From the NCBI RefSeq assembly GCF_000377765.1, contig NZ_KB898668.1, positions 186,001 through 250,000 on the forward strand: a stretch of DNA of 64,000 nt, in the 5' to 3' direction. Shown in pieces: positions 1-64,000 of this stretch (position 1 is its first letter; every line of letters starts with the position of its first letter). This stretch comes from Gracilibacillus lacisalsi DSM 19029. Lineage in GTDB: Bacteria > Bacillota > Bacilli > Bacillales > Amphibacillaceae. Both the position numbers and the translations under genes were made by a program. Below the pieces are notes generated by a model. The model had not been told where the DNA came from, ran no database searches, and was given only the letters and a program-made list of their open reading frames with translations.

Positions 1-145
1 TATCATCCAACTTTTCCTGATCAACATATATCATCGCATATTTTAACTTTTTTGACACATGAACCATATGACCAAATTTTTTAATATGTTTTACATGCTT
101 CATTTGATGAAACCAAACGATTAATCCTTGTCTTTTTACTAGCAT
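1..145 (-). CDS. ylbG: YlbG-like DUF2129 protein (3' end outside window)
   Basis: The N-terminal 48 codons are present and begin MLVKRQGLIVWFHQMKHVKH; the remainder lies beyond the left edge. The KRQG-IVW start, the F-G-H-V-H-V-S-KKLKYA block and the following Y-V-D segment match the small YlbG (DUF2129, UPF0298) family of Bacillales. An RBS (GAGGTG) sits just upstream of the ATG. It lies 28 bases downstream of ylbF on the same strand, as in B. subtilis, which supports the name. Its biochemical function is not established. Confidence 0.85.
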   Translation of the reverse strand, partial: MLVKRQGLIVWFHQMKHVKHIKKFGHMVHVSKKLKYAMIYVDQEKLDD

Positions 146-173
146 AAGGCACCTCACTTTTTACTGCATTTCG

Positions 174-617
174 CTAAGAAGCTCTACAGCCACACCCACT
201 GCTTCCGGATCCACAGCCACATCCACCATCTGTAAGTGCTGCTCCATCCATCGGAACTTTTACTTTATCACTTACACTAAAAGCTACTAACTGACTAATC
301 TCATCTAGAAATTTCTGAAGATTGGTTTCAGCCATTTTATAAGCAGCAATGGATTCATGCATATCCATCTCACGTTTGGCTACACGTATTTCTTTCATTA
401 TTTTACTATAATCAGGATGATATCTGCCAAACCTTTCTACTTCATCGTACGATTGCTTTATTTGATTAAAGTTCGTGATTAGTTCCTGTGCTTTTTCATC
501 CTGTTCCATTACTTCTTTTGCTTTATAAAAATCCTGCATAACATCAGATTCTAATACCATCTGACCTAGTGCTTCTGATTTATCTAGAATATCAACAATT
601 TCCATTGTTGCTAACAT
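174..617 (-). CDS. ylbF: YlbF family regulator, Y-complex subunit
   Basis: This 147-aa helical protein belongs to the YlbF/YmcA family. In B. subtilis YlbF forms the Y-complex with YmcA and YaaT, which affects Spo0A activation, competence, biofilm formation and RNase Y-dependent mRNA maturation. Residues 5-115 are charged and helix-rich. The tail ends in four cysteines (about 133, 135, 142 and 144) in a Gly/Ser-rich CGCG...GCGC context, consistent with the Fe-S cluster binding described for this complex. The start is chosen from GGAGGTG eight bases upstream of ATG. ylbG follows after 28 bases. No YmcA or YaaT gene is in the window. Confidence 0.93.
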   Translation of the reverse strand: MLATMEIVDILDKSEALGQMVLESDVMQDFYKAKEVMEQDEKAQELITNFNQIKQSYDEVERFGRYHPDYSKIMKEIRVAKREMDMHESIAAYKMAETNLQKFLDEISQLVAFSVSDKVKVPMDGAALTDGGCGCGSGSSGCGCRAS

Positions 618-680
618 AACTCTTACACCTCCATATCTTTATCATACCAATTATAAGAAAGAAATTAAAGAGGCAGCACT

Positions 681-914
681 CTAATCATTCCAAGAGCCTG
701 CCATTTGCATGAGTAATCGTACCATCTGTATATTTTGTTGTGCTTTTGCCATACGTTGAGGTAACGTTTTTCCATAAAATTGTTTTGCCTCTGTTTCCAA
801 TTCGCCAATCCTACTTGGATTTCTTGTTAAATACCGATACCACTCAGGATTCAGCCGAATGAAACGCCACAAGTCTTCTCGCTGCTGGATAAAACGGTAG
901 GTTTCCGGCTCCAT
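681..914 (-). CDS. ylbE: YlbE-like small protein
   Basis: This 77-aa soluble protein begins MEPETYRFIQQREDLWRFIR and matches the YlbE-like family of Bacillaceae in length and in its aromatic-rich N-terminal half (R-x-N-P-E-W-Y-R-Y-L). No catalytic motif or membrane segment is visible. It lies between ylbD (10 bases away) and ylbF on the minus strand, the order seen in B. subtilis, so cotranscription is likely. Function unknown. Confidence 0.85.
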   Translation of the reverse strand: MEPETYRFIQQREDLWRFIRLNPEWYRYLTRNPSRIGELETEAKQFYGKTLPQRMAKAQQNIQMVRLLMQMAGSWND

Positions 915-924
915 CTATATCCTC

Positions 925-1314
925 CTAATCCTTTGGTTTATAAAAGAAATTGTCTGATTGAAATTGGCCCATTTGATTATTTCGGAATTGTTTAAATTGA
1001 TCTATCAATGTCACAATATTATCTATAGCGCCATTTAGATCATTAATATGATTTTCTACTTGATTCACATCTAATTTTTCGATATGTTTCCAAAATTTTT
1101 GATAAAGTTGATTGGTGGAGGTATCTTCTGATTCGTTATTGTCTTGAGTTGCCTTATATTTTTCCCAAGCAGGGTCTTCCTCACCTAATAAAACATATTG
1201 CTCATAAGCCTCTTGCAAGCTCATTTTTCCACTTTTAATTTCCTTTATTAAAAGTGGATGCTCATGAATGAATGCTTTAAATTGTTGTACAGAAGGATTG
1301 GATGCGTTTTTCAT
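925..1314 (-). CDS. ylbD: YlbD family spore-coat-type protein
   Basis: This 129-aa protein opens with N-P-S-V-Q-Q-F-K-A-F-I-H-E-H-P, the typical YlbD start. A charged middle is followed by an Asn/Gln-rich C-terminal third (LDQFKQFRNNQMGQFQ-like). The family is annotated as putative coat proteins in Bacillus; I infer a spore-related role from family and organism only. A strong hydrophobic segment is absent. It is adjacent to ylbE with a 10-base gap. Confidence 0.82.
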   Translation of the reverse strand: MKNASNPSVQQFKAFIHEHPLLIKEIKSGKMSLQEAYEQYVLLGEEDPAWEKYKATQDNNESEDTSTNQLYQKFWKHIEKLDVNQVENHINDLNGAIDNIVTLIDQFKQFRNNQMGQFQSDNFFYKPKD

Positions 1315-1383
1315 AGCTGTACTCCTCTCTTACAACTTCTCTACCACAATATATGCAAATGGCCTATTTTTGTGCTTTTGGCA

Positions 1384-2421
1384 TTATTTTTGAATGAAAT
1401 TTTGGGTGTAAAATGATTGGTAAACCCCAACACCCAAATGTGTATATTCTTCTTTTAATAAAGCTTCCCGATGGCCCTCACTGTTAAGCCAACCGTGAAT
1501 GACAGCTGGAGCATCAACATAATGAGCAGCTATATTCTCTCCTGCAGATAAATAATGAGCATTAGCGGCTAACAAGCGTTCCTTCAACCCATCACCATTC
1601 AAGCTATAATGGGAAAAATAATTCTCTTCAAACATATCTTGACTATGAGCTTTTGCAGCATCTGCTGCCTGGTCATCCCATGATAATATTTCCAATTCAT
1701 GTTCAGCACGAATTTCGTTTGTTAAGTCAAAAATTTGTTGTTCTAATCCTTCCTCAATGGCTTTCCATTGATCTTCATCCGGTTCGCTAGCTTCTGTTAT
1801 TTCCCCCCAATAGAACAACTCATAAGGTTTTAACAACTCAAACGCATCTTTATTCAGCAGCCGTATACCTGCTAATTTTTCCGTGAATTGATCGATATAT
1901 AACTGAGCAAATACCTCTTCAGATAGTCTTAATACAGGCCTTTGTTGTAAATCATCTTCAGTCAATTTAAATCGTATATGATCAAACTCAATTTCTTCTT
2001 GCAATTGATATATTTCTTCGATCTCCGTTATTGTCTGGCCTATTTCTAGCGGACTAAAATCTAATGTAGCCGCATTCGAATAAATACTCATAATCAATTC
2101 ATTTTGAACTGCTACCTGTATATAGAAATCTTCTTGTTTAAATACCCACCATTCAAAGTCATATAATGAAGGGTCTTTACGATCCGGTTCTCCGTAAACG
2201 GAAACAAAATTATCAATATTTTGATTTAAATATTTCCATACAGCATTTTGTTGAACGATAAGTGTATGATCGTCAGCCAAATGAACTTTATCACTTTTGG
2301 TAAGTGTAGGTTTTTTATGATAATGCACTAGTTGAGGTGCATCAGGTTGGCGAAAGTAAAAAAGACTAAATAAAACTATTAAAAATACTATTAGGATAAA
2401 TGATACCACTTTTATTTTCAT
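1384..2421 (-). CDS. ylbC: YlbC-like CAP/SCP-domain secreted or anchored protein
   Basis: About 345 aa. The N-terminal stretch MKIKVVSFILIVFLIVLFSL is one hydrophobic segment, either signal peptide or anchor. A CAP-associated N-terminal domain (about 60-190, with YGEPDR and an EWWV-type strand) precedes a C-terminal SCP/CAP domain (about 225-345). The CAP domain shows its usual motifs: LTNEIRAEHEL, the H-S-Q-D-M...FSH strand, GENIA and GHREALL. The frame stays open 38 codons upstream, but the start at 2421 is preferred because AGGTGGGA lies five bases before that ATG. The neighbouring ylbA and ylbB of B. subtilis are not seen here. Confidence 0.85.
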   Translation of the reverse strand: MKIKVVSFILIVFLIVLFSLFYFRQPDAPQLVHYHKKPTLTKSDKVHLADDHTLIVQQNAVWKYLNQNIDNFVSVYGEPDRKDPSLYDFEWWVFKQEDFYIQVAVQNELIMSIYSNAATLDFSPLEIGQTITEIEEIYQLQEEIEFDHIRFKLTEDDLQQRPVLRLSEEVFAQLYIDQFTEKLAGIRLLNKDAFELLKPYELFYWGEITEASEPDEDQWKAIEEGLEQQIFDLTNEIRAEHELEILSWDDQAADAAKAHSQDMFEENYFSHYSLNGDGLKERLLAANAHYLSAGENIAAHYVDAPAVIHGWLNSEGHREALLKEEYTHLGVGVYQSFYTQNFIQK

Positions 2422-2576
2422 GTAATCCCACCTATTATTTACTTGTGTTAACTCCATTATATGCAACTCTATATTAATCATGAAAGTTTTTAATAGGGAA
2501 TAAACTTTTTTAAATTGCATCTTTTGGCATTTCATACTATTATAGGTTTAGTGATAAATTTAGATGAGGTGAAAGT

Positions 2577-2942
2577 ATGAAAATTACAAACACAGGAATA
2601 GAAGACGTATTAATTGATTTACAACCATTAGATCATGCAATGGCAAAAGCTAATTTTATACGAGCAGATCAATGGGATTATGAACGTGTGACATATGATT
2701 ATAAGATTGGATCCCCTGAAAAAAACATTACATATTACATAAGAGTACAAGGCTATGCAGTGGAGGGTGATGTGGATAGAGGTGATGCTGTAATCAAATT
2801 ACTTACACCTTTATTAGGGAAACATTATTATCCTCACGGTATTGAATATGGAGAAGAAGAGGAGTTTCCTGCTTCTACTGTTGAGAGAGCTTCAAAGTTA
2901 TTACAAAATGCAAAAGAAAATATGGAACCGTTTGTTAAATAG
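2577..2942 (+). CDS. YugN-like family protein
   Basis: A 121-aa acidic soluble protein matching the YugN-like family: it starts MKITNTGIEDVLIDLQPLDH, has the D-Y-E-R-V-T-Y-D-Y-K-I central strand, and ends in a helix. No signal peptide or membrane segment. RBS GAGGTGAAAG precedes the ATG. It is divergent from ylbC and ends in its own terminator, so it is probably monocistronic. Molecular function is not known. Confidence 0.8.
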   Translation: MKITNTGIEDVLIDLQPLDHAMAKANFIRADQWDYERVTYDYKIGSPEKNITYYIRVQGYAVEGDVDRGDAVIKLLTPLLGKHYYPHGIEYGEEEEFPASTVERASKLLQNAKENMEPFVK

Positions 2943-2960
2943 TGGTCCACATTCCTAATA

Positions 2961-2991
2961 AAAACGGCTGTATCCGGAATACAGCCGTTTT
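2961..2991 (+). terminator. Intrinsic terminator after the yugN-like gene
   Basis: Perfect 13-bp inverted repeat AAAACGGCTGTAT / ATACAGCCGTTTT with a 5-base loop, followed by T residues, 18 bases after the stop codon. Confidence 0.9.
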
Positions 2992-3046
2992 TCATAAGGA
3001 CTCTAAGTGTTCACTATGATTGTGAAAGGAGTTTCAAGATTACTTA

Positions 3047-4102
3047 ATGAAAAATCTCAATAAAAAACATATCAAATTATTTTTTGTAATCCTATTCTTA
3101 CTTTTATTAGCTATATTTATTTTGCCAGTCTCGATTCCCCTTCTATTAGCATTTGTTACAGCATTGATCCTGAACCCGGTTGTACGATGGTTTATTAGAA
3201 AACTAAAAATAAACCGTAAGCTTTCCGTTACCATTGTATTTCTCCTGTTTCTCATAATCGTCAGTATCATCGGAACATATGCAGTGACTAAAATAGTTGG
3301 GCAAGTTATAAATTTTGCTGAAAATGTACCATCCTACATTATTCAAGTAAAAGATCAATTACTTCAGTGGGAAACAGAATTTGATCATTTTACTGAAGAT
3401 TTACCAAAGGAACTCGTTGATGAAGTAAATAAACAAATACAATCCACTACAACTGCCTTGAGTAACAATGTTAGTGAAATGCTTCGGATTGAGGAAATTG
3501 CCAAAGTTGCTAGTAAAGTACCGGATTTTCTTGTTAGCTTAATTGTATACTTAATTGCTCTATTTATGTTTATGCTAGAAATACCTCGCTTAAAAGCAAA
3601 AGCATATAGCCATTTAAAAGAAAGCACAGCAGATAAAGTAAAATTTATGAACGACCGTTTGTCTTACGTAATTTTTGGCTTTTTTAAAGCACAGTTTTTA
3701 GTAAGTATCATCATTTTTATTGTGACACTTATTGGTCTATACATTATAGTACCAGAATATGCGTTAATTATGTCCTTAATTATTTGGATTATTGATTTTA
3801 TACCTATTATTGGTTCGATTGCGATATTGGGTCCATGGGCTCTCTATATGCTAATTACAGGTGACTTATTTATCGGTGGACAATTAGCTATATTAGCTAT
3901 CATTCTCCTTGCCATTAGAAGAACCGTGGAACCAAAAGTGATGGGGAAACATATCGGCTTATCGCCACTCGCTACACTTATTGCTATGTATATTGGACTC
4001 AAATTATTAGGTATCCTAGGTTTTATTGTAGGTCCGTTGGTTGTCATAGCCTTCAATTCGGCAAAAGAAGCTGGTATTTTTAAAATGAATTTCAAAATCT
4101 AA
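3047..4102 (+). CDS. AI-2E family (YtvI-like) integral membrane protein
   Basis: 351 aa with about eight membrane segments. Two hydrophobic N-terminal helices (15-60), one near 65-90, and a soluble amphipathic stretch (about 90-160) are followed by further helices. The family signature is clear in the C-terminal half: I-D-F-I-P-I-I-G-S near 250, then V-E-P-K-V-M-G-K-H-I-G-L-S-P-L near 300. Family members are permeases or transporters; closest in style is the sporulation membrane protein YtvI, but the substrate cannot be told from sequence. An RBS (AAAGGAG) lies upstream. No terminator is evident before the repeats at 4.25 kb. Confidence 0.85.
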   Translation: MKNLNKKHIKLFFVILFLLLLAIFILPVSIPLLLAFVTALILNPVVRWFIRKLKINRKLSVTIVFLLFLIIVSIIGTYAVTKIVGQVINFAENVPSYIIQVKDQLLQWETEFDHFTEDLPKELVDEVNKQIQSTTTALSNNVSEMLRIEEIAKVASKVPDFLVSLIVYLIALFMFMLEIPRLKAKAYSHLKESTADKVKFMNDRLSYVIFGFFKAQFLVSIIIFIVTLIGLYIIVPEYALIMSLIIWIIDFIPIIGSIAILGPWALYMLITGDLFIGGQLAILAIILLAIRRTVEPKVMGKHIGLSPLATLIAMYIGLKLLGILGFIVGPLVVIAFNSAKEAGIFKMNFKI

Positions 4103-4253
4103 CAAAAACATTTGTATGTTTTATCTACACAAATTCAAGGAATTTAGTGTGGAATAATAATCCAGGTTTCTAGCTCTGGCATATGTTGCAAAGCAGTACT
4201 TAGCCAAGGCCGCTCTGAAATCTCTGAAAAAGTGTAATACTCTGATAAGAAAA

Positions 4254-4536
4254 ACCGAGAAAGCCCACTCGGTCCTGTCCAAAGTAGTTATTTTGATATG
4301 AATAATAGGCGTAACAACCGCTGCGGCTTGCCCACTTCGCTTTCCGTGGGACGTGTCTTCAGCTAACTTTTGTAAAGAAGATCGCTTTACAAAAGTGGAT
4401 CTTCAGATCACGCTGATCCCACAGGAGTCGAAGTGGACAGCCGCAGCGATGGTTTCCTTTACAAGCTATTTCAAAATGGCTACTCTGCTTACAAATGCGT
4501 TGATACCGCGGACTATATACTTTCTTTACTTATAAG
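4254..4536. repeat. Palindromic element copy R1 (MITE-like, no ORF)
   Basis: An approximately 280-bp nested palindrome with no credible gene. Ordered features: a hairpin ACCGAG / CTCGGT with loop AAAGCCCA (4254-4273); arms AGTAGTTATTTTGA (4283-4296) and TCAAAATGGCTACT (4471-4484); arms CGCTGCGGCT (4319-4328) and AGCCGCAGCG (4439-4448); and a tip hairpin of 12 perfect pairs (4366-4377 with 4385-4396) around a 7-base loop. The tip is framed by CAGCTA and GGATCTTC, which recur in other copies. The 3' end (TATACTTTCTTTACTTATAAG) is also shared with other copies. Confidence 0.85.
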
Positions 4537-4540
4537 AAAA

Positions 4541-4760
4541 ACTGAGAAAGCCCACCTGGTCCTTTTAATTGACCAAAATAATATATCGATGGTATAAAGT
4601 AGTTATTTTGAGATGGATATTGGGCGTAACAACCGCTCCGGCAGCCCCTTCCCTTTCCGTAGAGTTTGGCCTTCAGCTAACTTTTTCGAGTCAAAACCGC
4701 TCGAAAAAGTGGATCTTCAGGTCAAACAGTTTCCACAGGAGTGAAAGTCGGCTGCCTTCG
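4541..4760. repeat. Palindromic element copy R2
   Basis: A second copy, head-to-tail with R1 and in the same orientation. It keeps the AAAGCCCA hairpin (4541-4560, arms partly decayed), the AGTAGTTATTTTGA block (4598-4611), GGCGTAACAACCGCTCCGGC, the CAGCTA / GGATCTTC frame, and a tip hairpin of 11 perfect pairs (4680-4690 with 4700-4710). The tip stem sequence differs from R1 yet remains fully complementary. Outer arms GGCAGCC (4640-4646) and GGCTGCC (4750-4756) also pair. The 3' terminal segment is not recognisable. Confidence 0.8.
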
Positions 4761-4886
4761 CTTTATACATGTGCTTCAACATTTGTTAGATCAGACAACT
4801 TTAGTTGTTATCCCTGCGAAAGTGCAAGGTGTGCCATAGAAATTTCTAATAAGTTTTATAAAACCCAATATCTTTTCTATACAAGT

Positions 4887-4919
4887 AAAAAAGCTGAGCA
4901 TTAATGCTCAGCTTTTTTT
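4887..4919. terminator. Bidirectional terminator at the end of ctaM
   Basis: AAAAAAGCTGAGCAT / ATGCTCAGCTTTTTT with a TA loop and poly-T on both strands. It overlaps the ctaM stop codon at 4918-4920 and ends the ctaG-ctaM transcript. Confidence 0.9.
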
Positions 4920-5373
4920 AAGTACCTAAAATTGCCTTTAATAAACTAGTTGTTTCTCCGCCGTCATAGAGGACATACAATAATAAGTATACCATTACCC
5001 CTGTAATAGCACTACAAAACCAAATAACACTTGTCACAGGGCCAATTTTTTGGTGCTTTTTAATATTTCGCTTAAATGCTAATGTTAAAGTTATAACACC
5101 AAAAACAGCTCCAGAAGTTGCTAATATAATATGAAAAATCAAAAATATGGTGTAGTAAACTTCTAATTCCTCCGGTCCTCCAAAGCTTGTATTTCCCACG
5201 AAAATTGTTCTGGACATATAAATGATAAAGAATGCAAGTGCACTCAGTGCTCCTGCTATCATTACTTTCTTATGAGCTTTATATTGCTTTTTTATTACTA
5301 AGCGCCAACCAATAGCAACTAATATCGCACTTAATATAATAAAAAATGTACTTAGAGTCGGTAATAATTCCAT
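4918..5373 (-). CDS. ctaM: CtaM (DUF420) cytochrome oxidase assembly protein
   Basis: About 151 aa with four to five membrane helices. It belongs to the DUF420 family (YozB in B. subtilis; CtaM in Staphylococcus aureus, needed for an active heme-copper oxidase). Visible marks are H-K-K-V-M-I-A-G near residue 35 and a histidine within the F-H-I-I-L-A helix near 85. The ATG at 5373 is chosen because GGAAGG lies nine bases upstream; an alternative TTG six codons earlier abuts the ctaG stop. It probably shares a transcript with ctaG. Confidence 0.85.
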   Translation of the reverse strand: MELLPTLSTFFIILSAILVAIGWRLVIKKQYKAHKKVMIAGALSALAFFIIYMSRTIFVGNTSFGGPEELEVYYTIFLIFHIILATSGAVFGVITLTLAFKRNIKKHQKIGPVTSVIWFCSAITGVMVYLLLYVLYDGGETTSLLKAILGT

Positions 5374-5391
5374 CAGATCCAATCCTTCCAA

Positions 5392-6282
5392 TTAAATTTG
5401 TTCTGTATGTTGGCTAGACGGTAACGGATCGATTTTATCTGCGCCACTTCTAAACCATGGGAAGAAAATACGAGCTAAGATTGAACCATAAATAATTTCT
5501 TGTGTAATTTTCATGACAATCCCACCAAGTTGTTGATCTTCCAATATCCCTAATGGTGAGAACATTTCTGGTCCACTTAACGACAGACTACTTAATACGT
5601 CCTCAGGCACACATAATGCCAATGCTTGGATCCATCCGCCTGTAGCACTATAAGTCGTATATATAGTAGTATTAGCAAAAATAATAAGTGCACAAGCAGG
5701 CGTAATTAAGATTCCATTTGCCGCAATATAGCCAAGTTTAAGTAAAGGTGACATCGTATCCATCTCTTTTATTGGGGTAAAGATTGGCCACCAAACAATA
5801 AATGCAGCGACTAAAATAGTTAATGTGATCAGAGTATGTGAAAGGTCATTTGCTTTAGCGTAATCGAAAACCACTGGAATATGATAGATAGAAAACAATC
5901 CATTAAACAACAGTAAAGCGATTAAAGGCTTTGTTAATAAGCGTAATATTGGACTAATTACAGACAGACGGAATATATTTTGCCACACCCAAACCGGGAT
6001 CCCTTTAATCATCAGAATGGGGAACAATAAATAATATAATGCCATTTGTATCATATGGGCGGTAAACATAATATGAGATAATAAATCTATCGGAGATCCT
6101 TTAATTATATAGAGTAAGAATAAACCACTATAGAAATAAGAAATTTGTTTAATATCTGCTTTTTTATCATCGTTTCGTTTTATAAAAAATAAATAATATA
6201 GAACAGCTAAACTTACGATAAATAGAACATAATATGGACTCCATAATGCACGAAAACCAAATATTTGCAACTCTTGCCACAT
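5392..6282 (-). CDS. ctaG: CtaG cytochrome c oxidase assembly factor
   Basis: About 296 aa with seven membrane helices, matching the caa3_CtaG family needed in B. subtilis for caa3 oxidase (Cu-A or Cu-B site) assembly. Signature features are F-R-A-L-W-S-P-Y near the N terminus, H-I-M-F-T-A-H-M-I-Q-M (His-rich helix) near 75, and D-Q-Q-L-G-G-I-V-M-K near 250. The start is the ATG at 6282, five bases after GGAGTGAT; an in-frame GTG three codons upstream overlaps the RBS. ctaM follows directly. The gene is separated from ctaF by a terminator, so it has its own promoter somewhere in 6283-6480. Confidence 0.92.
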   Translation of the reverse strand: MWQELQIFGFRALWSPYYVLFIVSLAVLYYLFFIKRNDDKKADIKQISYFYSGLFLLYIIKGSPIDLLSHIMFTAHMIQMALYYLLFPILMIKGIPVWVWQNIFRLSVISPILRLLTKPLIALLLFNGLFSIYHIPVVFDYAKANDLSHTLITLTILVAAFIVWWPIFTPIKEMDTMSPLLKLGYIAANGILITPACALIIFANTTIYTTYSATGGWIQALALCVPEDVLSSLSLSGPEMFSPLGILEDQQLGGIVMKITQEIIYGSILARIFFPWFRSGADKIDPLPSSQHTEQI

Positions 6283-6414
6283 GTATATCACTCCATTTTA
6301 TATCATAACAACTATTTCTTATTATACCGGACTTGGCAGTTATTAAAAAGCAATATAAATATTATATTTTAACAATTTAATGAACACATTAGCATAACCA
6401 AATAATTCTTTCCG

Positions 6415-6480
6415 CGCTTCTGATTTGATTAAAACTTGGAAGTGGATGGTCTCCGCTATTTTATACTTTCTTTCTATATA
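6415..6480. repeat. Decayed 3' fragment of the palindromic element
   Basis: The segment GCTATTTTATACTTTCTTTC near 6455-6475 matches the conserved 3' end of the element copies at 4.5, 12.9 and 46.97 kb. Nothing else of the element is intact, so this is only a probable relic. Confidence 0.4.
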
Positions 6481-6520
6481 AAAAAGCTTGAGAAGTAAAT
6501 CAAACTTCTCAAGCTTTTTT
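6481..6520 (-). terminator. Terminator after ctaF
   Basis: Inverted repeat AAAAAGCTTGAGAAGT / ACTTCTCAAGCTTTTT with a 7-base loop, directly downstream of the ctaF stop. It reads out with poly-T on the minus strand and ends the ctaC-F transcript before ctaG. Confidence 0.9.
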
Positions 6521-6523
6521 GGA

Positions 6524-6847
6524 TTACCACCATACTAACACTACAAGTGCTAGGATCGTTAAAAATGCGGCGAATACTCCGCCATAGAACATTAAAGATG
6601 GTAGTTCATGCCCTTTATGACTCATATGCATAAAGTAATAAATTTGAAAGCCGACTTGGATAGCTGCTAATACCAATAATACAGGAATAACAAATAATTT
6701 GTCCAATTCAGCTTCTACCATTGCGAAAGCAACAATGGTAAAAATAATCATTAATGCAAACGTAATAACTTGTTGCTTCATCTCATCTTTTCTTTTTTGC
6801 TTTTCAAAATCAAATTGATCAGTAGCTCCAGATACTTTGTCAGCCAT
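6524..6847 (-). CDS. ctaF: caa3 cytochrome c oxidase subunit IV
   Basis: 107 aa, three membrane helices (about 27-47, 52-75 and 82-105) after a charged N-terminal tail; belongs to the COX4_pro family. The Y-Y-F-M-H-M-S-H-K motif between helices 2 and 3 is typical of the bacterial subunit IV. It is the last gene of the oxidase structural set, three bases after ctaE, and is followed by a terminator. Confidence 0.93.
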   Translation of the reverse strand: MADKVSGATDQFDFEKQKRKDEMKQQVITFALMIIFTIVAFAMVEAELDKLFVIPVLLVLAAIQVGFQIYYFMHMSHKGHELPSLMFYGGVFAAFLTILALVVLVWW

Positions 6848-6850
6848 TTG

Positions 6851-7471
6851 TTAAAGCACCCCCATGAGATAAACTACTGTGAAGATAAATACCCATACAA
6901 CATCAATAAAGTGCCAGTAAAGACTAGCAACATAAAACTTTGGTGCATTGTATAAATTTAACCCTCGTTTTGCATTTCGGATCATCAATGCGGTGATCCA
7001 TAACAGACCGAACACAACGTGACCTCCGTGGAAACCAACAAGTGTATAGAATGCTGAACCAAATGCTGAAGATCTCATTGTGAAGTGTTCACCATGAATA
7101 TAATGATAGAACTCATAAATTTCACAGCCAAGGAAACCAAGACCTAAAACAACAGTAATTCCCAACCAAATTTGCATCTTTTTAAAGTCATGGTTTTTCA
7201 TATGGTACATTGCATAAACACTCGTTAATGAACTAGTCAATAGTAACATTGTCATAATGAATACTAGCTCAAGTCCAAATAATTCTTCTGATGTACTGCC
7301 GCCATTTGTTGAATCTTTCAGAGCTAAGTAAGTACCAAATAAACTAGCAAAAAGTACAGTTTCTCCACCTAGGAAAAACCAAAAACCCATAAACTTGTTT
7401 TTACCTTCTAAGGTGGCTTTTTCAGGGTCATGAGGCATTTGTTCTGGATTTAGCACATCTTGTTCACTCAT
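6851..7471 (-). CDS. ctaE: caa3 cytochrome c oxidase subunit III
   Basis: 206 aa with five membrane helices, as expected for the short bacterial subunit III. Motifs: the F-W-F-F-L-G-G-E start of helix 1, the G-C-E-I-Y-E-F-Y-H near 115, the H-G-G-H-V-V-F-G helix near 148-155, and Y-W-H-F-I-D-V-V-W-V-F-I-F near 185. Its start codon shares a base with the ctaD stop (7471), so translation is likely coupled. It belongs to the ctaC-D-E-F set. Confidence 0.95.
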   Translation of the reverse strand: MSEQDVLNPEQMPHDPEKATLEGKNKFMGFWFFLGGETVLFASLFGTYLALKDSTNGGSTSEELFGLELVFIMTMLLLTSSLTSVYAMYHMKNHDFKKMQIWLGITVVLGLGFLGCEIYEFYHYIHGEHFTMRSSAFGSAFYTLVGFHGGHVVFGLLWITALMIRNAKRGLNLYNAPKFYVASLYWHFIDVVWVFIFTVVYLMGVL

Positions 7472-9330
7472 TATTCCTCTGCCTCCTTCTTCAAGTCTTC
7501 TTTATGGATATGGTAACCTAGGTCATCTTTAACAGATCTAATTAACATACATCCTAGTGTGATACCCATACCGATAAATAGTACGATTAACCATGATAAA
7601 TCATACTTTTGATAAATGAAACCAAAGCCTGCAATGAATAAACCTAAAGACATTACAAACGGTAAGAAAGAATTATTTGGCATATGAATATCTGTAAGCG
7701 GTTCTGCTGGTGTCATGCCTTTTCTTCCTTCGGTTTTTTCTACCCATAACGGGTCTAAACCACGAACTAATGGTAATTGCTTAAAATTATAGAATGGTGG
7801 AGGTGATGGTATTGCCCATTCTAATGTACGTGCATCCCATGGGTCCCCACTCACTTTTTCATTTTTTACAGAAGTTTTAATAATATTGATTAATAAAACA
7901 ATGGTACCAATTCCCATTAGGAAAGCGCCGATTGTACTGATCAAGTTTCCTAAATCAAGTCCTTGACCTTCTAAATATACCCAATAACGTCTAGGCATAC
8001 CCATTAATCCTAAGAAATGTTGGATAAAGAACGTCAAGTGGAAACCAACAAAGAATAACCAGAAAGTAACTTTTCCTAATTTATCATCTAAGACGGTACC
8101 AAACATTTTTGGCCACCAGTAGTGTGTACCTGCAAGCAATGCAAATACAACCCCTCCAACGATTACATAGTGGAAGTGTGCGACAACGAAATACGTATCA
8201 TGGTACTGAAAGTCAGCAGATGCCGCTGCAACCATAACACCTGTCATACCACCGAGAGTAAATGTAGGAATAAACCCTAATGCCCACAACATCGGCGTAT
8301 TTATCTGAATATTACCACCCCAAAGGGTAAACAACCAGTTAAAAATCTTGATACCTGTTGGAACAGCAATCGCCATGGTGGCGACAGCAAAAATTGAGTT
8401 TGCCGCTGGTCCCATACCTACTGTAAACATATGGTGAGCCCATACCATGAATCCTAAGAAACCAATTAATACAGTTGCAAATACCATTGCTGTATAACCA
8501 AATAGGCGCTTCTTAGAAAAAGTTGATATAATTTCACTAAAAATACCAAAAGCAGGTAAAGCCAAAATATAAACTTCTGGGTGTCCGAAGATCCAAAACA
8601 AGTGTTGCCAAATGACAGAGTTACCACCCATGGCAGGATCAAAGAACCCTGCACCGAATAATCGGTCAAACATCATTAAAAATAAACCTACTGTTAATGC
8701 TGGAAATGCAAATAAGATAAGTGCACTCGCAACAAAAGCAGTCCATGTAAATAGTGGCATTCTCATATAAGTCATACCTGGTGCACGCATGTTTACAATC
8801 GTCACAAGGAAGTTAATACCCCCTATCAATGTACCTGCACCTGAAATTTGTAGACCTAGTACATAGTAGTCTACACCCTCACCTAGTGAAGTAGTAGAAA
8901 GGGGTGCATATGCTGTCCAACCAGCATCTGCGGCTCCACCTGTAAACCAACCTACGTTTAACATAATTCCACCAAATAAAAATAACCAAAAACCTAATGA
9001 GTTTAAAAACGGAAATGCAACGTCACGTGCCCCAATCTGTAAAGGCACTACTGCATTCATAAACGCAAAGATTAACGGCATTGCTGCCAGAAATATCATC
9101 GTTGTACCGTGCATTGTGATTAACTCGTTATAAAAACCTGCACTTACAAAGTCGTTCATCGGTTTTACTAATTGCCATCTAATAGCTAATGCTTCTAAAC
9201 CACCAATGATAAAGAAGAAACCACCAGCTACGAGGTACAAAATAGCAATTTTCTTATGGTCTACTGTTGTTAAGTAATCCCATAATGTGGCACCGAAGCC
9301 TTTTTTGTTCGTAGCTACCATAGTACTCAC
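7471..9330 (-). CDS. ctaD: caa3 cytochrome c oxidase subunit I
   Basis: 619 aa with about 14 membrane segments; the catalytic subunit binding heme a and the heme a3-CuB centre. Ligand motifs are visible: M-H-G-T-T-M-I-F near 82-90 (low-spin heme His), W-I-F-G-H-P-E-V-Y near 258-265 (CuB His and the cross-linked Tyr), the H-H-M-F-T-V-G pair near 309, and [13 protein letters not shown] near 392-404 (heme ligands). The GTG start at 9330 follows GGGAGG ten bases upstream; a second possible start, ATG, is three codons in. The length and extra C-terminal helices match the Bacillus caa3 type. Confidence 0.96.
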
Positions 9331-9347
9331 GTTAAGTTAACCTCCCT

Positions 9348-10442
9348 TTAGTTATCATTTGCTTCATTTTCTCTAAATTGTTGAACACTGTCTACTGGTT
9401 CATCAGTAGCTTTTAATTCCAGTAAGAAATCAGCGATTTTCTCAGCTTCTGCTTGCCCAATCGTATTTTCTTCCAGATATGGTGCATCTAGCATCCCGTT
9501 TCCTGGTTTTACTTCAGCAGGGTCTACAATCCATCTAACGATTTCCTCTTTACTGAAGTCATTTATACCAGCAACTTTTGTACGGTTAGCAAAGTCTGCT
9601 AAGTTAGGACCAACTACAGGATGATTCGAACTTGCGTCAATAGCATGACAGCTTATACAGCTATTTTCAAATAACTCCTGACCTTCCTGAGCAGTTGCAG
9701 ATTCTGCAGTGTATTCTGGATCAGTACTTTGCATTGCATCTACCCACTGATCGTATTCCTCTTGACTGACAGCAACAATCTTAAAGTCCATTAGCGAGTG
9801 AGAATCTCCACAGAACTCTGTACATTTACCCCAATAAACACCTTCTTCATAAGCCTCAATGTACATGGTATTTTCATTTTCAGGACTAACATCCATCTTC
9901 CCTGTTATGGATGGCACCCAGAATGAGTGGATTACATCACTGGACATCATGTTTAAATAAATTCTTTCATTTACAGGAATATAAAGTTCCTGGCTAGTTT
10001 GAATTTCCTCATTTGGATACTCGAAATTCCACCAGAATTGTAAACCTGTTACATTTACATTAATACTGTCTTCTTTTTCTGATTCATCTGCTAAATCATA
10101 TGTACTGGCAATTGTTGGAACAGCAATGATAATTAATAGTAATATTGGAATAACTGTCCAAACTACTTCTAACGTTTTGTTCCCCTCTGTTTGTTTAGGG
10201 ATTTGGTCTTCTTGTCCTTTTCTCTGGCGATACTTCAAAATTACATATACATATATAGCCATTACAACAACAAAGACTACAATCATTACAAGGATTGAAA
10301 TGATAATGACATTAAATGATTGTTCTGCCCCATATCCTTTTGGCACTAATGCAGTTAAGTTGTCTTTACCGCACGCTGAAAGTATGATTACCAAAAAAGA
10401 AAATAATGACAGAGTTCGGATTTTTCCCATCCAATCTTTCAT
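9348..10442 (-). CDS. ctaC: caa3 cytochrome c oxidase subunit II with fused cytochrome c
   Basis: About 364 aa. A lipoprotein signal peptide ends in L-S-A-C (Cys24). Two membrane helices (about 45-70 and 93-112) lead to the extracytoplasmic cupredoxin domain. Cu-A ligands are visible: His172, Cys207, Cys211, His215 and Met218 (C-T-E-F-C-G-D-S-H-S-L-M). A C-terminal cytochrome c domain carries heme motif C-I-S-C-H at 262-266 with a likely axial Met in G-N-G-M-L. This fusion defines a caa3 enzyme, which takes electrons from cytochrome c. The start is the ATG at 10442 behind AGAGAGGG; the frame stays open further upstream. Confidence 0.95.
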   Translation of the reverse strand: MKDWMGKIRTLSLFSFLVIILSACGKDNLTALVPKGYGAEQSFNVIIISILVMIVVFVVVMAIYVYVILKYRQRKGQEDQIPKQTEGNKTLEVVWTVIPILLLIIIAVPTIASTYDLADESEKEDSINVNVTGLQFWWNFEYPNEEIQTSQELYIPVNERIYLNMMSSDVIHSFWVPSITGKMDVSPENENTMYIEAYEEGVYWGKCTEFCGDSHSLMDFKIVAVSQEEYDQWVDAMQSTDPEYTAESATAQEGQELFENSCISCHAIDASSNHPVVGPNLADFANRTKVAGINDFSKEEIVRWIVDPAEVKPGNGMLDAPYLEENTIGQAEAEKIADFLLELKATDEPVDSVQQFRENEANDN

Positions 10443-10525
10443 GTTTAACCCTCTCTTTCTTTTTAACTTAATATTATTTAGAAAAACTTGAATAAATTCA
10501 AGTTCTACTGACAAAATTTACTCCA

Positions 10526-11461
10526 TTATAACAAATTACTAGGTAAAGTTATAATAATCATCGAAAAGAAAATAGCTGTTAAATACAATAATGAGTAAAC
10601 AAACATTTGGTTTGACCATTTTTTGTTATCAATCGTAAACAGCCCCTTAATTGCTAAGGCTAACCAACCTATATTTAATATTGTCCCTAATAGGACAAAA
10701 ATAAATCCTAATTCATATAGTAAAAAAGGAATTGGCAGTAAACATACTACATATACAATCATTTGACGTTTCGTGATATCAAATCCATGTACCACTGGTA
10801 ACATCGGAATATTAGCATCTTTATAATCATCCACTTTTTTCATCGCTATCGCAAGAAAGTGTGGAGTCTGCCAAATGAAAATAAGTAAAAATAAAATCCA
10901 TGGAATAACATGTAAATTAGGGTCAACTGCTGACCATCCTATTAATGGTGGGACCGCACCTGATAAACTTCCAATTGCTGTGTTGATCGTGTAGCGTCGT
11001 TTGGACCACATTGTGTATAACACGACATAGCTAAACCACCCGATCGCACCAAAAATTGCTGTTGGAATGGATGCTAAGGACAATATTAATACGCCGACTA
11101 CAGATAACGAGATCCCGATAATTAAGACGTGTGATAAGTCAATACTTCCGGTCACCGTAGGGCGCTTCTTTGTTCTTTTCATCACTTGATCAATGTCTCG
11201 GTCATAATAATTATTGATGACACAGCCACCAGCAATTACAAATGCTGTGCCGACAAGTGTTACTAATAATACATGCCAATATTGAGATAAGGAGGCACCT
11301 GTATAGAATAAGGCTAACCAAAATCCAGCAAACGCAGTCATTGTATTCGAATTAATGATACCGACTTTCATTAATGATTTAAGTTCAGACCATTTATACA
11401 AATATTCATTTGTATGTGTTGACAATATCGGCTCATTCGAAGAAAACCCCATTTTATCCAT
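10526..11461 (-). CDS. ctaB: Protoheme IX farnesyltransferase (heme O synthase)
   Basis: 311 aa with nine predicted membrane helices; a UbiA-superfamily prenyltransferase that adds a farnesyl group to heme B to make heme O. Both Asp-rich motifs are present: N-N-Y-Y-D-R-D-I-D-Q-V-M near 85-97 and Y-K-D-A-N-I-P-M-L near 215. The product passes to CtaA, encoded divergently. ctaC follows after about 83 bases. The start has GGAGGTAACTAC upstream. Confidence 0.95.
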   Translation of the reverse strand: MDKMGFSSNEPILSTHTNEYLYKWSELKSLMKVGIINSNTMTAFAGFWLALFYTGASLSQYWHVLLVTLVGTAFVIAGGCVINNYYDRDIDQVMKRTKKRPTVTGSIDLSHVLIIGISLSVVGVLILSLASIPTAIFGAIGWFSYVVLYTMWSKRRYTINTAIGSLSGAVPPLIGWSAVDPNLHVIPWILFLLIFIWQTPHFLAIAMKKVDDYKDANIPMLPVVHGFDITKRQMIVYVVCLLPIPFLLYELGFIFVLLGTILNIGWLALAIKGLFTIDNKKWSNQMFVYSLLYLTAIFFSMIIITLPSNLL

Positions 11462-11832
11462 TTTTGTAGTTACCTCCTTTCCATCATTTCAAAACATAAA
11501 AGTTTGTTATTTTAACACAATAGTTGTATCCATTATAAACTATCAAACAATGATATTGTATCATGTATTTATGCGCTTCGCTATTTATGTTGAATATTGA
11601 TTTTTAATTTTGACATTTCTGTGAACAATTGATTCAAATAGTACTTAGTAGACACGAATGTAGTTTTATTTGTTATAATAAATAAGATTTTGATTTCAAC
11701 GTTTTCTATTATACCCTATTTATTTCTAGCATAATACATAAATACTTTGCAAGAGATATATGCAATTAAATATAATTGCAGAAGTTTTGATGAGTCCTAG
11801 TAGAATGATCTAAAGTTTATTGAGGTGTATTA
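11462..11832. other. Divergent ctaB-ctaA regulatory region
   Basis: 371 bases with no ORF. For ctaA a candidate minus-10 TATAAT lies at 11674-11679, with TAGACA at 11649-11654, a long 19-base spacer. A TTGACA at 11610-11615 lacks a good minus-10. TTTCTGTGAAC (about 11616-11626) resembles the TTTGTGAAT site bound by ResD in B. subtilis, which controls ctaA there; this is suggestive only. Confidence 0.45.
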
Positions 11833-12726
11833 ATGATGAAATTTTTAAAATATTTATCGGTATTATCGACATTAGCCATGATTGGCGTTCTAGTCGGTGG
11901 TGCATTAGTAACAAAAACAGAATCCGGAATGGGTTGTGGTGCGAACTGGCCCTTCTGTTACGGGACCTGGTCAGTGGAAATGTTCATTGAGCTGAGTCAT
12001 CGTATCGTTTCTTCAACTGCAGGAATTTTAGTTCTGTTGTTATCGATTATTTCTTGGCGAAAAATAGGGCATATTCGTGAAACTAAGTTTTTAGCATTTA
12101 TTTCAATTTTTTTCCTTGTGGCACAAGGCTTGATTGGAGCTGCAGCTGTTTTGTGGCCACAATCTGATTTTGTTTTAGCATTACACTTTGGAATTTCCTT
12201 AATTTCTTTTGCGGCAGTCTTACTATTAACTTTGTTAATTTTCGAAGTGGATCACAAATTTGATGCAGATTCATTAGTCGTTTCATCATCTTTTCGAAAA
12301 CAATTTATCTGGCTGACCATATATATAATGGTAGTAGTCTATTCTGGAGCACTGGTAAGGCATATTGATTCTAGTTTAGCTTGTCCTAGTTGGCCATTTT
12401 GTGATGCTAGTCAACCATTAACCTTTGATTATCATTTAGGGCAGTGGGTACAAATGGGACATCGTCTGTTAGCAGGTATCGCATTTATTTGGACATGGGT
12501 AATATTTTTTAAAATCAGAAAGCATTATCGACATAGTCGTGTCATGTATTACGGTTGGGGAATGGCTACTTTATTTATTACTATCCAAGTGATTTTAGGT
12601 GGGCTTGTCATTTTCACGAAAGCTAATCTCATGATTGCACTATTACATGCACTATTTATCACCCTATTTTTCGGTTTGTTATGTTACTTTTTATTATTAT
12701 CCAATCGTAGCATAAAAAGGAAATAA
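11833..12726 (+). CDS. ctaA: Heme A synthase
   Basis: 297 aa, eight membrane helices in two pseudo-repeats. It oxidises the C8 methyl of heme O to a formyl group. Each half has the expected extracytoplasmic Cys pair, C-G-A-N-W-P-F-C (about 35-42) and C-P-S-W-P-F-C (about 187-193), and heme-binding histidines E-L-S-H-R-I-V near 56, L-H-F-G near 116, M-G-H-R-L-L near 212 and L-L-H-A-L near 275. Start: ATG at 11833, six bases after GAGGTG; a second ATG follows immediately. Divergent from ctaB, as in B. subtilis. Confidence 0.95.
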   Translation: MMKFLKYLSVLSTLAMIGVLVGGALVTKTESGMGCGANWPFCYGTWSVEMFIELSHRIVSSTAGILVLLLSIISWRKIGHIRETKFLAFISIFFLVAQGLIGAAAVLWPQSDFVLALHFGISLISFAAVLLLTLLIFEVDHKFDADSLVVSSSFRKQFIWLTIYIMVVVYSGALVRHIDSSLACPSWPFCDASQPLTFDYHLGQWVQMGHRLLAGIAFIWTWVIFFKIRKHYRHSRVMYYGWGMATLFITIQVILGGLVIFTKANLMIALLHALFITLFFGLLCYFLLLSNRSIKRK

Positions 12727-12767
12727 ACGAAGTGATATAAATCACTACAATAAAAGCTATTTTTGTT

Positions 12768-12893
12768 TGTAAGAAAAGCGCAAAGCGAAGTAATTAGTCG
12801 AAGTGTTGCGAAAATACATCAAACTTTTCAAAATAAATATTTCGCTTAATGGAGTCATTGCACTGATTTTATACTTTCTGTACTTATAAAAGA
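12768..12893. repeat. Truncated palindromic element copy (3' half)
   Basis: Shares CGAAGTAATTAGTCG (about 12785-12800), the TTTTCAAAATAA block and the CTGATTTTATACTTTCT...CTTATAA end with the copy at 46.75-46.99 kb. The 5' half with the AAAGCCCA hairpin is missing. It sits between convergent ctaA and ftsW and contains no gene. Confidence 0.65.
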
Positions 12894-12926
12894 AAAAAGC
12901 AAAGCCTTAAATCGGCTTTGCTTTTT
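12894..12926 (-). terminator. Terminator after ftsW
   Basis: AAAAAGCAAAGCC / GGCTTTGCTTTTT, 13 perfect pairs with a 7-base loop. Poly-T runs on both strands, so it may also stop ctaA transcription. Confidence 0.9.
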
Positions 12927-14118
12927 ATGATGAATAATTTCTTCTTAATCTGCCTGTTGCCCGGGTATCTTGGAGCTTAGTTTCTTCCGTTTCAGTTGTT
13001 TCCTCATTAAATCTTTGGTAATTCACATGACGAGCAATATTATTTAAAATACCGACAGAGAATAATAACATAACTAACGATGACCCCCCTGCACTTACGA
13101 ATGGTAAAGGTACACCAGTTATTGGTAACAATCCACTAATAGCTCCTAAGTTAACTACAGCTTGTATACCAACCATGGAAGAAATTCCGATTGCTAACAG
13201 AGTACCGAAAGGATTCTCACACTTCTTAGCAATAAATAATCCTCTGATGACAATAATACTTAAATTGACCAGTACAAATAACACACCGAATAGACCAAGT
13301 TCTTCAGCAATAACGGCCATAATAAAATCACTTTCGGCTTGAGTTAAATAGCCTAATTTCTGAATACCCTGCCCTATTCCGACACCTGACAATCCACCGG
13401 TACCAATCGCTATGTATGATTGTATAAGCTGATATCCATCCCCAGCAATATCTTCAAATGGATGATAAGCACCGGTGAACCTCGAAATTCTTTCATCAGA
13501 TGCCATATGAAATCCGACTGCACTTAACACAATCAAACCAGTGAGTATCAATAACGATAAATGTTTAAACTTTATTCCCGAACTAAATATCACGGTACAT
13601 GCTATGGCGAAAACAATTGCTGCAGTACCTACATCGGGTTGCTTGATAATTAATGCTGTTAAAGCACTAGTTATAATTAAAGGTGGTATAACAGCTTTAA
13701 AAAAATCGTCTATATAATTGAGTTTCTTTGTATAAATGGCAGCTAAATAAATAATCAAACCAATTTTGACGAATTCTGCTGGTTGTACAGAAAATGGACC
13801 GAGCGCCACCCAGGATTTTGCATTATTTAAAGTGTGTCCGAAAAAATCTACCCAAATAAGACTTATAAACATGAAAAGAACAATCCACTTGGTTAACTTT
13901 AGATACAATGTGTATTTAAAATAGCTAGCAAATAGAAAAAGAGCTACTCCAATAAGCAAATACATAGCTTGTTTTAATGCTAAAGAATAAGCCGGATCTT
14001 CTCGGACTATTACTGATGTAACCATACTCGCACTATACACCATAACTACACCGAAACCAGCTAACAATAATGGCGATATCATCAATAAAAAGTCAAACGT
14101 TTTAGATTTTTGTTTCAT
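12925..14118 (-). CDS. ftsW: FtsW/RodA/SpoVE family peptidoglycan glycosyltransferase
   Basis: 397 aa, ten membrane helices; a SEDS glycosyltransferase that polymerises lipid II, here most likely for septal wall synthesis given its place next to ylaN. Motifs: M-V-Y-S-A-S in helix 1, A-E-F-V-K-I-G near 118, Q-P-D-V-G-T near 162 (with the catalytic Asp), Q-S-Y-I-A-I-G-T-G-G-L-S-G-V-G near 232, and P-F-V-S-A-G-G-S-S near 340. The cytoplasmic tail is short and charged. RBS GAGGTAA. pycA, which follows ftsW in B. subtilis, is absent. Confidence 0.92.
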   Translation of the reverse strand: MKQKSKTFDFLLMISPLLLAGFGVVMVYSASMVTSVIVREDPAYSLALKQAMYLLIGVALFLFASYFKYTLYLKLTKWIVLFMFISLIWVDFFGHTLNNAKSWVALGPFSVQPAEFVKIGLIIYLAAIYTKKLNYIDDFFKAVIPPLIITSALTALIIKQPDVGTAAIVFAIACTVIFSSGIKFKHLSLLILTGLIVLSAVGFHMASDERISRFTGAYHPFEDIAGDGYQLIQSYIAIGTGGLSGVGIGQGIQKLGYLTQAESDFIMAVIAEELGLFGVLFVLVNLSIIVIRGLFIAKKCENPFGTLLAIGISSMVGIQAVVNLGAISGLLPITGVPLPFVSAGGSSLVMLLFSVGILNNIARHVNYQRFNEETTETEETKLQDTRATGRLRRNYSS

Positions 14119-14356
14119 AACGATTACCTCAGAATCTTATATATTATTACTCTCATTTTATCATAATCAAGTAAGCTTTTAACATAGGACATTTTATATA
14201 AAGTTAGAATATAAACAGTCGTGAAATCGACTCCTATTACTCATTAGCGAAACTTATTAGATTATAAACACTGTTAACCCCCGCATACGTTACATGATAA
14301 TTGAAATTATTAGGGCTTACAGAAGACTAGCATCAGGATAAATCTGCTTTAAATAC

Positions 14357-14387
14357 AAAAACCTTGCCTGGTCTGGCAAAGTTTTTA
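14357..14387 (-). terminator. Terminator after ylaN
   Basis: AAAACCTTGCC / GGCAAAGTTTT with one mismatch and a 6-base loop. T/A tract on the exit side; 13 bases past the ylaN stop. Confidence 0.75.
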
Positions 14388-14399
14388 CGTGTTAAAACA

Positions 14400-14681
14400 T
14401 TATGCTTTCTGTGATGCCTCATGTAAGACATTTAACTGTCTTTCAAGATTTTCTAATAATGCTTTTCCATCTTCTTCTCTTATTAAATGTAGCCTCACAG
14501 CAAAATCTATTTCTCTAGATAAACCAAACATTTGTGTATCCAATACTTCTTCATATAAAGGGCACTGTGGCATCGTTAAGTTATCTATCTGAACTTTTAT
14601 TAATTGTAAAATTTTATCCGCATCAGCCTTTAGAAGGGCATAGGCTTGCTCTTCTTTACTTAAAGCCACTTCAGGTAACAA
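14400..14681 (-). CDS. ylaN: YlaN (UPF0358) iron-regulation protein
   Basis: 93 aa, all-helical, beginning (M)[20 protein letters not shown] and ending in [12 protein letters not shown]. It matches UPF0358 in length and pattern. YlaN is important for growth under iron limitation and has been linked to relief of Fur repression in Bacillus and Staphylococcus. The start is a TTG at 14681, six bases after GGAGGGGA. Gene order ylaN-ftsW is kept. Confidence 0.92.
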
Positions 14682-14876
14682 CTAAATCCCCTCCGTATTA
14701 AAACTTCTACTTTTAATATTATCGTGAAAAAGACAAAAATGCAAGATTACTACTATTATATATATTCGCGATAATTTAAATTAGTATTAAGATAATAGAA
14801 TAATGGATGTGGAATGCATTTTCCCAAATTGTTTGCTATCCTAAGAAGTAACGTAAAAATAAAGAGGTGAAGTAAA

Positions 14877-15335
14877 GTGATCATTCAAATTAAGGGAAAG
14901 GTGAAATATCCAATAACACTAGATCCAAGCGTATGGATTTTCGATGACAGAAAAATAAAGTTAGAAGAGGCATTCACACCTACTACTGTTCCAAATGAAG
15001 ATGTCATCGAATCCAATAGTAAATTAAATAAGCCACCAGTCAATCATAGTATAAAAAAGTATAATAAAAAGGAATTATTAGAACATTCCTATCTTATGCC
15101 TATTCAAGAATTCGTTGAAAATGCTGAAGTAGATAAAGAAGTTTCCGAAGCAATATTAAAAACATCAGATAATAAGGAACATACAATTACATATGGCGAA
15201 TTATTGGAATCGTTTTTATTATTTTCTATTGACGGTAAACAAATAAAAGAAAATGGTCCTGCATATTTATATTATGGGGATGGTTCAAATCAAGATGATC
15301 CGATAAAGGGAATTAAGGTTATTGAGCTAAGATAA
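14877..15335 (+). CDS. YlaL-like conserved hypothetical protein
   Basis: 152 aa, acidic, cytoplasmic by sequence. It begins (M)IIQIKGKVKYPITLDPSVWI and ends I-K-G-I-K-V-I-E-L-R. Between ylaN and a ylaJ-type gene it sits where B. subtilis has ylaL (ylaK and ylaM being absent here), so the assignment is by position and approximate length and is tentative. The start is a GTG at 14877 behind GAGGTGAAG. No catalytic motif seen. Confidence 0.6.
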   Translation: MIIQIKGKVKYPITLDPSVWIFDDRKIKLEEAFTPTTVPNEDVIESNSKLNKPPVNHSIKKYNKKELLEHSYLMPIQEFVENAEVDKEVSEAILKTSDNKEHTITYGELLESFLLFSIDGKQIKENGPAYLYYGDGSNQDDPIKGIKVIELR

Positions 15336-15421
15336 GATAAATTGTACGTTCTTTCTTCTTCTCGCAAGTATATTTTATTAATTTCAACAAAAAATATACA
15401 AAGAAGAAGGAGGGATTTTTT

Positions 15422-16012
15422 ATGAAGTACATTTATTTATTGTGCTTTGTAGCTGTTTTGATTGGTTGTCAGCAAGATGTACAGGAGAATAAATTTGCTC
15501 AGAATTCGGATGACTTTGGACAGGTTCAAGTGAAGAACTCTGATCCATCAACGACAGATGATATGGATAATCAAGAAAAGGCACAATATTTGGCCAATTT
15601 GGCAAGTGAGGTACCGAATGTAAATGATGCATCTGCTCTAATCACAAATCGTGGTGTCATCGTCAGCATAGATGTCGATGAAGATTTAGATCGTTCACAT
15701 GTAGGCTCAATCAAGTTCTCTGTTTTGGAAGCATTAGAACATGATCCATTCGGAAGAAAAGCAATTATCGTAGCTGATGCTGACTTACATGAACGAATAC
15801 AAGGTATGGGGCAAAAAATCCAGGAAGGTCATCCGATTGAAGCTATTACAGAAGAACTGGCTAACATTACGGGTCGTTGGATGCCCGAATTACCTCTGAA
15901 CGAAAACCAGTCGGATAACGAAGATTTAAACAAGCAAATAATGGAAGAAGATGAACAAGAACAGCTTGAAGAAATTAATGATGAGCAGTCTAACCACCAG
16001 AAAAATCGTTAA
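15422..16012 (+). CDS. ylaJ: YhcN/YlaJ family sporulation lipoprotein
   Basis: 196 aa. The lipobox L-I-G-C (Cys16) ends a short signal peptide. The mature region has the YhcN/YlaJ domain: S-E-V-P-N-V-N-D-A-S-A-L-I, V-S-I-D-V-D-E-D and a later K-A-I-I-V-A-D-A-D-L segment. The tail is very acidic (EEDEQEQLEE). Family members are spore lipoproteins linked to germination and cortex assembly in Bacillus. RBS AAGGAGGG. It precedes a terminator at 16034. Confidence 0.85.
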   Translation: MKYIYLLCFVAVLIGCQQDVQENKFAQNSDDFGQVQVKNSDPSTTDDMDNQEKAQYLANLASEVPNVNDASALITNRGVIVSIDVDEDLDRSHVGSIKFSVLEALEHDPFGRKAIIVADADLHERIQGMGQKIQEGHPIEAITEELANITGRWMPELPLNENQSDNEDLNKQIMEEDEQEQLEEINDEQSNHQKNR

Positions 16013-16033
16013 ATATTAGAACTAAACGGAATA

Positions 16034-16080
16034 AACCGCATGAATTCGTATTTATAATATGGTTTTCATGCGGTTATTTT
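16034..16080 (+). terminator. Terminator after ylaJ
   Basis: AACCGCATGAA (16034-16044) pairs with TTCATGCGGTT (16065-16075) across a 20-base loop, followed by ATTTTATT. Confidence 0.75.
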
Positions 16081-16114
16081 ATTACTGTATGTGACTTCAT
16101 GATCCATTCTCTTC

Positions 16115-16378
16115 TTACTGTCTTACCTTATTATAATAGTGAACTCCAAATTGAGATCCCTCTGCAACCATATCTGCATTTTCTAAATTATCTTTCCCTG
16201 GGTCACCAGCTTCTTCAATTGGTAAATGAGATTCATTCATTTGCATAGCATTTTTCCATTCATTCCATTTATTCATAAGGCTCTGTCTTTTATACTTATC
16301 CATTAACACTAAAGATATAGAGGTAGCAATCCCAGTTGCTCCTATCATTCCTACTATGCTTCTTTTACGCACCTTCAT
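16115..16378 (-). CDS. Small N-terminally anchored protein, unknown
   Basis: About 87 aa: MKVRKRS, then a hydrophobic glycine-containing helix (about 8-25), then a polar region ending in Q-F-G-V-H-Y-Y-N-K-V-R-Q. I do not recognise the family. The frame is open 15 codons further upstream, but AAAGGGTG lies immediately before the ATG at 16378; a GTG two codons later would give better RBS spacing. It is convergent with ylaJ and divergent from ylaI. A small inner-membrane or spore-associated protein is possible but unsupported. Confidence 0.6.
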   Translation of the reverse strand: MKVRKRSIVGMIGATGIATSISLVLMDKYKRQSLMNKWNEWKNAMQMNESHLPIEEAGDPGKDNLENADMVAEGSQFGVHYYNKVRQ

Positions 16379-16456
16379 CACCCTTTCGCATTTCTTCTTA
16401 CTATAGCTATACCCAGACACCACTAGTTAAAACATCTTTTTTTACACGCTAACTAA

Positions 16457-16497
16457 TGTAAGAAAAGCGCAGAGCGTCCGCTTAAAAACGCACCAGC
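16457..16497. repeat. Short interspersed-repeat relic
   Basis: TGTAAGAAAAGCGCAGAGCG repeats the start of the truncated element at 12768. It lies in the 150-base gap between two divergent genes. Too short to say more. Confidence 0.35.
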
Positions 16498-16575
16498 AAG
16501 TGTGTAATATGAAAATTGTGAAATTTGTGTTACAATATTCAGAAATAGGTATTTGTTTATATTTGAGGTGAAACA

Positions 16576-16782
16576 ATGCGAGTAAAATGTGTAATTTGCG
16601 ATAAAATAAATAAAATAGATAATGATTGTCCTAAAGCTAAGAAATTGCGCAATCGACTAATTCACACCTATATGTGTCCTGAGTGCGACGAACGTATTGA
16701 AGAAAATACGATCAAAAGGCACAAAACTGGTAATTTTAAACTTTATCGAAAAAAAGAAGTACAAGACCAATATTTATCATGA
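16576..16782 (+). CDS. ylaI: YlaI (DUF2197) zinc-ribbon protein
   Basis: 68 aa with two Cys pairs forming a likely zinc knuckle: V-K-C-V-I-C near residue 5-8 and M-C-P-E-C near 34-37. Matches YlaI in length and in the N-R-L-I-H-T-Y-M-C block. Highly basic C terminus. RBS TGAGGTGAAAC. Expressed divergently from 16115-16378. Function unknown. Confidence 0.88.
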   Translation: MRVKCVICDKINKIDNDCPKAKKLRNRLIHTYMCPECDERIEENTIKRHKTGNFKLYRKKEVQDQYLS

Positions 16783-16900
16783 ACCACTCATCAATAAAGT
16801 GACAAGTATTCTAGTGAACATTGACAAAATGAAAGATGCTCATTAATTTTAGCTTTAACTGCAACTTAGAAACAGACATTCATTCCATATATAGATATAC

Positions 16901-16934
16901 AAAAGCTGAGCAAATTTTCTATTGCTCAGCTTTT
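16901..16934 (-). terminator. Terminator after ylaH
   Basis: AAAAGCTGAGCAA / TTGCTCAGCTTTT, 13 perfect pairs. It overlaps the ylaH stop codon (16926). Confidence 0.85.
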
Positions 16935-17303
16935 GTTATTATGTTGTTGTTTTCGTTCTTGAGATAGCCTTAAACGATAAACTCCCATTACTACTGCGAT
17001 AATGAATAAACTTTCTGCTAATGGAAGATTTAGACCAAATATTAATGTCAAAAAGAATGTCCCAATAATCAATAAGATATAGATAACGAGTGATTTAAGT
17101 GGCGAAAGTTTTTTGGCAAAACCAAATTTATACGCGAATATAGCGAAAATAACAACTGTTAGGTAAAGTAACATAAATCCTCTAATTAAGGTAGCCATCT
17201 CCCCTTCATTAGCTACATTAACTTCCCCACCTAAGTCTCTCATGAAAAAATCAGCCACTGGCCATAGATTATCAGGTACTTGAATTACTGTTTCTCTTTG
17301 CAT
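16926..17303 (-). CDS. ylaH: YlaH-like membrane protein
   Basis: About 125 aa with three membrane helices (about 37-57, 67-88, 92-108). It fits the YlaH-like family in order of segments and in the R-L-S-Q-E-R-K basic end. The start at 17303 is selected because GGAGG lies six bases before it; the frame extends 10 codons further without an RBS. ylaF is divergent. Function unknown. Confidence 0.8.
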   Translation of the reverse strand: MQRETVIQVPDNLWPVADFFMRDLGGEVNVANEGEMATLIRGFMLLYLTVVIFAIFAYKFGFAKKLSPLKSLVIYILLIIGTFFLTLIFGLNLPLAESLFIIAVVMGVYRLRLSQERKQQHNNKS

Positions 17304-17427
17304 GTGAAACCTCCAAATTCTACATTCAAACAAATCTATTATACTTTAATCCCTTGATAAATACAATTTCTATTAAAGATATGATATGCTAAGAATAACA
17401 ACTAAACTAATTAATTGAGGTGACATA

Positions 17428-17598
17428 ATGAATTTTCAGCTTTCCAAATTTCTTTTAGCATTATGTGTAATCTTGGCATTTTCTGCTGCCGGAGTTGGTG
17501 TAGCCCTTCGCAACATTTGGTTTATCGTCATTGCTTTTCTAGTTGGGTTTGCGCTAATGGGATACGGTATATCACTAAAGAAAAAAGAAACCAGTTAA
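17428..17598 (+). CDS. ylaF: YlaF (DUF5325) small membrane protein
   Basis: 56 aa, starting M-N-F-Q-L-S-K-F-L and containing two hydrophobic segments (about 6-24 and 29-48) joined by A-L-R-N-I-W, then basic K-K-K-E-T-S. RBS GAGGTGACATA lies seven bases before the ATG. Size, topology and position between ylaH and the inositol monophosphatase gene match B. subtilis ylaF. Function unknown. Confidence 0.85.
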   Translation: MNFQLSKFLLALCVILAFSAAGVGVALRNIWFIVIAFLVGFALMGYGISLKKKETS

Positions 17599-17630
17599 AA
17601 ATACTAGCAATCCTAAGACTGCTAGTATTT
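17599..17630. terminator. Terminator between convergent ylaF and suhB
   Basis: AAATACTAGCA / TGCTAGTATTT, 11 perfect pairs with a 10-base loop and A/T tracts on both sides. It can serve both genes. Confidence 0.8.
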
Positions 17631-17634
17631 ACAT

Positions 17635-18438
17635 TTATTTAAATTCAATATATTCATCCAGTAACTGTTGCTTAATTTTACTATTGCAAGTTAATATCGT
17701 ATTTTTCTCTAAAAGATTTACAGGTTTTCCGTTTGCTTGGATCGTAACCCCGCCTACTTCTTCTACCAGAATTAAGCCTGCTGCAAAATCCCATGGCGCT
17801 AACCTCATCGTTAAATAAGCGTCAACTATACCTTCTGCTACAAAGGCAAATTCTAATGCTGCAGATCCATATGATCTTGTTCCACGACTATCTTTAATTA
17901 ATTGCTGTACTTTCTTTTCATTAATTCGTTTATTCTCACAAGCTAAGGAGCTATTTAATGCTATGATACTTGTTTCTAAGTTAACCTGTTCACCTAGTGG
18001 TGGAAGCTTGTCTTGATTGCGGTAGGCACCTTCACCTTTTTTTCCACTGTACAGTACGTCTTCCATCACATTATAAATAAGACCAATTTCTCCAACACCT
18101 TCATGAAAAATTCCAATCGAAATGGCAAAGTTCCGTTTTTGATGGACAAAATTCATCGTACCATCAATAGGGTCAATAATCCATAAGGTCCCATCTAACG
18201 ATTCTACTTTATCACCATATCCTTCTTCACCAACGATAGAATGAGTAGGATATTTTTCTCTTATTTTCTCAGTAAAAAACTGCTCTGTTGAACGATCTAC
18301 TGCAGTTACAAGGTCATTCGCATCTGATTTTGTATCAATTTGATATGGATCATCTATTTGATCACGAATTTGTTTACCAGCTTGATAAACCCATTTTCTT
18401 GCATCCTCAAAAATTAGTTGCCGAGTGGCTGCATCCAT
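17635..18438 (-). CDS. Inositol monophosphatase family protein (YktC/SuhB type)
   Basis: About 267 aa. All Mg2+-binding motifs of the family are present: G-E-E-G-Y near 70, D-P-I-D-G-T-M-N-F near 88-96, and W-D-F-A-A-G near 216-221. Family enzymes hydrolyse myo-inositol-1-phosphate or related sugar phosphates; the true substrate is not determinable. The start is ATG 18438, behind GGAGGAAGG; a TTG one codon earlier is possible. Matches yktC in position next to yktB. Confidence 0.92.
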   Translation of the reverse strand: MDAATRQLIFEDARKWVYQAGKQIRDQIDDPYQIDTKSDANDLVTAVDRSTEQFFTEKIREKYPTHSIVGEEGYGDKVESLDGTLWIIDPIDGTMNFVHQKRNFAISIGIFHEGVGEIGLIYNVMEDVLYSGKKGEGAYRNQDKLPPLGEQVNLETSIIALNSSLACENKRINEKKVQQLIKDSRGTRSYGSAALEFAFVAEGIVDAYLTMRLAPWDFAAGLILVEEVGGVTIQANGKPVNLLEKNTILTCNSKIKQQLLDEYIEFK

Positions 18439-18580
18439 CAACCTTCCTCCATTTCTCCTTAGGGTAATTACTATTTTAGCAAATATTCAATTAATTTAAA
18501 AATGTATACTATTTCTTTGCAAATAAATAATAATTAATATAATATTAAAATGATACTAATTAAATAGAAAGGTGAACAAA

Positions 18581-19201
18581 ATGGCATTTAATGGATTCGA
18601 ACAAAAAGATTTTAAAACATTCCAAATCGAGGGTCTTGATGAAAGAATGGAAGCAATTCAAGAACGCATTCAACCTAAGTTCAAAAGTATTTACGAAGAA
18701 ATCAAAGAAGACTTAAATAAATTAGCTGGACGTGAAATGCATTTACACATTGCCAAACATGCGAGACGCACAGTCAATCCGCCTAAAGATACTTGGTCAG
18801 CATATTGTCATAATAAGCGCGGATATAAGAAACATCCTCATTTTCAAGTTGGTTTATGGGATGATCATCTCTTCATCTGGTTAGCATTTATTTATGAATT
18901 ACCACATAAAAGTGACATTGCGGAGAAATTCTTAAATGAAATAGACGATATTAAAGAATCTGTCCCTGAGAACTACCATATTTCACTCGATCATATGAAG
19001 AATGAAGCCACCCTCCTTTCCGAAACTGACTTACAAGAAGGGCTGGAGCGCTTTAAAAAAGTTAAAAAAGGTGAATTTCTAATCGGACGCAGAATTGAAG
19101 CAACTGATCCTCTTTTACAGGATGGAGATAAGCTTATTAAGACGATTAAAGATACGGTACAAACATTAGCACCTTTATATCGCTCTTCTATGGATCTTTA
19201 A
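18581..19201 (+). CDS. yktB: YktB (UPF0637) protein
   Basis: 206 aa, beginning M-A-F-N-G-F-E-Q-K-D-F-K-T-F. Matches UPF0637/YktB throughout, with the conserved H-I-A-K-H-A-R-R-T-V-N-P-P-K-D-T-W-S-A and G-L-W-D-D-H-L-F-I-W blocks. The ATG at 18581 is taken, six bases after AGAAAGGTGA; a GTG three codons upstream lies within that RBS. No known activity. Convergent with yktA. Confidence 0.9.
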   Translation: MAFNGFEQKDFKTFQIEGLDERMEAIQERIQPKFKSIYEEIKEDLNKLAGREMHLHIAKHARRTVNPPKDTWSAYCHNKRGYKKHPHFQVGLWDDHLFIWLAFIYELPHKSDIAEKFLNEIDDIKESVPENYHISLDHMKNEATLLSETDLQEGLERFKKVKKGEFLIGRRIEATDPLLQDGDKLIKTIKDTVQTLAPLYRSSMDL

Positions 19202-19215
19202 TTAAAACACAGCAA

Positions 19216-19296
19216 GTTGCGGAAAGATATGCAGTCTTTTTAGCACCATCATGTAGTCTAGGTGTGCAACTGTTCTATCGCTATCTTTCCGCCAAC
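19216..19296. other. Long imperfect hairpin between convergent yktB and yktA
   Basis: GTTGCGGAAAGATA (19216-19229) pairs with TATCTTTCCGCCAAC (19282-19296), with one bulge. Inner pairing includes GCACC with GGTGTGC. It lacks a good T-tract, but may end both transcripts or be a repeat relic. Confidence 0.55.
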
Positions 19297-19304
19297 ATTG
19301 ACTG

Positions 19305-19574
19305 TTACATTTTTATAATATCTTTTGAAGATAAGTCTTTTGCTTTTTTGATCACACGGAAAGGAACATAACCGGACTGTTTTTCAAATTGTTTATCTAA
19401 TTGTTTTTCTTCACTTTTAGATGGGACGATTTCTTTGTACCGATTATATGCTGCTACTAAATCTTGCTTTTCTACCCCTTTTTCATAAGCTTTTTCAATT
19501 AATGAAAAATAATTAACGACATCAACTATTTCCTCTGTTGTCCATGTTTCATCAATAGGATAACTATAATTCAT
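19305..19574 (-). CDS. yktA: YktA (UPF0223) protein
   Basis: 89 aa, starts M-N-Y-S-Y-P-I-D-E-T-W-T-T-E-E-I and has the family's V-N-Y-F-S-L-I-E-K-A-Y-E-K-G-V core, then Y-N-R-Y-K-E-I-V-P-S-K. A helical, basic small protein of unknown function. RBS GAGGTGTTG. Neighbours yktB and speA as in B. subtilis. Confidence 0.9.
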   Translation of the reverse strand: MNYSYPIDETWTTEEIVDVVNYFSLIEKAYEKGVEKQDLVAAYNRYKEIVPSKSEEKQLDKQFEKQSGYVPFRVIKKAKDLSSKDIIKM

Positions 19575-19644
19575 TTACAACACCTCACGTTTGGATTCGC
19601 CCGTATTTTAACATGTTCATTTTAGAAAGTATAGCGATAAAACT

Positions 19645-19673
19645 AGCTATTCAGCGATGGATTTGCTATAATA
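19645..19673 (+). promoter_or_regulatory. Sigma-A extended minus-10 promoter for speA
   Basis: TGCTATAAT at 19665-19673 is a consensus extended minus-10. The minus-35 area (19645-19650) is poor. It lies 45 bases before the speA start. Confidence 0.5.
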
Positions 19674-19718
19674 CTATTTGCTTTATATTTCAAATGGTAA
19701 AGGAGCACTATACTAAGC

Positions 19719-21188
19719 ATGAATCAGAATGCAACTCCACTTTTTAGTGGATTACTACAACATATAAAGAAAGACCCGAAAGCATTCCATATACCTGGAC
19801 ATAAAGCTGGTAAAGGAATGGAGCCTACATTTCAAGAGTTTATCGGATACAATACACTCGCTATCGATTTAATTAATATAGAGCCTTTAGATGATTTGCA
19901 CCACCCGAGAGGGATAATCAAGGAAGCACAACAATTAGCAGCAAGTGCCTTTGGAGCTGATCATACCTTCTTTTCCGTACAAGGAACAAGTGGTGCAATT
20001 ATGACGATGATTCTTAGTGTGTGTAACCCTGGTGATAAAATTATCGTCCCAAGGAATATTCACAAATCCGTATCGTCTGCTATTATTTTTTCCGGTGCAA
20101 TACCCATATTTATTCACCCTGAATTAGATCATACATTGGGTATTTCGCATGGCATAACACCAAATGCAGTTGCAAAAGCATTACATGCACATCCAGATGC
20201 AAAGGCTGTCCTTGTTATTAATCCTACTTATTTCGGTATCGCTGCTGACTTAAAACAAATTGTAAATATTGCTCATCAATTTCATATACCTGTGTTAGTT
20301 GATGAAGCCCATGGTGTGCATATTCATTTTCATGACAAACTTCCTTTATCAGCAATGCAGGCCGGTGCAGATATGGCAGCTACTAGCGTCCACAAGTTAG
20401 GTGGATCCCTTACCCAAAGCTCTGTACTTAATGTCAAAGACGGACTGGTAAATCACGATCGCGTCCAAACCGTTATGTCCATGTTGACTACAACTTCTAC
20501 ATCATACATTCTCCTAGCATCATTAGATGTAGCGAGGAAGTATTTATATCAACATGGAACAGATTTGCTTACCCAAACATTAAAATATGCCGAGTTTGCT
20601 AGAAACGAAATTAATCAAATCCCTCATCTATATAGTCCAGGAGGGGAACTTTTAGGTACAGAAGCAACCTTTGATTATGATCCGACAAAGATTATTATTT
20701 CCGTTAAAAATTTAGGGATTACAGGACATGATGCAGAAGTATGGTTAAGGGAAAACTATCAGATAGAAGTTGAATTATCGGATATGTATAACATATTATG
20801 TATTTTAACACCTGCTGATAGCAAGGAAGATCTAGAATATATATTAAATGCTTTAAAACAATTATCTCAACATTATCAAGACGGTGCGAACCTACAAGAA
20901 ATTAAAGTTTCCATCGCAGAAATCCCTCTTCTGGCAGTCAGCCCCAGAGATGCATTTTACGCAGAATATGAGGTAATACCTTTACAAGAATCTGCTGGCA
21001 GAATTAGTGCAGAATCAATAATGGTCTACCCTCCTGGAATTCCAATTTTTATTCCAGGTGAGATCATTTCCGAAGAAAACCTAGAATATATTTCCGAAAA
21101 TATTAATTCAGGATTACCAGTTCAAGGGTTAGAGGATGAAACATTAGCAACTGTTCGTGTACTGAAAGAACGCGTGGCTTTTAAATAA
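19719..21188 (+). CDS. speA: Arginine decarboxylase (Orn/Lys/Arg decarboxylase family)
   Basis: 489 aa, PLP fold-type I. The N-terminal F-H-I-P-G-H-K-A-G-K-G (about 22-32) and the PLP-lysine motif S-V-H-K-L-G-G-S-L-T-Q-S near 225 are diagnostic; V-D-E-A-H-G-V-H precedes it by some 25 residues. The C-terminal domain (about 390-489) has P-P-G-I-P-I-F-I-P-G-E. It probably makes agmatine for polyamine synthesis, as the pdhD-linked speA of B. subtilis does; a lysine-decarboxylating role cannot be excluded. RBS AAAGGAGCAC. Ends in a strong terminator. Confidence 0.88.
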   Translation: MNQNATPLFSGLLQHIKKDPKAFHIPGHKAGKGMEPTFQEFIGYNTLAIDLINIEPLDDLHHPRGIIKEAQQLAASAFGADHTFFSVQGTSGAIMTMILSVCNPGDKIIVPRNIHKSVSSAIIFSGAIPIFIHPELDHTLGISHGITPNAVAKALHAHPDAKAVLVINPTYFGIAADLKQIVNIAHQFHIPVLVDEAHGVHIHFHDKLPLSAMQAGADMAATSVHKLGGSLTQSSVLNVKDGLVNHDRVQTVMSMLTTTSTSYILLASLDVARKYLYQHGTDLLTQTLKYAEFARNEINQIPHLYSPGGELLGTEATFDYDPTKIIISVKNLGITGHDAEVWLRENYQIEVELSDMYNILCILTPADSKEDLEYILNALKQLSQHYQDGANLQEIKVSIAEIPLLAVSPRDAFYAEYEVIPLQESAGRISAESIMVYPPGIPIFIPGEIISEENLEYISENINSGLPVQGLEDETLATVRVLKERVAFK

Positions 21189-21200
21189 GCAAATAATTCG

Positions 21201-21241
21201 AACTGCCCCCTGTTCACTTGACAAGAGGCAGTTCGTTTTTG
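21201..21241 (+). terminator. Terminator after speA
   Basis: CGAACTGCC / GGCAGTTCG with a 19-base inner part, followed by TTTTT, 12 bases past the stop codon. Confidence 0.85.
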
Positions 21242-21248
21242 CTTTGAG

Positions 21249-22165
21249 CTACCTATTCTGTTGAGTAGCAGTTGCTTGATCTATTGATAGGTTGTTATCG
21301 CTTTTTGGTTTCATAAAAAACACGAGTGTACTGATTACTGAACCTAGCCAAATGAATAATGTAACACTTGCCTGATAGGCAAAATTGTTAACTCGAATAC
21401 AGAGCGGTCTAAGCCAGTTTGAATCCCAATAAGTAAAAGCATAAGTAACCAAGCAATACCGCCTGAATGGATTAGTCTATTTTTGATCTGGTCTTTAACC
21501 TGCGTGTTCTCTAAAAACCAAGCGGGTAAAATTAATGTTTGCAATGCATGAAATCCTAGACCGTGGAGTACAATGAGATTACCTGCATCACCTGTAAGTC
21601 GGTCTTGAAGTAAAATCATCCATATTCCAGCGACATTGGCTGCAAAAACAGAAAGAAAGGCATAACGAATCCCAACTAAGAGTAATGGTCTTTCATAAGG
21701 AGGTTTTATTCGAAAGAAATGAATCATTAGTATGATCGCTAAAACTACAAGTACTAAAGAAATAATCCCGAATAAAATTCCTGCAACCATATCGATTTCC
21801 GTACCTATGCGTGAAAAGCGTGGATTTAACCCTCTAAAGTTTTGAACAGTTTCAATTACATACCCATAAATGCTTGCCACAATAAAAAACCATCGAACTA
21901 CTTTCTTTTTTCGATCGCTAAATCTGGCAAGGGGTAAAATCGCAGCTATGGATAGTATAAAAATACCAATAGCTGCATTAAAGGAAAATGCATCCCTCAT
22001 ATTGCCTTCCGGTAACCTAATATGTCCCTGAAAAAGAATTAAAAAGGCAATACCTAATGAAAGTATAAATCCAACTAACCCTGTAATAATAAGCCATCGT
22101 TCACCTTCAAACAGTTTTACAGACTGCTCTTTTCCAATTCGATTAGACTTCATGAATTTTAACAT
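21249..22165 (-). pseudogene. Polytopic membrane protein with a probable 1-base frameshift
   Basis: The main frame (21344-22165) gives 273 aa with seven hydrophobic helices and ends in an unconvincing tail after R-S-V-F-E-L-T. The -1 frame continues with a good last helix, A-S-V-T-L-F-I-W-L-G-S-V, and a polar tail to 21249. Adding one A to the plus-strand A-run at 21381-21384 would join them (E-L-T-I-F-A-Y-Q-A). Either the gene is recently broken or the read has a homopolymer error. The family was not recognised. The gene lies behind a palindrome that also resembles the tetR operator, so the adjacent TetR protein probably controls it. Confidence 0.65.
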
Positions 22166-22193
22166 GTAATGATCCCTTCTTTCGAATAGTTTA

Positions 22194-22241
22194 TTTTTAC
22201 ACCAATATTTATTTATTAATAAATAAATATTGGTGTAAAAA
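22194..22241. promoter_or_regulatory. 48-bp perfect palindrome, likely TetR operator
   Basis: The two 24-base halves (22194-22217 and 22218-22241) are exact reverse complements. The centre is ATTTATTTATT / AATAAATAAAT, the same half-site as in the palindrome upstream of tetR. It lies 29 bases before the start of the membrane-protein gene and so overlaps its promoter region. Confidence 0.6.
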
Positions 22242-22265
22242 AAGGAGAAGTATTACTCCTTTTTT
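22237..22265 (-). terminator. Terminator after tetR
   Basis: AAAAGGAG / CTCCTTTT with an 8-base loop and poly-T beyond, read on the minus strand at the tetR stop. It abuts the 48-bp palindrome. Confidence 0.75.
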
Positions 22266-22779
22266 ACATATGATCATCTTTATGGAATAATTGTGGTAAA
22301 TCCAACACTTCTGCAACAGTAATGAGTAAACCAGTGCCTATAAATTGAGATGCTGTCTGTTTTGCATACGGAATACCTGCATTTTCAAATTTTAGTGTCA
22401 AGGATTCAAATATAGTAAGGAAAAGCTGTTTAACATGATCACGAATTCCCGTTTCCGCAATTGCATGTGCTTGCATAACCATCAAAACCTCATCGCGGTG
22501 TGTCTGAATGGTTTGTTCAAACGCACACCCCATTGTTTCAATTAATTTATCAGTAGGAGCTTCAACTTCTGAAAACGTATCGTAAATTCTGGTGAAAGCA
22601 CGGTCAATTACTGCTTTAAATAGTTCTTCTTTGTTTGTAAAAAAATGAAATACATATGGTTGTGTCACTCCTGCAGCTTTTGCAACCATTGCAGTTGTTG
22701 CTTTATAATACCCCTTCTCCGCAAATACTGCTACAGCGTTATCAATAATGATTTCTTTTTTATCTTTCTTCGGTGTCAT
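22264..22779 (-). CDS. TetR/AcrR family transcriptional regulator
   Basis: 171 aa. N-terminal helix-turn-helix (about 8-55) with A-V-A-V-F-A-E-K-G-Y-Y-K-A-T-T-A-M-V-A-K-A-A-G-V then Y-V-F-H-F-F-T-N-K-E-E-L-F, the classical TetR DNA-binding pattern. The C-terminal ligand domain is helical and not classifiable by eye. Two palindromes with the half-site ATTTATTTATT flank the gene: one upstream of its own start and one upstream of the next gene. This suggests autoregulation and control of the adjacent membrane protein. Confidence 0.9.
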   Translation of the reverse strand: MTPKKDKKEIIIDNAVAVFAEKGYYKATTAMVAKAAGVTQPYVFHFFTNKEELFKAVIDRAFTRIYDTFSEVEAPTDKLIETMGCAFEQTIQTHRDEVLMVMQAHAIAETGIRDHVKQLFLTIFESLTLKFENAGIPYAKQTASQFIGTGLLITVAEVLDLPQLFHKDDHM

Positions 22780-22800
22780 TTAATCATCCTTATGTAGAAT

Positions 22801-22826
22801 ATTTATTTATTACTTAATAAATAAAT
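22801..22826. promoter_or_regulatory. Candidate TetR operator upstream of tetR
   Basis: ATTTATTTATTA / TAATAAATAAAT, 12 perfect pairs around CT. It lies 21 bases upstream of the tetR start and shares its half-site with the palindrome at 22194-22241, though the spacing differs. Confidence 0.55.
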
Positions 22827-22911
22827 CATAAGTTATATATCGAGTCCTGTCAATAGGCTAATGTTGAGCTTTGTTACTCATTCTCCATAGCTTGTTTTAT
22901 CTCGAACACAA

Positions 22912-22956
22912 AAAAACACCATCGAGATAGTTTTTCAACTATCCGAAGGTGTTTTT
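22912..22956 (-). terminator. Terminator after the polysaccharide deacetylase gene
   Basis: AAAAACACC / GGTGTTTTT closes an inner stem GATAGTTT / AACTATC. Poly-T follows on the minus strand. Confidence 0.85.
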
Positions 22957-22984
22957 AGACTATTGGAAGATTGGGGAAATTCGA

Positions 22985-23893
22985 TTACTCTGGGACTTGT
23001 AATTCAATAGGATCTACGAATTCGTAGCCCTTATCTCGCAAACCTTTTACAATATCTTCTAGTGCAGCTGCAGTCCATTCTCTATCATGCATTAATAAAT
23101 TGGCACCAGGTTTTAAGAGCGAATATGAGATATCAATTTCGGGAGCTTCACCTGAAATCATAGCTTCTTTGAGTTTTTCAGCATCCATATATGGCTCAAA
23201 ATAATCATATCCATATGTCCAATTCATGAGAAGCATACCTTCTTCCTCTACTAAAGATGTAGCATAATCAGTATTATCTCCATGTGGTGCACGGAAAAAT
23301 TTTGGTTTTTCCCCAATTATTTCTTCAATAAGATCATTTAATTCCATTATTTCTTGTTTTTGTGTTTCCTCATCTACATCTGATAATTTTTGATGATGAT
23401 ATGTATGGTTTCCAATTGCAAATCCCATCTCATGAATTTGACTTAACTTATCTTTTTCTTCGTCAGTCTGTAAGAAATGACCATTTACGAAGAAAATAGC
23501 TGGTGCTTCTAGTTCCTTTAATGTTTGAGCCATTTCTAAAGCATATTTTTCTGGAGCATCATCAATGGTAAGTAACACTACCTTCTCATTCGTACCTTCT
23601 TCCAGAGGTACTACATTCCAGTTATCGTCGATTTTATACAATGGTTCCGTTATTTCTTGTACTGCTTCTTCTTCTATATTTTCTTCATCTTCAGTCTTAT
23701 TATCTTCATTATCTTCTGTAACCGGTGGCTCTTCCTCTACTTCATTCTCTTCTTCTGTTTGATCGGTTGATGTCTCTTCGGTATTAGCTTCTTCTCCCTC
23801 AGCTACTTCATTTTCATCATTCATATTATCACTACACGCACCCAAAATGAATAATATCCCTAACAGCAATGTAAAGATACTTTTTTTAACCAA
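22985..23893 (-). CDS. Polysaccharide deacetylase (NodB domain) lipoprotein
   Basis: About 302 aa. The signal peptide ends in L-G-A-C (lipobox), followed by an acidic Glu/Asp/Thr-rich linker of about 70 residues and a NodB homology domain (about 105-300). Motifs: V-V-L-L-T-I-D-D-A-P (the Asp pair), G-N-H-T-Y-H-H (metal His), F-F-R-A-P-H-G, and L-M-H-D-R near the end. It likely deacetylates a cell-surface glycan outside the membrane; substrate unknown. The TTG at 23893, seven bases after GGAGGA, is preferred; an ATG five codons upstream has no RBS. In B. subtilis this interval of the pdhD-speA region holds slp instead. Confidence 0.85.
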   Translation of the reverse strand: MVKKSIFTLLLGILFILGACSDNMNDENEVAEGEEANTEETSTDQTEEENEVEEEPPVTEDNEDNKTEDEENIEEEAVQEITEPLYKIDDNWNVVPLEEGTNEKVVLLTIDDAPEKYALEMAQTLKELEAPAIFFVNGHFLQTDEEKDKLSQIHEMGFAIGNHTYHHQKLSDVDEETQKQEIMELNDLIEEIIGEKPKFFRAPHGDNTDYATSLVEEEGMLLMNWTYGYDYFEPYMDAEKLKEAMISGEAPEIDISYSLLKPGANLLMHDREWTAAALEDIVKGLRDKGYEFVDPIELQVPE

Positions 23894-23979
23894 CGAAAAT
23901 TCCTCCATTTCAAATTAATAAGACAACCAGACAATGCCCACTACTTCGCAGTAGATATAAACTGCGAAGTTAACAGGAC

Positions 23980-24135
23980 TTCTCTTCCAGGGATACCTCT
24001 TTCTCTTCCCTGGATATCCTTTTCTGTTCCGTGGATATGCCCTTCTCTTCCCTGGATATAGTCGTTTATCCTCGGAAGAGAAGATCTTTTCCCTGGAAGA
24101 GAAGCCTATTTCCTCAGAACAGATCAGCGCTTCCG
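23980..24135. repeat. Eight-unit array, 21-bp period, of TCC-NN-GGA palindromes
   Basis: Cores begin at 23986, 24007, 24028, 24049, 24069, 24090, 24111 and 24132, that is every 21 bases (once 20). Each core has the form TCCNNGGA (TCCTCAGA in one unit). The first four read CTCTTCC...GGATA and most of the later ones the reverse-complementary sense GGAAGAG. It lies upstream of the deacetylase gene and downstream of pdhD. No ORF or transposase. Confidence 0.8.
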
Positions 24136-24201
24136 AGGATATCTCTTTTCCATATCTACGTTATTTCACAGTATATGGATTTTTTGCATTTTCTTTGTTT
24201 T

Positions 24202-24232
24202 AAAAAGGAGCCTGCCATAGCAGACTCCCTTT
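24202..24232 (-). terminator. Terminator after pdhD
   Basis: AAAGGAGCCTGC / GCAGACTCCCTTT with small mismatches and a 4-base loop. T-rich exit on the minus strand. It ends the pdhABCD operon. Confidence 0.8.
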
Positions 24233-24241
24233 GTTCACTTA

Positions 24242-25651
24242 TTATTTTACAATATGAATTGGTGTACCGATAGCAACCTCTGCTGCTTCCATTGTGATCT
24301 CACCTAAAGTAGGGTGAGCATGGATTGTTAGAGCAAGATCTTCAGCTGTCATACCAGCTTCAATAGCAAGCCCAAGCTCAGAGATCATGTCACTAGCGTT
24401 TGGACCAGCAATTTGAGCACCAATAATTAAACCATCATCTTTACGAGTTACAAGCTTCATAAATCCTTCAGATGCATTCAATGACAACGCACGACCATTT
24501 GCTGCAAATGGGAATTTAGATGCTTTTACATCGTAACCAGCTTCTTTTGCTTCCTCTTCAGAATAACCAACAGTAGCTAATTCTGGATCAGAGAATACAA
24601 CTGCAGGGATTGCATTATAATCAATAACAGCATTTTCCCCAGCAATTGCTTCAGCTGCAATTTTACCTTCATAAGAAGCTTTGTGTGCAAGTGGTGGTCC
24701 TGGAACGATATCACCGATAGCATAGATGTTATCTACATTTGTACGGCACTGCTCATCGATTTTGATAAGACCTTTATCTTCCATTTCGATACCAACTTGT
24801 TCTAGACCAAGTTCATCAGTGTTAGGTTTACGTCCAACTGTTACTAATACGTAATCCGCTTCTACTGTTTCTGTTTTGCCCTTCACTTCATACGTAACTT
24901 TCACACCGTCTTTTGTTTCTTCTACACCTTGAGCCATTGCTTCGGTAACAATTGTAGCACCTTTAGACTTCAATTTCTTTTTAACAAGGGCGCTCATTTG
25001 CTTTTCAAATCCACCTAAGATTTCGTTCATACCTTCAAGAATAGTTACTTCTGTACCGAAGTTTGCATAAGCACTACCTAATTCAGTACCAACATATCCT
25101 CCACCGATAACTACAAGTTTCTTAGGAACTTCTTTTAAGTTAAGAGCTCCAGTTGAGTCTAATACACGATCAGAGAATTTAAATGTTGGCAATTCGATTG
25201 GACGAGAGCCTGTTGCAATAATACAGTTTTTAAAAGTATACGTTTGAGAGTTTTTGTCATCCATTACTTTAACTGTATTTTTATCAACAAAGTAAACTTC
25301 ACCATTGACGATATCAACTTTATTTCCTTTTAATAATCCTTCAACACCGCCAGTTAGTTTTTTAACAACTGAGCCTTTCCATTCTTGTACTTTGGAAAAA
25401 TCTACAGAAACATTTTCTGCTTTAATCCCTAGTGACTCATCACCTTGAGCGTGATCGTAACGGTGGCCTGCTTCGATTAATGCTTTTGATGGGATACATC
25501 CAACGTTAAGACATACACCACCAACAGTACCTTTTTCAACTACCGTTACTTTTTGTCCAGTTTGTGCTGCACGAATTGCTGCAACATATCCCCCAGGACC
25601 AGCACCAACTACAAGAGTATCTAATTCTACCGGAAAATCTCCTACTACCAT
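24242..25651 (-). CDS. pdhD: Dihydrolipoyl dehydrogenase (E3)
   Basis: 469 aa FAD-disulfide oxidoreductase. FAD motif V-V-G-A-G-P-G-G-Y near 15-23; redox centre [13 protein letters not shown] near 43-55; NAD motif [10 protein letters not shown] near 180; C-terminal H-A-H-P-T-L-G-E with the catalytic His-Glu pair near 447. It reoxidises the dihydrolipoyl groups of PdhC with NAD+. Four bases separate it from pdhC. RBS GGAGGGG. Confidence 0.97.
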
Positions 25652-25655
25652 TTGT

Positions 25656-26951
25656 TTACCCCTCCATCATAATTAATTGTGGGTCTTCTAACAGACGTTT
25701 AATTTGATTTAATGCTAACTGTGCTGTTGCACCATCAACAATTCTGTGGTCAAAGCTTAATGATAATGCTAGTACAGGCGCAATGACAATTTCACCGTCA
25801 CGTACAACTGGTTTTTCAGCGATACGTCCAATTCCTAAGATTGCTGCCTCAGGATAGTTAATGACAGGTGTAAACCATTGTCCACCAGCTGAACCGATGT
25901 TAGAAATAGTACAAGAAGCACCTTTCATTTCGTTAGGAGCAAGCTTGCCATCTCTTGCTTTTCCTGCAAGTTCATTAATTTCACTGGAAATAGCAAAAAT
26001 CGATTTAGAATCTGCATTTTTCACTACAGGTACAAGTAAACCTTTCTCTGTGTCAGCTGCAATACCAATGTTGTAATAATGCTTATGAATGATTTCATCT
26101 GTATCATCATCAATAGAAGCATTTAAAATCGGATATTTAGATAATGCTGAAGTTAAAGCTTTTACTACATATGGTAAGTAAGTAAGCTTAATTTCTTGTT
26201 CTGCTGCAATTGGTTTAAATTTCTTACGGTGAGCAACCAATTCAGTCACATCAACTTCATCATGTAATGTAACGTGTGGTGCTTTATGTTTAGAATTAAC
26301 CATTGCGTTCGCAATTGCTTTTCGGATTCCGCTCATCTTCTCGCGAGTTTCAGGGAATTCACCTTCAGGAACTGTTTGCGCAGTAGTTTGAGCTGGTTCT
26401 TCACTAGCTTGATCTCCAGCTGCTGCATCCGCTGCTTTTTGATCGCCATTTAAGAAGGTATCGATATCTTCTTTCAATACTCGATTATTTTTTCCGGTTC
26501 CCTGTACCTCTGCAATATTAACATTGTTATCACGTGCATATTTACGAACAGAAGGCATCGCAATTACGCGGTTGTTCGGATCTTTAGCTGCTGGCTCTTG
26601 TTTTTCTTCTTTAGCTGCACTTTCATCTTTTGTTTCTTCTTTTTTCTCTTCTTTTGGTTCATCTTTTGCTTCAGCTTTGTCACCATCATCTGCTGATACT
26701 TCATCTTCATATCCTTCAGCATCGATAGTAATAATAGTTTCACCTACTGTCGCAACGGAACCTTCATCAAAATGTACTTCTTTAACCGTACCTTCTACTG
26801 GAGAAGGAATTTCAACAACTGCTTTATCGTTTTGTACTTCACAAATTACGTCGTCTTCTTTTATCTCTTCACCAGCTTTTACAAACCATTTTACAATTTC
26901 ACCTTCATGGATACCTTCACCAATATCAGGCAATTTAAATTCAAAAGCCAT
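25656..26951 (-). CDS. pdhC: Dihydrolipoyl acetyltransferase (E2) of pyruvate dehydrogenase
   Basis: 431 aa. A single lipoyl domain (1-80, Lys in V-Q-N-D-K-A-V-V near 43), a Glu/Lys/Asp/Ala-rich linker, a peripheral subunit-binding domain ([15 protein letters not shown] near 130-165), a second linker, and a catalytic domain (about 205-431) ending in [12 protein letters not shown] (catalytic His). It forms the core of the complex. The very acidic linker is in keeping with a halotolerant proteome. Confidence 0.97.
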
Positions 26952-26981
26952 TCAAATGACCTCCCGTCTCGATTTTATTGC

Positions 26982-27959
26982 TTAAAAATTAATGACTTTA
27001 TTTACTTTTTCGATAATATCGTTATAGTTTGGTAACCAAACTTCTTCTGCTTGTGTAAAAGCATATACTGTATCAGGAGCAGCCACTGTAAGGATAGGTG
27101 CTTCTAAGTGTAGTATAGCTCGTTCTTGGACATTAGATACTACATAAGAAGCAATACCTGCTTGACGTTGCGCTTCTTGTACCATCACTACGCGATTTGT
27201 TTTCTCTACTGATTTAATAATGGTATCGAAGTCAACAGGCATAACCGTACGTAAGTCAATTACTTCTGCATCAATGCCGTCTTTTTCTAGTTCTTCCGCT
27301 GCTTTTAATGAAGAGTGTACCATTGCTCCATATGCGATTAAGGTTACATCATTTCCTTCACGTACAACATTTGCTTTACCTAATTCAAGTGTGTAATCTT
27401 CCTCAGGTACTTCTTCACGGAATGAACGGTAAAGTTTCATGTGCTCTAAGAATACTACCGGATCATTGTCACGGATAGATTGGATTAAAAGACCTTTTGC
27501 ATCATAAGGACCAGATGGAATAACTACTTTCATACCTGGTTGTTGTGCAATCAGACCTTCTAAAGAGTCAGCGTGAAGCTCCGGTGTATGCACACCACCA
27601 CCAAATGGTGAACGAATCGTAATTGGAGCCGTTTGTGTATTACCAGAGCGGTAACGTAAACGTGCCATTTGACCATTAATAGCATCCATTGCTTCATACA
27701 CGAAACCAAAGAATTGAATCTCCGGTACTGGACGGAAGCCTTGAGTTGCAAGACCAATGGATATACCTGCAATTGCAGATTCAGCTAATGGTGTATCAAA
27801 CACTCGATCTTCACCGAATTCTTTTTGCAAACCTTCCGTTGCACGGAAAACCCCGCCGTTTTGACCAACATCTTCTCCGTATACAAGCACATTTTCATCA
27901 TTTTTTAATTCTACTCTTAAAGCATCAGTAATTGCTTGGATCATTGTCATTTGAGCCAT
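26982..27959 (-). CDS. pdhB: Pyruvate dehydrogenase E1 beta subunit
   Basis: 325 aa. Matches the beta subunit from [11 protein letters not shown] to the transketolase C-terminal domain. Visible: [18 protein letters not shown] (about 25-42), A-E-S-A-I-A-G, and G-A-M-V-H-S-S near 210. With PdhA it binds thiamine diphosphate and decarboxylates pyruvate. Three bases after pdhA; its RBS is inside the pdhA end. Confidence 0.96.
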
Positions 27960-27962
27960 GAT

Positions 27963-29051
<1,089 letters not shown>

Positions 29052-29241
29052 TCACCTCTTCCTTTCCTTTATAGCCTAATTTAAATTTATCAAAATTAGC
29101 TTTCCCAAAAGATTAAAAAATCTGTACCAAAGTCATTATTATTGCTATACCCTTTAGGACAAAAAATAATCTGCCTATGTAATAAATAAACTGTTACATA
29201 AGAATCGACTTAAATTACTGGTACAATTTTTACACATGTAT

Positions 29242-29270
29242 AGTTTAGCTTATTGAAGTCTGTTGGTCAA
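29242..29270 (-). promoter_or_regulatory. Sigma-A-type promoter for pdhABCD
   Basis: On the minus strand, TTGACC (29270-29265), a 17-base spacer and TAAACT (29247-29242). It predicts a leader of about 190 bases in which I see no riboswitch or strong hairpin. The rest of the 29046-29404 gap holds no gene. Confidence 0.5.
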
Positions 29271-29404
29271 ACACTTTGCAAGATTTAATTACATTTTTAT
29301 TCTACCCTTTTAAAATCGTATCATCGCATTTATTAAAGCGCTTTTACAAAATCTGTTTCATAAACTTTTTTTATCTGTACTATTATTGTTACTTTTTAAA
29401 ACAA

Positions 29405-29436
29405 CAAAAAAAGCTTCCGAAAAAATCGAAAGCTTT
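29405..29436 (-). terminator. Terminator after ykyA
   Basis: AAGCTTTCGA / TCGGAAGCTT on the minus strand (one G-T pair), followed by TTTTTTTG. Confidence 0.85.
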
Positions 29437-30079
29437 ACTCATATACGACATTCAAATCAGCGGCTTTATAGAAATCTTCTTTCAGCTGATTGTATGTATC
29501 TGTTAGTTCATTAAATTCCGTATTAATTTCCATTACTTCATCATATGATTGGTTTACTGTATCAATTTGTTCACGGAGTTCTTCTTCTGTAAGTTCTTCG
29601 TCCATAAATAATTCATATAAAATTTTATCTTGATCTAAAGAGCTTAAATATGCTTCATTTAATTGTTGATAAACTTCATAGCGTTGATCCATCGTTTGAA
29701 TCATTTCTTCAGCTATTTCTTTAGGTTCTTCGTCTAACTCATCCACATATTCTTTAACTTGAGAAAATTCTTCTTCTGCTCCTTGCATACTTTCTAATTC
29801 AGTCTGAAGTAATTCTTTTCGTTCTTCAATTGTATCAATTGCTTGTTCTGACAATGATGTAATTTCATCCATCTCATCAGCAGTCAATTCGATAATTTGG
29901 TTATATAGTTCTTGTTCTTCTTCTTCCAGTGCAGTAAATGGTTCTTGTTGTTCAACAAATGTTCGTTCTAATTCTACTGTTTCTTCTAAATGTTCATACA
30001 TGTCATTAGCGACAGATTCTCCACTACACCCCACTAATACCAGTGTAAGCAAAAAGCCGATTAGTAATAATCTTCTCAT
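29435..30079 (-). CDS. ykyA: YkyA-type lipoprotein
   Basis: 214 aa. Signal peptide with lipobox V-G-C (Cys18), then a long Glu/Gln-rich helical region consistent with an extended coiled coil. Matches the YkyA family in length, order and place next to def and pdhA. No enzymatic motif. Function unknown; located on the outer face of the membrane. Confidence 0.87.
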   Translation of the reverse strand: MRRLLLIGFLLTLVLVGCSGESVANDMYEHLEETVELERTFVEQQEPFTALEEEEQELYNQIIELTADEMDEITSLSEQAIDTIEERKELLQTELESMQGAEEEFSQVKEYVDELDEEPKEIAEEMIQTMDQRYEVYQQLNEAYLSSLDQDKILYELFMDEELTEEELREQIDTVNQSYDEVMEINTEFNELTDTYNQLKEDFYKAADLNVVYE

Positions 30080-30251
30080 ATTCCCTAAATCCTCCTAAAG
30101 CAACTTCAAAAATTATTATAAGCCAATTTATTATAACATAAAAAACCTTTGCATTTATACAAAAGTTAAAATTGCATAGTAGAATTCTATATTTTTTACT
30201 CATTTTTCGTTATGATAGATAGTACGAATATTTATGAAGAGGTGTATGTCA

Positions 30252-30803
30252 ATGATTACGATGGAAGATATAGTTAGAGAGGGAAATCCTATTTTAACAC
30301 AAGTGGCAGAAGAAATAGAACTGCCACCAACTGAGGAAGAGAAAAATACATTGGAAGAAATGCTACAGTTCTTAAAAAATAGCCAAGATGAGGAGATCGC
30401 TAAAAAATATGATCTACGAGCTGGTGTTGGCTTGGCCGCACCACAAATTGGCATATCTAAAAGAATGATTGCTGTTCACTTTACAGACTTTGATGACAAA
30501 GAATACAGCTATGGATTATTCAATCCAAAAATTATCAGTCATTCTGTTGCGGAAACATACCTATCTGGTGGTGAGGGTTGCCTATCCGTTGATAGGGAAG
30601 TACCTGGGTATGTTCCTCGCTATCAAAAGGTTACAATAAAAGCCACTGACTTAGAGGGAAATGAAGTGAAGCTTAAATTAAGAGGCTATGCAGCGATCGT
30701 GTTCCAGCATGAAATTGATCATTTAAATGGTGTGATGTTTTATGATCGCATAAATAAACAAGATCCATTTGCAGTTCCGGAAAACGCTAAGCCGTGTGAT
30801 TAA
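30252..30803 (+). CDS. def: Peptide deformylase
   Basis: 183 aa. Removes the formyl group from nascent proteins. The three PDF motifs are present: [10 protein letters not shown] (about 60-69), E-G-C-L-S-V (about 108-113) and Q-H-E-I-D-H-L-N-G (about 155-163), giving the Cys and two His metal ligands. The start is the ATG at 30252 ([11 protein letters not shown]), as in the longer Bacillus DefB (YkrB), because AGAGGTG precedes it; the frame is open six codons further up. Divergent from ykyA. Confidence 0.95.
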
Positions 30804-30824
30804 TAAAACACACGCACACAACAA

Positions 30825-30859
30825 GAATCCCGTTTCAACAAGATTGAAACGGGATTCTA
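30825..30859 (+). terminator. Terminator after def
   Basis: AGAATCCCGTTTCAA / TTGAAACGGGATTCT, 15 perfect pairs with a 5-base loop. The same GTTTCAA-type stem recurs in terminators at 34208 and 46990. Confidence 0.9.
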
Positions 30860-30917
30860 TTATGACCTTATCGGAAATAGATTAGATAAAATATGTGAAC
30901 TAATAAAAATTTATGGA

Positions 30918-31049
30918 GCGGACATTGAATCCCTTATTTAGTTCATTTTGACTTAAATGAGAACTATTTTTCGCTGAATAGCGGAATAAAATGTCCGCAT
31001 ATACCCTGAAAACGGAGCTTTTGTCACAAATAACGGAACAACTGTCCGC
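30918..31049. repeat. Mini-hairpin cluster A (RCGGA-N7/8-TCCGY)
   Basis: Three units: 30918-30941 (decayed), 30981-30998 (GCGGA...TCCGC) and 31033-31049 (ACGGA...TCCGC). The last 85 bases closely resemble 54285-54370. Fills most of the gap between def and ykrA; no gene. Confidence 0.7.
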
Positions 31050-31110
31050 ATTACTTCGAAGCATATATACTTTTAGCTAATTTTTAATTTTGTAACCGAT
31101 TAGAAACAGT

Positions 31111-31893
31111 TTATTGGATTAATCCTAATTTCCTCATGGCGTTGCTTAGGCCATTTTGATCTACGTCATCAGTTACGAACGTTGACGCTTCTTTAACTTG
31201 TTGTACACTATTCCCCATCGCAACACCTGTATGAACTGTTGAAATCATTTCTAAATCATTTAAACCATCGCCAAAAGCATATGTATCTTCCCAGTTAATA
31301 TGTAATGCCTCAATAAATTTCTCAATACCATTAGCCTTTGATCCATTTTTCGGCATAACATCACAGGAGACTGGGTGCCATCTAACAAAACGTAATTGCT
31401 GAAATGCCTCCTCATAAACAAGTTGTTCCTTTGGCTCACTAAATAATAAAACTTGAAAGATTGGTTGATTTTTATAGTACTCCGTATCCATTAATGGATG
31501 ATTTCGCTTTAAACTCCCCATACCTTCCTCAATTTGCGGATGATTAGTTACAGTAGACTTCATATCATCAACACTTTGGTAAACAAGTGGATGATTACGG
31601 TCAACGCTATATGCTGTCAATTCTTCCAGTTGATCAGCGTTAATCGGATTTTGATATATAACCTCACCATTATATACGGCATACTGACCATTAAAACTAA
31701 TATACGATTTAATATTTAATTCCTCTAAGATATCTTGAAACATAAATGGTGCTCTTCCGGTAGCTATCGATACAATCACACCAGCAGCTTGCAGTTGCTT
31801 AACTGCCTCTTTTGTTGCGGTCGGAATTTGTTTGTCATGATTTAAGATTGTCCCATCAATATCAAGAAATACAACTTTTTGTCCCACGTTCAT
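31111..31893 (-). CDS. ykrA: Cof-type HAD phosphatase
   Basis: 260 aa. HAD motifs: F-L-D-I-D-G-T-I near 9-16 (nucleophile Asp), S-I-A-T-G-R-A near 41-47, K-A-N-G-I near 186 and G-D-G-L-N-D-L-E-M near 209-217. A type-IIB (Cof) cap lies between. Probably dephosphorylates a sugar phosphate or a vitamin precursor; substrate unknown. Position between def and rpoY-rnjA matches ykrA of B. subtilis. Confidence 0.9.
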   Translation of the reverse strand: MNVGQKVVFLDIDGTILNHDKQIPTATKEAVKQLQAAGVIVSIATGRAPFMFQDILEELNIKSYISFNGQYAVYNGEVIYQNPINADQLEELTAYSVDRNHPLVYQSVDDMKSTVTNHPQIEEGMGSLKRNHPLMDTEYYKNQPIFQVLLFSEPKEQLVYEEAFQQLRFVRWHPVSCDVMPKNGSKANGIEKFIEALHINWEDTYAFGDGLNDLEMISTVHTGVAMGNSVQQVKEASTFVTDDVDQNGLSNAMRKLGLIQ

Positions 31894-32161
31894 TCTCCTC
31901 TATATATAATTTAAAAATAACCAAACTGATTATACCACGAAGAAAATGCATAAGTATAATCTTCTCAGTAAAAACTAAGAAAAGCTATTGATACTCGAGA
32001 CCTAAATAATAAGCAAATTAGAAAATAATTCATTTATTTTAACCTTTTTTGTTTCAAATTTCCGAAATTCATACTATACTATATAGTAATAGGGATTGGA
32101 TCGGTTCGTTGAGTACTTGCTTTTCTTTTCTACATAGATAGAAAGGAGTTGAGCAGTAATT

Positions 32162-32281
32162 ATGTTAAAACGTTTAAGAGAAAAATTAAAACGACGCATG
32201 CGGGAAGTTTTACGGAGAAAACGTATACCAACTACTATTAATCATTCTGATGATGTGTACAAACAACAAAACAAACCATAG
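32162..32281 (+). CDS. 39-aa Arg/Lys-rich peptide in the rpoY leader
   Basis: M-L-K-R-L-R-E-K-L-K-R-R-M-R-E-V-L-R-R-K then a polar tail ending Q-Q-N-K-P. GAAAGGAG lies 13 bases before the ATG. It sits 37 bases upstream of rpoY and is probably on the same transcript (TATACT-like minus-10 near 32075). Its basic amphipathic helix suggests RNA or membrane binding, but I know no family for it. It could be a regulatory leader peptide. Confidence 0.55.
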   Translation: MLKRLREKLKRRMREVLRRKRIPTTINHSDDVYKQQNKP

Positions 32282-32318
32282 AATCGAAAAAACAATTTAC
32301 AACTAAAGGAGAGATAGT

Positions 32319-32528
32319 ATGATCTATAAAGTACTTTATCAAGAAAACGCATCAGAAATACCTGTACGAGAACATACAAAGAGTTTATATATCGAAGCTT
32401 CTTCTGAAAGAGAAGTGCGTGACTCTTTGAAAGGTAAGCATATTAATATTGAATTAATCCAATTGTTAAGTGAGGCACATCAAGAATATGAACAACAATC
32501 ACCTTTTTACAAAGTGGAGACTGCTTAG
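32319..32528 (+). CDS. rpoY: RNA polymerase epsilon subunit
   Basis: 69 aa. Begins M-I-Y-K-V-L-Y-Q-E-N and contains the V-R-E-H-T-K-S-L-Y-I-E-A-S-S-E-R-E-V-R family core (DUF1447, RpoY/YkzG), the small accessory subunit of firmicute RNA polymerase. Three bases separate it from rnjA, the usual pairing. RBS AAAGGAGAG. Confidence 0.95.
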   Translation: MIYKVLYQENASEIPVREHTKSLYIEASSEREVRDSLKGKHINIELIQLLSEAHQEYEQQSPFYKVETA

Positions 32529-32531
32529 TAT

Positions 32532-34199
32532 ATGAAGTTTGTAAAAAATGACCAAACAGCGGTTTTTGCTCTGGGTGGTTTAGGTGAAATTGGTAAAAAC
32601 ACATACGGTGTTCAATTCCAAGACGAGATCATTCTTATCGACGCAGGAATTAAATTTCCGGAGGATGAATTACTAGGAATTGATTATGTTATTCCAGATT
32701 ACACCTACCTTGTGCAAAATCAAGATAAAATAAAAGGTTTATTCATTACACATGGTCACGAAGACCATATTGGTGGAATACCTTATTTGCTACGTGAATT
32801 AAATGTGCCCATTTATGCCGGCAAATTAGCAATTGGCCTTATTCGAAATAAATTGGATGAGCATGGATTATTACGCAAGACAAAATTACACAGCTTCCAA
32901 GAAGATGATGTAATTAAGTTTAGAAAGACAGCTGTGTCCTTCTTTCGAACGACACATAGTATTCCCGATTCTTATGGTATTGTTGTAAAAACACCTCCAG
33001 GAAATATTGTTCATACTGGTGATTTTAAATTTGATTTCACACCAGTAGGTGAACCTGCCAATTTGGCCAAAATGGCCGAAATCGGTAAAGAGGGCGTTCT
33101 TTGTCTATTATCAGACAGTACAAACAGTGAAGTTCCTGGATTTACTTTATCAGAACGAGTAGTTGGTGACAGTATTAATGATATTTTCTCACGAGTGGAT
33201 GGCAGATTAATTTTTGCTACTTTTGCTTCAAACATCCACCGCTTGCAACAAGTCGTTGAAGCAGCCGTTAAACATAACCGTAAAGTTGCCGTATTCGGAC
33301 GAAGCATGGAAGCTTCCATTAAGATTGGACAAGAGCTCGGATATATTCGTGCACCTAAAAACACGTTTATCGAGGCACATCAAATAAACCAACTTCCCGC
33401 TAACGAAGTGACCATCCTATGTACTGGTTCACAAGGAGAACCTATGGCTGCATTATCTAGAATCGCTAACGGTACACACCGTCAAATTCAGATTATACCT
33501 GGTGACACAGTTGTATTCTCTTCCTCACCAATCCCTGGGAATACATTAAGTGTTAGTAGAATTATTAACCAATTGTACCGTGCGGGTGCTGAAGTCATTC
33601 ACGGACCACTTAACGATATCCATACTTCAGGACATGGTGGTCAACAAGAACAAAAATTGATGCTACGACTTATTCAACCAACATATTTTATGCCGATCCA
33701 TGGCGAGTATCGTATGTTAAATGAGCATACAAAATTAGCGGAAAGCTGTGGTATACCACCTAAGAATAGCTTTATCATGGATAATGGCGAAGTATTAGCG
33801 TTAGGAAAAGATAGTGCTGCAATCGCTGGAAAAATTCCTTCTGGCTCAGTCTATGTAGACGGTAGTGGAATTGGAGATATTGGTAATATTGTATTACGCG
33901 ACCGACGCATCCTTTCCGAGGAAGGATTAGTTATTGTAGTCGTAAGTATCAATATGAAAGAATTCCAAATTGCTTCAGGTCCAGATATTATATCGCGAGG
34001 ATTCGTCTATATGCGAGAATCTGAAGACTTAATTAACGAGGCTCAAAAACTTGTTTCCAAACATTTGCATAAAGTAATGGAACGTCGGACTACACAGTGG
34101 TCTGAAATCAAAAATGAAATTACCGATACAATCGCTCCATTCCTTTATGACAAAACAAAACGTCGTCCAATGATCCTACCAATCATTATGGAAGTATAA
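32532..34199 (+). CDS. rnjA: Ribonuclease J1
   Basis: 555 aa metallo-beta-lactamase/beta-CASP RNase with 5'-3' exo and endo activity, central to mRNA decay. The zinc motif H-G-H-E-D-H-I-G-G is at 74-82, followed by H-T-G-D-F-K-F-D (about 158), the beta-[14 protein letters not shown] region (about 300) and H-T-S-G-H-G. C-terminal domain from about 450. Full length for the family. In the complex it joins RNase Y. Coupled to rpoY. Confidence 0.97.
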
Positions 34200-34207
34200 T
34201 AATACTA

Positions 34208-34242
34208 AAAACCCGTTTCAATTATTAGTTGAAACGGGTTTT
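34208..34242 (+). terminator. Terminator after rnjA
   Basis: AAAACCCGTTTCAA / TTGAAACGGGTTTT, 14 perfect pairs with a 7-base loop. Confidence 0.9.
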
Positions 34243-34274
34243 ATAGTTTAAGTATAGATACGCTTGAAAACAAA

Positions 34275-34946
34275 CTAGTCTTCTACTACTAATTGCTTTT
34301 CAAATCGGGATATGTCTTTATCCGCTCCAATAACGATAAGAATATCATCTCGCTCGATCGTTTGTGTTGCCATCGGAGAGACATTAATACCTTTCTCGTC
34401 AGCTTCTTTAATGGCGACAACGTTACAACCATACTGCGCACGAATGTCTAATTCCAACAAGGTTTTGCCGTTCATTTTCTCCCCTGCTTTAACCTCCACA
34501 ATACTATGATCATCAGATAATTCCAGATGATCCAAAATATTGGTCGAGATAATACTATGTGCAATCCGTTTCCCCATGTCCCGCTCTGGATGTACAACAT
34601 GATCTGCACCAATTTTATCTAATATTTTTGCATGATAATCATTTTGAGCTTTAACGGTTATTTTGTTGACTCCCAATTCCTTTAACATCAATGTGGTAAG
34701 TGTACTTGCTTGGATATCATCACCAATGGCGACAATAACATGGTCAATATTTCGCACTCCTAATTCCTTTAACACATTTTCATCAGTTGTATCCGCAATT
34801 ACGGCATGTGCCGCAATATTTTTAAATTCTTTTATTCTATCCTCTTGTATATCGATAGCCAATACATCCAAACCATCTGCACTCAACTCACGGCAGATAC
34901 TTCCTCCAAATCGACCTAAACCAATCACTGCAAATTCACGTTTCAT
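34275..34946 (-). CDS. ktrC: KtrC potassium-channel gating subunit (RCK protein)
   Basis: 223 aa. N-terminal Rossmann fold (TrkA_N) with G-L-G-R-F-G-G-S near 8-15 and D-I-Q-E-D-R near 33; C-terminal TrkA_C domain (about 140-220). Regulates a Ktr membrane subunit (KtrD type, not in the window) by nucleotide and c-di-AMP binding in Bacillus. The ATG at 34946 is used, preceded by GGAGG; the frame runs on without an RBS. Potassium uptake is important in salt adaptation. Same position as ykqB next to rnjA. Confidence 0.93.
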   Translation of the reverse strand: MKREFAVIGLGRFGGSICRELSADGLDVLAIDIQEDRIKEFKNIAAHAVIADTTDENVLKELGVRNIDHVIVAIGDDIQASTLTTLMLKELGVNKITVKAQNDYHAKILDKIGADHVVHPERDMGKRIAHSIISTNILDHLELSDDHSIVEVKAGEKMNGKTLLELDIRAQYGCNVVAIKEADEKGINVSPMATQTIERDDILIVIGADKDISRFEKQLVVED

Positions 34947-35001
34947 ATAAATTCCTCCAACACTTATAATCATACTCATTTTATCACATTGAAACAAAAA
35001 A

Positions 35002-35026
35002 GAAACCAGATTTAATATCTGGTTTC
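35002..35026 (-). terminator. Terminator after the ABC exporter pair
   Basis: GAAACCAGAT / ATCTGGTTTC, 10 pairs, 5-base spacer; T-run on the minus strand. Confidence 0.8.
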
Positions 35027-35062
35027 CATTTTTATACTATCTGTTAATGAAAGACGCTTTTC

Positions 35063-36901
35063 TTATAACGCGTCTAGCATTTCAAATTGCGATTTAACAA
35101 GATCATAATATTCGCCTTTTTGCTTCATTAATTCATCATGGCTCCCTTGCTCCAAAATACGACCATGTTCTAAGACGATAATATTATCTGCTTCTCTAAT
35201 CGTAGACAAACGGTGGGCAATCATAATTGCTGTACGTCCTTCTAGCAATTTTCTTAGTGCTTGTTGAATTTTCACCTCTGTTTCCGTATCAATACTAGCT
35301 GTTGCTTCATCTAAAATTAAAATTCTAGGATCAGCTAATAATGCACGAGCAAAAGATAACAACTGTCTTTCACCAGCAGACAATATATTGCCCCGCTCTT
35401 CTACTTCTGTTTGATAGCCATTGGATAACCTTTTAATAAAATCATCTGCTCCTACAACTTTTGCGGCTTCTATTACTTCTTCATCTGTTGCTTCCGGACG
35501 TCCGAAACGAATATTCTCCATGATTGTACCTGAAAAAATAAAAGTATCTTGCAGTACAACTGATATATTCGTTCGCAAACTATCTAATCGCATATCACGA
35601 AGATCATGCCCGTCAATCTTAACGGTACCTTCAGTCGGATCATAAAAACGACTGATTAAATTCGCAATGGTTGACTTACCTGAACCCGTATGACCAACAA
35701 GTGCAACCGTCTGACCTTGTTTCATTTCCAATGAAATTTCATGTAATGCTACACGATCTTCATCATAGGAAAATTGTACTTTATCAAATACGATATTACC
35801 TTTCATATCATGAAAAGCTTTTGCATGCTTTTTCTCTTCAACATTTGGTTGTTCATCTAAAAATTCAAAAATACGCTCCGAAGAAGCCATCGCTACCAAT
35901 AATTGATTATAAATCTGACCTAAACGTGAAATTGGTTCCCAGAACATACCTAAGTAGAAGGCAAAGGCTACAAATACACCAATTTCAATATTACCTGTAA
36001 TTATCAGATGTGCACCATACGAAATTAAGATCACCGTACCAATTGCATTACTCATTTCAACGAAAGGACCAAAATAAGCACTTTTTTTCATGGCTATTCG
36101 TTCTTTTTCATAGTTATCTGTATTCACGCCATTAAAGAACTCGGTGTTTTCCTTTTCTTGAGAGAAAGACTGTGTAATGCGAATCCCTTGCATACTTTCA
36201 TTCAAGTGTGAGTTCAAGCGCGACTTCTGAATACGAACATCCTGCCATGAGCGACGAATCCTTCTTCGTAATTTAGTAGAAATAAAGAACATAATCGGTA
36301 ATATAAACAGAACGGCTAATGCTAATGGTGGACTTAATGCAAACAGGATGACAATAATACCTGACAACATCACAACATCCATTAGTAAATTAATAATCCC
36401 GTTCGTAAATAATTCCTGTAAAGAGTTAACATCGTTTAATATCCGGACCAGTATAGATCCTGCCGACCTCTTATCAAAAAAGTTGTGAGATAAACGTTGT
36501 ACATGTGAAAATAAACTTTTACGTAAATCATGAATTACTCGTTGACCTAAAATGTTGACCCATCTGATACGAAACGTGTTTGCTACATAACTTAATATAT
36601 ATAACACTGAAATTCCTATAATTAAATAAGTAAGTAAACTAACGTTTTGATCTGCAATTGCCCTATCAATAACCCATGTACCAATAATCACTGGTACAAC
36701 TAATCTGACAATAGTAGAAACAAGCATCGCCACTATTGCAGCTGGCATTAACGTTTTTGCATATGGCTTTAAATATATAAGCAGTCGCCACATCTGTTTC
36801 CAGTTAAAAGGCTTTTCCACCGCTTGGTCCAATGGATAATAAAACCGATTTAAATGGGGACTGTCTTTTTTCATCTCTTTTGCTGTCATCGACTTCGCCA
36901 C
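35063..36901 (-). CDS. ABC exporter half-transporter, intact catalytic site
   Basis: 612 aa: six membrane helices (about 45-340) fused to an ATPase domain. Walker A G-H-T-G-S-G-K-S-T near 400; variant signature L-S-A-G-E-R-Q-L-L-S-F near 500 (L-S-A-G-E instead of L-S-G-G-Q); Walker B L-I-L-D-E-A-T-A near 523 with the catalytic Glu. It pairs with the next gene, whose Walker B Glu is Asp: the BmrCD-like heterodimeric pattern with one degenerate ATP site. Multidrug or peptide export is likely; substrate unknown. GTG start behind AAGGAGGG. Confidence 0.92.
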   Translation of the reverse strand: MAKSMTAKEMKKDSPHLNRFYYPLDQAVEKPFNWKQMWRLLIYLKPYAKTLMPAAIVAMLVSTIVRLVVPVIIGTWVIDRAIADQNVSLLTYLIIGISVLYILSYVANTFRIRWVNILGQRVIHDLRKSLFSHVQRLSHNFFDKRSAGSILVRILNDVNSLQELFTNGIINLLMDVVMLSGIIVILFALSPPLALAVLFILPIMFFISTKLRRRIRRSWQDVRIQKSRLNSHLNESMQGIRITQSFSQEKENTEFFNGVNTDNYEKERIAMKKSAYFGPFVEMSNAIGTVILISYGAHLIITGNIEIGVFVAFAFYLGMFWEPISRLGQIYNQLLVAMASSERIFEFLDEQPNVEEKKHAKAFHDMKGNIVFDKVQFSYDEDRVALHEISLEMKQGQTVALVGHTGSGKSTIANLISRFYDPTEGTVKIDGHDLRDMRLDSLRTNISVVLQDTFIFSGTIMENIRFGRPEATDEEVIEAAKVVGADDFIKRLSNGYQTEVEERGNILSAGERQLLSFARALLADPRILILDEATASIDTETEVKIQQALRKLLEGRTAIMIAHRLSTIREADNIIVLEHGRILEQGSHDELMKQKGEYYDLVKSQFEMLDAL

Positions 36902-36916
36902 TATGATTCCCTCCTT

Positions 36917-38668
36917 CTATTCAACAGAATGCATAATACTGTCACGATCTTGATATTGAATATCATAGATACGACGATAAGCACCATGCTGTTTAATTAG
37001 TTGATCATGTGTACCACGTTCTTTAATTTCTCCTTCTTCTAATACAAGAATCTCATCAGCATGTTTTAATGAAGAGATACGGTGCGCGATAATAAATGTT
37101 GTCCGACCATCCATTACTTCTTTGAGCGCTTTTTGAATCTGAAATTCTGTTTCCATATCTACTGCTGATGTCGCATCGTCTAATACTAAAATACTCGGAT
37201 CAATTAATATCGCACGAGCTATCGCGATTCTTTGCTTTTGACCTCCGGAAAGTCCCATACCACGTTCACCAAGTAACGTATCGTACCCCTTCGGCATCTC
37301 CATAATGAAATCATGTGCCTGCGCCCGTTTTGCAGCAGCAATAATCTCATCCATGGACGCATTTGGATTGCCGTAGGCAATATTCTCTCTAATTGTTGTA
37401 GAGAATAAAAATGATTCTTGCAATACAAAACCGATATGTCTCCGTAACCATTTTAAAGAATAGGAACTTGTCGGTTTCCCATCAACTAAAACTTCTCCTT
37501 CTTCTGGTTCATAAAATCTTGTAATTAATTGTGTAATACTTGTTTTACCTGCTCCGGTAGGACCAATTAAACCGATAACTTTTCCTGGTGGTGCATCAAA
37601 CGAAATATTTTTTAATGCAGAATCATCATCTTCCGTATACGTTAATGAAACGTTGTTAAAAGTTACATGACCTTTAATACGTTCTGGAACAATTGGATCT
37701 TCTTCCTCCACTATATCTTCCTTAGCTTCAAGAATTTCCAATAGTCGTTCACCCGAGGCTTTCGCCTGTGAGAATTGGTTCACAATAAAACCTAAATGCA
37801 TTAATGGCCCTAAAATATACGTTACCAAACTAAAGAAAGCAACCAACTCACCTAGTTGAATAGAACCATTAATAACTAAATAACCACCGTAAATTAACAA
37901 TGCTACCATACTGATATTGCCGATAAACTCCATTAATGGAAAATATCTCGACCAAATGTTAGAAGTGAAAATATTTACATCTTTATAGTTCACGTTATTC
38001 GATGAAAATCTCTTAATCTCAAAATCTTCTTTAGATAATGATTTAACTGTATTCATCCCACTAACATTTTCTTGGATACGAGTATTTAAACGACCTAATG
38101 ACTTCCGAACACTTCTGAATGCCGGGTGTACTTTTTTATCAAAGCGGTAAACAACGACAGCCAAGAACGGCATAGCAGCCATTGTCACCAGTGCTAACGG
38201 TATAGAATAATAAAACATTACCCCTAAACTGATTACTATTAATAATGATACTCTGATTAGTTCACGAAAACCTGCTGCTAAGAAAAAACGGAAACCTTCT
38301 ACATCCATTGTTAACCTCGACATTAGATCACCAGTACGTGCGTTATCATAATAAGTAAAAGAAAGCCTTTGCAATTTCTTGTACAATTGATCACGCAAAG
38401 TATATACAGATTTCACACCAAACAAGTCACCTAAGTATTGTTGCAGAAAGTTGGAAACCCCTTTCAAAAGCATAATTAAAATAAAGCCAACTGCTAAGAA
38501 CGGAACCAGTTGATAGTTTCCAGGTATAACCACATCATCAATCGTGATTTGTAAAATGATTGGGTATACTACTGTAATACCGGCTACAATCATAACGAAT
38601 AGCACCGATAAGAAGAAGTATTTTTTAAAAGGCCAATAAAAGTCTTTCAGTTTTTGAAATGTTTCCAT
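36917..38668 (-). CDS. ABC exporter half-transporter, degenerate catalytic site
   Basis: 583 aa, six membrane helices plus an ATPase domain. Walker A G-P-T-G-A-G-K-T near 370, canonical signature L-S-G-G-Q-K-Q-R-I-A near 472, and Walker B I-L-V-L-D-D-A-T-S-A near 494, where Asp replaces the catalytic Glu. H-R-I-S-S supplies the H-loop. Encoded first in a two-gene operon, 15 bases before its partner. Together they form a BmrC/BmrD-type exporter. The start is ATG 38668 behind GGGGGTG; the frame extends 16 codons without a better RBS. Confidence 0.92.
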   Translation of the reverse strand: METFQKLKDFYWPFKKYFFLSVLFVMIVAGITVVYPIILQITIDDVVIPGNYQLVPFLAVGFILIMLLKGVSNFLQQYLGDLFGVKSVYTLRDQLYKKLQRLSFTYYDNARTGDLMSRLTMDVEGFRFFLAAGFRELIRVSLLIVISLGVMFYYSIPLALVTMAAMPFLAVVVYRFDKKVHPAFRSVRKSLGRLNTRIQENVSGMNTVKSLSKEDFEIKRFSSNNVNYKDVNIFTSNIWSRYFPLMEFIGNISMVALLIYGGYLVINGSIQLGELVAFFSLVTYILGPLMHLGFIVNQFSQAKASGERLLEILEAKEDIVEEEDPIVPERIKGHVTFNNVSLTYTEDDDSALKNISFDAPPGKVIGLIGPTGAGKTSITQLITRFYEPEEGEVLVDGKPTSSYSLKWLRRHIGFVLQESFLFSTTIRENIAYGNPNASMDEIIAAAKRAQAHDFIMEMPKGYDTLLGERGMGLSGGQKQRIAIARAILIDPSILVLDDATSAVDMETEFQIQKALKEVMDGRTTFIIAHRISSLKHADEILVLEEGEIKERGTHDQLIKQHGAYRRIYDIQYQDRDSIMHSVE

Positions 38669-38868
38669 CTTGTTTGCACCCCCTATTTTTTTACGTATGT
38701 ATAAATATAACGGCATCCGAAATAAATTTCCACCTTTTCGACTTATTTTCTAAAAATTTTTTTAATTTTTTTAATTCTTCGTAATAGATGAACGGATCTA
38801 GTTTTTCATTTGCGTGTTGATTTACATTTTTATATGATAGAGTTAATCATCAACAGAGGAGGCAAAAC

Positions 38869-39702
38869 ATGTTTGAAGATGGATTACAGTTTGATTGGAG
38901 TTACATATTAGAAAATGTGATTTATTATGGTATTAAGATTTTAGTACTTATCATTGCACTACTTATTGTATCGCCAATCGGAAAGAAATTAATCTCTGCA
39001 GCTCTTAAAAAATCGAGTCAGCGACAAAATGTATCTGAAGCAAGAATGCAAACGTTAGAAAAACTACTATTAAATGTTTTTTCTTATGTATTAATTTTTG
39101 TTTTTGTCGTTATGTTCTTTGGCATCATTGAACAACCAATTGGTCCGCTACTTGCTGGTGCAGGGGTTGTAGGTTTAGCGATTGGTTTTGGAGCTCAAGG
39201 ATTAGTAAGTGACATTGTAACTGGATTTTTTATTTTATTGGAAAAGCAGATCGATGTAGGAGACTATGTGACTGCGGCTGGATACAATGGAATTGTAGAG
39301 GAAGTTGGTTTACGAACTACAAAAATTCGTGGCTTTGATGGCACGCTTCATTATGTTCCAAACAGGGAAATCGCTGGAGTCAGCAACCACTCCAGAGGAA
39401 ATATGCGAGCACTAGTTGATATTGGCATAAGTTATGATGATAATATTGATCAAGCAATGGCAGTATTAAAAAGTGTATGCGAAGAATTTGAGACAGATCC
39501 TCGCTTTGCGGAAGGGCCTGATGTATTAGGTGTACAAGCCTTCGGATCTAGTGAGGTAGTTTTACGGATTATTGGTAAAACCGAAAATATGGAACAATGG
39601 GGTGCAGAAAGAGATATTCGTAAACGGATTAAAGAAGCCTTTGACGAAAACAATATCGAAATCCCATTCCCACATCAAGTGTACGTACAAAAGAGTAATT
39701 AA
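38869..39702 (+). CDS. ykuT: Small-conductance mechanosensitive channel (MscS family)
   Basis: 277 aa: three hydrophobic helices then a cytoplasmic domain. The pore helix A-G-A-G-V-V-G-L-A-I-G-F-G-A-Q (about 100-114) and G-F-F-I-L-L-E-K-Q-I-D-V-G-D-Y-V (about 125-140) are diagnostic; P-N-R-E-I near 165. It releases solutes on hypo-osmotic shock. YkuT of B. subtilis is the closest by position. RBS AGAGGAGG. A possible promoter has TATGAT at 38833-38838. Confidence 0.9.
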   Translation: MFEDGLQFDWSYILENVIYYGIKILVLIIALLIVSPIGKKLISAALKKSSQRQNVSEARMQTLEKLLLNVFSYVLIFVFVVMFFGIIEQPIGPLLAGAGVVGLAIGFGAQGLVSDIVTGFFILLEKQIDVGDYVTAAGYNGIVEEVGLRTTKIRGFDGTLHYVPNREIAGVSNHSRGNMRALVDIGISYDDNIDQAMAVLKSVCEEFETDPRFAEGPDVLGVQAFGSSEVVLRIIGKTENMEQWGAERDIRKRIKEAFDENNIEIPFPHQVYVQKSN

Positions 39703-39705
39703 GCA

Positions 39706-39735
39706 AAAAACTCACTCATTTCAGAGTGAGTTTTT
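39706..39735 (+). terminator. Terminator after mscS
   Basis: AAAAACTCACTC / GAGTGAGTTTTT, 12 perfect pairs with a 6-base loop. Confidence 0.9.
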
Positions 39736-39797
39736 CTATTGAGTGATTGCTAGAAAATACTGACTGATCATCCATTATTACTTGAATATTATCCTAC

Positions 39798-40913
39798 CTA
39801 TATCTCTTTCATCGTAGTTGTTACTGCTCTAATACCTATTTCGATCGCATCTTCGTTCGGGTTTAGTTTGCTGTGATGCAATCCATATGATGAATCTACA
39901 CCTAACCAGAACATAAAGCCTGGTATTTCCCTTAAAAAATACCCAAAATCTTCACCAGTCATCGCCGCATTTGCTTCGCTATACTGAATCCCTTCCTTTT
40001 GTACGGCTTCAACAAACTTATCGAGACATTCCTTATGATTGTTCACTTGATAATACATTGCACCATAATCTACTTTAATTGTACAATCATGGGCAATTTC
40101 GAAGCCTTTGATCATATTCTCGAGCTCTCTTTTTATAATTGACATTGTTTCCGGTTGTAACGTACGTATAGTACCTTCCAGACGTGCTGTTTCTGCAATA
40201 ATATTTTGGACGGTTCCAGCAGTCATTTTACCTATTGTGATCACACCACTATCTAAAGGATCCACTTTTCTGGAAATAATTTGTTGTAATTGGGTAACAA
40301 AACTACTGGCAGTGACAATCATATCTTTCGTTAAATGCGGGTATGCTGCATGCCCACCCTTTCCGGTGAAATCAAGAAATAACTCACTTGTATTAGCAAA
40401 CAAGATACCTGCTCTACTTGACACGGTTCCGACAGGCAGTTCAGGTGCTATATGTAACGCAAAAATATTGTCTACTTTCCACTGTTGAAATGTTTCAGAT
40501 GCAAGCATAGGCTCAGCACCACCTGGTCCCTCTTCCGCTGGCTGAAAAATAAATAAGACATTATCATCAATTGGATTAGCACTAATCTCGTCGAGAGCTC
40601 CTAATGCAATGGTCATATGCAAATCATGGCCGCATGCATGCATTTGACCATCGTGTTCAGACTGATACGAAAGATCTGTTTCTTCCTTAATTGGAAGTCC
40701 ATCAATGTCTGTACGGTAGCCAATTGTTTTCTTCGGATTTTTCCCTTGTACCAATACAAACAAACCAGTTTCCCATTTGGTAATTTCAATATTTGATCGG
40801 TTCATATTTTTAATAATTTCTAGTAAGTATGCTTGTGTCTTATATTCTTGAAAACCAAGCTCCGGAATCTTGTGCAAATCACGTCTAATTGCTACTAACT
40901 GATCCTTATTCAT
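39798..40913 (-). CDS. ykuR: N-acetyldiaminopimelate deacetylase
   Basis: 371 aa, M20 metallopeptidase fold. Motifs: [10 protein letters not shown] near 68, H-A-C-G-H-D-L-H-M (about 93-101), [12 protein letters not shown] near 127, and a C-terminal H-H-S-K-L near 350. In Bacillus this enzyme (YkuR) removes the acetyl group in the acetylase branch of lysine and DAP synthesis, downstream of DapH, whose gene lies about 560 bases away on the same strand. In B. subtilis ykuQ and ykuR are adjacent; here they are split by repeats. Start ATG at 40913 behind AAAGGGG. Confidence 0.92.
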
Positions 40914-41020
40914 CAAAAACTTACCCCTTTTCCATTATTCATACTAGATAACTACTGAGAAGTAATGAAAATTCTGTTTAGTGAGCTTTCTTCCATTCTT
41001 CTTAAGTTGAGTGCTAATTC

Positions 41021-41146
41021 GTCGCTGAGGAAAAACACTCCCTTTCCGGTGGCACGGCCTCAGCTAACTTGGTGAAGAAAATCACTTCACCAAGTGGATC
41101 TTCGTCGCGTGAGTTCCCCCCCAAGAGTGTCGCATTTTTCCGCAGC
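41021..41146. repeat. Palindromic element copy R3
   Basis: Core copy of the R1 family: outer arms CTGAGGAAAAACACTC and GAGTGTCGCATTTTTCCGCAG, the CAGCTA / GGATCTTC frame and a tip hairpin of 11 perfect pairs (41067-41077 with 41085-41095) around a 7-base loop. Its stem sequence is unlike that of R1, R2, R4 or R5. Between ykuR and dapH. Confidence 0.8.
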
Positions 41147-41235
41147 TTAGTGTGTATTTCTTATCAAGTAAGAAGACATTCACAGAATATATATACCAAA
41201 AGTTCTCTTCTTTCGATAAGTAGAACACTACACTT

Positions 41236-41363
41236 AGCGGAGGCAGAATACGGAGACTCCTATGGGAATTCACGCGAGCTGAAGACCCCGCAGGAAAGCG
41301 ATATTTGCTTTCCGAGGAGGCTGAGGCCGTGCCCATGGAAAGCGCAGTATTCTGCCGGAGCGG
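41236..41363. repeat. Palindromic element copy R4 (inverted)
   Basis: Same family in opposite orientation, 90 bases from R3. Outer arms GGCAGAATAC (41242-41251) and GTATTCTGCC (41347-41356); tip hairpin GGAAAGC / GCTTTCC (41293-41299 with 41307-41313) around a 7-base loop. Its complement carries GGCACGG...CCTCAGC and GGTCTTCAGC, which align with R3. Confidence 0.75.
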
Positions 41364-41435
41364 GTGACATCACTTATCTCTAATCAGAATGGAAAAAAGT
41401 AATTTTATTACGCACCATTTTACATTCTTTTCTTA

Positions 41436-41468
41436 AAAAAGACAGGATCTACATGACCCTGTCTTTTT
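41436..41468 (-). terminator. Terminator after dapH
   Basis: AAAAAGACAGG / CCTGTCTTTTT, 11 perfect pairs, poly-T on the minus strand. It separates dapH from ykuR. Confidence 0.85.
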
Positions 41469-41476
41469 ACGAGATA

Positions 41477-42196
41477 TTAATCATCTAATTTTCGTAATGC
41501 TTCCATAATTTCAGTTTTTGATTTTGTTTGGTCATCGATTTCTTTAATTACTTTTGCCGGAGTTCCAGCTACCACAGTGTTTGGTGGTACATCCTTTGTC
41601 ACAATCGCGCCTGCTGCAACAACTGCTCCTTCACCTACACGAACCCCTTCAAGTACTACAGCATTCGCACCGATTACCACACCATCTTCAATAACTACTG
41701 GTTGTGCTGAAGGTGGCTCAATAACACCTGCTAATACTGCACCAGCTCCGACGTGACAATTCTTACCTACTGTTGCACGTCCGCCTAATGATGCATTCAT
41801 ATCGATCATTGTTCCTTCACCAATAACAGAACCGATATTGATCATCGCACCAAACATAATAACAGCACCGTCACCGATTTCCACTTGTTCACGAATGATC
41901 GCACCTGGCTCAATACGTGCATTAATATCTTTCATATCCAATAGTGGGATCGCTGAATTACGACGATCATTTTCCACAACATGATCAGTAATGTTATCAC
42001 TATATGTATCAAGTAATGCTTTTACTTCTTTCCATTCACCAAAAATAACGCCATTCGTATCGTTTAAGAAAGTCTGGATTGACCCTGTTGCTTCAATGGT
42101 ATCCAACCCTGTACCTTTCACATATACTTTTACAGGTGTTGATTTTTTACTGTTTGAAATAAATGAGATTATCTCATGTGCATCCATTTGCTTCAT
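41477..42196 (-). CDS. dapH: Tetrahydrodipicolinate N-acetyltransferase
   Basis: 239 aa. An N-terminal helical domain (about 1-85), then a left-handed beta-helix of hexapeptide repeats (about 90-215: [29 protein letters not shown]...). N-acetylates tetrahydrodipicolinate with acetyl-CoA in the acetylase route to DAP and lysine. RBS GGAGGAAG. Partner of ykuR. B. subtilis name ykuQ. Confidence 0.95.
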
Positions 42197-42265
42197 TATT
42201 TTCTTCCTCCAATATTTGTTGTTTTTATAAATGTAACAAAAAATAATTTACTTTTACAAGTATTA

Positions 42266-42706
42266 TTATTTTTGCACATACATTGATTTGTTAACCTCTT
42301 TTAAAATAGCACGTCTTGTCAAAATACCAAGAAAATATCCCTCTTCATCAACAACACATGCAAATGCATGATTGATAACGACCTTTAGACATGTTAAAAA
42401 ATCGGTATCCATTGTTAAAGTTGGTTGCTCAACTTGCATAACAGCTTCTACTTTTGTCTCTGCTAATTTCTCCATCTCGAACCGTTCCATTCCCATTACA
42501 CTTTTTAAAATCGGTGTTTTTGCAATCGTACCTTTGAATTTATAGTCTAAGTCCAACACCGGAACAGATGAATAGCCTGATTCAACTAATACTAGTAAAG
42601 CATGCTCTACAGGATTACCTACTTGAACATGTGCCACCTTTTCTGCTGGTATCATCAAATCCTCTACAGTCAAATCAGTTAATGATTTTTTTAATAAGCT
42701 TGACAT
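42266..42706 (-). CDS. darB: CBS-domain protein, DarB (CbpB) type
   Basis: About 146 aa with two CBS domains and nothing else: one near 15-75 (A-L-L-V-L-V-E-S-G-Y-S-S-V-P-V-L-D), the other near 90-140 (V-V-D-E-E-G-Y-F-L-G-I-L-T-R-R-A-I-L). This is the YkuL layout; in B. subtilis YkuL is DarB, a c-di-AMP sensor that in its free form binds Rel and pyruvate carboxylase. The start is ATG 42706, eight bases after AAAGGAG; a GTG three codons upstream overlaps the RBS. Confidence 0.85.
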   Translation of the reverse strand: MSSLLKKSLTDLTVEDLMIPAEKVAHVQVGNPVEHALLVLVESGYSSVPVLDLDYKFKGTIAKTPILKSVMGMERFEMEKLAETKVEAVMQVEQPTLTMDTDFLTCLKVVINHAFACVVDEEGYFLGILTRRAILKEVNKSMYVQK

Positions 42707-42825
42707 ATGGGACACTCCTTTTCTCTTTGGTGAAGGAGCTATTATGACATCACCTCTACTATTTTAACATAAAATTTAAAAATTTGTGTAATCTATCGCA
42801 TGGATATCATATTTGCTTCCACCCA

Positions 42826-42834
42826 TGCTATAAT
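42826..42834 (+). promoter_or_regulatory. Extended minus-10 promoter for ykuE-sco
   Basis: TGCTATAAT gives a predicted transcript start near 42841. This leaves room only for a short leader before the ATG at 42882, and supports that start over the in-frame ATG at 42852. Confidence 0.5.
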
Positions 42835-42881
42835 GGAATACATATATTATTATGGCTGTAATGGAAAGGGCTTTAAACTGT

Positions 42882-43733
42882 ATGAACCGTCGAACTTTTT
42901 TAAAACGTGTATTTGGGGGTATCATTACACTATTTGGGCTTAGTGGTGGTACTTATTATTATGCAAGAGAAATCGAACCTAATATGTTGGATGTACACGA
43001 TGTTAATATCTATTCATCTAAAACTCCTACTGCATTTGAAGGATACAAAATACTACAATTCAGTGATACACATATTGGTTTTCAATATACAATAGATCAA
43101 CTAGAAGAATTAGTAGTTAAAATGAATCAACTAGAACCGGACCTAATTGTGTTTACTGGTGATTTAATAGATAACCCTCGTACATATGATATCGATGAAA
43201 GACTAATATCCATACTGGGTAGATTGAAAGCTAGAGATGGGAAGTTTTGGATATACGGAAACCATGATCATGGTGGTTATGGAACAGATATATTAATGGA
43301 TGTTTTTCAGCAGAGTGGTTTTGAATTGTTACAAAATGGACACAGACAGATAGATAAAAATGGTGATATGATTTATTTAGCTGGTCTAGATGATGCATTA
43401 TTAGGGAGACCTGACATCAAACAAGCATTAGATGGAATTAGTAATGAACAGTTAACCATTTTACTTGCACATGAACCAGACTATGCAGATGTAACAAAAG
43501 ACTATCCGGTTGATATTCAGTTATCGGGGCATAGTCACGGTGGACAAGTACAGATACCTTTTATAGGGTATATTTACACTCCTCACTTAGCACAAAAATA
43601 CGTAGAAGGCACCTATGAAATCGGCAGTAATCCTTTGCAGTTGTTTGTGAGTCGCGGAGTGGGAACTACCAGATTACCGTACCGATTTTTCTGTAAACCT
43701 GAAATTACGATGTATCAATTAAAGAAAGAATAA
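42882..43733 (+). CDS. ykuE: Tat-exported metallophosphoesterase (YkuE type)
   Basis: About 283 aa. Twin-arginine signal: M-N-R-R-T-F-L-K-R-V followed by a hydrophobic stretch (about 10-27). The calcineurin-like domain holds D-T-H near 62, G-D-L-I-D-N near 91, G-N-H-D-H near 127 and G-H-S-H-G-G near 215 (metal ligands). YkuE is a known Tat-dependent cell-wall-associated protein in B. subtilis. Followed 13 bases later by the Sco gene, so the two are probably cotranscribed. Confidence 0.9.
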   Translation: MNRRTFLKRVFGGIITLFGLSGGTYYYAREIEPNMLDVHDVNIYSSKTPTAFEGYKILQFSDTHIGFQYTIDQLEELVVKMNQLEPDLIVFTGDLIDNPRTYDIDERLISILGRLKARDGKFWIYGNHDHGGYGTDILMDVFQQSGFELLQNGHRQIDKNGDMIYLAGLDDALLGRPDIKQALDGISNEQLTILLAHEPDYADVTKDYPVDIQLSGHSHGGQVQIPFIGYIYTPHLAQKYVEGTYEIGSNPLQLFVSRGVGTTRLPYRFFCKPEITMYQLKKE

Positions 43734-43746
43734 ACGAGGTGAAGAC

Positions 43747-44319
43747 ATGAAACGCAATGTAATACTTATGATCTTTATTGCACTTATAATAGCTGGCTGT
43801 GCAGATTCAAATAAATATGAAGGTGACTTTTCTATTGAGGTAGAAGATTTTACCTTTACAAATCAAGATGGTGATGATTTTTCAAAAAGCGATCTAGACG
43901 GAAAATTTTGGGTCGCTAACATGATATTCACTAACTGTGATTCGATTTGTCCCTCGATGACTGCTAATATGGCCAGACTCCAGGGTCTATTAGAGGAAGA
44001 AAATATAGATGCTGAATTAGTTTCCTTTAGTGTTGATCCAACTAATGATTCACCAGAAATATTAAAGGAATATATTGAGGAACGTGGCGGCACATTGGAT
44101 AATTGGCACGCACTAACAGGTTACACAGATGAAGATATCAGTCAATTTGCCAGTAATTCATTCCAAGCATTTGTAGAAAATCCTGACAATAGTGACCAAG
44201 TTGCCCACGTCAATTCGTTCTATTTAGTCACACCAGACGGTAATGCTATAAAGAAATATCGCGGAGATAAGGCAGACAATATGCAAAAAATAGTTGAAGA
44301 TATCCAAGCAATGAATTAA
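43747..44319 (+). CDS. SCO1/SenC family copper chaperone lipoprotein
   Basis: 190 aa. Lipobox I-A-G-C (Cys18), then a thioredoxin-like SCO domain with the copper motif C-D-S-I-C-P (Cys pair near 67 and 71) and the distal His in V-A-H-V-N-S near 157. In Bacillus the Sco protein (YpmQ) delivers copper to the Cu-A site of CtaC, which this strain encodes at 9.3 kb. Placement behind ykuE rather than in the cta cluster is not the B. subtilis arrangement. RBS GAGGTGAAG. Confidence 0.92.
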   Translation: MKRNVILMIFIALIIAGCADSNKYEGDFSIEVEDFTFTNQDGDDFSKSDLDGKFWVANMIFTNCDSICPSMTANMARLQGLLEEENIDAELVSFSVDPTNDSPEILKEYIEERGGTLDNWHALTGYTDEDISQFASNSFQAFVENPDNSDQVAHVNSFYLVTPDGNAIKKYRGDKADNMQKIVEDIQAMN

Positions 44320-44325
44320 AGTAAC

Positions 44326-44353
44326 AAGTAGAAGGATTGTTCTCCTTCTACTT
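44326..44353 (+). terminator. Terminator after sco
   Basis: AAGTAGAAGGA / TCCTTCTACTT, 11 perfect pairs with a 6-base loop, then TTC. Confidence 0.8.
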
Positions 44354-44389
44354 TTCTTATGATATGAAATTTGGAAAGAAGGTGATGAA

Positions 44390-44854
44390 ATGAAGGATTC
44401 AGATCAAGCGATTGATAGAATTGGACAAGCATTATTTATTGTTAATCGACATGCCAAGACCGCCCCAGATCCTACTCAATTATACCGCTTAAAAAATGAA
44501 ACGATGAAAAAACTTATTAAAGAAAAAAAGGCAATAAAAGTTGGATTGCATTTTTCAAACAATCCAAAGCAAAGTCGCCAACACTCGGTATTACTTGTTC
44601 AAGTCGGGAATTACTACTTCCACACTCCTCCTAATAAAGAGGACATGGATACTTTACCCCATCTTGGTCAATTAAATGATAGCTATCGAAATCAAAAGCC
44701 TATCCTCTCATTAAACAAGGCAAAAGCAATCCTATTTGAATATTTAGACTGGTCTGTTCCAAAGCCAGCAAAAAGGCGTAATCCCAACTATAAACCCTTT
44801 CTACAGCAAACCTCTTCGCTTTCTCCTTTTTATCATAAAAGAAAACGCCGATAA
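44390..44854 (+). CDS. ykyB: YkyB-like protein
   Basis: 154 aa, basic. Matches the YkyB family: A-L-F-I-V-N-R-H-A-K-T-A-P near the N terminus, the central L-H-F-S-N-N-P-K-Q-S-R-Q-H-S-V-L-L-V-Q, then Y-Y-F-H-T-P-P. C-terminal 20 residues very basic. Its place between sco/ykuE and patA is as in B. subtilis (with cheV and ykuC-D missing). Function unknown. Confidence 0.88.
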   Translation: MKDSDQAIDRIGQALFIVNRHAKTAPDPTQLYRLKNETMKKLIKEKKAIKVGLHFSNNPKQSRQHSVLLVQVGNYYFHTPPNKEDMDTLPHLGQLNDSYRNQKPILSLNKAKAILFEYLDWSVPKPAKRRNPNYKPFLQQTSSLSPFYHKRKRR

Positions 44855-44937
44855 TACTATCCCTGTCACAAACAGAGGCAGGGACAAAAGAGAAATTAGA
44901 TAGGGAAAATCCGAACATTAAAGTCTGAGTACACATA

Positions 44938-45056
44938 CCGCTTCGGCAAAACACTTCGCTTTCCGTGGGCTTACTTAAGCTAACTGTGTGAAGAAAAACA
45001 CTTCACACAGTAGATCTTCGGCTCGTGCTCGTCATGCGGAGTCTGCGTATTTTGCC
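44938..45056. repeat. Palindromic element copy R5
   Basis: Arms GGCAAAA / TTTTGCC at the ends (44945-44951 with 45050-45056), then ACTTCGCTTTCCGTGGGC, AAGCTA and AGATCTTCGG framing a tip hairpin of 11 perfect pairs (44983-44993 with 45001-45011) with a 7-base loop. The stem has its own sequence. Surrounding bases 44855-45135 hold no gene. Confidence 0.8.
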
Positions 45057-45135
45057 TACAAAAAGTTCAGATTGTTCGGATTCTCATTCTACTTATTTAG
45101 TTATGTCCCAGCCTCTGTACATTTCTATCCATATA

Positions 45136-45468
45136 TTAGTTAGAATAGGGTTGATTTTTTTTCATGAGAGAGAAACTTCTTTTTATACTTACAATAATAG
45201 AGAAGATTAATACTCCATACAGAACATATTTCCAATCTGGTACATTGATAAATTCGGATACAAGTAAGAACATGATTAATACCACAAACATATAAGTGAT
45301 GAAAGTGTTCCACTCTAAAGCTATAACGAACTTCACAAAAGGTTTACATACATAATACAGAATAATTAAGCCAGTTACGATATAAAGTACAAAAAACAAT
45401 TCAGTCTGCATCGTTAATAAAAGAAAATCACTTATTCTTACAATCTCTTTCCAAAGGTCTTCAACCAT
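45136..45468 (-). CDS. Small membrane protein, unknown
   Basis: 110 aa with three hydrophobic helices (about 20-40, 55-75, 80-98). RBS AAAGGAGGGACAC sits just before the ATG, and codon use looks normal, so I think it is real. No family recognised. Divergent from patA, with the repeat R5 downstream. Confidence 0.65.
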   Translation of the reverse strand: MVEDLWKEIVRISDFLLLTMQTELFFVLYIVTGLIILYYVCKPFVKFVIALEWNTFITYMFVVLIMFLLVSEFINVPDWKYVLYGVLIFSIIVSIKRSFSLMKKNQPYSN

Positions 45469-45579
45469 TATGTGTCCCTCCTTTTCATTTTATGATAAAA
45501 TAATGCTAGCTTTTATAATTAGTATTATTATTTCCAAAGATTGTACTAGTTATAAGCGGAAATGAAGGAGGCATACATT

Positions 45580-46740
45580 TTGGAATCATTCATCAATGAG
45601 CAAGTGAAAGGCATTGAAATATCTGGAATCAGACAATTCTTTAATATGGTGGGAAATAAAAACGATATTCTATCACTAACTATAGGTCAACCTGATTTCC
45701 CTACCCCTTCCCATGTTAAAGAAAAAACAAAGGAAGCAATTGATCAAAATCAAACTACGTATACCCATAATGCAGGTATTTTATCTTTAAGAGAAGCAAT
45801 TGCTTCATTTATAAAAACGAACTATCAACTAGAGTATGATCCTAGTAATGAAATCATCGTTACTGTCGGGGCATCCCAAGCTATTGATATTACCCTTAGA
45901 ACTATTTTAATGAAAGGTGATGAAGTACTTTTACCTGGGCCAGTCTATCCTGGTTATGAACCATTAGTGAAATTAGCAGGCGGAATACCAACGTTTATCG
46001 ATACTCGCCAATCCAATTTCAAATTAACAGCTGACCTGATAGAAAAATCTATTACGCCTAATACAAAGGCTGTCATTATCCCTTACCCTTCCAACCCTAC
46101 AGGTGTGACACTTACAAAGGATGAATTAATAGATATAGCAACAGTTGTTGAAAAGCATAATATCTTTTTGATTGCAGACGAAATTTACAGCGAATTAGTT
46201 TATGATCAAAGCCACTATTCTATAGGACGTTTTCAAACTATTCGTGATAAAGTAATCATTATTAATGGCGTGTCAAAATCACATTCGATGACTGGTTTTC
46301 GAATTGGTTATATTCTTGCTGCTGACTGGTTAGCAAAACATATACTGAAAGTCCACCAGTATAATGTTTCTTGTGCATCCTCCATTAGCCAGTACGGCGC
46401 ATTAGAAGCCATTAAGAACGGGCAACATGATCCGATTAAAATGAAAAAAGTATATCAGGAACGAAGAGACTATGTATATCAAAGGCTAAAAGCAATGAAT
46501 ATAAAAACATACTTACCAGATGGCGGATTCTATTTTTTTGTAGATGTTAGACACCTACAAAAAGAATCTTTCTCCTTGGCACTACAATTAGTCGAAGAAG
46601 CTAAAGTAGCGCTAGTACCTGGCAGCGCGTTTTCTGAATTAGGTGAAGGCTTTTTGCGTTTGTCTTATGCTTACGATATGGATACATTAACAGAAGGACT
46701 AGATCGGATCGAGGCGTTTATCTCCAAATTAACAAGTTAG
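45580..46740 (+). CDS. patA: Aminotransferase, PatA type (fold I)
   Basis: 386 aa, PLP enzyme. I-S-G-I-R-Q-F near the start, L-T-I-G-Q-P-D-F, Y-P-S-N-P-T-G-V near 170, D-E-I-Y-S-E-L near 201, S-K-S-H-S-M-T-G-F-R (PLP Lys) near 235. In B. subtilis PatA converts N-acetyl-L,L-2-amino-6-oxopimelate in the DAP acetylase pathway, which fits the dapH and ykuR genes nearby. The start is TTG 45580, eight bases after AAGGAGG; the ATG six codons upstream contains this RBS. Confidence 0.9.
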   Translation: MESFINEQVKGIEISGIRQFFNMVGNKNDILSLTIGQPDFPTPSHVKEKTKEAIDQNQTTYTHNAGILSLREAIASFIKTNYQLEYDPSNEIIVTVGASQAIDITLRTILMKGDEVLLPGPVYPGYEPLVKLAGGIPTFIDTRQSNFKLTADLIEKSITPNTKAVIIPYPSNPTGVTLTKDELIDIATVVEKHNIFLIADEIYSELVYDQSHYSIGRFQTIRDKVIIINGVSKSHSMTGFRIGYILAADWLAKHILKVHQYNVSCASSISQYGALEAIKNGQHDPIKMKKVYQERRDYVYQRLKAMNIKTYLPDGGFYFFVDVRHLQKESFSLALQLVEEAKVALVPGSAFSELGEGFLRLSYAYDMDTLTEGLDRIEAFISKLTS

Positions 46741-46754
46741 TCATAATTTTCCAT

Positions 46755-46988
46755 GATAAACCGGGAAAGCCCACCCGGTCCTGTCAAAAGTAGTTATTTT
46801 GACATGAATAATAGGCGTAACAACCACTCCGGCTGCCCACTTCGCTTTCCGTGGGGTTTGTCCTTGCACCTCCTGATAGCGAAGTAATTAGTCGGAGCGT
46901 TGGCAAATACACTTAAAATTTATCAAAATAACTACTTTTTTAATACCGTGATTATGCTGATTTTATGCTTTCTTTCCATATCAGCATA
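46755..46988. repeat. Palindromic element copy R6
   Basis: Hairpin ACCGGG / CCCGGT with loop AAAGCCCA (46760-46779), 17-base outer arms AAAAGTAGTTATTTTGA (46786-46802) and TCAAAATAACTACTTTT (46923-46939), perfectly paired, and the ATTTTATGCTTTCTTTCC end. The central CAGCTA-tip hairpin is replaced by CGAAGTAATTAGTCGGAG. No gene; it lies between patA and its terminator. Confidence 0.85.
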
Positions 46989-46989
46989 C

Positions 46990-47024
46990 AAAACCCGTTT
47001 CAGGGAGTGGTTGAAACGGGTTTT
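46990..47024 (+). terminator. Terminator downstream of patA and R6
   Basis: AAAACCCGTTTCA / TGAAACGGGTTTT, 13 perfect pairs with a 9-base loop. Also able to stop the convergent spo0E-like gene. Confidence 0.85.
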
Positions 47025-47044
47025 CTTTATATATTTAAACATAC

Positions 47045-47224
47045 TCATTCTGTTTCTTTATTTTGTTTTTGCTTATAATGCTCATAATCATTTAATAATT
47101 CGTCCAACTCTTGACTAATGTGAAGTGATTCTTTGCTAGTAATACCTTTTTTGAGAGCAACATCGGTCATTTCTTTTCTTAATTCCTCAATCTTACTTAT
47201 TAAATTTATTGGATACAGTGTCAT
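47045..47224 (-). CDS. Spo0E-like aspartyl-phosphate phosphatase
   Basis: 59 aa. The S-Q-E-L-D-E-L-L-N-D-Y motif (about 37-47) is the signature of the Spo0E family, which removes the phosphate from Spo0A and delays sporulation. The preceding I-E-E-L-R-K-E-M-T-D-V-A helix and the short Gln/Lys/Glu tail are typical. RBS AGGGGGTAACTCGG before ATG. A good promoter lies 59-87 bases upstream. Small size would miss it in automatic calling. Confidence 0.88.
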   Translation of the reverse strand: MTLYPINLISKIEELRKEMTDVALKKGITSKESLHISQELDELLNDYEHYKQKQNKETE

Positions 47225-47282
47225 TTACCGAGTTACCCCCTAAAATAGATTTGTCCGACAGCGCATTTGGTAAACGCTATTG

Positions 47283-47311
47283 ATTATCCCAAAAAAATGG
47301 TTCCTTGTAAA
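47283..47311 (-). promoter_or_regulatory. Sigma-A promoter for the spo0E-like gene
   Basis: Minus strand: TTTACA (47311-47306), 17-base spacer, GATAAT (47288-47283). TGTCGAAA (47382-47375), matching the Spo0A box TGTCGAA, lies about 100 bases upstream of the predicted start. Confidence 0.55.
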
Positions 47312-47669
47312 GCAAACCGCAATATTAGACATTTCTTTCGTATAAGAAAAGAATTTCTCGTAAATCTTGCAACATTTCGACATTTTTCTTTTATAGTATT
47401 TCATTATATTATGGAAGGAGTTTGGGTCCAGCAAGAGGACAAGGTGCTTTTCGCTATATTCAAAATGAAGCTTTTCCATCCATATGAAATCTGACTTAAT
47501 AGCTTTGGAAAAAACAATCGAAAATTCAAATATATGTATTAAATATAAAATATTTAAAGATATTTTACAAGTAAAGTACGCATTATGGTGTTTGTGAATT
47601 ATGGTGATTTTTGTCTATATGAAGCACAAAACCAGAACAGCAATCTGCTTTTTTTAGACTCAATAACAA
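47312..47669. other. Intergenic region without a gene
   Basis: AT-rich. Apart from the Spo0A-like box I find no ORF with an RBS, no strong hairpin and no repeat match. Confidence 0.5.
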
Positions 47670-47699
47670 AACCTCAATAGACTATTCTCTATTGAGGTT
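47670..47699 (-). terminator. Terminator after the 25-aa peptide gene
   Basis: AACCTCAATAGA / TCTATTGAGGTT, 12 perfect pairs with a 6-base loop; TTTTGTT on the minus strand. Confidence 0.8.
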
Positions 47700-47713
47700 C
47701 TCTTATTTCTACA

Positions 47714-47791
47714 TTATTTTACACGATCAAAAATACTATAACCCATACAACCGATTAAAATCACTAAACATAAAATACCAAAAAGATCCAC
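47714..47791 (-). CDS. 25-aa membrane micropeptide
   Basis: GTG start: (M)DLFGILCLVILIGCMGYSI then F-D-R-V-K. One hydrophobic helix (4-20) and a basic end. ATGAGGTG lies six bases upstream and a terminator 14 bases downstream, so the unit is complete. No family known to me; single-helix peptides of this kind often bind a membrane protein. Confidence rests on RBS, hydrophobicity and terminator only. Confidence 0.5.
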   Translation of the reverse strand: MDLFGILCLVILIGCMGYSIFDRVK

Positions 47792-47907
47792 GTTCTACAC
47801 CTCATTTTTTCAATTCTTCTTTTCTATATTATACCTAATTTCCTCATTTTAATAAAGAATATTTTAGTATTTTCTTACCAAATCCTCTAAAGAATTAAAT
47901 CGATTCA

Positions 47908-47916
47908 TGCTATAAT
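47908..47916 (+). promoter_or_regulatory. Extended minus-10 for the zinc-ribbon/protease operon
   Basis: TGCTATAAT, with the predicted transcript start near 47922, right at the first base-paired segment of the leader. No convincing minus-35. Confidence 0.55.
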
Positions 47917-47919
47917 AAA

Positions 47920-47983
47920 GTGAGACTTCTATCAGCTGGGCTGAACGGTTAGCACTGAGATTTACATCAGTGGTTGGTCTCAT
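47920..47983 (+). ncRNA. Structured leader RNA element, copy 1
   Basis: Closing helix GTGAGAC (47920-47926) with GTCTCAT (47977-47983); inside it hairpin TCAGC-TGG-GCTGA (47932-47944), the motif GGTTAGC (47947-47953) and hairpin CACTGA / TCAGTG (47953-47958 with 47967-47972). It lies in the 120-base leader of the next gene. A similar layout recurs at 50349. No known riboswitch class matched by eye. Confidence 0.5.
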
Positions 47984-48044
47984 GAGCCGTAAGCGCCATG
48001 CTATATGAACCCAATCCAGTCAAACTAGAAGGCGAGGAATTATT

Positions 48045-49202
48045 TTGTCCTTTTGTCCCAATTGTGGTAGTCAGGTTGAAGTAATGGAAACCTTTTGTGT
48101 TTCTTGCGGAAAAAGATTACCAGAAGATATAAATAAAAGAAAATTACCAGAGAAACCGTCTAAAAAATGGTGGTTACTCCCTACTGTCTCATTAATTCTT
48201 GCGAGTTGTATAATTGGCTCCACCTATTTTATTACAAACTATCAATCTAATAAAGCCTTAACTTATTATGATGAAGCAGCTGAGATGGCTCTGATTGGTG
48301 ATTATCAGCAAGCAATAACATTACTTGAGCGTGCTCTGGATTATAAAGATAATTTTCCTGCTGCCGAAGAAGTTATAGAATTTTTAGATGTTGCTATGGA
48401 AGTGGAAGAAAATATTAAGCAAGTTGAGACCTTAAATGAACAAAGTAAGTTTGCTGAGTCATTTAAAATAATTCGAAATTCTGAAGCTGATTTACAAAAA
48501 TTTAGTGGAGACTTGACCGATCAGATAATAGAAGAAAATCTGGCCACCAAAAATCAAACATTATTAAAACAAGCAACATATAAATTGAATAATGACCCTA
48601 CTACCGATGAATTAAAGGCTTTATTATGGGAAGTAGAAGATATAACACATGAACAGGTAGCTGAATTACAGGAAGAAGTACACCAAAAGCTAGTGTCCAT
48701 GACTTATCAAGAGGCTACTGCTTTACTTGAAGACTTTCAGTTTTCTCAGGCCTTGCATGTAATTGAAGATACGTTAAAAGTAGTGGAAAGCTCTGAACAA
48801 TTAGAAAGTTTAAAAACAACGATAAATAAAGAGAAAACAGCTTTCGAATCTGCTCAGGAGCAACGAATCGAACAAGCACTTTCTGCGTTTGAAGAAGAAC
48901 AAGAGTTAAATGAAAGTCATGCCATAGAACTCATTGATATACAAATACAAGAAGAGAAAGATAACTGGATCATTACTGGTCAACTAAAAAGTGTTGCTAC
49001 AGTCCCTATCCATTCTATTTTAGTTAGTTATTCAATTCGTGATAAGGACGACAATACTGTTTTAGAAAACGATGTTTATGTATTTCCAGAGACATTATAT
49101 CCAGATGAAGAGGGTAATTTTGAATTTACTCATTATGACGTTGATACAGACTATGAGCGATTAACACCAAAAGTAGAAGAAGTGACTTGGTACTTAGAAT
49201 AA
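48045..49202 (+). CDS. Zinc-ribbon membrane protein with long helical region
   Basis: 385 aa. N-terminal zinc ribbon (C-P-N-C...C-V-S-C, residues 4-21), a membrane helix (about 44-65), a TPR-like and coiled helical region (about 70-285, A-L-T-Y-Y-D-E-A-A-E... start), and a C-terminal beta domain (about 290-385) like those in surface-associated proteins. Resembles the TcaA-style zinc-ribbon receptors of Firmicutes. TTG start behind GGCGAGG. The protease gene follows 16 bases downstream, suggesting the two proteins act together at the membrane. Confidence 0.7.
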   Translation: MSFCPNCGSQVEVMETFCVSCGKRLPEDINKRKLPEKPSKKWWLLPTVSLILASCIIGSTYFITNYQSNKALTYYDEAAEMALIGDYQQAITLLERALDYKDNFPAAEEVIEFLDVAMEVEENIKQVETLNEQSKFAESFKIIRNSEADLQKFSGDLTDQIIEENLATKNQTLLKQATYKLNNDPTTDELKALLWEVEDITHEQVAELQEEVHQKLVSMTYQEATALLEDFQFSQALHVIEDTLKVVESSEQLESLKTTINKEKTAFESAQEQRIEQALSAFEEEQELNESHAIELIDIQIQEEKDNWIITGQLKSVATVPIHSILVSYSIRDKDDNTVLENDVYVFPETLYPDEEGNFEFTHYDVDTDYERLTPKVEEVTWYLE

Positions 49203-49218
49203 ACTTCGGGGGATTTTT

Positions 49219-50346
49219 ATGTATAAGAAAAGAAAATATATTCCTATTTTTTCCGCTGTCATCATACTATTAATAGCAATAATTGCAGCAATTAGTATTT
49301 ACTTCAGTTTTATGAAACAGCCATTAGAAATAACGAATACACTAGCTACCAATATTGCAAGTGAGAGTGAAGTAAATTTAAAAAATATTATTCATCAATC
49401 TCAAAAATCAGTCGTTCAAATTGAAAGCTCCAGTGATGTCAACAAAAAAACAGGTTCTGGTTTTGTAATAAACAATCAAGGTGATATCATTACAAATGCC
49501 CATGTAGTCGAGGATGCTGACACCATTATTGTGAAATTAACTAATGCCAGGGAATATCCGGCAGCAATAGTTGGGATCGGAGAAGATCAAGATTTTGCAG
49601 TAATACGTGTTCCAGAGCTAAACCAGCTAGAGCCAATAGCATTGGAAACGGACAAACAAGCAGATATCGGTGATGAAATAATCGCGATCGGAAGTCCGAT
49701 GGGGATTCAGAATAGTGTATCTCTTGGATTGATCGTTGGTACTGATCGATCATTTTCGATAAATGATTATCAATACGATGAAGTGTATCAAATCTCTGCT
49801 AACATCACACATGGAAATAGCGGTGGTCCTCTTATTTCCAGAAACAGTGGAAGAGTCATTGGAATTAACTCTGCGGGAATTTCTGATACAGACATTGGAT
49901 TCAGTATACCAATCTCTCAAGTAGCTGAGACCGTTTCAGAATGGACGGAGAATGTGCAAGAAGATGAATTAACCATTCTCTCCCCGACCGAACAAACAAT
50001 AAATAAAGAAAAACTTAAAGAAGACACCCTTTATATTGCTGATTACTTTTTTGATAATATTGAACTAAGAGATTATGTTAACGCCTATTCTTTATTGGGT
50101 AGTAAATATCAAAACAGCACGAGTTATACAGACTTCCGTCAATTATTTCAAACATTGATCGATTTAGAGGTTCAAGATAAAACCATTATTGATACTAAAA
50201 ATGACGAAGTGCATATGGAAGTCAATGTCGAAATAACGATGAGAAATGAGACGTACGAAGAAGTCCAAAAATCACGGCAGTATGTGTTAGTAGTTGGGTA
50301 TGAAAATGACCAACTAAAAATACTTAAATTGCAACAAGCCAAATAA
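49219..50346 (+). CDS. Membrane-anchored HtrA-like serine protease without PDZ
   Basis: 375 aa. Signal anchor (about 10-33), then a trypsin-like domain (about 60-240) with the triad visible: I-T-N-A-H-V-V near 96, D-F-A-V near 128, H-G-N-S-G-G-P-L near 198. No PDZ domain; instead a roughly 110-residue C-terminal domain (about 260-375) of NTF2-like appearance (A-D-Y-F-F-D-N-I-E-L-R-D-Y-V). Catalytic activity is likely; substrate unknown. ATG behind GGGGG. Confidence 0.85.
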   Translation: MYKKRKYIPIFSAVIILLIAIIAAISIYFSFMKQPLEITNTLATNIASESEVNLKNIIHQSQKSVVQIESSSDVNKKTGSGFVINNQGDIITNAHVVEDADTIIVKLTNAREYPAAIVGIGEDQDFAVIRVPELNQLEPIALETDKQADIGDEIIAIGSPMGIQNSVSLGLIVGTDRSFSINDYQYDEVYQISANITHGNSGGPLISRNSGRVIGINSAGISDTDIGFSIPISQVAETVSEWTENVQEDELTILSPTEQTINKEKLKEDTLYIADYFFDNIELRDYVNAYSLLGSKYQNSTSYTDFRQLFQTLIDLEVQDKTIIDTKNDEVHMEVNVEITMRNETYEEVQKSRQYVLVVGYENDQLKILKLQQAK

Positions 50347-50348
50347 AA

Positions 50349-50440
50349 GTGAGACTACCATTAGTAGGGGGTGTTCTTTGCCCTACTGTTGGTTAGCGAT
50401 ACTTATCAGGGTGTTATCGTCCGTTAGATCCTACTCTCAC
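50349..50440 (+). ncRNA. Structured leader RNA element, copy 2
   Basis: Closing helix GTGAG (50349-50353) with CTCAC (50436-50440); hairpin AGTAGGG / CCCTACT (50363-50369 with 50381-50387); motif GGTTAGC (50391-50397); hairpin CGATA / TATCG (50397-50401 with 50415-50419). Same order as copy 1 at 47920, including the GTGAGACT start. Lies between the protease stop and the next lipoprotein gene. Confidence 0.5.
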
Positions 50441-50515
50441 CTCTTTGAAACACTACATTCTTTTAAGTGGGAAATGACGGAAGGTTAGTATCAAAGCTAA
50501 AGAGGGGATGCTGTT

Positions 50516-51175
50516 TTGAAGAAAATCATTATTGTTTCACTTATTCTTTTGATCGGATGTAGTAATCAAGAAAGCGAGCCGATGATCACAAAAGAAGATC
50601 CTGATCAACCAATAGATGAATTATTAGACCAAGAAGAAATACCTCAGGAAAAAGAAGACCCTGAAGTAGAGTTTATATTAGAAGATGAAATTATAACATT
50701 GAACACAGACAATATTACTATACTTGGCGCCTATCTCAACACAGTGGAAAACAGAGATAGAGCTATAGCTAATATGAAGCTTGAAAAGCTTGAACTGGAT
50801 CGACTTTACCTACTTTCTTTTAATTGCTCGTCAACGACTTGTTCTTATCTCTTATTAGATAGAAATGAGCCAAATCGTTCATTTTTAATAGATGATTTAA
50901 TCTATTTAAAGGAAGTGATTCCATCTCCAGATCAATCAAATTTAGTATTTATTTTGGATGAGTTACAAGGAGATACATGGAAAGTATTCAACCTAGAAGC
51001 CTGGGATACAGTTAAATTTGAGCCTCCACCGCCGGCTGAAGATATAAATATTCAATCAGCAGAATGGCTTGATGAAGAATCTATTATTATCAAATATCAG
51101 CAGCTACCAGATGATAATGAACAGGAAATGATCATTACAGAGAAACAAGAACAATTGTTTGATTTAGAAGATTAA
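50516..51175 (+). CDS. Acidic lipoprotein of unknown function
   Basis: 219 aa. Lipobox L-I-G-C (about residue 15), then an Asp/Glu/Pro-rich linker and a beta-rich domain (about 55-219) with two Cys (C-S-S-T-T-C) that could form a disulfide. TTG start, preceded by AGAGGGGATGC. No family recognised. It follows the protease and has its own structured leader. Confidence 0.7.
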   Translation: MKKIIIVSLILLIGCSNQESEPMITKEDPDQPIDELLDQEEIPQEKEDPEVEFILEDEIITLNTDNITILGAYLNTVENRDRAIANMKLEKLELDRLYLLSFNCSSTTCSYLLLDRNEPNRSFLIDDLIYLKEVIPSPDQSNLVFILDELQGDTWKVFNLEAWDTVKFEPPPPAEDINIQSAEWLDEESIIIKYQQLPDDNEQEMIITEKQEQLFDLED

Positions 51176-51211
51176 TTGCTATCTAAATGGAAGTAAATGC
51201 TACATCCGCAC

Positions 51212-51249
51212 AAAAACCCGTTTTCATTTAAATATGAAGCGGGTTTTTT
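51212..51249. terminator. Terminator between convergent genes
   Basis: AAAAACCCG / CGGGTTTTT with further inner pairing (TTTTCAT with ATGAAG). Serves the lipoprotein (plus) and the gene at 51273 (minus). Confidence 0.85.
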
Positions 51250-51272
51250 GAAAAGGCACTATGTCGAGAAAA

Positions 51273-51719
51273 TTATTGGAATCTAATCGTTTCCTCTGTT
51301 TTAATGTCTATCCTTTCTCCATCAATGAAGAACTGGGTATGGACAAACATTTTATGATCCCCTTTTTTAAGAGCCGGAAAATTCAATGGTTGTTGTGGAT
51401 AATACTGGTACCCAGGTTTCATCTGTTTAGATATCGGACTACCTGTAAAAGTTGCATTGTCAGCATTAATAGTAACTTGTGTTAGCGGTGTTCTGTGCTG
51501 GATCATCATATCTTCTTCCCCAATATATTGAATCGATCGCAACACTTGAAAGCCATCACTAGTTGCCTCTACGCGTATATGTACAATAAAATCCTCATAT
51601 TGTTCTTCAATCTTGACTGTTTCAACTAAAGATGCTTTCTGTAAATCCTTAATAACAAACAGTAGGACAGTCCCAATACAAGCGATTATAGCGATGACAA
51701 TGGTGTATTTTTTCCACAC
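51273..51719 (-). CDS. Membrane-anchored protein of unknown function
   Basis: 148 aa. N-terminal hydrophobic helix (about 6-24) then an extracytoplasmic beta-rich domain with Q-P-L-N-F-P-A-L-K-K-G-D and T-Q-F-F-I-D-G-E-R-I. Family not recognised. RBS GGAGGAATGAC lies eight bases before the ATG. Convergent with the preceding lipoprotein. Confidence 0.65.
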   Translation of the reverse strand: MWKKYTIVIAIIACIGTVLLFVIKDLQKASLVETVKIEEQYEDFIVHIRVEATSDGFQVLRSIQYIGEEDMMIQHRTPLTQVTINADNATFTGSPISKQMKPGYQYYPQQPLNFPALKKGDHKMFVHTQFFIDGERIDIKTEETIRFQ

Positions 51720-51868
51720 ATGTCATTCCTCCTCGCCATTTTTCTTTTCTTATATAGACGAATTCCCTAAACGTTTGGTTTCATTTCTTTTACAAATTTT
51801 AAATGTATACTTTTTTAAAACTTCTACAAGATATGTATAAGGCTATTCCATTAAAGGGAGGAAATAAG

Positions 51869-52327
51869 ATGAAAGTGTTACATATATTCACTACTATCAT
51901 GTGCATCTTAATACTTGCTGCCTGTAATAATCAGGACAATTCCTCTACGACTCAAGGTAATTCGTCTGATATTGTCATGTTGAGTTCAGAAACGTCAAAT
52001 GCACATGAGGAACAGTCTATACCTAGCATAGCACAAACATATTTGGACGACCAGACAAATGATATTGCTTCATACAAAGCAATTCATATGGAAGATCAAC
52101 TTTTTGTTGCCTTTAATGCAACACCTCTTAAACAAGCAGTTGAACAAAAAATAGAAAAACGAGTAAAAAAAGACTTAGAAACATTAACGAATATCAAAGA
52201 AATTCAAGTGACTTCTGATCAAAAATTTTTCATGGAGTTAACCAAGCTGGAAAATCAATCATTATCAAAGGAAGAAGCTCAAAAAAAATTAAAGAAACTC
52301 AAAAAACTGTTGAAAGAGAAAACGTAA
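51869..52327 (+). CDS. YhcN/YlaJ-type lipoprotein heading the spoVA genes
   Basis: 152 aa. Lipobox L-A-A-C (Cys16), then a Ser/Asn-rich linker and a YhcN/YlaJ-type domain ending in Lys-rich helix K-E-E-A-Q-K-K-L-K-K-L-K-K. The start is ATG 51869 after GGGAGG; the frame continues upstream without an RBS. It precedes spoVAC by 13 bases. The combination of YhcN-type lipoprotein, spoVAC, spoVAD and spoVAEB is that of the spoVA2-type operons described in heat-resistant spores. Confidence 0.8.
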   Translation: MKVLHIFTTIMCILILAACNNQDNSSTTQGNSSDIVMLSSETSNAHEEQSIPSIAQTYLDDQTNDIASYKAIHMEDQLFVAFNATPLKQAVEQKIEKRVKKDLETLTNIKEIQVTSDQKFFMELTKLENQSLSKEEAQKKLKKLKKLLKEKT

Positions 52328-52340
52328 TGGAGGATATACA

Positions 52341-52796
52341 ATGAAAGATCACCAAACAAATTACAAAGATTATGAAAAAGCCCAAGAACCGAAACGACCA
52401 TTACTAAAAAACTGTATCAAGGCTTTTTTAATTGGTGGGCTTATTTGTGTCATTGGACAGGTTATATCAACCATCTATATGTACTTCTTTGACTTCACCG
52501 AACAAACTGTTGGTAATCCGACAGTTGCAACATTAATATTTATCACCATGTTACTTACTGGATTTGGGGTTTATGATCGTATTGCTCAATTTGCAGGGGC
52601 TGGAACGGCTGTGCCTGTAACAGGATTTGGTAATGCTGTAATTTCTGCTGCAATAGAACATCGTACAGAAGGATTTGTACAAGGTGTTGGTGGAAATATG
52701 TTTAAACTTGCTGGATCTGTAATTCTATTCGGTGTATTTTCTGCATTTATTATAGCTTTAATTAAAACTATTTTTTCTTATTGGAGTGGCGCATAA
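52341..52796 (+). CDS. spoVAC: Stage V sporulation protein AC
   Basis: 151 aa with four membrane helices. The F-L-I-G-G-L-I-C-V-I-G-Q start of helix 1 and the F-A-G-A-G-T-A-V-P-V-T-G-F-G-N-A block are typical of SpoVAC. In Bacillus the SpoVA proteins form a channel for dipicolinic acid in the inner spore membrane. Its stop overlaps the spoVAD start (TAATG). Confidence 0.93.
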   Translation: MKDHQTNYKDYEKAQEPKRPLLKNCIKAFLIGGLICVIGQVISTIYMYFFDFTEQTVGNPTVATLIFITMLLTGFGVYDRIAQFAGAGTAVPVTGFGNAVISAAIEHRTEGFVQGVGGNMFKLAGSVILFGVFSAFIIALIKTIFSYWSGA

Positions 52797-53800
52797 TGAT
52801 GACAGGTAAACAAACTTGGGTATTTGATTCCCCCCCATCCATTATTTCAACAGGAGTAGTTGGAGGACCTTTAGAAGAAAAAGGAAATATCCCCAATGAC
52901 TTTGATTATTTCTATACGGATCAATGGATGGATGAAAAGTCATTTGAACTTGCACATCAACATATGATCGAAGATGCATGTCACTACGCCATTGAAAAAG
53001 CGAATTTGGAATTAAGTGACATTCAGTACTTTCTACATGGCGACCTAATTAACCAGTTAACTCCCTCTAACTTTGCAGCAAAAAATTTAGACACTCCCTA
53101 TTTAGGTGTATTTAGTGCTTGTGCAACGTCAATGGAAGGATTAGCTATGGCTGCTTTAATAATGACTCAAATGAAAGCTGATTATGTGATGACTGGTGCG
53201 GCAAGTCACACTTCCGCAGTTGAAAGACAGTTCCGCTATCCGAATGAATACGGTAGTCAAAAACCCGATACTGCTCAGTTAACTGTAACGGGTGCTGGTA
53301 TAGCTATTCTTTCAAAGAATGGTACAGGTCCAAAAGTAACATCTGCAACGATTGGAAAAGTTGTGGATAGAGGTTTAAAAGATCCGTTTAATATGGGTGG
53401 TGCTATGGCTCCAGCTGCTTATGATACCATTACTAGACATTTGAAGGATCGAAATATTTCGCCAGATTATTATGATTACATCATAACCGGAGATCTCGCT
53501 AAAGTTGGCCGTGAAATTTGCTTAGATTTATTCCAACAAAATAATGATCAAATTAACGAAAATCAATTTGTTGATTGCGGGTTAATCATCTATAAATCTG
53601 ATCAACCTATATTCGCTGGAGCTAGTGGGCCAGCATGTTCGGCAGTGGTTACATATGGCCACTTTATCAATAAGCTGTTACAGGGAGAATGCAATCGTAT
53701 TTTAGTTGTTGCTACAGGAGCTTTGTTATCCCCACTAACCGTTCAACAAAAACAAACAATACCGTGTATTGCACATGCAGTATCTATTGAAAATGCTTAA
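52796..53800 (+). CDS. spoVAD: Stage V sporulation protein AD
   Basis: 334 aa, thiolase-like fold; SpoVAD binds dipicolinic acid in Bacillus spores. Begins M-M-T-G-K-Q-T-W-V-F-D and shows F-S-A-C-A-T-S-M-E near 107-115 and G-A-A-S-H-T-S-A-V-E near 138. The ATG at 52796 uses GGAGTGG as RBS and overlaps spoVAC, so translation is coupled; an ATG one codon on is equally possible. Confidence 0.93.
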   Translation: MMTGKQTWVFDSPPSIISTGVVGGPLEEKGNIPNDFDYFYTDQWMDEKSFELAHQHMIEDACHYAIEKANLELSDIQYFLHGDLINQLTPSNFAAKNLDTPYLGVFSACATSMEGLAMAALIMTQMKADYVMTGAASHTSAVERQFRYPNEYGSQKPDTAQLTVTGAGIAILSKNGTGPKVTSATIGKVVDRGLKDPFNMGGAMAPAAYDTITRHLKDRNISPDYYDYIITGDLAKVGREICLDLFQQNNDQINENQFVDCGLIIYKSDQPIFAGASGPACSAVVTYGHFINKLLQGECNRILVVATGALLSPLTVQQKQTIPCIAHAVSIENA

Positions 53801-53817
53801 AAAAGAGGTGATTTAGA

Positions 53818-54168
53818 ATGGTTTTTTTATGGTCTTTCATAGTTGGGGGGCTTATCTGTGTAGTCGGTCAGCTATTACTGGATGTAGGGAAACTGACTCC
53901 CGGTCATACATTAAGCACATTAGTTGTTGCTGGAGCTATTTTAGATGGGCTAGGGTTATATGAGCCATTAATTGATTTTGCTGGAGCTGGTGCTACAGTT
54001 CCGATCACGAGTTTTGGTAACTCACTTGTTCACGGTGCACTAGAAGAAGCGGAGAAACACGGATTGATAGGTGTTGTAACAGGTATGTTTGAAGTAACAA
54101 GTTCAGGTATTTCTGCAGCAATCATCTTCGGAATGATAGGCGCCATCTTCTTCAAAGCAAAGGGCTAA
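53818..54168 (+). CDS. spoVAEB: Stage V sporulation protein AEB
   Basis: 116 aa, three to four membrane helices. Its [12 protein letters not shown] and [14 protein letters not shown] blocks resemble SpoVAC, a known relationship. RBS AAGAGGTG. No SpoVAA, AB, AEA or AF gene follows, so the operon has three spoVA genes only. Confidence 0.92.
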
Positions 54169-54187
54169 ATAAACCAGTTAATGTTGA

Positions 54188-54368
54188 GCGGACATTTAGT
54201 GCGTTATTTGATGGAAGATCACCCGTTTTTCAGTATTAACGGACATTTAATCCGTTATTTGCTTCCATTAGGTAAGAATTAGTCTGTTTTTCAGTGAATA
54301 GCGGAATAGATGTCCGCAAACATCCAAAAAACAGCATCTTTTTCACAAATAACGGAACAAATGTCCGT
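54188..54368. repeat. Mini-hairpin cluster B (RCGGA-N7-TCCGY)
   Basis: Four units: 54188-54204 (decayed), 54239-54255 (ACGGA...TCCGT), 54301-54317 (GCGGA...TCCGC) and 54352-54368 (ACGGA...TCCGT), about 50 bases apart. The second half matches cluster A at 30.98-31.05 kb. It fills the gap between spoVAEB and the MDR gene; no gene inside. Confidence 0.75.
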
Positions 54369-54418
54369 ACGCTCAGCCCAGAATCATTTGTACCTCGCAG
54401 CATACGCCGTTTAGCTTT

Positions 54419-55396
54419 TTACATATAAATATATATTTTGCCTAGCTGCTTTTGTGACTCTAAATGGCTAAAGGCTTTATTTATATCAGTCAATGGATAT
54501 CCTTTATCAAGTAGTGGTTTTATATGATGTTTTTCGATGAAATCAATCAACTCGCGTAACTCTTCCCTGCTTCCCATTGTTGATCCAATTAGTTTGTATT
54601 GCCCATAGAAAAACGAACGCAAATTAAATGTAATCTCATCGTTAGTAGATGAACCAAAAGTAACTATTCTGCCACCTTTTTTCAGTACTTCTAATGACTT
54701 GTTAAACGTAGCACCTCCTATACTTTCAATCACGATATCAATCTGTTCATCAGCTAAGACATTTTTCCAATCTTCATCAGTTAAGATTCCACGATCAAAG
54801 CCTAGTTGCTCTGCTTGCTTTAATTTATCATAATCTCTCGAAGAAGTTATCACTCTTGCTCCTACTGCTTTAGCCATCTGGATGATAAAGGATGTTACTC
54901 CCCCACCTACTCCAGGAATAAATAATGTTTCCCCTTCTTTTATTTGTCCTTGTGTAAATAATGCACGATAACCAGTAAGGGCAGATAAAGCAAAAGTTCC
55001 TGCTTCTTCCCAATTTAAATGAGTTGGTACTCTTTCAACAAAATCTTCTTCAATAAGAATTTTTTCAGCGAATGTACCATTAAATGGCACTCCCACGATT
55101 TCAAAATCTTTCGGTGGTGCCTCTGAATTATTATACCAGTTTAAGCCTGGATTAATAATTACTTCCTCCCCCATTTCAAACCGAGAAGATCCTTCGCCAA
55201 CTTTTTCAATCACACCAGCTCCATCAGATCCAAGAATATATGGTTCTGGATTACTACCAACACGATCTTTTATTTTCAAATCCCTATGATTTAACCCTGC
55301 TGATTTTAATCGTACTAAAACTTGCCCCGCTTTCGGCTCTAGCTCAGGCATATTTACTAATTGATATGTCCCGTTTTGGACAACATATGCTTTCAT
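54419..55396 (-). CDS. MDR superfamily oxidoreductase (quinone-reductase type)
   Basis: 325 aa. GroES-like half (about 1-120, A-G-L-N-H-R-D-L-K), then a Rossmann fold with the nucleotide motif G-V-G-G-G-V-T near 160. The catalytic and structural zinc cysteines of alcohol dehydrogenases are absent, so a zinc-independent NADPH quinone or enone reductase is more likely. Similar to YogA. Overlapping transcription with the next minus-strand gene (one base gap). Substrate unknown. Confidence 0.88.
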   Translation of the reverse strand: MKAYVVQNGTYQLVNMPELEPKAGQVLVRLKSAGLNHRDLKIKDRVGSNPEPYILGSDGAGVIEKVGEGSSRFEMGEEVIINPGLNWYNNSEAPPKDFEIVGVPFNGTFAEKILIEEDFVERVPTHLNWEEAGTFALSALTGYRALFTQGQIKEGETLFIPGVGGGVTSFIIQMAKAVGARVITSSRDYDKLKQAEQLGFDRGILTDEDWKNVLADEQIDIVIESIGGATFNKSLEVLKKGGRIVTFGSSTNDEITFNLRSFFYGQYKLIGSTMGSREELRELIDFIEKHHIKPLLDKGYPLTDINKAFSHLESQKQLGKIYIYM

Positions 55397-55397
55397 A

Positions 55398-55871
55398 TTA
55401 AGACTCCTCTCTTATAGTATGTAGAGCTTGGTTATTCTCAATGCTATTCTTTAATAATCCTTGCATCTGGCCAATGCCTTTTGTTCCTAACAAAGGATAT
55501 TGAATACTATCTGCTTGCTGAAATGTCTGATTAATAATTGGTTGATATTTTTTTCCTGTCAACACAACAATATCGTGAAATACATCAAGCCCCTTTTCCT
55601 TTAATTGATTTCGTAATAGATTAACCGATATTACATCTGGATCATTAGGGCGAAATGTGACATCATAGTTACCCGGTACCGTATCATCTGGTAATAATAA
55701 ACCGTGTTTTCCAGATATAATAACCCAATTTTCGAAATACAATTCAACATATTGACGGCATAAACGATGCAATACACCTATGTACGCATATTTTGCTTGA
55801 GTCGGACCGATATCAGGGGTTTTATCCCATATTTTCTTTTTCCCACAAGGAATAATACACAATTGCGACAT
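55398..55871 (-). CDS. DUF6884-type protein
   Basis: About 157 aa. Starts M-S-Q-L-C-I-I-P-C-G-K-K-K-I-W, then G-K-H-G-L-L-L-P near 50 and V-L-T-G-K-K-Y near 105. The C-G-K-K-K-I-W and K-H-G-L motifs resemble the DUF6884 family, in which a Cys and His may be catalytic. The ATG at 55871 is preferred, behind GGAGAG. One base before the MDR gene, so cotranscribed. Function unknown. Confidence 0.7.
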   Translation of the reverse strand: MSQLCIIPCGKKKIWDKTPDIGPTQAKYAYIGVLHRLCRQYVELYFENWVIISGKHGLLLPDDTVPGNYDVTFRPNDPDVISVNLLRNQLKEKGLDVFHDIVVLTGKKYQPIINQTFQQADSIQYPLLGTKGIGQMQGLLKNSIENNQALHTIREES

Positions 55872-55970
55872 GTTCATCTCTCCATTCTAACCATTCTATT
55901 ATATATAACTAATTAGCAGCATGTAAAACGTAAAAAAAGATTGTCAGATTAAAACAAGATAACAGCAACA

Positions 55971-55985
55971 TTGTAATCGCTTACG
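55971..55985. promoter_or_regulatory. CcpA cre site upstream of ilvB
   Basis: TTGTAATCGCTTACG fits the cre consensus WTGNAANCGNWNNCW with one mismatch (the last base). It is centred about 88 bases upstream of the predicted transcript start, where B. subtilis has the cre that activates ilv-leu. Confidence 0.7.
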
Positions 55986-56003
55986 GTCATTGCACCCCGA
56001 AAG

Positions 56004-56018
56004 AAATGTCAGAAAATT
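56004..56018. promoter_or_regulatory. CodY box 1 of the ilv-leu operon
   Basis: AAATGTCAGAAAATT versus AATTTTCWGAAAATT: two mismatches. Just upstream of the minus-35. Confidence 0.7.
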
Positions 56019-56030
56019 ATTAAAAAACGG

Positions 56031-56059
56031 TTGACCAAACGACTTTTTGGTTGTATTAT
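56031..56059 (+). promoter_or_regulatory. Sigma-A promoter of ilvB-leuC
   Basis: TTGACC, exactly 17 bases, TATTAT. Start predicted near 56066, giving a 470-base leader with the T-box. Confidence 0.75.
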
Positions 56060-56072
56060 TGTCGTCAATCAG

Positions 56073-56087
56073 ATATTTCAGAAAATT
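56073..56087. promoter_or_regulatory. CodY box 2 of the ilv-leu operon
   Basis: ATATTTCAGAAAATT, two mismatches to the CodY consensus, just downstream of the predicted start. Binding here would block initiation when branched-chain amino acids and GTP are high. Confidence 0.7.
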
Positions 56088-56174
56088 AAACATTTTTTAA
56101 AAAATATCTGTAGACAGGATAGAATCAATCGTATAGTATAAATTATAGAATATATATAAAGCGTTGACGGGAAC

Positions 56175-56466
56175 AAAGGATTAGGATCATGTATTGAAAG
56201 AGAGCCGAGGATGGTGGAAGCTCGGTAATACACCCTTTTCCGAATACTCATCCCAGAGTGCTATGTTGAACAGACTTTCCTAGTAAGCATAGCCAGGTGT
56301 TCACACACCTGTTATCAAAATGAAGCTATTTATAAAATGTAGCTTCATAAGGCAATATTTGTAAGAATATTGCGAATCAGGGTGGTACCGTGAAAAGAAA
56401 GGCCTTTTCTCCCTTGTTATTTGCTATTTCGGTAGCAAGAACAAGTTAGAAATGGCCTTTTTTCTA
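56175..56466 (+). ncRNA. Leucine-specific T-box leader with terminator
   Basis: Stem I starts near 56198 with AGAGCCGAGGATGGTGGAAG. The specifier loop GAATACTCATCC holds CTC (56247-56249), a leucine codon, followed by the usual purine. The T-box sequence AGGGTGGTACCGTG is at 56379-56392. The terminator hairpin spans 56398-56460 (AAAGGCC / GGCCTTT with inner CTTGTT / AACAAG and TTGCTA / TAGCAA), then TTTTTC. Uncharged leucyl-tRNA would favour the antiterminator and allow ilv-leu expression. Confidence 0.95.
56398..56466 (+). terminator. T-box attenuator terminator
   Basis: The three nested arms listed for the T-box, followed by six T residues. Conditional terminator. Confidence 0.9.
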
Positions 56467-56535
56467 TATATAATGAAAATGAAATGATTATATTATATTT
56501 AATTTTTCAGATTCTAACATTTAGGAGGGATTATA

Positions 56536-58269
56536 ATGGAAAGAACACAGAAGCAAGTACAATCAGCTACAGACTATAATGAACCCAAAACAGGTGCTGA
56601 TTTACTTGTCGAATCGTTAATTAACGAAGGTGTCGATACATTATTCGGTTACCCAGGCGGAGCAGCTTTGCCTATTTTCGATGCTCTTTATAAAGCTCAG
56701 GATGCTTTCGATCAAATCCTAGCTAGACATGAACAAGGTTCTATACATGCAGCAGAAGGTTATGCAAGAGTTTCTGGTAAGCCTGGTGTTGTTGTGGCAA
56801 CTTCAGGACCTGGTGCAACTAACTTAGTAACTGGTATTGCTGATGCAATGATTGATTCTTTGCCGATGATCATCATTACGGGTCAAGTTGCCCAAGGAGT
56901 AATTGGAACGGACGCATTTCAAGAAGTAGATGTAATGGGTGTGACTACGCCAATTACAAAGCATAACTATCAAGTTCGCGATGTTAGTGATTTACCTCGC
57001 ATCGTCAAAGAGGCGTTTCATATTGCAACAACAGGCCGTCCTGGACCAGTATTAATTGATATGCCGAAAGATATATCTGGTGAGGTGATTGAAGCAGCAT
57101 TCAAACCAAATGTAGAATTGGATCTACCAGGATATCAACCAACAACCAAACCGAACCCATTGCAAACGAAAAAACTTGCTGAAGCGATTGGTAAGGCGAA
57201 AAAACCAGTTTTACTAACAGGTGCAGGTATCTTATTTGCAAAAGCTTCTGAGGAAGTCCAAGAGCTTGCTGAAAAGTATTCTTTACCTGTCGCCTCTACT
57301 CTGTTAGGTTTAGGAGCATTCCCTGGTGACCATCCATTATTTATGGGAATGGCAGGTATGCACGGGACATACGCTTCCAATACCGCTTTGTATGAATGTG
57401 ACTTATTAATCAACATTGGAGCAAGGTTTGACGACCGTTTAACCGGTAAATTAACATCCTTTGCTCCGAACGCAACAGTAGCTCACATTGATATTGATCC
57501 AGCAGAAATTGGTAAGAACGTTGCTACAGATATTCCGATTGTTGGAGATGCCAAGGCAGCAGTAAAGAAACTTTTATCCCATGATATCCAACATCCTGAG
57601 CATGATGAATGGCTTGTCCGCATTCACGAAAACAAAGAAAGCTATCCACTATGGTTCAATAACCCTGATCAAGAGATGATCGGACAATGGGTTATTAAGA
57701 AAGTCCACGAGGCAACCAAAGGAAATGCCATTGTGACAACTGATGTCGGGCAACATCAAATGTGGGCAGCACAATATTACACCTTCACCAAACCCGACAA
57801 ATGGGTATCATCTGGTGGCTTAGGAACTATGGGTTTTGGCTTTCCAGCAGCAATTGGTGCACAGCTTGCTAAGCCTGATGAGACCGTTGTAGCTATTGTT
57901 GGTGACGGTGGTTTCCAAATGACGCTTCAGGAATTATCGATACTGCAAGAAAAAGGCTTGCCAGTCAAAGTAATTATTGTAAATAATCAAGCATTAGGAA
58001 TGGTTAGACAATGGCAGGAAAAATTCTATTCCGAGCGTTATTCACAATCCATTTTTAGCATTCAACCTGATTTCGTTAAGTTGGCAGAATCCTACAATGT
58101 TAAAGGATTACAAGTAACAACTCAAGATGAGTTTATTCAAGCATTGCCTGAGATTTTCGATTATGAGGGTCCGGTAGTAGTAGATGCTCGCGTCTTGCAG
58201 CAGGAAAATGTATTCCCAATGATAGCACCTGGTACAGGACTAAATGAAATGATTGGGGTGAAACCATGA
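56536..58269 (+). CDS. ilvB: Acetolactate synthase, catalytic subunit
   Basis: 577 aa, three-domain TPP/FAD enzyme. E of [12 protein letters not shown] near 65-75 (cofactor activation), Y-P-G-G-A-A, a FAD-binding middle domain, and the TPP motif G-D-G-G-F-Q-M-T near 455 ending in V-N-N-Q. Converts two pyruvates to acetolactate (or pyruvate plus 2-oxobutanoate). RBS GGAGGG. The stop overlaps ilvH by four bases (ATGA). Confidence 0.97.
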
Positions 58270-58784
58270 AACGAATTATAACTGCAACGGTGAGAAATCG
58301 CAGTGGTGTATTAAACCGCATAACAAGTCTCTTACAACGACGTCAATTTAACATCGAAAGTATCTCTGTTGGCAGAACTGAAACAGAAGGTATGAGTAAA
58401 ATGACTTTCGTTGTTGAGGTTGAAGATTCACAAAAATTAGAACAAGTAACGAAACAGCTTAACAAGCAAATAGATGTTATCAAAGTTTCGGATATAACAG
58501 ATAAAGCTATTGTTGCACGTGAGCTTGCATTGATAAAAATTGTCAGCAACGGCCAATTACGTGCAGAGGTTCAAGGTATTATTGAACCATTCAGGGCTTC
58601 GATTATTGATGTAAGTAAAGATAGCTTATCCATCCAAGTTACTGGTAAGCCAGATAAAGTAGAAGCATTAATTGAACTGCTACGACCATATGGCATTAAA
58701 GAATTAGCACGCACAGGCTTAACTGCTTTTGTTCGTGGACAACAGCCCAATACAGATGGCAGTTTTCAATCACTATTAGGTTAA
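58266..58784 (+). CDS. ilvH: Acetolactate synthase, regulatory subunit
   Basis: 172 aa. N-terminal ACT domain (about 4-75: [13 protein letters not shown]) and a C-terminal ALS small-subunit domain. Binds valine and controls IlvB. ATG overlaps the ilvB stop. Shape matches IlvH/IlvN of Bacillus. Confidence 0.96.
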
Positions 58785-58836
58785 TAATAATAATCACATT
58801 ATTATAAATAAAATAAAATTAATGGAGAGGATGTAG

Positions 58837-61384
<2,548 letters not shown>

Positions 61385-61408
61385 GTCGTTATGTAGGAGG
61401 TCAATGAA

Positions 61409-62476
61409 TTGAGCAAAAAAATCGTCCTGCTTCCGGGTGATGGAATTGGAGCAGAAGTTATCTATGCTGCCAAAGAAGTCCTAGAAGCAATTAGCCAAAA
61501 ATATCATAAAGTTTTTGAATTTTCTTCATACGACATCGGTGGTGTTGCCATTGATAATCACGCCACTCCCCTCCCTGACGAAACGGTAGAAGCTTGCAAA
61601 AGTGCTGATGCTGTTTTATTAGGTGCAGTAGGTGGTCCGAAGTGGGATAATAACCCTTCAGATTTAAGACCCGAACGTGGTTTGCTAGGTATCCGTAAAG
61701 CACTGGATTTATATGCGAACCTGCGCCCTGTTAAAGGCTTCAAAAATCTTTTACATGCATCTCCACTAAAAGAAGAAATCATACAAGGCAGTGACTTATT
61801 AATTGTTCGTGAACTAACTGGCGGGTTATATTTCGGAAGACCAAGTGAACGTCTTGATGATGGGAATGCTGTTGTTGACACATTAGCATATACACGAAAA
61901 GAGATGGAACGTATTATCGACAAAGCTTTTCAAAGTGCAGAGTTACGCAATAACCACCTAACCTCTGTTGATAAAGCAAATGTGTTAGAATCTAGTAAAC
62001 TATGGAGGGAAATTGTCGAGGAAAAAAAGGTAGAATATCCAAATGTCACCGTTGATCACGTATTAGTCGACGCTGCGGCAATGAAACTGATCACGAATCC
62101 GACACAGTTTGATGTGATAGTTACAGAGAACATGTTTGGTGATATTTTAAGTGATGAAGCTTCTGTTCTAACTGGATCACTTGGGATGCTCCCTTCTGCT
62201 AGCTTAGCTGAAGACGGTGTTGGCTTATATGAACCTGCGCATGGATCTGCACCTGATATTGCTGGTAAAGGTATTGCCAATCCAATTGCGATGATCCTTT
62301 CCGCTGCCATGATGCTTCGCTACTCATTTGATATGAATGAAGAAGCACAAGCAATTGAAGATGCAGTAGAAAAAGTATTAAATCAAAACTATCACACCGC
62401 AGATTTGAAAAATGACAATGGAAAGCTAGTCAACACAACCGAAATGACACAGTTAATCGTTGACGCAATCCAATAA
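61409..62476 (+). CDS. leuB: 3-isopropylmalate dehydrogenase
   Basis: 355 aa. L-P-G-D-G-I-G at the N terminus, G-A-V-G-G-P-K-W near 72, R-E-L-T-G-G-L-Y-F-G near 133, and E-N-M-F-G-D-I-L-S-D-E near 232-242 (Mg and substrate). C-terminal E-P-A-H-G-S-A-P-D near 275. TTG start at 61409 after AGGAGG. Confidence 0.96.
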   Translation: MSKKIVLLPGDGIGAEVIYAAKEVLEAISQKYHKVFEFSSYDIGGVAIDNHATPLPDETVEACKSADAVLLGAVGGPKWDNNPSDLRPERGLLGIRKALDLYANLRPVKGFKNLLHASPLKEEIIQGSDLLIVRELTGGLYFGRPSERLDDGNAVVDTLAYTRKEMERIIDKAFQSAELRNNHLTSVDKANVLESSKLWREIVEEKKVEYPNVTVDHVLVDAAAMKLITNPTQFDVIVTENMFGDILSDEASVLTGSLGMLPSASLAEDGVGLYEPAHGSAPDIAGKGIANPIAMILSAAMMLRYSFDMNEEAQAIEDAVEKVLNQNYHTADLKNDNGKLVNTTEMTQLIVDAIQ

Positions 62477-62489
62477 GAAGACGGAAACT

Positions 62490-62528
62490 TCGGCGTACCT
62501 ATTCCACATAGATAAACGCCGATCTTTT
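62490..62528 (+). terminator. Weak hairpin with T-run between leuB and leuC
   Basis: TCGGCGT (62490-62496) with ACGCCGA (62516-62522), 19-base loop, then TCTTTTTC. It may be a partial terminator or a transcript processing/stability point inside the operon. Confidence 0.45.
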
Positions 62529-62605
62529 TCTAAGTGAACAACTACTATAGTGCTGAACAAAGCAACTTTATGTTGATAAAAACTATTACGTAAGGAGTGA
62601 AACAG

Positions 62606-64000
62606 ATGCGAAAACCAAAGACTATTATTGAAAAGATTTGGGAAAAACATATCGTTCATCATGAAGAAGGGAAACCTGATCTTTTATATATTGACTTACA
62701 CTTAGTCCATGAGGTTACTTCCCCTCAAGCGTTTGAAGGGCTTAGAATCAACAACCGAAAAGTACGCAGACCTGATCGCACCTTTGCAACCATGGATCAT
62801 AACGTACCAACGATCCACCGTAATGTTATCAAAGATGAAGTATCCAAAACACAAATGGAGACATTAAAAGCAAACTGTGAAGAGTTTGGTGTACCTTTAG
62901 CTGATATCCATCATCCAGATCAAGGTATCGTACATGTAATCGGGCCAGAATTAGGATTGACACAACCTGGTAAAACAATTGTTTGTGGTGACAGCCACAC
63001 TTCTACTCACGGAGCATTCGGTGCATTAGCCTTTGGTATTGGTACCAGTGAAGTGGAACACGTATTAGCTACCCAAACCATCTGGCAACAAAAACCAAAA
63101 ACATTAAATGTAAAAGTCAATGGTAAATTAGGTACAGGTGTAACAGCAAAAGACTTAATTTTAGCAATTATCGGTAAATTTGGTGTTAAATTCGGTACTG
63201 GATATGTTATCGAATATACCGGAGAAGCAATTCGAGATCTGTCTATGGAAGGTCGTATGACAGTCTGTAACATGTCGATTGAAGCTGGTGCTCGTGCAGG
63301 TTTGATCAGCCCGGATGACACTACTGTTGAATTTTTACGCGGAAAACGCCATGTTCCAGATGGTCAAGAATTCGAGCAGCTTGTTGAAGAATGGAAAGCA
63401 TTAGCAACAGATGAAGGTGCCATTTATGATGAGCAAGTCGAAATTGATGCGGACGAAATTGAACCACAGGTTACATGGGGAACAAACCCTGGTATGTGTA
63501 TTCCCGTGAGCGCAAACGTTCCAACTGTTGATGATGCAAATCATGAGAATGAACGTGAAGAAATAACGCGTGCTTTAGAGTACATGGGCCTTGAAGGTGG
63601 CGAACCAATCTCTTCTGTTGAAATTGAACACGTATTTATCGGATCTTGTACTAACTCTCGACTTGCAGACTTGAAGAGAGCATCTGAAATAGTAAAGGGA
63701 CACAAAGTGAATCCTAATGTTCGTGCCATTGTTGTACCTGGTTCCCATAGTGTCAAAGCTCAAGCCGAAAAAGAAGGGATCGATGTCATCTTTAAAGATG
63801 CTGGTTTTGAATGGCGTGATGCTGGTTGCAGTATGTGTCTTGCCATGAACGATGACGTTGTTCCGGAGGGCGAACGTTGCGCTTCTACTTCTAATCGTAA
63901 TTTTGAAGGTCGTCAAGGTACTGGTGCTCGTACACACTTAGTAAGTCCGGAAATGGCTGCAGCAGCTGCAATCAAAGGACACTTTGTTGATGTTCGTCAT
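62606..64000 (+). CDS. leuC: 3-isopropylmalate dehydratase, large subunit (3' end outside)
   Basis: 465 codons to the window end, likely lacking only a few residues. Aconitase-type Fe-S enzyme: [10 protein letters not shown] near 131-140, G-S-C-T-N-S-R near 350 (first cluster Cys), and G-C-S-M-C-L-A-M-N near 410 (second and third). With LeuD (beyond the window) isomerises isopropylmalate. ATG behind AAGGAGTG. No stop before the edge, so easily missed by ORF lists. Confidence 0.96.

Follow-up and report, generated by a model that had tools for sequence, protein, structure and literature searches.

Covarying palindromes of Gracilibacillus lacisalsi are probably parts of non-autonomous elements seated at transcription terminators

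Introduction

Stem-loops, terminators in many cases, are reported to be the insertion sites of IS1272 and of a transposon constructed from it, and the insertion deletes the stem-loop wholly or partly (PMC5678879; PMC4923244). The former proposes that element ends are joined to a cruciform at either of its feet, with the stem-loop being replaced in one case (pathway a) and duplicated in the other (pathway b) (PMC5678879). Described repeats of bacterial genomes also include the MITEs bcr1, RUP, NEMIS and EFAR, covered in another report (PMC3733652), and Bhal-1 of Bacillus halodurans, an intergenic repeated stem-loop family of 74 bp and 36 copies (PMC2267715).

The window analyzed here is the whole 64,000-nucleotide stretch of Gracilibacillus lacisalsi DSM 19029 contig NZ_KB898668.1, positions 186,001 to 250,000. 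An earlier note on this DNA described five hairpins (R1–R5) with different, perfectly paired stems, and knew of no named family that fits. The latter statement is not supported, since the ends of R5 are those of IS1182-family insertion sequences (ISs) and some full-length ISs of that family carry the palindrome to which the hairpins belong. R5 resembles the IS1272/IS1182-family ISs in its ends, in insertion at a terminator stem-loop and in replacement of that stem-loop (PMC5678879; PMC4923244), and ISSep1 and three other IS1182-family ISs have an internal palindrome in common with the MITEs. Unlike those ISs, the elements described here have no transposase gene, are multi-copy and often contain two palindromes, and R1–R4 have other ends. 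The stem-loop duplication seen in the f32 genomes corresponds to pathway b, which is drawn in PMC5678879, part of whose discussion gives no example.

As with bcr1, RUP, NEMIS and EFAR, the elements are short and geneless, have inverted-repeat ends and occur in many copies. Compared by description only, they differ from these MITEs in their conserved, covarying palindrome of ~120 nt and in terminator targeting. They share many extragenic palindromes and inverted pairs with REP/REPIN sequences with RAYT, and differ in length (~120 nt versus 20-40 bp), in having no RAYT link at six loci, and in the IS1182-type ends of R5. Group IIC introns favour sites after terminators, and have insertion by terminators in common with the present elements; such an intron was considered and rejected, with no RVT_1 in the organism's own genome and no Rfam intron match in the window. 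Bhal-1 is likewise an intergenic stem-loop repeat of a bacillus, a likeness of description and not of sequence. A literature search, with subscription papers mostly outside its scope and absence unproven, returned no description of this palindrome family, and five sequence strings did not occur in the literature searched.

Palindromes in the Window

Mechanical inverted-repeat detection (R1, R2, R3 and R5) and direct reading of the sequence (R4) placed all five hairpins where they had been reported, every stem perfectly paired, and each hairpin is the tip of a larger palindrome of ~120 nt. The palindromes (with covariance-model scores) and the features around them are as follows.

4322..4446, + strand: R1 palindrome, 119.4 bits; tip 4366-4396, stem 4366-4377/4385-4396, 12 bp, loop 7, 100% complementary
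4637..4760, + strand: R2 palindrome, 122 bits; tip 4680-4710, stem 4680-4690/4700-4710, 11 bp, loop 9, 100% complementary
41026..41145, + strand: R3 palindrome, 80.3 bits; tip 41067-41095, stem 41067-41077/41085-41095, 11 bp, loop 7, 100% complementary
41238..41359, − strand: R4 palindrome, 91.1 bits; tip 41293-41313 with CCTCC-type flanks, stem GGAAAGC, 7 bp, loop 7, read from sequence
44942..45060, + strand: R5 palindrome, 92 bits; tip 44983-45011, stem 44983-44993/45001-45011, 11 bp, loop 7, 100% complementary
46828..46912, + strand: sixth copy, degraded, 17.1 bits
4242..4276, − strand: left end of the R1 element, own terminator-like hairpin, reading leftwards ...CGGTTTTTCTTA
4471..4528, − strand: right end of the R1 element (its start in leftward reading), approximate; adjoins the R2-element terminator, -7.1 kcal/mol
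4529..4563, − strand: left end of the R2 element, own terminator-like hairpin
4887..4918, unstranded: host terminator hairpin by the R1/R2 stack, inverted repeat
40986..41399, unstranded: R3+R4 composite, two palindromes head to head, outer ends partly complementary
41436..41468, unstranded: host terminator hairpin by the R3+R4 element, inverted repeat
44874..45116, + strand: R5 element, 243 bp, ends AGAGGCAGGGACAAAA / TTATGTCCCAGCCTCT, palindrome internal; putative IS1182-type MITE

The palindrome is built of an outer stem followed by the conserved step CTTTCC/AGGAG, a GTGGG/CCCAC stem that has variants, another stem, the conserved TCAGCTA/GGATCTTC internal loop, and a variable tip with an A-rich loop. 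The tip flanks of R4 differ from the others (CAGCCTCCTC...GCGGGGTCTTCAGC). Fold z-scores from 200 shuffles each were -5.19 for R1, -4.71 for R2, -1.81 for R3, -4.15 for R4 and -3.22 for R5, R3 alone being weak. The inner part and second palindrome of the R1 element appear to have been deleted, since R1 joins straight to what is the outer flank of the second palindrome in other copies. A cloverleaf fold of the whole composite was also considered and rejected: pairing of the outer arms (28.7 versus 17.4 shuffled, sd 3.4) lies only slightly above that of other elements (25.1), with inner arms at 23.2 versus 15.9 shuffled and 20.5 in other elements, so family likeness accounts for most of this pairing.

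Size and Spread of the Family

A covariance-model search had been proposed in the earlier note, where few further copies would have counted against the reading. A model built from 22 copies recovers all five window copies at 80-122 bits and finds at least 150 matches in the organism's own genome, the lowest of those listed scoring 94 bits, so that objection fails. A sample of 850 kb (19% of the genome) yielded 63 match rows, 53 of them kept as distinct palindromes and 10 discarded as opposite-strand shadows of other rows. These 53 palindromes lie at 32 sites, extrapolating to ~275 palindromes genome-wide, and the strand order is '+-' (an inverted pair) at 20 of the 32. Part of the spread is recent, as judged from 22 other copies that match R1 at 95-99% identity across at least 114 of 141 bases.

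The same kind of search across relatives detected the palindrome in 47 of 61 genomes, own included (E <= 1e-6): 17 of 17 in the genus, 18 of 20 in other genera of the family, and 12 of 24 in the order. A class-level sample gave matches in 19 of 220 genomes, own included (1e-8), and among named genomes an exact-pattern match occurred in Gracilibacillus boraciitolerans only. The young composite as query had no match in plasmid or phage collections; R5 gave a single match, to a plasmid of Radiobacillus kanasensis, with 48% covered at 74% identity. Among the relatives, one locus (L203 of G110, 1212-1681) has three tandem palindrome copies 189 bp apart, another (L184 of G012, ~1022-1057) has a group II intron end within the palindrome tip, and a third (L185 of G015) has an intron close to a palindrome copy.

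Empty Sites in Related Genomes

Comparison with relatives missing copies, also suggested in the earlier note, indicates that R1–R5 behave as mobile DNA. The window was aligned against 80-kb stretches of three relatives (G009, G016, and G002), and the site orthologous to that of R5 is empty in all three. R1 and R2 are absent from G009 and G016, and in G002 the gap matching their site holds an R5-type element. R3 and R4 are missing in G016 (a 21-bp gap), with a diverged copy present in G009 and G002. For the C5 region, the alignment with G009 ends at contig ends. As a separate observation, the tip types of the composite's two palindromes (41026-41359) are swapped relative to the G009 orthologue, as if the inner part had been inverted.

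Location at Intrinsic Terminators

Intrinsic terminators are where the elements sit: some directly follow the hairpin, R5 stands in its place, and in the f32 genomes elements are found with a copy of it on each side. In leftward reading, a GAAAGTATA-type motif marks the element starts and comes right after an intrinsic terminator. A terminator of <= -8 kcal/mol precedes 25 of 27 starts, the remaining two having -7.1 and -6.5, compared with 74 of 2000 random intergenic points, in a test where the motif was picked after viewing the ends and the loci came mostly from R1-like copies. Twelve of the 39 rows printed for this test were left out as opposite (left) ends of the elements by sequence, and 0 of these 12 have a terminator on that side. 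At four loci (L020, L021, L024, and L128) the terminator itself resembles part of another repeat. The young subfamily has its own terminator-like hairpin at the left end, and R1 directly abuts that of R2. With genes taken as long ORFs, 30 of 31 classified sites adjoin at least one gene 3' end, and divergent-gene gaps account for 1 of the 31 versus 63 of 318 gaps of >=100 bp (binomial P ~0.01).

Where R5 lies in the window, G009, G016, and G002 carry a hairpin (CAGGAAGAT...ATCTTCCTG), and the outer stem of R5 now occupies its position. No terminator duplication was found at 27 of 28 own-genome sites, with an AT-rich 13-mer at the other. Palindrome-bearing elements of the f32 genomes have an end, CAGACTGTAGACAAA, lying directly against a terminator hairpin. 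Of 30 loci examined with this end (out of 35 listed), 14 have the hairpin repeated at the other end, exactly over 13-32 bp. The covariance model confirmed a palindrome close behind the CAGACTGTAGACAAA end in 18 of the 30 (25-65 bits); the terminator is duplicated in 13 of these 18, the exceptions being L222, L233, L237, L247, and L248, and in one (L241) of the 12 where the model confirmed no palindrome. Further duplications occur at L207 (26 bp) and L208 (27 bp).

Two other kinds of sequence were seen at such places. A second repeat family of the own genome (AGCTCCGAGCGCCC type) likewise has a GAAAGTATAAA-type motif at its start, right after terminators, at L092, L093, L108, L110, L119, L120, and L121 (7 of 27 rows, by script label); it looks unrelated to the palindrome family, yet the two have one start in common. 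In G202, hairpins of ~42 bp with the same CAGACTG end stand directly after a terminator hairpin at L222, L236, L240, and L244, without a transposase.

Element Ends and IS1182-Family Insertion Sequences

The ends of R5 and of a set of f32 elements are those of IS1182-family ISs. A scan of viral contigs for the R5 end returned 32 stretches, seven of which hold inverted pairs 151-267 bp apart. One of the 32 stretches (L304) is an intact IS of 1.8 kb bounded by AGAGGCTGGGACATAA/TTTTGTCCCAGCCTCT, with a 522-aa transposase that scores 433 bits for the IS1182 family (cut-off 270); no terminator hairpin was seen by eye in its flanks. Seven IS1182-family loci, which include L304 a second time as L325, have a GGGACA-type repeat at both ends in five cases, a one-end variant in one and none in one, and the R5 ends AGAGGCAGGGACAAAA/TTATGTCCCAGCCTCT are related to the ends of L304, L320, L321, L322, and L326. 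A scan for the f32 end CAGACTGTAGACAAA returned 39 stretches, among them L254, L270, L279, and L281, where inverted ends of this type (<=3 mismatches) surround transposase ORFs of the IS1182 family (440-486 bits). In L254 and L279 the IS lies between two copies of one terminator hairpin, in L270 between two different hairpins, and in L281 it has a hairpin on one side.

No IS was found with ends matching those of R1–R4. The R1-type end motif (GAAAGTATA type) occurred in nine stretches of viral contigs, none of which by eye was one of these elements. Judged by sequence, R5 would be an IS1182-type MITE, and R1–R4 would be relatives with different ends. Neither R5-type copies (183-250 bp) nor young composites (~550 bp, with boundaries read by eye) contain a transposase gene. 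The own genome gave 0 matches to the DUF772 transposase profile, which scores the L304 and L281 proteins at 53 and 80 bits; breaks between the 44 contigs of this draft assembly are places where multi-copy ISs can go missing. The mover may thus have been lost from this genome, be hidden in a gap, or be of another kind.

Full-Length Insertion Sequences with the Palindrome

A full-length relative with a transposase, which the earlier note had recommended seeking, exists. Among 13 IS1182-family ISs examined with the covariance model, four carry the palindrome, always in the interval from one end to the start of the transposase gene and on the same strand as that gene.

L337 (G222): ends 2-17 and 1971-1986; transposase 97-1668, 426 bits; palindrome 1780-1886, 60.5 bits
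L336 (G024, of the same family as the own genome): ends from 5674 and at 7624-7639 (2 mismatches); palindrome 7441-7552, 55.5 bits; transposase 454 bits, its frame passing beyond the left end
L322 (annotated ISSep1; Staphylococcus hominis plasmid NZ_CP046305.1): palindrome 413-504, 36.9 bits; transposase 437 bits
L281: palindrome 2171-2274, 33.8 bits

L336 and L337 were noticed because the palindrome was present, and the fairer rate is 2 of 11 among the others. The model found no palindrome in the remaining nine (L254, L270, L279, L304, L320, L321, L323, L324, and L326). By eye, the leaders at L322 260-640, L336 7340-7640, and L216 1340-1700 have an extra hairpin by the end, as well as a segment potentially able to pair with the ribosome-binding site of the transposase.

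Covariation and Decay of the Fold

The fold covaries, as had been claimed: in a MAFFT alignment of 22 copies, 24 of 32 pairs show a double compensatory change. Across 57 copies from other genomes this rises to 27 of 32 pairs, with 92.6% of cells paired and a covariation score of 0.555 (0.178 shuffled, 0.08-0.12 slid), in an alignment fitted to the covariance model and hence biased towards it. Nearest-neighbour comparison of 115 distinct own-genome copies (122 rows), which as same-genome copies are not independent, gave 95 broken and 19 compensated pairs, with one-sided mismatch events divided into 25 G.T and 29 A.C. Relative to subfamily consensuses there were 54 compensated changes, 48 G.T, 42 A.C, and 50 other events; between the consensuses themselves, 124 compensated, 37 G.T, 23 A.C, and 44 other. 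A cruder count over 47 non-redundant copies of other genomes gave 42 G.T versus 25 A.C, with 15 events coming from two alignment columns that carry whole variants. Single copies decay without RNA-strand bias and pairing is retained at the subfamily level, which is the pattern expected if the fold matters for founding copies and not in place.

A screen for rewritten arms flagged six rows, two of them distinct and genuine. In these copies (L129:15668-15790, minus; L114:14525-14648, plus) the 3' arm now reads as the complement of the 5' arm, so that an otherwise conserved internal loop is closed. Template switching that rewrites palindrome arms is a process described in PMC8794818, and the two copies show that it contributes to renewed pairing. 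Because template switching can copy one arm from the other, covariation by itself is no proof of selection for the fold.

Alternative Explanations

The strong covariation and the position of 30 of 31 sites by a gene 3' end (genes being long ORFs) could reflect an RNA, either a 3'-UTR structure or a small RNA, that functions in place at each locus. The structured RNA put forward in the earlier note loses ground in this form, with G.T at 25 versus A.C at 29 and nothing in the window reaching a gathering score in Rfam; in addition, insertions differ among related species and terminator targeting accounts for the location, and we regard such a function as very unlikely. A different RNA role would be as a leader device of the IS1182-family ISs, which would attenuate transcription or block translation when read-through arrives from the gene whose terminator houses the IS, and which the MITEs would have passively inherited. 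The constant placement between end and transposase start in 4 of 4 palindrome-bearing ISs, along with the hairpin and potential ribosome-binding-site pairing seen by eye, makes this quite possible, but the palindrome occurs in just 4 of 13 ISs and we lean against it; the mismatch counts of the MITE copies (25 and 29), which offer it no help, say nothing on the ISs themselves, because MITEs would escape leader selection. Covariation might also be purely mutational, with arm-to-arm template switching keeping long palindromes perfect and no selection on the fold. The rewritten L129 and L114 copies and the description in PMC8794818 speak for such a process, yet they are the only clear cases among 122 rows (115 distinct copies), broken pairs outnumber compensated ones 95 to 19 in the own genome, and the loops CTTTCC/AGGAG and TCAGCTA/GGATCTTC, which blind arm copying would erase, are largely kept in the 57 copies. 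We therefore consider a purely mutational origin rather unlikely.

The family could instead be moved by a Y1 (HUH) transposase, either as REP/REPIN with RAYT or as an IS200/IS605-type system with the palindromes as end hairpins, and the '+-' pairs at 20 of 32 sites do resemble REPINs. The earlier suggestion of a REP/MITE or folded single-stranded DNA stands with respect to mobile DNA, given the empty sites, and is not supported for REP/RAYT: Y1_Tnp is absent from the own genome and from G002, G003, G004, and G011, all of which have palindrome copies, and none of six RAYT-like loci (L192-L197) has a palindrome. Likewise, three IS200-type loci (L176, L177, and L178) have no palindrome, and at L179/L200 the one palindrome is >1 kb off. 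The relative G006, of the same genus, fits a Y1 mover better, since 11 of 11 Y1 places examined have a palindrome within ~350 bp, eight lying between a '+' and a '-' palindrome and three with a palindrome on one side (11 of 12 places were taken, from 15 match rows, many partial or with stops, the weakest being omitted). The Y1 genes of these loci (L338-L348) are IS200-type and decayed; in eight elements, which are 77-83% identical to each other, the Y1 parts are 53-96% identical, piecewise, to IS200-type proteins from congeneric species. However, an IS1182-like end, CTGGGACAGAA, lies outside the palindromes at both ends of the two-palindrome elements L341 and L343 and at one end of L339, L340, L342, L345, and L348, with no such end printed for L338. 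As the outer ends of the G006 elements include CTGGGACAGAA, the Y1 gene is probably cargo of an IS1182-type element. Movement of the family by a Y1 transposase appears highly improbable.

Proposed Mechanism and Significance

We consider it likely that R1–R5 are parts of non-autonomous, terminator-seated elements (MITEs) with one or two internal palindromes. Several results stand against this explanation, namely the absence of an IS match for the ends of R1–R4 and of DUF772 from the 44-contig own genome, the lack of terminator duplication at 27 of 28 own-genome sites, the absence of the palindrome from 9 of 13 IS1182-family ISs, and the proximity of all examined G006 Y1 places to palindromes, which might point to a Y1 mover in that genome. 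In the mechanism we propose, an IS1182-type transposase acting in trans would attach the ends of an element to a terminator stem-loop, in cruciform form, at its foot, and as modelled for IS1272, joining at one foot would replace the stem-loop and joining at the other would duplicate it. R5 fits pathway a, and the f32 elements and L254/L279 fit pathway b; R1–R4 would have moved similarly, with other ends. The palindrome may persist because the DNA hairpin aids transposition or transposase control, with pairing maintained in founder copies, individual copies decaying neutrally, and template switching perhaps re-perfecting decayed copies on occasion.

A stronger version holds that the palindrome is a structural transposition signal, a fixed-loop DNA hairpin recognized through its shape by the transposase or by a partner. 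We think this rather unlikely at present. If true, shape reading would guide elements that contain stem-loops to targets that are stem-loops, and a single chemistry at the ends would lead to replacement in some lineages and to whole-terminator duplication in others.

With this analysis, a covarying repeat that had been anonymous becomes a named and testable system; it occurs in ISSep1 and, of 20 other genera sampled within the family, in 18. For screens that seek new RNAs it carries a warning, in that strong covariation within a repeat need not imply a functional RNA. The elements also provide natural examples of both outcomes of the proposed structure-guided transposition, in which the stem-loop is either replaced or duplicated.
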